DNA of 24,266 bases, taken from the IMG/VR virus record IMGVR_UViG_3300030101_000414, positions 1 to 24,266 of that record; one strand, given 5' to 3'. Within the stretch, counting starts at the first letter, position 1; the number at the start of each line of letters is the position of its first letter. Position numbers and translations under genes: made by a program. This stretch comes from a virus. Under the pieces are notes generated by a model, which had not been told where the DNA came from, did not search any database, and saw only the letters and a program-made list of their open reading frames with translations. Positions 1 to 24,266 of this stretch are shown here, in pieces.

Positions 1-707
1 TGAATGTTACCATTTTCATCAATAATAGTAGGTTTACTTACAAAACCTTTAGCAACGTAATATAACATCGCTGGGTCACCTGAGCCAAATGTATGAGGTG
101 ATGAATACCAATTAAGATTTGTTCTTAGCCAATTATGACTTTTTGGTATTGGTGAATAATCTGTGCTAGATGTAACTAGCAAACTCATATCATTAATAAA
201 ATTGAATATTATATCTCTTATTCTGTGTGGTTGGTTTTTTTGTGTTTCACCTGTAAAAAACTCAGGTTTTTTCTTTTTAAAAAAACCATAACTGTCAGTA
301 GCTGTTATAACAGAAACATAAGGATAAGGTGAATTTTCTATTTTATCAAAAGCTGGTGCTACCCATCCAAACCACCACAAAACACCTAATGTATTGTCAC
401 TACTTTTATATATTCTTATAAAATATTCTTCATTACCTGATTCAATAGTGCTATAAACAAAATTTTCATCAGTATTATTTTCTACAATTAAATTCAATTT
501 ACACTCTGAGCCTAAAAATACCCTATCTCTAGTACCGCCTTGACCATTCCAAGTAACCTCAAAACCCTCACCTGATAAATTAATCCCATTATTTATAAGA
601 CGATTTTCACCTCCTGTTCCTGTATACAAAAACGTGCTAAACACATCGTCCAAATACGTCTTTTTCTTGGCACCTACGCCAAGCATTAATTGTTGAATTG
701 GTGTCAT
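1..707 (-). CDS. Tail-associated protein with adaptor-like N-terminus, partial (C-terminus beyond left edge)
   Basis: An open frame of 235 codons runs from an ATG at 707 off the left edge. The start is well supported: AAGGAG at 715-720 lies 7 bases upstream. Residues 1-48 (beginning MTPIQQLMLGVGAKKKTY, then DDVFSTFLYTG and INNGINLSGEG) look like the N-terminus shared by many cyanophage tail-associated proteins, probably a docking segment. From about residue 49 the sequence changes character: EVTWNG, then LWWFGWVAPAF, then YPYVSVITATDSYGFF at about 127-142. That pattern recalls a tail or baseplate domain I associate with Bacteroidota phages (a W-G/W-x-Q/P stretch followed by 'ATDGLG'). It is the last gene seen after two fibre genes, so host recognition or fibre attachment is likely. 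Function is inferred from position and remembered similarity only. Confidence 0.75.
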   Translation of the reverse strand, partial: MTPIQQLMLGVGAKKKTYLDDVFSTFLYTGTGGENRLINNGINLSGEGFEVTWNGQGGTRDRVFLGSECKLNLIVENNTDENFVYSTIESGNEEYFIRIYKSSDNTLGVLWWFGWVAPAFDKIENSPYPYVSVITATDSYGFFKKKKPEFFTGETQKNQPHRIRDIIFNFINDMSLLVTSSTDYSPIPKSHNWLRTNLNWYSSPHTFGSGDPAMLYYVAKGFVSKPTIIDENGNI

Positions 708-743
708 AATTAATCTCCTTATTTAATAATTAGTAGGTACAAA

Positions 744-1508
744 TTAGGAAAGTCCAGCACCACTGATGTAGGCAACAGTAGACGATGTGAAAAATACAGT
801 TGCCATACCATATTGGGCTAAAGCTCTATTTCCCGTCGCCGCATCTGCTGTATTTCTAAGGCTTAAACTATTAGTAGCTGTAATGTTTAAAGTTGAAGAA
901 TCTCCATTAATAATGGTTATGGCATCTCCAGCCGAAAAGCCAGCCGATCCACTTAGTTCAACTGTTTGAGTCGTGCTTGTTGCATGAATCGCTTTACCAG
1001 CATCAGAAGTCGCAGCAGTATAAGTAGCACTAGATGACTGAGCATTAACAGGTATAGATCTTAAATTTCCTTTGTCATCCTTAAAGAATTTTCCAGCAGC
1101 TACTTCAATATTTTCTGAACTTGTCCAAGAGTCTGTTGAGTCAATCCAGTTAAATGTTTTATCTGTAGCACCTTTTAAAGTAATACCACCACCATCAGCA
1201 GTTGTGTCTGTTGGTGTGCCAACTTTGCCTAGTTCAATATTTTTATCTTCTACGCTTAATGTAGTTGAATCTATTGTTGTAGTTGTACCATTTACAGTAA
1301 GGTTGCCCGACAGAGTGAGGTTAACTGCTGTTGCTGTTCCTGTTAGTGCTGGACTAGCAAGTGGTGCATAGCCTGGAACAGTTGGCGAGCCTGTGAATGT
1401 TGGGGAGTTGAGATCAGCCTTAGCTGCTAAAGAGCTAATCGTGACATCTGTATCCGAACCTGAGTTATCCCAAGTAAGAGTATCAACTTTGAGTTTGCCG
1501 TAAGCCAT
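744..1508 (-). CDS. Second tail-fibre-like structural protein (254 aa)
   Basis: A beta-rich, Thr/Ser/Ala-rich protein. Residues 35-60 carry the SPTFTG...ASPALTGTAT repeat common in phage tail fibres. Residues 71-94 (VNGTTTTIDSTTLSVEDKN and following) are almost a signature of cyanophage structural proteins. Residues 105-140, with GGGITLKGATDKTF and WIDSTDSW, belong to the same recurring cyanophage module. The C-terminal 100 residues look like a beta-structured tip. The ATG at 1508 lies 3 bases after the tail-fibre stop (TAA GTC ATG). No Shine-Dalgarno is visible, so translation is probably coupled to the tail fibre. It is likely an accessory fibre or fibre-tip subunit. The family resemblance is from memory; the exact role is inferred. 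Confidence 0.85.
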   Translation of the reverse strand: MAYGKLKVDTLTWDNSGSDTDVTISSLAAKADLNSPTFTGSPTVPGYAPLASPALTGTATAVNLTLSGNLTVNGTTTTIDSTTLSVEDKNIELGKVGTPTDTTADGGGITLKGATDKTFNWIDSTDSWTSSENIEVAAGKFFKDDKGNLRSIPVNAQSSSATYTAATSDAGKAIHATSTTQTVELSGSAGFSAGDAITIINGDSSTLNITATNSLSLRNTADAATGNRALAQYGMATVFFTSSTVAYISGAGLS

Positions 1509-1511
1509 GAC

Positions 1512-3374
1512 TTAATGAATGAGAAGGACAGAGTTGTTTGGAATAGTGATAGTCACCGAACTTCCAATAGCCACTGGCCCAACGGCCATAGCGTTTTTGT
1601 TTGAGGTGATGGTGTATGACTCGCTCACAGTTTGAGCATTTTCATACAGCCAATCGTTAATAGCCCCACCACCTGAAGCGGTGTTCGCATTAATCGACCC
1701 GCCCATGTAGGCGTGGCTTTGACATTGATAATGTAAATAGCCAGGGGTATCATCACTAATTGTTATTTGTGTATATGCACCTGTACTTCCTGGGGTTCCT
1801 GACGATGTAACTCCTGTTGTGTACGCACCACCGGCTTTATCTCGTTTCTTATAAAAAGCTATTGGGTGTCCACTATTACTTGAATCAGCTTGATCAAATC
1901 TATAAGTATTTCCAGGTATTAATTCAAGATGAGGTGATTGTATTCCTCCTATCGTGTAGCCATCAGTAGAGCCATTACCTTGCTCCTTATGTGCAACAGT
2001 CTTAGCAACAACCTTAACTACATAAGTTTCTTGAGTAGGAACATGTTTTCCATAAACTCCTAAATATCTATCCTCAGAATCATTTGCAAAATAAGAAAGA
2101 TAATTCCAAGTTGTTCCTGATGTTGTGTATTTAAGTCTGACTGTTAATCCAGCATCACCAGTAAACCCAGAAGGTAAAGAAGCTAAAGGACTAAATGATT
2201 CAATCCCTGTACTATCAGCAACTTCTATGTAATCTCCATCACTGGGGCTACCAGGTATAGAAGAAACATTTGTAACAGGAGAATAAAGAACAGCAGCAGA
2301 TACAGCGTTTTGAGCAGAGGTGGCAGTTGCACTAGCTGAGTTTGCGGTTGTAACGGCGGCTGATGCATTTGCGTTGGCTGTGTTTGCCAAAGCGGAAGAG
2401 GCGTTGGCAGTTGATACGGCTGACGAGGCATTTGTGTTGGCTGTATTGGCTAAAGCAGAAGCGGTGTTGCTTGTAGAGATCGCAGTGTCAGCTTTCCCGT
2501 CGGCTGTAGTCGCCAAAGAAGAAGCTGAATTACTTGTTGCAATCGCAGTGTCGGCTTTTCCGTCGGCTGTAGTTGCTAAAGATGAAGCATTAGTCGCTGT
2601 GGTTACTGCGTATGCAACACCTTGGGGATTCCCCCCTATTCCATCACCTTTAAGACTAGTTCCATCGTGAACGTAAGTATCAGTAGCAGTCTTAGACGCA
2701 GCAGCTTGATCAACCGCATATTTTACACCTTGCGGATTAGACCCAACACCATCTCCCTTGAGGCTCGTACCGTCATGGACATAAGTATCAGTCGCTAACT
2801 TCGCTGCATCAGCAGCGTTCTTAGCATTATCAGCAGTCGTAATTCCATAAGCAAGACCTTGAGGATTACTGCCAACTCCATCACCTTTTAAAGATGTTCC
2901 ATCATGGACGTAAGTATCAGTAGCAAGTTTGGCAGCGTCGGCTGTGTTCTTCGCATTAGTAGCAGTTTGTGTCGCTGTGGTACTCGCAGTCGTAGCAGCA
3001 ATAGATTTAGTTGCTCCTAAAGCATTTAGATCTGCTTGCTCCTGAACAATATATAAGTTCTGCAAATCTGCATTATTCAACGCCTCCGAAGTTAAATTTG
3101 ATCCATCACTCCAAGGAGATAACTGTGAATCCTTTGGTGTCTGCCTTTGAATCGTTAACTCTTCTCCAGCCGCAAGACCAGTAGTAAGAGTTATTTGCGT
3201 TGCACTGGTAAATGTATAATCTGTTCCGTCGCTTAAAGTTGAATCTTGGGTTTCTGCTAATAGATCCCTTCCCTTATAAACCTTGACATGAGACTTCAAT
3301 AAATAATTAGAACTAAAGGGCAGAGGAAAAACAGTCTGCCCAGTATTCGTAACTTGCACATAGGTATCAGCCAT
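1512..3374 (-). CDS. T7-like tail fibre protein (gp17-like) with internal repeats and cupredoxin-like site
   Basis: Tail fibre for receptor binding, 620 aa (T7 gp17 is about 553). Residues 1-118 match the T7 tail-fibre N-terminal domain that attaches to the tail: TYVQVTNTGQTVFPLPF, a VKVYKG motif, LTIQRQTP and an ALNNADLQNLYI helix. Residues 120-361 form an Ala/Thr-rich shaft with three copies of DTYVHDGTSLKGDG (153, 196, 232) followed by heptad-like TADGKADTAI and NTANANAS repeats. Residues 480-560 contain SGHPIAF and LHYQCQSHAYMGG, placing His503, Cys551, His554 and Met557 in type-1-copper order. The C-terminus (YTITSNKNAMAVGP to IPNNSVLLIH) is a common cyanophage fibre ending. The ATG at 3374 has no clear Shine-Dalgarno but lies 10 bases after a promoter-like motif (3385-3400). 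An internal alternative start is unlikely because the attachment domain begins at residue 1. Confidence 0.93.
   Translation of the reverse strand: MADTYVQVTNTGQTVFPLPFSSNYLLKSHVKVYKGRDLLAETQDSTLSDGTDYTFTSATQITLTTGLAAGEELTIQRQTPKDSQLSPWSDGSNLTSEALNNADLQNLYIVQEQADLNALGATKSIAATTASTTATQTATNAKNTADAAKLATDTYVHDGTSLKGDGVGSNPQGLAYGITTADNAKNAADAAKLATDTYVHDGTSLKGDGVGSNPQGVKYAVDQAAASKTATDTYVHDGTSLKGDGIGGNPQGVAYAVTTATNASSLATTADGKADTAIATSNSASSLATTADGKADTAISTSNTASALANTANTNASSAVSTANASSALANTANANASAAVTTANSASATATSAQNAVSAAVLYSPVTNVSSIPGSPSDGDYIEVADSTGIESFSPLASLPSGFTGDAGLTVRLKYTTSGTTWNYLSYFANDSEDRYLGVYGKHVPTQETYVVKVVAKTVAHKEQGNGSTDGYTIGGIQSPHLELIPGNTYRFDQADSSNSGHPIAFYKKRDKAGGAYTTGVTSSGTPGSTGAYTQITISDDTPGYLHYQCQSHAYMGGSINANTASGGGAINDWLYENAQTVSESYTITSNKNAMAVGPVAIGSSVTITIPNNSVLLIH
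2292..2594 (-). repeat. Ala/Thr/Ser-rich coiled-coil repeats in the tail-fibre shaft
   Basis: Residues 261-361 of the fibre are short degenerate repeats: ASSLATTADGKADTAI twice, then several versions of ANTANANASAAVTTANSAS. Small residues in a 7-to-11-residue rhythm suggest a triple coiled coil joining the attachment domain to the C-terminal head. The DNA is correspondingly repetitive, which can collapse or shuffle in short-read assemblies. Confidence 0.7.
2619..2918 (-). repeat. Three protein-level repeats (DTYVHDGTSLKGDG) in the tail-fibre shaft
   Basis: Three 21-residue units start at residues 153, 196 and 232 of the fibre (DNA 2856-2918, 2727-2789 and 2619-2681). They are nearly identical as protein: DTYVHDGTSLKGDG, then VGSNPQG twice and IGGNPQG once. 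The DNA copies differ at many synonymous positions, for example three different spellings of the LKGDG segment. Period is 43 and then 36 residues. They probably form repeated structural segments of the trimeric shaft. Confidence 0.85.
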
Positions 3375-3447
3375 CTTGCGGGATTCTTACGAGGACGTAG
3401 CCCTTATTGTAAGGCTTAATCGGAATTTGCAAAGAATCACTATTCAC
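3367..3447 (-). CDS. Possible mini-gene, or readthrough tail of the preceding gene (26 codons)
   Basis: After the TAA (3451-3453) of the 1141-aa ejection protein the same frame stays open for 28 codons and closes at TGA 3367-3369, overlapping the tail-fibre start (ATGGCTGA). From a GTG at 3445-3447 the peptide is 26 aa: VNSDSLQIPIKP followed by YNKGYVLVRIPQDG. It could be a small translated gene that couples fibre translation, a C-terminal extension made by readthrough, or a relic left by a stop mutation. Against it: no Shine-Dalgarno for the GTG, and a promoter-like motif lies inside it (3385-3400), so the openness may be chance. Low confidence. Confidence 0.25.
   Translation of the reverse strand: MNSDSLQIPIKPYNKGYVLVRIPQDG
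3385..3400 (-). promoter_or_regulatory. Late promoter-like motif upstream of the tail fibre
   Basis: The minus strand reads CTACGTCCTCGTAAGA, a member of the four-copy motif also at 17175-17189, 22367-22381 and 22435-22451 (plus strand). Seven bases upstream of the ACGTCC core is TACAAT, at the same spacing as in the 17175 copy. It ends 10 bases before the fibre ATG, where T7 has its phi17 promoter. A small inverted repeat (CCTTA-CAA-TAAGG) lies just upstream at about 3402-3414. Promoter function for a phage-encoded single-subunit RNA polymerase is inferred. Confidence 0.5.
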
Positions 3448-3450
3448 TAA

Positions 3451-6400
3451 TTAGAACAACTCTTGTAAAACTTCTCTTTCTTCGTTTCCTTTCATCAAAC
3501 TAATCTCCTTAAAAGTCTCAGCTCTTTGTTTCCATTTTATAGCTGCTGGCTCATTGCTTACTCTTAAGCTATTTGTAGCTAAATCTCTGTAATAGTGTTT
3601 GATTTTTTGCATCAATATATAAGGCATCTCTGCTTTTCTTTCTTTTTCACCTTTGTCCTGAACTTCAAAATAAGTAGTTGTAGCTTTATTTTTTTGTAAT
3701 GCTTGATAACGAGGATCACTCATTAGTGACCTAAATGCTTCTATAGCAGTTTTACCATCACCTACCTTTTTACCATCTGGAATCAACTTTCTCTTGGCGT
3801 CTTTTGCTGTATATACAACATGCTCTTCCAAAATTGAATTATAAGGCAAACCATTTTCCTTGTTTTTAGCAATAATTAATTGACCATCATCAATAACAAC
3901 AGACTCCTCAATCTTAGGATTGATGTTCATTGTTCCTTTAATTAATTGATTAGCAGAATTAGAATCACCTTCTATCGTTCCATAAGTATGGTTATACAAC
4001 TGTTGCAAATCATCACTCATTGGCACACCTTCTAAAGTCTTATTAACTAATGGCCCTGGTGGATCTAACAAATCTAGTTTATTTAATTCAGCGTAAACTT
4101 TATCGTTTGGATGTTGCCTAGGAGTAAATCTATGTTCAACATATCTATTGAAATTTTCTCCCCAAGCTAATCTTATCTTTGTTCCTAACCAATCTCTTTC
4201 TTTAAACTTTCCACCAAAGAAAGCAGACCCAGGATATAACTTATACATAATTTCATTTCTTACAAACCTTTCTGCCTTCTCTACGACTCCAGGTTCAAAA
4301 ATAGTTTCCTCTTCTTTTGACCACTCTCTTTCTCTGTATATTTGACTTTGTTTAGCTCCTGACAACCTTTCTCCTTCTCTTATGGCACCAGAAAAAGGAG
4401 CCATGCCCGCAGCCATATATCCAAAATAATTACCTGGATTACTACGTTCAGGATTAAATGCTAATTCTAAAACTTGTCTAACATTTCCAACCGCAGTTTT
4501 CCTTGAAAGATCACCAACAAGAACTGTGAAAAGAGCATTTCCAATATTAAGAAAGTCATTTTCAGAAACATTTGCATGTTGCCATGCGTAGCGAGCATCT
4601 TCCAATAAAAAGATTGAACTAATAACAGGAAGACCACCAACCATAGGTATCCCCGCAATTGAATTAGGTCTTTGTCCTTTTGCTTTTAATTCAGCAAGCC
4701 ATTCTTGTCTTTCCTTCCACATATAGTCTGGAGGCCCATTGCCAACAATATTGTCAGTAGCACTTAAACTAATCCATGCCATCCAAACCGTACTAGCCAT
4801 CATAAAATCAGCATTAGCTCTTCGTCTTTGAGCGTCAGACATTCGATCCCAGTTCAATCTATTCATTACATAAGGAATACCTGTCCATGAATAATCCATG
4901 CTTGTTCCCATGAAAGGAGCTTGCATGTAAGGGAACATTTGATCTATTACTGGATTTCTTTTTAACCCCATTCCAGCTTCATAGATATATTTACTAAATC
5001 TGTTTTCAGGCTTATTTTGAAAACGCAATTCATCAGAAAACTTTGCTGCTGCTCTAGCTTCAGGTTCGCTTAAAACTGGGGCTCCATAAGTTTTAGCAAT
5101 CATGTCTTCTCTTATGTAATCTGCTATATCAGCGTCACTTGCAAGCTCAGGATCGAAAGATTTTAAACGTCTATAATCCTTAATCATTTCCTCTGTAACT
5201 TGATGGCTATAAAATTGTGCTTCCATTCTTTCTGCTACATATTTGTCTATCTTTACTGGATCTAAATCTCCATTAATATCTGTCAAACCTAATTGAACTC
5301 CATTCCTTCTTGCATCCATCAAGATGTCAAATCTTACCGAATAATTGTGATAGAAAAAGCCTGAAACATTATCAACAGATTGAAGTAATTGAAGACCAGG
5401 ACTTAACCAAAAATTATCATTTGTCTGCTCATACATTCTTAATTTGATCCAAGCACCCATTTTCCGCATAGGTATTCTTGGATTTAATAAAGCTCTTCTT
5501 TTTTCTCCTGGTGTTTTAGGACTATCATTTAACATTACTTTTAACTCTTGTAGCCTTTGTTGATCTGTCTTGAAATATTTTCCGTAACTATCAATATTAC
5601 CTGCGTAATGTAATGATCTATTCCTAAAAGCATCCATAAATATTTCTTTTCCTGAAGCTCTAAAAGCTGATAAAGCTTTACCTAGTCCGTCAAAATGACT
5701 TTGTAAAACATAAACATATTCATCTTTACGATTCATTAATGGTGTTCCATAAGGAACATAAAGCATATTTTCATACATCTTTCTAGTTGGCCCTGCTATC
5801 GCTAAAATTGCATTGCTTCCTATGTTTAATCCTTGTGTTCTTAAATTAAATAATTGCTGATCTTTAAAATGTAAATTAGTTAAACGTGCTAATTCATCAT
5901 GGTAAGTATTAGGATCATAAATTTTAAATACATCAAAACCTTGTATTCTTAAATTAGAAAGAGTTAGTTCTAATTGTTGCATTGCTGCCTTTCTATTTGA
6001 TTTAAACAAATCAGCAGCTTCCATTATCTTTGCAATAGGAGAACCTTCTAAAAAGTCCTCTGGCTCCATCTCTCTTGCAGCTTGAACTGTAGGAATATCA
6101 TTTAGATTTATTGGCCCTTCAGAAACCCCTTTCATAACTAAATCTAAATCCATATCTTCAAACCCTGGGCCTTGCATTGCCTTACCCATTTTTGACCAAG
6201 TATTCCTTACAAAGTCATAAGATCTTTCTGTCATCAAAGCGATCTTATATGTATCAATTGTTCTATCTAATAAATCGGCTGGAAGTTCTGTAGGAACATT
6301 TGTTCGCTGCATGAAATCCATTATTTCCTCTGCATTTTCTATAAATACTTTTCTACCTATTTGATAAGTTCCTCTGAGTCTCAAAGTGTTATCTACTAAA

Positions 6401-6876
6401 CCGTTAAAAGGCATAGAATTTCTTTCAATAAATCTCATTACTCCGTCTTTACTTATATCTCCTTGAAGCGTTTCTGATATTTCTTGAGCTGCATTATTTA
6501 CGTTGTAATTTAAAAACGTAAAATCTTGAGGACGCACTCTTCTTCCAGCCTGCAATAATGCTTGAGAATATGAACCCCATTTTTCAATAATTTCCTTTGG
6601 CTGTGTTCTTGCCATTTGTAGGAAATTATTAGGTTGATTGTCTGGAATATTTACTTCTGCACTCTTTGGATCGTCTACAGCCTTTTTAAAATCAGGATCA
6701 TTTTGAATATTTTTTAAATCATCTTTAAATTTGCCAGTTAAATCTTTTGCTAACTCATCATCATCAGGAAACTTTGATGCTGATATATTTCTCAGCCGAG
6801 TTAAGTCAGCATCATTTTCAGATCTCTCTTTAATAAGGCGTTGACGCTCTTGGAATAAATCATCACATTTAGACAT
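3451..6876 (-). CDS. Large internal virion / DNA-ejection protein, gp16-like C-terminal part (about 1141 aa)
   Basis: Very large protein at the end of the internal-core block, directly before the tail fibre, where T7 gp16 lies. ATG 6874-6876 is chosen because AAGGAGG (6886-6892) is 9 bases upstream; an in-frame TTG at 6885 would sit directly against that Shine-Dalgarno. The ATG overlaps the previous stop (TAATG). The N-terminus is charged and helical (residues 1-80). A stretch near residues 627-658 (KRNPVIDQMFPYMQAPFMG) resembles the R-x-x-x-P-F motif seen in large phage polyvalent and ejection proteins. Hydrophobic segments near residues 690-705 (MMASTVWMAWISLS) and about 745-765 (GIPMVGGLPVISSIFLL) could insert in a membrane. 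No lytic transglycosylase signature is seen. Probably forms part of the periplasmic DNA-translocation channel with the two preceding proteins. Functional call rests on position, size and context. Confidence 0.8.
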   Translation of the reverse strand: MSKCDDLFQERQRLIKERSENDADLTRLRNISASKFPDDDELAKDLTGKFKDDLKNIQNDPDFKKAVDDPKSAEVNIPDNQPNNFLQMARTQPKEIIEKWGSYSQALLQAGRRVRPQDFTFLNYNVNNAAQEISETLQGDISKDGVMRFIERNSMPFNGLVDNTLRLRGTYQIGRKVFIENAEEIMDFMQRTNVPTELPADLLDRTIDTYKIALMTERSYDFVRNTWSKMGKAMQGPGFEDMDLDLVMKGVSEGPINLNDIPTVQAAREMEPEDFLEGSPIAKIMEAADLFKSNRKAAMQQLELTLSNLRIQGFDVFKIYDPNTYHDELARLTNLHFKDQQLFNLRTQGLNIGSNAILAIAGPTRKMYENMLYVPYGTPLMNRKDEYVYVLQSHFDGLGKALSAFRASGKEIFMDAFRNRSLHYAGNIDSYGKYFKTDQQRLQELKVMLNDSPKTPGEKRRALLNPRIPMRKMGAWIKLRMYEQTNDNFWLSPGLQLLQSVDNVSGFFYHNYSVRFDILMDARRNGVQLGLTDINGDLDPVKIDKYVAERMEAQFYSHQVTEEMIKDYRRLKSFDPELASDADIADYIREDMIAKTYGAPVLSEPEARAAAKFSDELRFQNKPENRFSKYIYEAGMGLKRNPVIDQMFPYMQAPFMGTSMDYSWTGIPYVMNRLNWDRMSDAQRRRANADFMMASTVWMAWISLSATDNIVGNGPPDYMWKERQEWLAELKAKGQRPNSIAGIPMVGGLPVISSIFLLEDARYAWQHANVSENDFLNIGNALFTVLVGDLSRKTAVGNVRQVLELAFNPERSNPGNYFGYMAAGMAPFSGAIREGERLSGAKQSQIYREREWSKEEETIFEPGVVEKAERFVRNEIMYKLYPGSAFFGGKFKERDWLGTKIRLAWGENFNRYVEHRFTPRQHPNDKVYAELNKLDLLDPPGPLVNKTLEGVPMSDDLQQLYNHTYGTIEGDSNSANQLIKGTMNINPKIEESVVIDDGQLIIAKNKENGLPYNSILEEHVVYTAKDAKRKLIPDGKKVGDGKTAIEAFRSLMSDPRYQALQKNKATTTYFEVQDKGEKERKAEMPYILMQKIKHYYRDLATNSLRVSNEPAAIKWKQRAETFKEISLMKGNEEREVLQELF

Positions 6877-9800
6877 TAGTTGCAACCTCCTTGATTGAAT
6901 TTAGTGTTGTTTGAAGAAAATAAATTGTCGTATTGCAATTTCTTTGCTTCTAAATATTCAAGAGCCCTAAAAGTTAACTCTGGAACTTCTAAATGAGTGC
7001 GAGCATCTATATATCGAATGTATTTATCGTAATTATCTTTTTTAGTTTTTAAATATTCTTTTGCAAATTTACCTTGTGCCGTCATCTCGAATACATCAAC
7101 CCAATCTGGTTGACGACCTAATACTCTTGTTATTTCTCTAGCTACATTTTGTAAATACAATTTAGTTCTTTCAAACGCTTGTCTTATTGGAGATCCTTTC
7201 GTTAATTTAATATCCCTATTTGTAAACCAGATACCGAAAGCTTCTGCCTGTATTTCTATTGCATCCATATCTTCAGAGAAAGTACCTCCTCCTTTTTTGA
7301 TAATTTGCGTCATCTCCTCTATTGCTTCTTTTGTTGATATTGCTTTTTGTAGCTTTGTTCTGTTTAAAATGTCCAATATATCTTGAACAGCGTGAAATGC
7401 TTCGTGTGCAGCAGTTGTTAAAAAAGGTCGTCCAGGCTTGCCAAGGGTTTTTAACCCGCGTCTGTAACGACGGTTTATGGCTGGATGAAAAGCCAAATAA
7501 ATTGACATATCTTGAACTTCGGCAAAACCAGCGGGAACCCAGAGTCCCCCTGTATCAGCATTCTTCGCCTGTAAATATTTCCGAACAAGATTAGTATCCT
7601 CATATTCCTTCATAAAAGCAGCAGTCTTAGGTTCCCATTTAGCAATAGTCTGAATATTTGCATCAGTACCAAATAGCTCTGACATATTTATTTCATCAAC
7701 ATATTTAAGGTTTTCTATTGGCACTCCTGACATTCTTGCTGCCTTTCTCATTGCATCTCTAGCTTCAAGTGCAATTTTGTTTGACTGCCTTAATCTTCCA
7801 GTAAGTGTGTTATTTATCCATCTACCGTAATCTTCTAATTGAACTATTTGCCTAGCTTCTTTATTTACAATTGCATCGTAAGCTTTTAGCCTTTCCTCTC
7901 CTAAGTCATAACCTGGAGTATCACCTCCAGCTCCAGAATCAATACTTGCTCTTGGTTGTCTGCTTGATTGAAACTTTTGATCTAATACTTTTAATTCAAG
8001 ACCAGCGGTATTATCTGGCGAAGCACTTGCACTTCCTGTTTCTGCCTTTACACCTCTCTTAACTTCAGCATGAACTTTAGTTCCATGAGCTTTTATTTCT
8101 GCTGGGTTATATCCTTGTTTTTTTAACAACCTAACAATGTCATCTTCTCGTTTTGATTTCTTTTTATTGTCTCGAATAATATAAGCAATTTGATCTAATT
8201 CATTATCAAATTCTAATGTTGCTCCTCCATATCTAGGCTTCATCCTTTTTAAATCATTTGGTAATTCAAAAGCCTTTGGTTTTGGTTTTTCAACTTTTTT
8301 AGGTAATAAGTCTCCTTTTTTCTTTTTCTCTTCATAAGTTAAATTTTCATATCCAGTTGCTTTTCTTTCAGCAATTAACTTGTCTGCTTTTCTAGCTGCA
8401 TCAATCTTTCCATGCTGTTCTATTAATCGCATTTCATCATCAATTAGCTGTAGAGAATTTTCATTTAATTCTCCATTAGCTAGATCTTCAAATCCTTTGT
8501 CTACATCTAATTCTGTAACCTTTGGTGTTTGAGGCAATGTTGTAGAAGGAGGTCTTGCTTCTCCCTTCTCAATTGCATTTTTTGTGATCTTATTAATTAG
8601 TTCTTCTCTATCTTTTCTTGCTTGAACCAATAACCATTTCGCTGGTGGAATTTGTTCGTCAATATTTAAACGTCTACCTGAAATACTTGTAGTCACTCTT
8701 GCAAAATCTCTTAAACCTCTTTGCACACCTTCTTCAACTGAAACTCTTGCAAGGTTCAAAAGTTTTAATACATCTCCTACTGTTTCAAGACCACCTTCAA
8801 ACTTAGCTTCAGACGCTTTATTAAAAGCATTTAAAAGTCTTTGAGCAGCAACAGCATCTTCAGCATTTCTAACAAGATCCATATTCTTGGCTATCTTTAC
8901 CGCTTCCTGATATGGATCTCTTTGAGGAACAATTGTTTCCTTATCTTTAATTTCTATATCTTTCAAAGCTTCCTCAATATCCAAACGATCAATAGGCTCT
9001 TTACCAACTTCTTTACCTGTAAGCTTTTTAATTCGTTTGACTAACTTTGGATTATCACCTAATAATCTATTGATACTCTCTTTTGTTTCATCTCCTAAAA
9101 TATCTGAGAAATTTTGATTATCTACTTCTTCTTTTGGTCTTAATTCAAATTTCTCTGTTGATGGTATTTCACCTTCATCAACTGTTCTAGTTGTAACTTC
9201 ATCAACAACCTTAATTACATCTTCACCAGCTTCTTGTCTTTCTAATATTTCTTGTGCTTCAACCTTACTTACATTTCCTTTTAATGTTTCTTCTAATGCA
9301 TCTGATTCAATTTGATTTTGTGGAATTCCAACTTTTGCTTTTAATTTAGCTTCTGCTGATTGAGCCGTTTCTTTAAATAAATCTCCTTGTTTATATTTTC
9401 CTTTTTCTTCTCTAATAAGACCTCTATTAACTTGATTAGTTCTTACTTCCTCTCTACGTTTCAAATATGTATTAGAACGTAAAGATCTTAACCTTTCAGG
9501 AAATATATCTTGTACGAATTGTTTTTGCTTGGCTAAACGTGCTGCAACTTCATCATTACTTAAAGCTGCTGTTTGAAATGTATCTCCAATTCTTTTTGGA
9601 AGTGATTTAACTAATTTTGGATTTAAAATAGCGGCAAATAAACCACCTAATATTCCAGCTCCAATGTAATTAGGAATAAATGAAGCTTGAGCTTGTTCCC
9701 ATTCAGTAAGACCAGGAGCAGTTGATCCAAAGAAATTATCTGAATTATCGTCAAAAAATGTACTTGGTAATTCATCTACAGCATTAGCAGCAAGGAAACG

Positions 9801-10556
9801 AACTATTCCACCTCTTAAACTTTGTGCTTTTGTAAAATCTAAAAACCTTGCACCCTTAGCCAGAAAAGCAAAACGACTTGCATTAAGAGCTGTACTTCCA
9901 GCAACAAGATTACCTACACCTCCTGTTCCTATAGCCAATAAACCATTTAGGACAAGACTTGATCTAAACCTTGCTCCATCAAGTTCTGATTGCGTCCATT
10001 CAGCAGGGTCTTTAAATCCTCCTTGTATATATGTCGTCCGTTGCAAATCATCTAACCAACCAAAGCCTTTATCTACATAGTTTCCTTTCCCTATACCAAG
10101 AATATTTTTAGCAGCAGTATTAAACATATCTGTGCCGCCTAACCAAACAGTATTAGCTAGATAATCAGGAAGAACTGCATGAGTCGTTAAAAAACCAAGG
10201 CGATTTGCTGCTTCTTGCGGAGTATCCCAATTCTTACTTTCTCTAGTTAGTAACTCAGTAAATGGAAGTTCTTGCTGCAATTTATATGAAACAAGTTCTT
10301 TCTTTGTAGTTGCTTGTATAAAAGCCGAGCCAAGAGTTTTATCCCACCAAGGTCTTTCATCTACTTTTTCTTCTTCTTTTTCAACCTCGACATCACCACC
10401 TCGATCTAAAACTGGTGCAGTTCTTTCACCTGGATCACCAGTTTGTCTATCTAAATTGACAGGCTCGACAACAGGTTCAACAACCTCTGGAACATTTTCA
10501 ACAACAGGCTCCATAAGCTCGTCTTTTTCTTCTTCTATAAATGGTGTAGATGTCAT
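6876..10556 (-). CDS. Large internal virion / ejection protein with HExxH metallopeptidase-like domain (1226 aa)
   Basis: A 1226-aa protein in the internal-core block. The first 70 residues are acidic and Pro/Val/Glu-rich. Residues 199-220 (LLAIGTGGVGNLVAG) and 297-312 (YIGAGILGGLFAAI) are hydrophobic enough to enter a membrane. Residues 330-760 are highly charged and probably helical. Residues 775-825 (RYGGATLEFDNELDQIAYII onward) resemble a short domain common in phage large polyvalent proteins. AAHEAFHAVQD at 1049-1059 supplies HExxH (His1051, Glu1052, His1055), and EIQAEAFG at 1101-1108 offers the third zinc ligand, as in zincins. GGAGG at 10565-10569, 8 bases before the ATG, supports the start. 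Together with the next gene it seems to replace T7 gp16, but no transglycosylase motif is visible. Peptidase activity is inferred from the motif. Confidence 0.82.
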   Translation of the reverse strand: MTSTPFIEEEKDELMEPVVENVPEVVEPVVEPVNLDRQTGDPGERTAPVLDRGGDVEVEKEEEKVDERPWWDKTLGSAFIQATTKKELVSYKLQQELPFTELLTRESKNWDTPQEAANRLGFLTTHAVLPDYLANTVWLGGTDMFNTAAKNILGIGKGNYVDKGFGWLDDLQRTTYIQGGFKDPAEWTQSELDGARFRSSLVLNGLLAIGTGGVGNLVAGSTALNASRFAFLAKGARFLDFTKAQSLRGGIVRFLAANAVDELPSTFFDDNSDNFFGSTAPGLTEWEQAQASFIPNYIGAGILGGLFAAILNPKLVKSLPKRIGDTFQTAALSNDEVAARLAKQKQFVQDIFPERLRSLRSNTYLKRREEVRTNQVNRGLIREEKGKYKQGDLFKETAQSAEAKLKAKVGIPQNQIESDALEETLKGNVSKVEAQEILERQEAGEDVIKVVDEVTTRTVDEGEIPSTEKFELRPKEEVDNQNFSDILGDETKESINRLLGDNPKLVKRIKKLTGKEVGKEPIDRLDIEEALKDIEIKDKETIVPQRDPYQEAVKIAKNMDLVRNAEDAVAAQRLLNAFNKASEAKFEGGLETVGDVLKLLNLARVSVEEGVQRGLRDFARVTTSISGRRLNIDEQIPPAKWLLVQARKDREELINKITKNAIEKGEARPPSTTLPQTPKVTELDVDKGFEDLANGELNENSLQLIDDEMRLIEQHGKIDAARKADKLIAERKATGYENLTYEEKKKKGDLLPKKVEKPKPKAFELPNDLKRMKPRYGGATLEFDNELDQIAYIIRDNKKKSKREDDIVRLLKKQGYNPAEIKAHGTKVHAEVKRGVKAETGSASASPDNTAGLELKVLDQKFQSSRQPRASIDSGAGGDTPGYDLGEERLKAYDAIVNKEARQIVQLEDYGRWINNTLTGRLRQSNKIALEARDAMRKAARMSGVPIENLKYVDEINMSELFGTDANIQTIAKWEPKTAAFMKEYEDTNLVRKYLQAKNADTGGLWVPAGFAEVQDMSIYLAFHPAINRRYRRGLKTLGKPGRPFLTTAAHEAFHAVQDILDILNRTKLQKAISTKEAIEEMTQIIKKGGGTFSEDMDAIEIQAEAFGIWFTNRDIKLTKGSPIRQAFERTKLYLQNVAREITRVLGRQPDWVDVFEMTAQGKFAKEYLKTKKDNYDKYIRYIDARTHLEVPELTFRALEYLEAKKLQYDNLFSSNNTKFNQGGCN

Positions 10557-10559
10557 TGT

Positions 10560-12791
10560 TTAAGCCTCCAAAGTAAGAGCTGAAGTTCCGTTTAAGATGT
10601 TGTCGAATACACGACTAGCATTTGCCAATGCTCCAGTTGTAGGAGCCCCGATAAATGAACCTTCTATAAATCCTTTTGCTTGATTTCCGTTCCTTAAAAT
10701 CTCTTCTCTTTCTTCGTCATTTGGAACCCAATCAGTTTCAAATTTATGTAAATCTACATTTTTTAACATCAATTCTTCTGGACTTATATTTTGCCTAGCA
10801 GCAGCTTGTCTAAGACGTATTGGTAAATATCCATTTTTATCAGCGTAAGTTTTATATATACTTTCAGTAGTTTCTTTGTCATATAAAGGTATTGATTCCC
10901 ATGTCTCCATTCGCTCTGGAGTAATAACATTATTTGATTTAAAGAATGTTGTTTCAGGAGGCCAATCATAAACTTGCGTTGCATTATCACTTTTGTCTAA
11001 TAACTTCTCTGAATCTTTTGTGTCTGCTTTAAATTCATCTGATGTTTTATATTTTTCTATTGCATCAAGCATTGCTTTACTTTGTACTTCTTTTGGTAAT
11101 TCAGCGTTATCTGGAAATTTCATATCTCTAACTGCATCTCTTAACGCATTAAACGTATAAGTTTCTAATTTGCTTCCTACTATTGCAGCTCCTTCTTTCT
11201 GTAAAATATTTTGATTACTTAAAATAGATTTATAATCATATTTTATGTTTTTTCTAAATGGTGCTGTTTCTAAAGAAGGATATTTATCTTCTAATATTGC
11301 AAGTAAAGAATTTTTTATAATATCTTTCCTCAATTTTGGATCAAAACTTTTTTCAATAGCCGTTTGTTTTCTAGCAACTAATTTATAATATTCTTCACCA
11401 AATTTACGTGCAGCTTCAGGATTATTTATATTTTTTTGCATTTCTAAAAATCTTAGTAAACTTTCATCAGGTTTCCAATCTGATCCAACTAAATTTTGTT
11501 CATCATTTATAAAAGCATCTAATTTATCTTGATCAACAAATCTTTCTCTTGTTTCATCAAAAACAGTTTCATAATCTTCTACTATTTTATTTTTTGTTGC
11601 AATGTCTAATTCTTCAAAATCTGGATCAGTTAATAAATCTTGTTCAGCTTTTCTTCTTATCTCAAAATTTGGATTAGTTAATAATTCTCCATATTTTACT
11701 TGAGCATTTATCTTTAAATTTAATTGCTGATTCTTATATCTATCTCTAACAATTCTATCTACTTTATCAGTATCTATGTATAACTGATCTCCATATACAT
11801 CATCAACTGTTAAAGGTAATCCATTTTTTCCTGTGTATGGAGTAGGTAAACCTAACAATGTATTATATAATTTTTCTGCGTTTCTCCTTTGAGCAAAAGA
11901 ACCTTTTACTTGTTGATATTTAAGATCTTTACCAACATCTAGTATTGACTTTTCTAATATTTTTAAAGTTTCACCATTAACACCCGAATAATCTCTAACT
12001 GTTTTCATTAACTCTGTAAATTTTCCTTGTGCTTCAACTGGATTCTTGCTTGTTTCTAATAAATTTAAAAGACCATTTGTTGTTTGTTTTTGTTTAATTA
12101 TCTTATTATTTTTTACATAAGCTTTGTATTGTTTATTTTGAAACTTCTCTTTTTCCCTATTAATTACAGGTATTACTTCTTCCATAAAACCTGTACTTGT
12201 TTCATCTAATCCATAAATACCTGCTATATCTGTAATTGTTTTTGCAGTAACTTTTGCAACCAATGGATCACCAGGATCGCGAAGAGATAATAATCCTGAA
12301 TTATCATTCCAAGCTTTATCAAATGCTGCTGGCACTAATTGAGCTGTAATCTTACTAGCTTGTCTTATTGCCCCTGCTCTTCTATATGGATTCATATCAT
12401 CCATTTCTAAAGCAGCTAATGGATTAATTCTTTCTAATTCTCTATTTTTTGTTGCATAATCTTTAGCACTATTATCTGTTGCTTGATTATTATTTTTTAT
12501 AGCTTCTAAAACTAATTGTTGTCCTTTTTGATATTCATTACTTCCATATAATTTCAATCCAGTATCTACAACAGGTACTAATTGTTTTACTACTTGAGAT
12601 AATTGTTCAAGACTATTGTATCCCTGAACATTAGCGACATTACCTCGTTGTATAACATTAATTCGACTTATATCACCCATTAACTGAGGCTTTGCTGGAG
12701 CTGGAGAAAAATTAGCCTTAGAACCAAAAAAGGTTTTTATTGGTTTTGCAGCAGGGATAATTTGCCCTGGTTGTAATTGGTTTTTGCTCAT
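10560..12791 (-). CDS. Internal virion protein, gp15-like (743 aa)
   Basis: Length (743 aa) and position match T7 gp15 (747 aa), the ejected protein that forms the periplasmic tunnel with gp16. The N-terminus is Pro-rich (PGQIIPAAKPIKTFFGSK). The rest is Lys/Glu/Asn-rich and predicted helical, with LEQLSQVVKQLVPVVDTGLK near residue 65 and a long charged central region. I see no enzymatic motif. The ATG overlaps the gp14-like stop as ATGA, so translation is coupled. The gene is visibly more AT-rich than the capsid gene. Assignment is by size, composition and order rather than a specific motif. Confidence 0.82.
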   Translation of the reverse strand: MSKNQLQPGQIIPAAKPIKTFFGSKANFSPAPAKPQLMGDISRINVIQRGNVANVQGYNSLEQLSQVVKQLVPVVDTGLKLYGSNEYQKGQQLVLEAIKNNNQATDNSAKDYATKNRELERINPLAALEMDDMNPYRRAGAIRQASKITAQLVPAAFDKAWNDNSGLLSLRDPGDPLVAKVTAKTITDIAGIYGLDETSTGFMEEVIPVINREKEKFQNKQYKAYVKNNKIIKQKQTTNGLLNLLETSKNPVEAQGKFTELMKTVRDYSGVNGETLKILEKSILDVGKDLKYQQVKGSFAQRRNAEKLYNTLLGLPTPYTGKNGLPLTVDDVYGDQLYIDTDKVDRIVRDRYKNQQLNLKINAQVKYGELLTNPNFEIRRKAEQDLLTDPDFEELDIATKNKIVEDYETVFDETRERFVDQDKLDAFINDEQNLVGSDWKPDESLLRFLEMQKNINNPEAARKFGEEYYKLVARKQTAIEKSFDPKLRKDIIKNSLLAILEDKYPSLETAPFRKNIKYDYKSILSNQNILQKEGAAIVGSKLETYTFNALRDAVRDMKFPDNAELPKEVQSKAMLDAIEKYKTSDEFKADTKDSEKLLDKSDNATQVYDWPPETTFFKSNNVITPERMETWESIPLYDKETTESIYKTYADKNGYLPIRLRQAAARQNISPEELMLKNVDLHKFETDWVPNDEEREEILRNGNQAKGFIEGSFIGAPTTGALANASRVFDNILNGTSALTLEA

Positions 12792-13570
12792 TTGGTTAAC
12801 GATTTAAGACCTGTATAGGTGTTGAACCCAGTTCCAACGGCTCCGATTGCAGAGCTTAAAAATGCCGTAGTAGCACTTGGAGCCCCACCCACCATTGATG
12901 GAGGTACAGCTCCAACTAATGTTGGTAATGGTGGATAAGGACGCAGAGGATCTTGAAACTCTTGCATTTGATATTGTTTTTGTGAATTAAATTGAGCTAA
13001 ATATTGATTTACAACTCCCGCTTGTTCTCTTGATAATTGTTGATCTCTAAATAACCTATTAATTTCAAGTATTGTTGATTGATTACCTACTTGATTTGCA
13101 TAATCGTTTTGTATTCTATCTACCATTCCAACACCACCAGCAACAGCACTAGCAGCACCCCTTAAACCTTGAAGCTTGTAATGATAAAGAGACATTGCAT
13201 CAGACATTGCTTGCTGTGCATTTGCCGCATTTAAAGCATCACTTTGTTGAATAAATTCTGCCCCTGCTTGCGTTCTAGTTTGTGTAACTACGTCAGCTTG
13301 CTCAATAGCTTTTGCTAACTCCCAATTTCTTAAATTGGCTACATAATTATTTTCTTGAGCCCAATTAACCTGATCTTTAAAATATTGAAATTTATTATTT
13401 ACATTGGCTTGTTTAGCTTGAAATGATGCTGACCAAGAAGAATATTCATCTTGAGCAGCTTTATAAGCAACTTGATTTGCATAATTTTGTCTTTGAGCCC
13501 CATAATTCAACATTCCACCAAGGAATTGAAGCCCTCCTGTAATTAATGCTCCTGTTAATGGGCCAGCCAT
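12788..13570 (-). CDS. Internal virion protein, gp14-like (260 aa)
   Basis: Small ejection protein in the T7 gene 14 position. T7 gp14 is about 196 aa and forms a pore in the host outer membrane. The N-terminus (MAGPLTGALITGGLQFLGGML) is Gly-rich and hydrophobic. The middle (residues 25-205) is a Gln/Ala/Asn-rich amphipathic helical region (YANQVAYKAAQDEY, ALNAANAQQAMSDAMSLY). A Pro-rich stretch (RPYPPLPTLVG) precedes a hydrophobic C-terminus (FLSSAIGAVGTGFNTY). The ATG directly abuts the preceding TAA. The call rests on composition and gene order. Confidence 0.85.
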   Translation of the reverse strand: MAGPLTGALITGGLQFLGGMLNYGAQRQNYANQVAYKAAQDEYSSWSASFQAKQANVNNKFQYFKDQVNWAQENNYVANLRNWELAKAIEQADVVTQTRTQAGAEFIQQSDALNAANAQQAMSDAMSLYHYKLQGLRGAASAVAGGVGMVDRIQNDYANQVGNQSTILEINRLFRDQQLSREQAGVVNQYLAQFNSQKQYQMQEFQDPLRPYPPLPTLVGAVPPSMVGGAPSATTAFLSSAIGAVGTGFNTYTGLKSLTK

Positions 13571-14017
13571 TTATGCTTTCCTCCAAAAATGACAGAACAT
13601 CTGATCTGCAACCCCGTAAGGTTTTGGCTCCTCAATATTAAAGCCCAAATGTTTTAACCATCTTATAGACAATTTATTTTCTGAGTAAACATAATTTTCA
13701 ATCATACCTCCAGCTCTATCAATGCAATACTCTACCCATTCTCGCCCATGAACACATAATTGCCATCTATGATTCTTTGTTGCCGTTAATTTATCAGTTC
13801 CTAGCAACCAAATGTAATTGTCCACCAACCCCGTAATACCAACTGGATCTCCATCATCTCCTTCAATTGCTTGGATTACATTGCTGTTTATGTAACTTTC
13901 TATACAGGCTTCTACAGGAGATAAGCCATGACTTAAGCGAACTTCAGTCTTATCTTGTTCTCTTAAGTTTTCTCCAATGACGTACATATCGCCAGGCTCC
14001 GCTTTTATCCACCTCAT
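13571..14017 (-). CDS. gp13-like internal virion protein with GNAT-like fold (148 aa)
   Basis: Occupies the T7 gene 13 position between tail tubular B and the gp14-like gene, at similar length (T7 gp13 is about 138 aa). Residues about 105-123 (MIENYVYSENKLSIRWLKHL) parallel my recollection of the T7 gp13 segment ending in NTSHIRFLKTIGA. Such a Asn-x-x-Ser/His-Ile-Arg-x-Leu-Lys-x-Leu-Gly pattern is the C-terminal helix of the acetyltransferase (GNAT) fold, so either name could be used. In T7 the protein is needed to build a complete virion core. The ATG overlaps the tail tubular B stop as ATGA. Enzymatic activity is not shown. Confidence 0.82.
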   Translation of the reverse strand: MRWIKAEPGDMYVIGENLREQDKTEVRLSHGLSPVEACIESYINSNVIQAIEGDDGDPVGITGLVDNYIWLLGTDKLTATKNHRWQLCVHGREWVEYCIDRAGGMIENYVYSENKLSIRWLKHLGFNIEEPKPYGVADQMFCHFWRKA

Positions 14018-16509
14018 CTAATTGCCGCCGCCTTTCCAGTTACTAATGCAACCCACTCACAAGTAGAAAACTTACAAGGGTGAGGACTATCATTTTGAAT
14101 CTCCACCATGCACCTCTCACCTCTACTCATAATTGGAATATTGAATACTCCTTCAAAGAACCGTTCATCATCTTGTGTCCAACCATTAGGCAAAGCACTT
14201 CCTAATGCTGAGTTCCTAGAACCTAAAACTGTTCCATCAAACTTATAAATTCCTGTATCTCTTCCCTCTGGAATGACATGGACTTCAAAATAATGTGATT
14301 CGTGATAACGCAGTTTTGCATTTCTTACTTGTGTTCTTTCTACATTTGCTGCTGCTTTACCTCCTCCTATTTCCTTATAAAGTTTAAAACGAGTAAAACG
14401 GTATCTAAAGGTATAAGACTCTCCAAAATAAACCGGAGAACTACTCCAATCACCATCAGCAACAATTGTCGTTCCAGACGTTGCCGAACCGAGATATACA
14501 CCACCGTTTCCTGTTGTGCTAAATCCACTCCACGCTTCTGTTCTTGCCGCGATTGTGTAAGGCAATGTCCAAGTCGTCTTCTTTGTAACTGCGTCATAAC
14601 TAACTATTGAAACTCTCATTGAGGACGGAGTTTCAGTAGTAGTTGAGATACGCCGATCCAATAGAAGAGGATATGGAGAGCCAATTTGAGGCTCTTGCAT
14701 TCGATCCATGACCGAGATTTTTTCTAAATAAACCTTCGTTCCATATCTCATCAAGCAATAAAGCGTTTCTCTTATTGCAAGCACTTGAAGAACTTCATCG
14801 GCCCCTGAGAAGTCCCAATGACTCCAACTAGACTGAGCCCTTTCTGTTCCCTCTCCTGAGTTGCGAAAAAAGAACTTGTAAACATAAATACGACTTTGAT
14901 GACCACTTTTACCACTTATTCCAAACATCACATTGCTTGTATCGTTTACAGTCAACTTGAACATCTGACTTGGGATATAGGCCGATACATAACCTGTTAA
15001 ATCTGCTGCATCTGCTGTTAAAGCAGTACCAGCTCCACGAACACTAAATTCTCTAAACTGTGAGTATTCTCCGTTAGCTTGTACAAAGATAATACCCCCA
15101 CCCGCTAGTTGTGGCCTGACATTTGTATCAACTTCAAATTGAGTTAGAACTGTTATTTGTGCAGTTTTTGGAGTTAATATTGTCTCGGCAGCGTTAAATC
15201 TAAATTGATATTGTGAACTAAATAATATTAATTCGTCCTGATAAGGTACAGCATATTTAAGAATAGAAACTTTGTTATTGCTTGCTATGACATCAATTGG
15301 GTCAGTATCTAAAATTGTCGTAACTGTTTCAGGAAAAAACTCAAAGAACGAACGAACACGACTTAATATGACATTTTCATCAGACAAGAATCCAAGTCTG
15401 TTCTTATAAATAAAAATATCGTTAATAGGAAAACCAATAAAACTTGGATCTGGAGCTGTATTAAAATCACCAGCTATTCGATCACCCCATTTGGGCATTT
15501 CTGTTCCTGATTGAGTACTTGCATCAGCAGGCCCAAAATAAAATTGTCCATTCGATAATCTCACTAAAACGTGAGGCATTGTGTCTTCATCGACCTCGTA
15601 TTCAACACCTGGGCTAACTGTTTCTGTCCAAGCACCTTCTCCAAAAGTTCCACTCTTAGGTTTAAATTCAACGTAATAACCATCAAAATCATTACCTGGA
15701 TCACCAATAATTGAAATTTGATAGCCCTGCGGTGCAATCGTTGGAAGTTCTGTAAATGCCTGAACTTCGTGTAAGAAAATTGCAATATCCTGATTGGCCT
15801 TTGCATCCGTAGCAGCCAATGTGATTGCACTTGAAGATGTCAAATGCAAAACAGAACCACTTCTAGTAATCGTTACTCCACTTGCACTAATTCCAGTTTT
15901 TAAGTTCTCAGCAATATCTTCTGAACTGATTCTATTTTCTGTAACCGAACCACCACTAGAGATAACAGCCGCAACAGGAGTCGTAACTTCTACAGAACTA
16001 CCATTGACTGTCAATTTGTAACGGTTCCCGTATGAAGCTCCTTTGACCCATACCAAGGCTTCATGTGCAGAAGGTCTTGCTGTAGCTGGAGCCGTAGCAG
16101 TTTTCATTGCTGGAACTTTCTTTGTATTAGTTATGAAAGTAAAATCAGCAATCGTTACAGCTCTTATATGCTGCCTTGCGTCAGTAACAGTTGATAAATA
16201 ACTAACTCCACTAGGCTTGTTAACAGTAATAGCGTTCCCATCAAGGTCGTAAACCTTTACGTCGTTATTGCTTATTACTGCAAGATATTCTTCAGTATTA
16301 TCCCTAAGAATACTATGGATGAAACAGTCTCCAAAACTGGTGCTAGAGACTTCTGCCAAGACTTCGCTTGAATCTCTTTTTCGTAAACCTTCGACGATGG
16401 ATGACATTCCATTGACTTGTATCTCTCCTTGTGATGGATCTCTTTGAGCGTCAGGCTGTTGCGAAATACCTTGAGATAGGTTTGGTATTGAATAGGAACG
16501 TAAAGCCAT
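14014..16509 (-). CDS. Tail tubular protein B, gp12-like (831 aa)
   Basis: Nozzle protein of the short tail, 831 aa (T7 gp12 is about 794). The N-terminus (YSIPNLSQGISQQPDAQRD, then VNGMSSIVEGLRKRD) is diagnostic for the family: 'L..GVSQQP' followed by 'N....EGL.KRP/D'. The middle has DPIDVIASNNKVSILKYAVP and the 'L.LFSSQYQFRF' motif near residues 400-435, also typical. The C-terminus contains AKLRYHESHYFEVHVIPEGRD and a final FSTCEWVALVTGK. The start overlaps the tail tubular A stop (TAATG). It works with tail tubular A to form the tail between portal and fibres. Confidence 0.96.
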   Translation of the reverse strand: MALRSYSIPNLSQGISQQPDAQRDPSQGEIQVNGMSSIVEGLRKRDSSEVLAEVSSTSFGDCFIHSILRDNTEEYLAVISNNDVKVYDLDGNAITVNKPSGVSYLSTVTDARQHIRAVTIADFTFITNTKKVPAMKTATAPATARPSAHEALVWVKGASYGNRYKLTVNGSSVEVTTPVAAVISSGGSVTENRISSEDIAENLKTGISASGVTITRSGSVLHLTSSSAITLAATDAKANQDIAIFLHEVQAFTELPTIAPQGYQISIIGDPGNDFDGYYVEFKPKSGTFGEGAWTETVSPGVEYEVDEDTMPHVLVRLSNGQFYFGPADASTQSGTEMPKWGDRIAGDFNTAPDPSFIGFPINDIFIYKNRLGFLSDENVILSRVRSFFEFFPETVTTILDTDPIDVIASNNKVSILKYAVPYQDELILFSSQYQFRFNAAETILTPKTAQITVLTQFEVDTNVRPQLAGGGIIFVQANGEYSQFREFSVRGAGTALTADAADLTGYVSAYIPSQMFKLTVNDTSNVMFGISGKSGHQSRIYVYKFFFRNSGEGTERAQSSWSHWDFSGADEVLQVLAIRETLYCLMRYGTKVYLEKISVMDRMQEPQIGSPYPLLLDRRISTTTETPSSMRVSIVSYDAVTKKTTWTLPYTIAARTEAWSGFSTTGNGGVYLGSATSGTTIVADGDWSSSPVYFGESYTFRYRFTRFKLYKEIGGGKAAANVERTQVRNAKLRYHESHYFEVHVIPEGRDTGIYKFDGTVLGSRNSALGSALPNGWTQDDERFFEGVFNIPIMSRGERCMVEIQNDSPHPCKFSTCEWVALVTGKAAAIR

Positions 16510-17168
16510 TAGAGTCTGATACCAGTAGTTATGCGGCGAGTGCTAAGACCCGAAGCAGGGGCATAAGTTGGAAATGGCAGATGATTTCTTCCTCCTGTTA
16601 ATAGATTTGCTTGCTCCTGTTCTTGTTCCATTCGCTCTAAAACAACTTGAGCTGCTTTCTCGTCTTCTTGCGTATATTTAAACGAAGCACTGTCTCCTAA
16701 AACTCTTTGGGCAAACACTCTCGCTGATCGAATTGTTATCCAACGATTGAATGCTTCAGGGCATTCATCCCATGCCATTCCGAAAATTACATCACATAAA
16801 ACTTCAGTAACCGTTGTTTCTAAAACATAAGTTCGATATTCCGTGTCATATAACCTTGTTCCTCGATGTTGATAACGGCCTGCATAAAGATATGGATCTA
16901 GCGAAAGCTTTAAAACATTCGTTGGAATTTTTACTTCTCCATTAGTGTCTTTAGAAAACGGAAAATCTCTTTCTGTGTTCCAGCTCCAACCTTTAATTTG
17001 ACCTTCTTTATGAAATTCAAGAAGTGTTCTTTCAGCAATCCTCGCATCTGTGATTTGCTGATTTTCTAAGGTGTTAACAGGTTGCTCACCAATATTCTCT
17101 AGCAAGATATTTACTGCATCCAGTAAGCCAGTTTTACCTGGAGTAACCGACTGATTTGCTAATCCCAT
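16509..17168 (-). CDS. Tail tubular protein A, gp11-like adaptor (219 aa)
   Basis: Adaptor ring that joins portal to nozzle, 219 aa (T7 gp11 about 196). Family features are LLDAVNILLENIGEQPVNTL (residues 19-38), the KGWSWNTERDFPF segment, IPTNVLKL, and a RLYDTEYRTYVLE segment, followed by a helix with YITIRSAR-like sequence (WITIRSARVFAQRVLG). It is the first gene after the intrinsic terminator and lies 6 bases downstream of a promoter-like motif (17175-17189). No strong Shine-Dalgarno is present; GATGAGAA precedes the ATG at 17168. Confidence 0.95.
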   Translation of the reverse strand: MGLANQSVTPGKTGLLDAVNILLENIGEQPVNTLENQQITDARIAERTLLEFHKEGQIKGWSWNTERDFPFSKDTNGEVKIPTNVLKLSLDPYLYAGRYQHRGTRLYDTEYRTYVLETTVTEVLCDVIFGMAWDECPEAFNRWITIRSARVFAQRVLGDSASFKYTQEDEKAAQVVLERMEQEQEQANLLTGGRNHLPFPTYAPASGLSTRRITTGIRL

Positions 17169-17174
17169 TTCTCA

Positions 17175-17189
17175 TCTACAAGGACGTTG
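17175..17189 (-). promoter_or_regulatory. Late promoter-like motif upstream of tail tubular A
   Basis: The minus strand reads CAACGTCCTTGTAGA, with TACAAT seven bases before the ACGTCC core (same spacing as the copy at 3385). An 11-base palindrome, ATACAATGTAT, lies just upstream at 17191-17201. The motif is immediately downstream of the terminator at 17210-17235 and 6 bases before the ATG, an arrangement that suggests restart of transcription for the tail genes. Function is inferred. Confidence 0.5.
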
Positions 17190-17209
17190 CATACATTGTA
17201 TTAGTAAGC

Positions 17210-17235
17210 AAAAAAAAGAGCCAGCTTTCGCTGGC
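17210..17235 (-). terminator. Intrinsic terminator after the major capsid gene (T-phi-like position)
   Basis: On the minus strand a perfect 6-bp stem GCCAGC / GCTGGC closes a GAAA tetraloop (17220-17235). It is followed two bases later by eight T residues (17217-17210). It lies 34 bases after the capsid stop codon, between the capsid and tail tubular A genes, exactly where T7 carries T-phi between genes 10 and 11. It probably raises capsid mRNA relative to the tail mRNAs. Confidence 0.9.
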
Positions 17236-17268
17236 CCCTGCGTTGCAATCTTTCCAATTTTAACTTAC

Positions 17269-18294
17269 TTAAGGAATAACAACTTTACAAGCTGACTCAG
17301 CTCGTAGAACTCCCATACCTAAAGCTTGTCTTGCAACCATAAGGTCTGCTTGGTGAACAACTCTCCATTCTTCACCTGTTAACTGAAGTGCTGGAGATAG
17401 TAGTGAAACAACACCAACAGCTTCCTTGTTAAAGATGAGCCCCTTACACTTACTCAAATCTTGCTGGTAATCAGCGTTATGATCACCCGCTACAAGCGTG
17501 TAAGCACTCTGAGTTACATGATTCGAGGAAAGTATAGGAATACCAGCAACACGTAATGTGCGGCCATCTGCAATAGTTCCAGCTCCACCAAAGTCAGCGT
17601 TGATGGCACGACTTGATTGTGAGATGAGGTAGTAATCCTCTGGAGTAAATACCGCGTACATGTCGTCGATACTTACGTCCTTCTCTTCAAAGCCAACGCG
17701 AGCGTCAAAGATCGCATTAACTAAAGCATCACCTTTTGCCTGACGAGTAGCACCTGAAGCTGTGTAATCAGTACCAAGTGTTAATCCTTGTCCAGTTCTT
17801 CCGCTGTTGGAAGATTTGTTTAGAGGCTCAGTAGAGTTACTTGCCGCTGCAAAGATCATCCTTGCAACACGCTTGTCATACTCAACCGCTAATGCACGAC
17901 CTAACTCTTTTGTGTAGATCTGACGTACATCAAAATACGACATTAATTCATCTACATTGTAGATCGCAGCATCAGCAACCATCAACGCATCCAAACTGAT
18001 TACCCTCTCGTTGAGGTCGGAAGGATCGTTGATCGTTCCGGTCAGTTCGGTGCCTGGTTGATGGTAGGAAGCCACCATTTTCCCCGTAATTGGGAAGGCT
18101 ACGCTCTTGCCTCCTCTTATGTTTCTTTCGCGTGTTTTGCCTTTGAAAACACAGCTTGTCATAAACGCTTCAAGAACCTCGGCAGAACCGAGCTTCAACA
18201 TCAACGCTCTATCCGTATCCAGACCAGATGCACCAGCTCCCCAAGTAGCGGCAGAGCCTTTAATCTGACCAATACGGCTGAGAGTAACAGCCAT
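17269..18294 (-). CDS. Major capsid protein, gp10-like (341 aa)
   Basis: HK97-fold major capsid protein of the T7 group, 341 aa (T7 10A about 344). Typical segments: MLKLGSAEVLEAFMTSCVF (residues 31-49), SVAFPITGKMVASYHQPG, a linker with ERVISLDALMVADAAIYNVDELMS, EYDKRVARMIF and, near the end, GEEWRVVHQADLMVARQALGMG. It is less AT-rich than the ejection genes, with codon use fitting high expression. The ATG at 18294 lacks a close Shine-Dalgarno; GGAGGA is about 46 bases upstream. The stop is followed by a terminator. A -1 frame at the end stops at once, so there is no 10B-like extended form. Confidence 0.97.
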   Translation of the reverse strand: MAVTLSRIGQIKGSAATWGAGASGLDTDRALMLKLGSAEVLEAFMTSCVFKGKTRERNIRGGKSVAFPITGKMVASYHQPGTELTGTINDPSDLNERVISLDALMVADAAIYNVDELMSYFDVRQIYTKELGRALAVEYDKRVARMIFAAASNSTEPLNKSSNSGRTGQGLTLGTDYTASGATRQAKGDALVNAIFDARVGFEEKDVSIDDMYAVFTPEDYYLISQSSRAINADFGGAGTIADGRTLRVAGIPILSSNHVTQSAYTLVAGDHNADYQQDLSKCKGLIFNKEAVGVVSLLSPALQLTGEEWRVVHQADLMVARQALGMGVLRAESACKVVIP

Positions 18295-18395
18295 AATTAG
18301 CTAGTTTTTTCTAAAAAATAATTTCGGTTAGATCGCCCGTTCCTCCGCTACTCAGGTTATCCACCTTAATGGGCCTAGTGCTTTTGGTTGCGTTC
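18295..18395 (-). other. Capsid gene leader (101-bp gap with AU-rich hairpin)
   Basis: The gap between scaffold and capsid genes. On the minus strand it contains TTTTTTAGAAAAAA flanked by AATTA and TAATT, an AU-rich hairpin that ends at the capsid start codon. GGAGGA lies at 18341-18346, too far from the ATG unless folding brings it closer. The promoter-like motif found in the other long gaps is not recognisable here. A leader with structural control of translation, or S1-dependent initiation without Shine-Dalgarno, is possible. Confidence 0.35.
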
Positions 18396-19265
18396 TTACT
18401 TAAGGCTATCCCACGCAGGACTTCTTTTCAACATTTCTTTTACTGAATCTCGATAAGTTCCATCTAAATCATATATTTTTTGTCCCTTATCATTTGTTTT
18501 ACTTAAAGCATCTAATACTTGTTGCTGACTTGTAAATGTAGTTTGACTTGGTACATCTCCACCCCCTATGAGCTTTGGCTCTACAACAGCATTAGGATTT
18601 GCCATTTCTATTTGCAATGATCTAACTGCCCAACGAATTGCATCTGCATTTCCACTATCAATAGTCTCGTTATAAGATTTTAAAGTTTCTGCATTTAAAT
18701 TTTTACCAGCCCAATCAGCAATTTGATTGAAAGCAGTATCACCACCTAATTCATCTTTTATCTGCTGTTCTTGTTCTTCCGATAATCCTTGAGGTTCACT
18801 TGGTTGAGTAGCTTTGGCTCCACTTACATAATTTTCTACAACTTGTCTTGGAACATTAAATGCTTCAGCAAGAGTGTCATAATGCTCGCTTATATCTCCT
18901 CCACTATCTGCCTTATACATAACTTCACCAAGATTCATTCCTTTCTCAGCTAAAGCTTCAACAGTTTCTTTTCCGTAAACTTGAGCTGCTTGCTCTGCTG
19001 TATAACTTTCAACTTGTGGCTCAGTTTGCTCAGTTTGAGTCTCAGGTTTTTGCTGCTGATTCTGCGTGAACTTTCTTTGTAGCTCTGCGTAAGATTTCGC
19101 TAAATCTTCAGTGCTTTTAAATTTTTCTAAGACTTGTTGAGCCTCTTCAGAGATCTGTCCTTCTTGTTGAATCTGTTCAACTAATTCCTGTTGATCAGGA
19201 CTAGCTATTCCCTCTTGTCCTTCAGGAATAGTTAGTTGTGGAGTACCTTGTGGGGTCGCGGTCAT
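18396..19265 (-). CDS. Scaffolding (capsid assembly) protein, gp9-like (289 aa)
   Basis: Gln/Glu-rich acidic protein between portal and capsid genes, 289 aa (T7 gp9 about 307). The first 90 residues are mostly Gln, Glu, Pro and Thr. Residues 90-150 include AAQVYGKETVEALAEKGMNL and DTLAEAFNVPRQVVENYVSG, typical of the family. Then QIADWAGKNLN and YNETIDSGNADAIRWAVRSL are followed by the basic C-terminus (YRDSVKEMLKRSPAWDSLK), the part that contacts the capsid protein in scaffolds. The start overlaps the portal stop as ATGA, with AAGAAG as a modest Shine-Dalgarno. Confidence 0.94.
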   Translation of the reverse strand: MTATPQGTPQLTIPEGQEGIASPDQQELVEQIQQEGQISEEAQQVLEKFKSTEDLAKSYAELQRKFTQNQQQKPETQTEQTEPQVESYTAEQAAQVYGKETVEALAEKGMNLGEVMYKADSGGDISEHYDTLAEAFNVPRQVVENYVSGAKATQPSEPQGLSEEQEQQIKDELGGDTAFNQIADWAGKNLNAETLKSYNETIDSGNADAIRWAVRSLQIEMANPNAVVEPKLIGGGDVPSQTTFTSQQQVLDALSKTNDKGQKIYDLDGTYRDSVKEMLKRSPAWDSLK

Positions 19266-20866
19266 TGTGCTTCTTGGGGTGGATTGATCATTTCGTTAGC
19301 GGTTTGAGCAGCATTAGCTAACTTCTGCGGATCACCCATAGCTGATTGCAGTAAAGCTTGCTGTTGTGCTTGCTCCTGGGCTTGCTGTGCTTCAGCTTGT
19401 AGCTCTTGCTCAGTCTTGATTAAGCCCAAAGTGTCTATGCCCATTGAATAAGCAAGACGAGTGATTAACTCAGTAGGTTTTAAGTACTGGGCTAATCCCT
19501 CTGGGCCTATGGTTTGACCCAGAGTTGTTGTAAATCTGACTAATTGCTCTAAATCATTTCCTCTTCCTACTGCTGCTAGTCCAACCGTCATTACAACTTT
19601 CACTAAATCAGGAGGTAACTTAGGAACTTTGTTTTCTCTGGTGAGAATATCTAACTTCCTAGCGACGTATGGAACTTGGAACTCTGTAGTGAGGATGCTG
19701 TATATCGAGCCGAGGCTATTTTCTACTTGAAGGGCTTGCAAACGCACTTCTTCCGCGGTGACGCGTTCTGCATTTCGCTGATCATTAAGCATAAAAGCCT
19801 GTGACAACCTACGTTCTATCTGTTCTTTTCCTTGCATCGCTACGGATAGATCGGACGATTTCTGAACTTGCAAAGCAAGCACATCGTTAGGATCTCCTGT
19901 AACGAAACTTCCATTAGGAGCCTTAGCTAGATCAGCGGCCTTCGTAACACCACTTGGCTTTACGAGGAAACGTACCGCTGCACTAGCAAGGCTACCCTCT
20001 GCGATTGCCTGACATAACGCTTCTACTGTTTGTAAATCTGCTATTGCCGCCGCTTCTACATATCCAACCCCATAAGCTTGTCCATCAACCCGCGTCATAC
20101 GCAATGGGAGCCAAGGACTTAGATCTTTAGGGGCTCTTCCTTCACTTCCTTCAACGATTTTTCCTTTCACCTCCTGGTGCCACTTGACTTGATTACCTTC
20201 CCACTTGATATGCGTATAAACCTTGCAATTTTTCTCTTCTTCCTTTGCTTCTAATGGTTCAGGTTGCTTATAAAGTCCTTTTAAGTCTTCTTCTTCATCC
20301 TGTTCAAGCATTTGCCTAACTTTTTCAGGCAATGCGTAGTAAGGAAGTTGCTCACATGTCACGATCTCAAGGGGATTACCCATTGGATCGCGGAAACAAA
20401 CGTAACGATTGAGATGAAATACCCTTAATCCCTCTGGAGCGACGTATAAAAGTGCATTTCCAGCAACAATTAAGTGTAATAACGCCTCATGGAAGACAAC
20501 ACGATCATTACTTGCTTCTATTTCCCTAAGCACCATCCTTTCAATCTTGCTTAACGCCTCTTCAAACTGAGATTTCTGCTCTGGCCCTACTCCTTGCTGT
20601 GCTAATGCTGCTTCATCTAATGAAAATCTGAAAAATTGTTGCGTTGGAGGTAGCAAAGCCAACAACATTCGGCTTGCTAAATTAAGAACTCCTCTGGCTC
20701 CTATTCCATTCCACGGAACAGCGTATGTATCTTTGTTGTTATTAACTGGATCGTTTGATTCTGGGATTAAATAAGGAACCGTAAGACGAGCTGAATTACG
20801 GCCTTTATCTAAAACCCAATTCCGATCATTTTCACCTGAGCGATAACGCTGTTCAGCAGTAGCCAT
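19262..20866 (-). CDS. Portal (head-tail connector) protein, gp8-like (534 aa)
   Basis: Dodecameric portal through which DNA is packaged and ejected, 534 aa (T7 gp8 536). Family segments include RLTVPYLIPES, WNGIGARGVLNLASRMLLAL then PPTQQFFRF, the RVFHLNRYVCFRDPMGN region, GVGYVEAAAIADLQTVEALC, and a RRLSQAFML...ERVTAEEVRL segment forming the stem and crown. The C-terminal tail is Gln/Ala-rich (QEQAQQQALLQSAMGDPQKL). It starts 2 bases after the previous stop (TAATTATG) with no Shine-Dalgarno, so it is probably coupled to the preceding small gene. Confidence 0.97.
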   Translation of the reverse strand: MATAEQRYRSGENDRNWVLDKGRNSARLTVPYLIPESNDPVNNNKDTYAVPWNGIGARGVLNLASRMLLALLPPTQQFFRFSLDEAALAQQGVGPEQKSQFEEALSKIERMVLREIEASNDRVVFHEALLHLIVAGNALLYVAPEGLRVFHLNRYVCFRDPMGNPLEIVTCEQLPYYALPEKVRQMLEQDEEEDLKGLYKQPEPLEAKEEEKNCKVYTHIKWEGNQVKWHQEVKGKIVEGSEGRAPKDLSPWLPLRMTRVDGQAYGVGYVEAAAIADLQTVEALCQAIAEGSLASAAVRFLVKPSGVTKAADLAKAPNGSFVTGDPNDVLALQVQKSSDLSVAMQGKEQIERRLSQAFMLNDQRNAERVTAEEVRLQALQVENSLGSIYSILTTEFQVPYVARKLDILTRENKVPKLPPDLVKVVMTVGLAAVGRGNDLEQLVRFTTTLGQTIGPEGLAQYLKPTELITRLAYSMGIDTLGLIKTEQELQAEAQQAQEQAQQQALLQSAMGDPQKLANAAQTANEMINPPQEAQ

Positions 20867-20868
20867 AA

Positions 20869-21372
20869 TTAGACAGGGAGGTTAGTACCAGTACCAGGCG
20901 ATGAACCTTGGCTACCGATTTTTAATGAAGCAGAAGTAGACCCTGGAGAACCAGATCCATCGGCATAAGCATCTTTAGGAGATATTTTTAAACCTTTTTT
21001 CTTCTTCTTACTTTGCTTATTAATGATGCCTTGCGATGTTTGAGCTGCACTGCTAGCAGCACTTATCGCAGCATTACGAGCTGCAATCTGTGCAGCACTT
21101 GGGCCAGAACTTCCAACAACAATTTGAGTTTGTGCTTGCTGTTGCATGTTTTGTATAGCATTTGCAGCAGCGGCAGCAGCGGCTTGATTATCTGTTTCGG
21201 CTTGTGTTCCTATGGCTAAAGTTGATTGCTTGTTAGCATCAATAACTGCTTGCCTTTCAGCCGCCATAGCAGCATTAGCCGCTGCTTGTTGTGCAGCTTT
21301 TCTTGCAGCTTTTTTTTGAGCCGTTATGCCAGTAACGTCTTCAAAAACATTTTTTACAGGGCCAGCACACAT
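20869..21372 (-). CDS. Small virion protein, gp6.7/gp7.3-like, third of three (167 aa)
   Basis: Begins Met-Cys (MCAGPVKNVFEDVTG), continues as an Ala/Gln-rich helix (residues 19-117), then a basic run KKKKKGLKISPKDA (122-135) and a C-terminal ASLKIGSQGSSPGTGTNLPV. As I recall them, T7 gp6.7 starts MCFSPK and has GRKGLKVERDD, and T7 gp7.3 ends KKSLSVARSSGGGINI; this protein carries a version of both motifs. In T7 those are minor virion proteins made from genes just before the portal gene, as here. GGAG 7 bases upstream supports the ATG at 21372. Homology is by recalled motif and position. Confidence 0.82.
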   Translation of the reverse strand: MCAGPVKNVFEDVTGITAQKKAARKAAQQAAANAAMAAERQAVIDANKQSTLAIGTQAETDNQAAAAAAANAIQNMQQQAQTQIVVGSSGPSAAQIAARNAAISAASSAAQTSQGIINKQSKKKKKGLKISPKDAYADGSGSPGSTSASLKIGSQGSSPGTGTNLPV

Positions 21373-21374
21373 AA

Positions 21375-21776
21375 TTAAACTCCGTAATTAACACCAGTAC
21401 CAGAAGAAGCTGATAAGCCACCAGTAGCAATTCTTAAAGTGCTTGGTTTTTTCTTTTTCTTTGAAATTTTTTGTGTTGTTTGAGCATCTTCTGGAGTTAC
21501 GTTGTCTTCAGTAACAACGGCATAAGGAGCATCGTTAATAATGTTGTCAATGCCTGCACCAGAATTTGCTTGAGTGTCCGTTATTTGTTGCATAAGAGAA
21601 GCAGTAGAATCTTGAGCAGCGGTAATTTGTTCGTTAATACTGGTTTGAAAAGCTGCCGTATTTGCAGCAGTTGTAGTTTTAAAATCTTCTAAAGCTGCTG
21701 TTGATGCAGCAACGTCTTCAGCACTTGGGCCTTGATAAACAATTTCGGGAGCTTTTGGAGCTTTAAATAAACACAT
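21375..21776 (-). CDS. Small virion protein, gp6.7/gp7.3-like, second of three (133 aa)
   Basis: Starts MCLFKAPKAPEIVYQGPS, close in style to T7 gp6.7 (MCFSPKIKTPK as recalled). The middle (residues 20-75) is an Ala/Thr/Gln helical segment. The end is KKKKKPSTLRIATGGLSASS followed by GTGVNYGV: basic run, 'LRI', then a Gly/Ser-rich tail with Asn, the same tag as its two neighbours. It lies 9 bases after the upstream stop, with AGG 8 bases before the ATG, and 2 bases before the next gene. Probably a minor head/tail or ejected protein. No enzymatic motif. Confidence 0.82.
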   Translation of the reverse strand: MCLFKAPKAPEIVYQGPSAEDVAASTAALEDFKTTTAANTAAFQTSINEQITAAQDSTASLMQQITDTQANSGAGIDNIINDAPYAVVTEDNVTPEDAQTTQKISKKKKKPSTLRIATGGLSASSGTGVNYGV

Positions 21777-21785
21777 AAGAAGTAC

Positions 21786-22175
21786 CTAAGTAATGTTGAG
21801 GCCAGAGCCACTTCCTGACGTTGTGGCAACTCTGCCAATTCTTAAAGAAGTTTTACCTTTTTTAGTTTTTAAACCTCTTTCATCAACTCCAATTTCAGGA
21901 GGTTTGGCATTTGGTTCTCTTGGTGGAGGCCCAACAACTTGAGCTAATCTCATAGCCGCTGCATTTGTATCATCTGCTTGCTGTTGCTTCGCCACTAACA
22001 ATTGTGTCGCTGCATCTTGCTTCGCTCGTAATGCTGAATTGAGATCAGCTTGTGCAGTTAAAGTTGATTGACTAGCAGCCTGTTCTATTGCAGCTTTTTG
22101 TAAATCAAATTGCTGATCATACGCTGCGTAATCAGGAACCGTAATTGTCGCGGCAGAGCCACCACCCATACACAT
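21786..22175 (-). CDS. Small virion protein, gp6.7/gp7.3-like, first of three (129 aa)
   Basis: Starts MCMGGGSAATITVPDYAAYD, with Gln/Ala-rich helices over residues 20-80, a Pro-rich hinge (VGPPPREPNAKPPE), then GLKTKKGKTSLRIGR and a final TSGSGSGLNIT. The end is very close to the recalled T7 gp7.3 C-terminus (KKSLSVARSSGGGINI). GGAGG 7 bases upstream and a TGATG overlap with the 63-aa gene support the ATG at 22175. Likely a minor virion component needed for tail assembly or ejection. The function is inferred from T7. Confidence 0.84.
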   Translation of the reverse strand: MCMGGGSAATITVPDYAAYDQQFDLQKAAIEQAASQSTLTAQADLNSALRAKQDAATQLLVAKQQQADDTNAAAMRLAQVVGPPPREPNAKPPEIGVDERGLKTKKGKTSLRIGRVATTSGSGSGLNIT

Positions 22176-22366
22176 CAGACTGCCTCCAGTTGATAAACGT
22201 CATTTTCCTGTTCTTCCAAACGGCGTTTTAACCACTTGACGACAGATGCCTGGCCTGACTTAAACCAAACTTCTTTTTCAGAAAGACTCAAATCAGGACA
22301 TTGATCTGGGAACTGCTCATCTAAAGCAGCTACAAATCTTTCATCTATGTTTGGGAAATAAGCCAC
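22175..22366 (-). CDS. Hypothetical small protein at the head of the late operon (63 aa)
   Basis: Sequence begins (M/V)AYFPNIDERFVAALDEQFP, then CPDLSLSEKEVWFKSGQASV and a basic/acidic helix KWLKRRLEEQENDVYQLE. The composition is coherent and the gene is tightly coupled to the next one (TGATG), so it is probably real, but I cannot assign a function. The only plausible start is GTG at 22366; no ATG occurs upstream in frame. GGAGA lies one base from the GTG, too close for a normal Shine-Dalgarno, and belongs to the promoter-like motif 22367-22381. The mRNA may therefore be almost leaderless. Confidence 0.72.
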   Translation of the reverse strand: MAYFPNIDERFVAALDEQFPDQCPDLSLSEKEVWFKSGQASVVKWLKRRLEEQENDVYQLEAV

Positions 22367-22381
22367 TCTCCAAGGACGTAG
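22367..22381 (-). promoter_or_regulatory. Late promoter-like motif, leftward, at the head of the late operon
   Basis: The minus strand reads CTACGTCCTTGGAGA, sharing the ACGTCC core with the copies before tail tubular A and the tail fibre. It abuts the GTG of the 63-aa gene and faces away from the plus-strand copy at 22435-22451. Upstream there is also a weak sigma70-like pair on the minus strand (TTGAAT, 16 bases, TACATA). It would drive the head genes up to the terminator at 17210. Function inferred. Confidence 0.45.
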
Positions 22382-22434
22382 ACCTTTACAGCCTACCGAT
22401 AATCGTGAATATGTACCATAGTAGAGGAGTTATT

Positions 22435-22451
22435 CAACTTCCCCGTAGAAG
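22435..22451 (+). promoter_or_regulatory. Promoter-like motif, rightward, upstream of the small terminase
   Basis: The plus strand reads CAACTTCCCCGTAGAAG. Aligned with the tail tubular A copy CAACGTCCTTGTAGATG it matches at 13 of 17 positions without gaps, although it lies on the other strand. It ends 3 bases before the small terminase ATG. It also forms a dyad, AACTTC-CCCGTA-GAAGTT. The CCCGTA part recalls the promoter reported for the Syn5 cyanophage RNA polymerase (from memory, ending CACCCGTAA). Function inferred. Confidence 0.42.
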
Positions 22452-22454
22452 TTT

Positions 22455-22718
22455 ATGGATTTACAAGAAAAATTAGCAGAGATGCACTCCGAAGTAATAG
22501 ATCAAGTATTAGATGATCTAAGAAATGGAGATCGTAAGGCAAGATCAGAGGCAATGATGCTTCTAAAACAAAACAATGTGACTGCTGTTGCAGCAGAAGG
22601 AAGCACATTAAAGAAACTTGCTAACAAATTGGACTTCTCAAGCATGGATGACAAAGTTATTCCGCTTAAGACCCCACCTTCAAACGTCGAACCCCTCCGT
22701 AAGCTCTCCCCGAAGTAG
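22455..22718 (+). CDS. Small terminase subunit, gp18-like (87 aa)
   Basis: The only convincing plus-strand gene. Length 87 aa (T7 gp18 is 89). Residues 1-30 are an acidic helix (LQEKLAEMHSEVIDQVLDDL). Residues 32-65 (ARSEAMMLLKQNNVTAVAAE, then STLKKLANKL) fit the family pattern 'A..ARQFLKDNNITA....L..L...LPF'. Small terminases recognise DNA for packaging and load the large subunit. The ATG at 22455 is the first possible in-frame start (TAG at 22446-22448); no proper Shine-Dalgarno, only AGAAG 3 bases away. Its last 53 bases overlap the 3' end of the large terminase in a tail-to-tail arrangement, unlike T7, where genes 18 and 19 lie on one strand. Confidence 0.78.
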   Translation: MDLQEKLAEMHSEVIDQVLDDLRNGDRKARSEAMMLLKQNNVTAVAAEGSTLKKLANKLDFSSMDDKVIPLKTPPSNVEPLRKLSPK

Positions 22719-24266
22719 TTTTTTTCTTAAAACCAAAAGCAATTGAGTCAATAGAACCTGTTGTCTCATCCATCCAAGCTTCTAATTCGTCTTGGAAGAG
22801 TTGATCTTTTCTAGCTTGTTGTTGAACTTGCTGATCTTGGGCGGCTGACTCAACAAAAAAGCCGACTGCAATAGCAAGAGCGTCAAGGCGGTCATCATGT
22901 GAGAGGCAATTCCTTTCTTGTGTCAATCTTGAGGCTTGCCAAAAAAGGCTCCGTGAATATCCATGTTCAGGATCTTCATCAGTTAGACGATAATCATTTT
23001 TAATGACTCGACTATTGACAATAAGACGATGTTGCTGAATTAAAGGGCCAAGTGTGTCACATAATCTTTCTTCTTTTCGGATGTTATGCCTAACTTCTTC
23101 GATAGTGCATGGATGTGTTCTTGTTAGGTGCGGTTTTAGTAAGGCACTAAACATCCCATCGCCCATATTCGACTCAGCTACCACATAATTAACATCCCAT
23201 TTCTTTGCTACATCAGCCAAATACCGCAAAACTTCATCGGCATAGCCCAAAGTAGACCCACCTGATTCAAGTAAAAATAAATTTCCGTTTAATTCTGCTA
23301 AAACTGCCCAAGCTAATTCGTCTTTACCTCGTCCAGCAGGGTCTATAGCTAAGACACACCGCCACGATTCGGTTTTTGACACCCATCCATTTTGAAATAT
23401 TGGGCGATGGTAGAACCTATCAGCTCCAAGCCCGACACATACTAGGTCTTGCAATCTCATGTCAGGTTGGTTAGACCATATACAAGTCTCGGGTAGGGCT
23501 TTCCCATCAAGATCCATCACCATGAGATCCCCAAGCCTGATTGGATACTTATCTAAAGTTGCTAATCGGGTATTGAGCATGAACTGAAGTTCAAAGCTCG
23601 CCTTGGTCATGGATGCTTTTCTCTGGAGGATGTCTTCATGCCCAAATCGCTCTGGATCAGTAGGCTCTTCCACGAGGCTGGTATTCGCGATGACCTCTTG
23701 TTCAATCGTCGGATCGAGACTGCCCTCGTAGCAATCGAACTCCTTCGGATACAACGCAGGCCAGTAACGAGCAGAATAGTTCCGTTCTCTTACAAGCCTT
23801 AAATATATACTTGTTTCCGTATGTGGCGTTCCTAAATATAATATTTTACGGGGCAAAAGCTGGCCCTCTTCTGGCTTTATGATACTTTGTATTTCTTCAA
23901 CAGCATGTGCAACTCTATCTTGTTTTAGCTGTGTAATTACGTTAGCTAAAGTTTCAACGTCATCAAGAATTGCACAAGTACATCTTTGTCCAGTTGTTTG
24001 ACCCATAACACCCATAGATCGAACAGACGGAGACTGTTCAACTTGAGCTGGCCCTACATCAAAAGCAACATTAGAGAATCTATTCTCCGGCCCAGGCATA
24101 AGACATTGAAGAATATCAATTTCACTTATGCAACGGAGCATAAAAGACGAAAAATCAGTTGATTTAACTGCTGTAGCAGAGACAATCAAAATCTTTTCAT
24201 TTGGATCTACTCTTAATCTCCATAAAGCATAAAAAGACGCAAGAATCGACTTACCTAATCCACGAA
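22666..24266 (-). CDS. Large terminase subunit (ATPase/nuclease), gp19-like, N-terminus beyond right edge
   Basis: DNA-packaging motor that pumps the genome through the portal and cuts the concatemer. The frame is open to the right edge, giving 532 residues; roughly 50-60 N-terminal residues are missing compared with T7 gp19 (586 aa). The edge codons read RGLGKS (24247-24264), the Walker A motif; a TTG at 24189 would discard it and is not the start. Walker B-like CTCAILDDVE follows near 23960. The nuclease domain has LAIDPAGRGKDELAW (about 23310-23355), YVVAESNMGDGMFSALL, and near the end LSHDDRLDALAIAVG (about 22865-22905), which supply the acidic residues as in T7. The C-terminus ends in a basic Gly-rich tail (TSGRAYGGVRRLKVGS). 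It reads into the 63-aa gene, portal and capsid on the same strand, unlike T7, where it follows the tail fibre. Confidence 0.97.
   Translation of the reverse strand, partial: RGLGKSILASFYALWRLRVDPNEKILIVSATAVKSTDFSSFMLRCISEIDILQCLMPGPENRFSNVAFDVGPAQVEQSPSVRSMGVMGQTTGQRCTCAILDDVETLANVITQLKQDRVAHAVEEIQSIIKPEEGQLLPRKILYLGTPHTETSIYLRLVRERNYSARYWPALYPKEFDCYEGSLDPTIEQEVIANTSLVEEPTDPERFGHEDILQRKASMTKASFELQFMLNTRLATLDKYPIRLGDLMVMDLDGKALPETCIWSNQPDMRLQDLVCVGLGADRFYHRPIFQNGWVSKTESWRCVLAIDPAGRGKDELAWAVLAELNGNLFLLESGGSTLGYADEVLRYLADVAKKWDVNYVVAESNMGDGMFSALLKPHLTRTHPCTIEEVRHNIRKEERLCDTLGPLIQQHRLIVNSRVIKNDYRLTDEDPEHGYSRSLFWQASRLTQERNCLSHDDRLDALAIAVGFFVESAAQDQQVQQQARKDQLFQDELEAWMDETTGSIDSIAFGFKKKTTSGRAYGGVRRLKVGS

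Follow-up and report, generated by a model that had tools for sequence, protein, structure and literature searches.

A repeated bipartite element before late genes of T7-like podoviruses most likely marks the start points of their transcription

The window, the whole stretch of 24,266 nucleotides analysed here, belongs to a T7-like podovirus of the Oinezvirus/Nohivirus group, and its 24 kb encode terminase, portal, scaffold, capsid, tail tubular proteins A and B, internal proteins and fibre. The nearest named records are the uncultured MedDCM phages Oinezvirus S37C6, Nohivirus S31C1 and Stopalavirus S38C3, together with Synechococcus phage S-SRP02. The portal of the window phage is 99% identical to that of G001, a 42.9-kb IMG/VR record which supplies the half missing from the window, including a T7-type RNA polymerase (PF00940), an integrase and a MarR-type protein; the polymerase region lies outside the window fragment, and the polymerase evidence given below comes from complete relatives. 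An integrase-MarR-polymerase module is present in relatives. In G001, a phage tRNA-Met overlaps the end of the integrase (37511-37585; L037 17611-17685) at a probable att site. Because this tRNA shares a long exact stretch with a tRNA of a single Prochlorococcus genome, Prochlorococcus sp. AG-409-D14, the host of the window phage is probably Prochlorococcus; a host search using a longer tRNA sequence gave no match.

A sequence-only reading of the window had proposed four copies of a short intergenic motif as a new family of phage RNA polymerase promoters. All four were recovered in place and on the expected strand, and the pattern CWACKTCCYYGKA had exactly these four zero-mismatch matches in the window, with no others. 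The copies, their upstream boxes and the genes behind them are as follows.

1512..3374, minus: gene for the tail fibre, preceded by copy 1 (PHROG tail fiber, E=1e-48)
3387..3400, minus: core copy 1, CTACGTCCTCGTAA, 12 nt from the start of the fibre gene; kept in relatives' fibre leaders
3406..3411, minus: TACAAT box upstream of copy 1 at a spacing of 5 nt; YANAAT in nearly all fibre sites
16509..17168, minus: tail tubular protein A (TtA) gene behind copy 2 (phrog_446, E=5e-43)
17176..17189, minus: core copy 2, CAACGTCCTTGTAG, 7 nt before tail tubular protein A; 79 relatives
17195..17200, minus: TACAAT box upstream of copy 2 at a spacing of 5 nt
17208..17239, minus: intrinsic terminator that follows the capsid gene and immediately precedes copy 2; 10-bp stem and T-run
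22175..22366, minus: 63-aa gene, function unassigned, behind copy 3 (phrog_4970, E=9e-14)
22368..22381, minus: core copy 3, CTACGTCCTTGGAG, 1 nt before the GTG of the 63-aa gene; kept in 14 nonredundant relatives
22390..22395, minus: TAGGCT (TAnnnT) box upstream of copy 3, at a spacing of 8 nt that most relatives keep
22435..22448, plus: core copy 4, CAACTTCCCCGTAG, 6 nt from the start of the small-terminase-like gene; forms a divergent pair with copy 3
22455..22718, plus: small terminase / DNA packaging gene behind copy 4 (phrog_891, E=7e-8; PF11123, E=1.5e-10)

The four copies as originally delimited end 10, 6, 0 and 3 nt before their start codons, within the 0-10 nt proposed for them, and TACAAT does lie upstream of both the fibre and TtA copies at the same spacing of 5 nt. 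Four gaps exceed 50 nt; copies occur in three of them (3375-3450, 17169-17268 and 22367-22454, the last with two divergent copies), and the fourth, 18295-18395, holds none. None of the four genes has a Shine-Dalgarno sequence, as had been pointed out, but this is weak evidence because just 8 of the 18 gene starts in the window have one. When up to two mismatches were allowed, 11 matches were found against a shuffled mean of 6.2 (sd 2.6), which is not clearly above chance, so that the case is carried by the exact copies, their placement and the relatives; slots 0-15 nt before a start codon on the right strand make up 0.6% of window positions. A profile trained on 17 TtA sites from other clades only, with the window held out, placed the window sites at ranks 1, 2, 3 and 6 of about 48,500 positions, with E values of 0.000, 0.049, 0.049 and 0.194 for the four.

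Relatives of tail tubular protein A were collected from viral contigs (101 found, 80 loci kept, 79 upstream regions read), and the element was found upstream of the start codon at 79 of 79 loci, over protein identities of 54-100%. The core first described is real, but the full element is larger: YANAAT-N4/5-CWACGNCCYYGTAG, 0-15 nt before the start codon, with the YANAAT box lying 4-5 nt upstream of the core at TtA, at the fibre gene and at a third gene class. The typical TtA locus consists of a terminator hairpin with a T-run (nearly always present, and directly upstream of the element), 8-13 nt, YANAAT, usually 5 nt, the 14-nt core and, after 5-7 nt in nearly all loci, ATG. The capsid-gene terminator of the window folds at -20.8 kcal/mol for 17205-17262 (z -2.75). 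Among 19 nonredundant TtA sequences, element positions -13, -10, -3, -2 and -1 are invariant or nearly so; information reaches 2 bits in element columns, compared with about 0.02-0.4 in most flanking columns, and the invariant GTA is followed by G in 79% of nonredundant TtA sites.

Besides TtA, the element recurs in relatives before the fibre gene, the 63-aa gene and the small terminase, and across clades the core precedes these three genes in up to 14 nonredundant genomes. YANAAT accompanies the TtA and fibre sites, and most 63-aa sites have TAnnnT at a spacing of 8. The third gene class, on the opposite arm (ATGGCTGACAAA...), carries TAAAATAACATCAACGACCCTGTAG with the box 4-5 nt upstream, and copies also lie upstream of the polymerase gene. 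The start codon of the 63-aa gene was GTG in all of the relatives' upstream regions that were looked at, and position -2 of its copy was never T, unlike the TtA and fibre copies.

When the composite pattern was searched against 2.9 million viral contigs, 48 matches were obtained, of which 38 were on contigs with homologues of the phage family and 37 of those lay 7-15 nt before an open frame (a row-by-row count; the stricter 35%-identity cut of the script gives 33 and 30). A reversed-core control against the same contigs gave 32 matches, none in the family; the element is found almost exclusively in this group of phages. Sites within a genome were more alike than sites between genomes (permutation p=0.005), and 25 of 32 held-out sites pointed toward the gene (p=0.002), both with kinship and base composition only partly corrected; copies in one genome nonetheless differ at several of the 14 core positions. 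Some high-scoring matches were set aside as coding coincidences, for example G001 31133, within a stretch that reads GYGPVTAKKL, and 35085, on the antisense strand of the polymerase gene. Close to where the tail region of G001 ends, at 27393 (+/-), there is also a copy that is almost a perfect palindrome, CTACACGGCCGTAG; a 66-aa open frame begins 5 nt after it, and G002-G004 have equivalents. This copy could be a divergent or regulator site.

For these repeats a role as late-gene promoters is the best-supported reading, given their orthologous conservation, the terminator at TtA, their orientation, their near-confinement to the group, the polymerase encoded in the relatives and the divergence of the motif along with it; the promoter family proposed from the window is partly supported, but the element is larger and more palindromic than was described and recognition by the phage polymerase is a further step. 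We would give an even chance to the more specific reading in which this late promoter is peculiar to the phage and is read by its own T7-type single-subunit RNA polymerase. That enzyme would recognise YANAAT-N4/5-CWACGNCCYYGTAG and would initiate at or beside the last G of the core (GTA|G). A tail-gene unit would begin behind the capsid terminator, and other late units would comprise the tail fibre, the divergent pair of the 63-aa gene and small terminase, and one opposite-arm gene class; the polymerase gene itself is probably also driven by the element. Promoter activity, start site and recognition by the phage polymerase are all points that we infer from comparison of sequences.

Several observations fit this reading. 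At TtA, the DNA between terminator and gene is about 45 nt long and holds the element and nothing else, so that something there must restart transcription unless read-through of this strong terminator suffices. A PF00940 polymerase is encoded in 7 of 7 complete relatives searched, and the relatives' polymerase matches T7 RNA polymerase (E about 1e-45). The element and the polymerase diverge together: in S-SRP02, where the polymerase is 34% identical, the core has changed to CTGCACNYGTGSAG, with 9 matches against 0.5 expected, before the same genes and with the full form TAnnAT-N5-CTGCACNYGTGSAG; in S38C3 (26% identity) a related core, CACNTGTGCAG, is found at TtA and ssb. The element is absent from P-RSP2, which has no such polymerase, and from T7-like phages with other polymerases (P-SSP7, S-TIP37, CRP-171, Syn5 and LUZ100). 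A core that changes where the polymerase has diverged and is missing elsewhere is what a polymerase-promoter pair predicts, although P-RSP2 cannot separate this from models based on MarR, because MarR is also absent there. Promoters are not mentioned in the only isolate paper located for these phages, that on S-SRP02 (PMC8790148).

As with T7-type promoters, the motif is short, oriented, repeated before middle and late genes and rare elsewhere, and GTA-G, at the predicted start site, would provide a TA-containing melting region ending in an initiating purine. The class III promoters of T7 (phi6.5, phi10 and phi17) are late and precede head/tail and fibre genes; the T7 promoter, TAATACGACTCACTATAG, occurs as strong, uniform 23-bp copies, one of them before the capsid gene. 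The copies here likewise precede tail and fibre genes, but the capsid gap of the window has no copy. There is also no AT-rich recognition region at -17 to -13, where that of T7 lies; the box here is at -24 to -19, and at the 63-aa and terminase sites it is either weak or differently spaced. The copies within one genome are not near-identical, and vary more than those of T7 or LUZ100.

A close likeness is to LUZ100 (Autographiviridae), a T7-like phage which has marR, int and RNA polymerase in a row and about eight short promoters, phi1-phi8, with a motif unlike that of T7; the polymerase is preceded by one of them, ssb and structural genes by others (PMC10134795). The module and the kinds of genes preceded are similar; the LUZ100 promoter, AATTACCACACAGTCTTGGA, is however not bipartite, is near-identical between sites and was mapped by ONT-cappable-seq (PMC10134795), whereas the element here is bipartite, half-palindromic and known from sequence. 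The short (15-16 bp) promoters for the single-subunit polymerases of KP34, with the 3' end AGGAGTA|GGG (PMC6834552), and Syn5, with CACCCGTAA|GGG (PMC3950665), resemble the CCYYGTA|G of this group at their 3' ends, but no upstream YANAAT box was seen in them, they have few sites per genome and their polymerases are of other clades (that of Syn5 is 22.5% identical to the G001 polymerase).

Several features argue against recognition by the phage polymerase: the variation among copies, the quasi-palindromic core, the position of the AT-rich box, the 63-aa gene with its box 8 nt away and a leader that would be about 2 nt before GTG, and S-SRP02, in which the TAnnAT box is kept and the core changed, as would be expected of a host -10 box. 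An ordinary sigma-70 host promoter was rejected, there being no conserved -35 hexamer 16-18 nt upstream; at TtA that position is occupied by the terminator stem. A serious, though less likely, alternative is that YANAAT/TAnnnT is a cyanobacterial -10 box acting without a -35 element, with transcription starting about 7 nt past it, near CWAC, and that a dimeric MarR-type phage protein on a downstream operator, CTAC-N6-GTAG, activates or represses late transcription. This would explain the 8-nt box spacing and the near-zero leader of the 63-aa gene better than the polymerase does, would give leaders of about 17-27 nt and suits a likely Prochlorococcus host. The half-sites are about one helical turn apart, the dyad recurs in S-SRP02 (CTGCAC-NN-GTGCAG) and is extended in S37C6 (CACTAC-N6-GTAGTG), and TAnnnT is kept even at a spacing of 8 or with a diverged core. 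MarR is encoded along with the sites, as an operator would require, in nearly all relatives checked (it is missing only from a partial contig), and among the relatives that include that region none was found to carry the motif without MarR.

There is also a precedent for a MarR-type protein of a cyanophage that works downstream of the point where transcription starts: pMarR of P-SSP7 binds downstream of a start site, touches the alpha subunit of host RNA polymerase and has its activator site in rne, a Prochlorococcus gene (PMC9692554). That target is a host gene, however, the available text names no sequence motif, and P-SSP7 itself lacks the element; P-SSP7, S-TIP37 and CRP-171 all have MarR with no such element at TtA. 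Moreover, the dyad is not maintained: half-sites are visible in the core, but two site classes each have one fixed position at which the symmetry is lost, the third pair forming in 0 of 14 sequences at the 63-aa gene and the second in 47% at TtA. The bias of the sites toward the gene also speaks against an operator, and a candidate copy precedes marR itself in some genomes only (100-210 nt upstream in G001, G003, S31C1 and S38C3, and not found in S37C6 or SRP02). Finally, the host-promoter model leaves the phage polymerase to be served by some other shared motif, and self-comparison of intergenic regions turned up nothing beyond terminal repeats, hairpins resembling terminators and a leader motif of early genes.

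The two proteins may also meet on the same DNA. It is unlikely, though conceivable, that the half-palindromic core serves both as late promoter for the polymerase and as MarR dimer site, with all promoters switched off (or on) together by one small repressor; if true, this would mean a lysogeny switch built into the promoter sequence. About as unlikely is the narrower form, in which MarR bound to the half-palindromic core silences every promoter of the phage polymerase at once during lysogeny; it draws on the same dyad and co-occurrence of MarR, on the integrase-MarR-polymerase module and on the proposal by the LUZ100 authors that MarR represses the LUZ100 polymerase promoter (PMC10134795), but the dyad is degenerate at two of the four site classes and the binding of MarR is a prediction.

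A leader RNA element, whether hairpin or ribosome-binding substitute, acting on translation or mRNA processing is improbable. All copies do lie 0-15 nt before start codons of genes without a Shine-Dalgarno sequence, and a different conserved leader, AACCACGACCA, precedes early genes of the same phages. The Shine-Dalgarno substitute, which the sequence-only reading had held in reserve, is nevertheless disfavoured because the distance from motif to start varies between 0 and 15 nt; no plausible ribosome site would extend to the conserved YANAAT box, and the motif is absent from genes inside operons. A hairpin was not supported, since folding is no better than in shuffles (z between -0.9 and +1.0) and pairing is not maintained. 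That four intergenic 13-mers merely resemble one another by chance, as the hit count with two mismatches would allow, can be dismissed, being refuted by the held-out ranking, the 79 orthologous TtA loci and the placement confined to the phage family.

The scaffold-capsid gap holds a different element, in the leader of the major capsid gene (18351-18380, minus). In this RNA an outer 4-bp stem encloses GCCC, a small inner hairpin and GGAYAAC, in that order; over 22 distinct sequences every scored pair forms (100% of cells), with 29 double changes, and its covariation score was reached by 0 of 500 shuffles. It lies before the capsid gene in most genomes of the group searched, was not detected in Syn5, KP34, LUZ100 or S-SRP02 at the threshold used, and Rfam gave no match in the window; one possible role is to bind a factor that controls translation of capsid. 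The early-gene motif AACCACGACCA precedes the starts of early and lysogeny genes by 0-18 nt, and a GGAGCCC-UUCG-GGGCUCC hairpin often lies in front of it. Sites of this motif include G001 38428-, 38692-, 41804- and 42660- and the early regions of G007 and G011 (with tandem ACCACG repeats in G011), and there is none in the window.

On the evidence of the late-gene sites, the repeats most likely mark the start points of late (tail and packaging) gene transcription in phages which are uncultured and are probably phages of marine picocyanobacteria. Knowledge of the element lets transcription units be recognised in many metagenomic phage genomes with nothing but the sequence, and synthetic biology gains a candidate for a new polymerase-promoter pair. 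With it, the choice between lysis and lysogeny in T7-like phages that carry integrase and MarR becomes testable on short DNA fragments.
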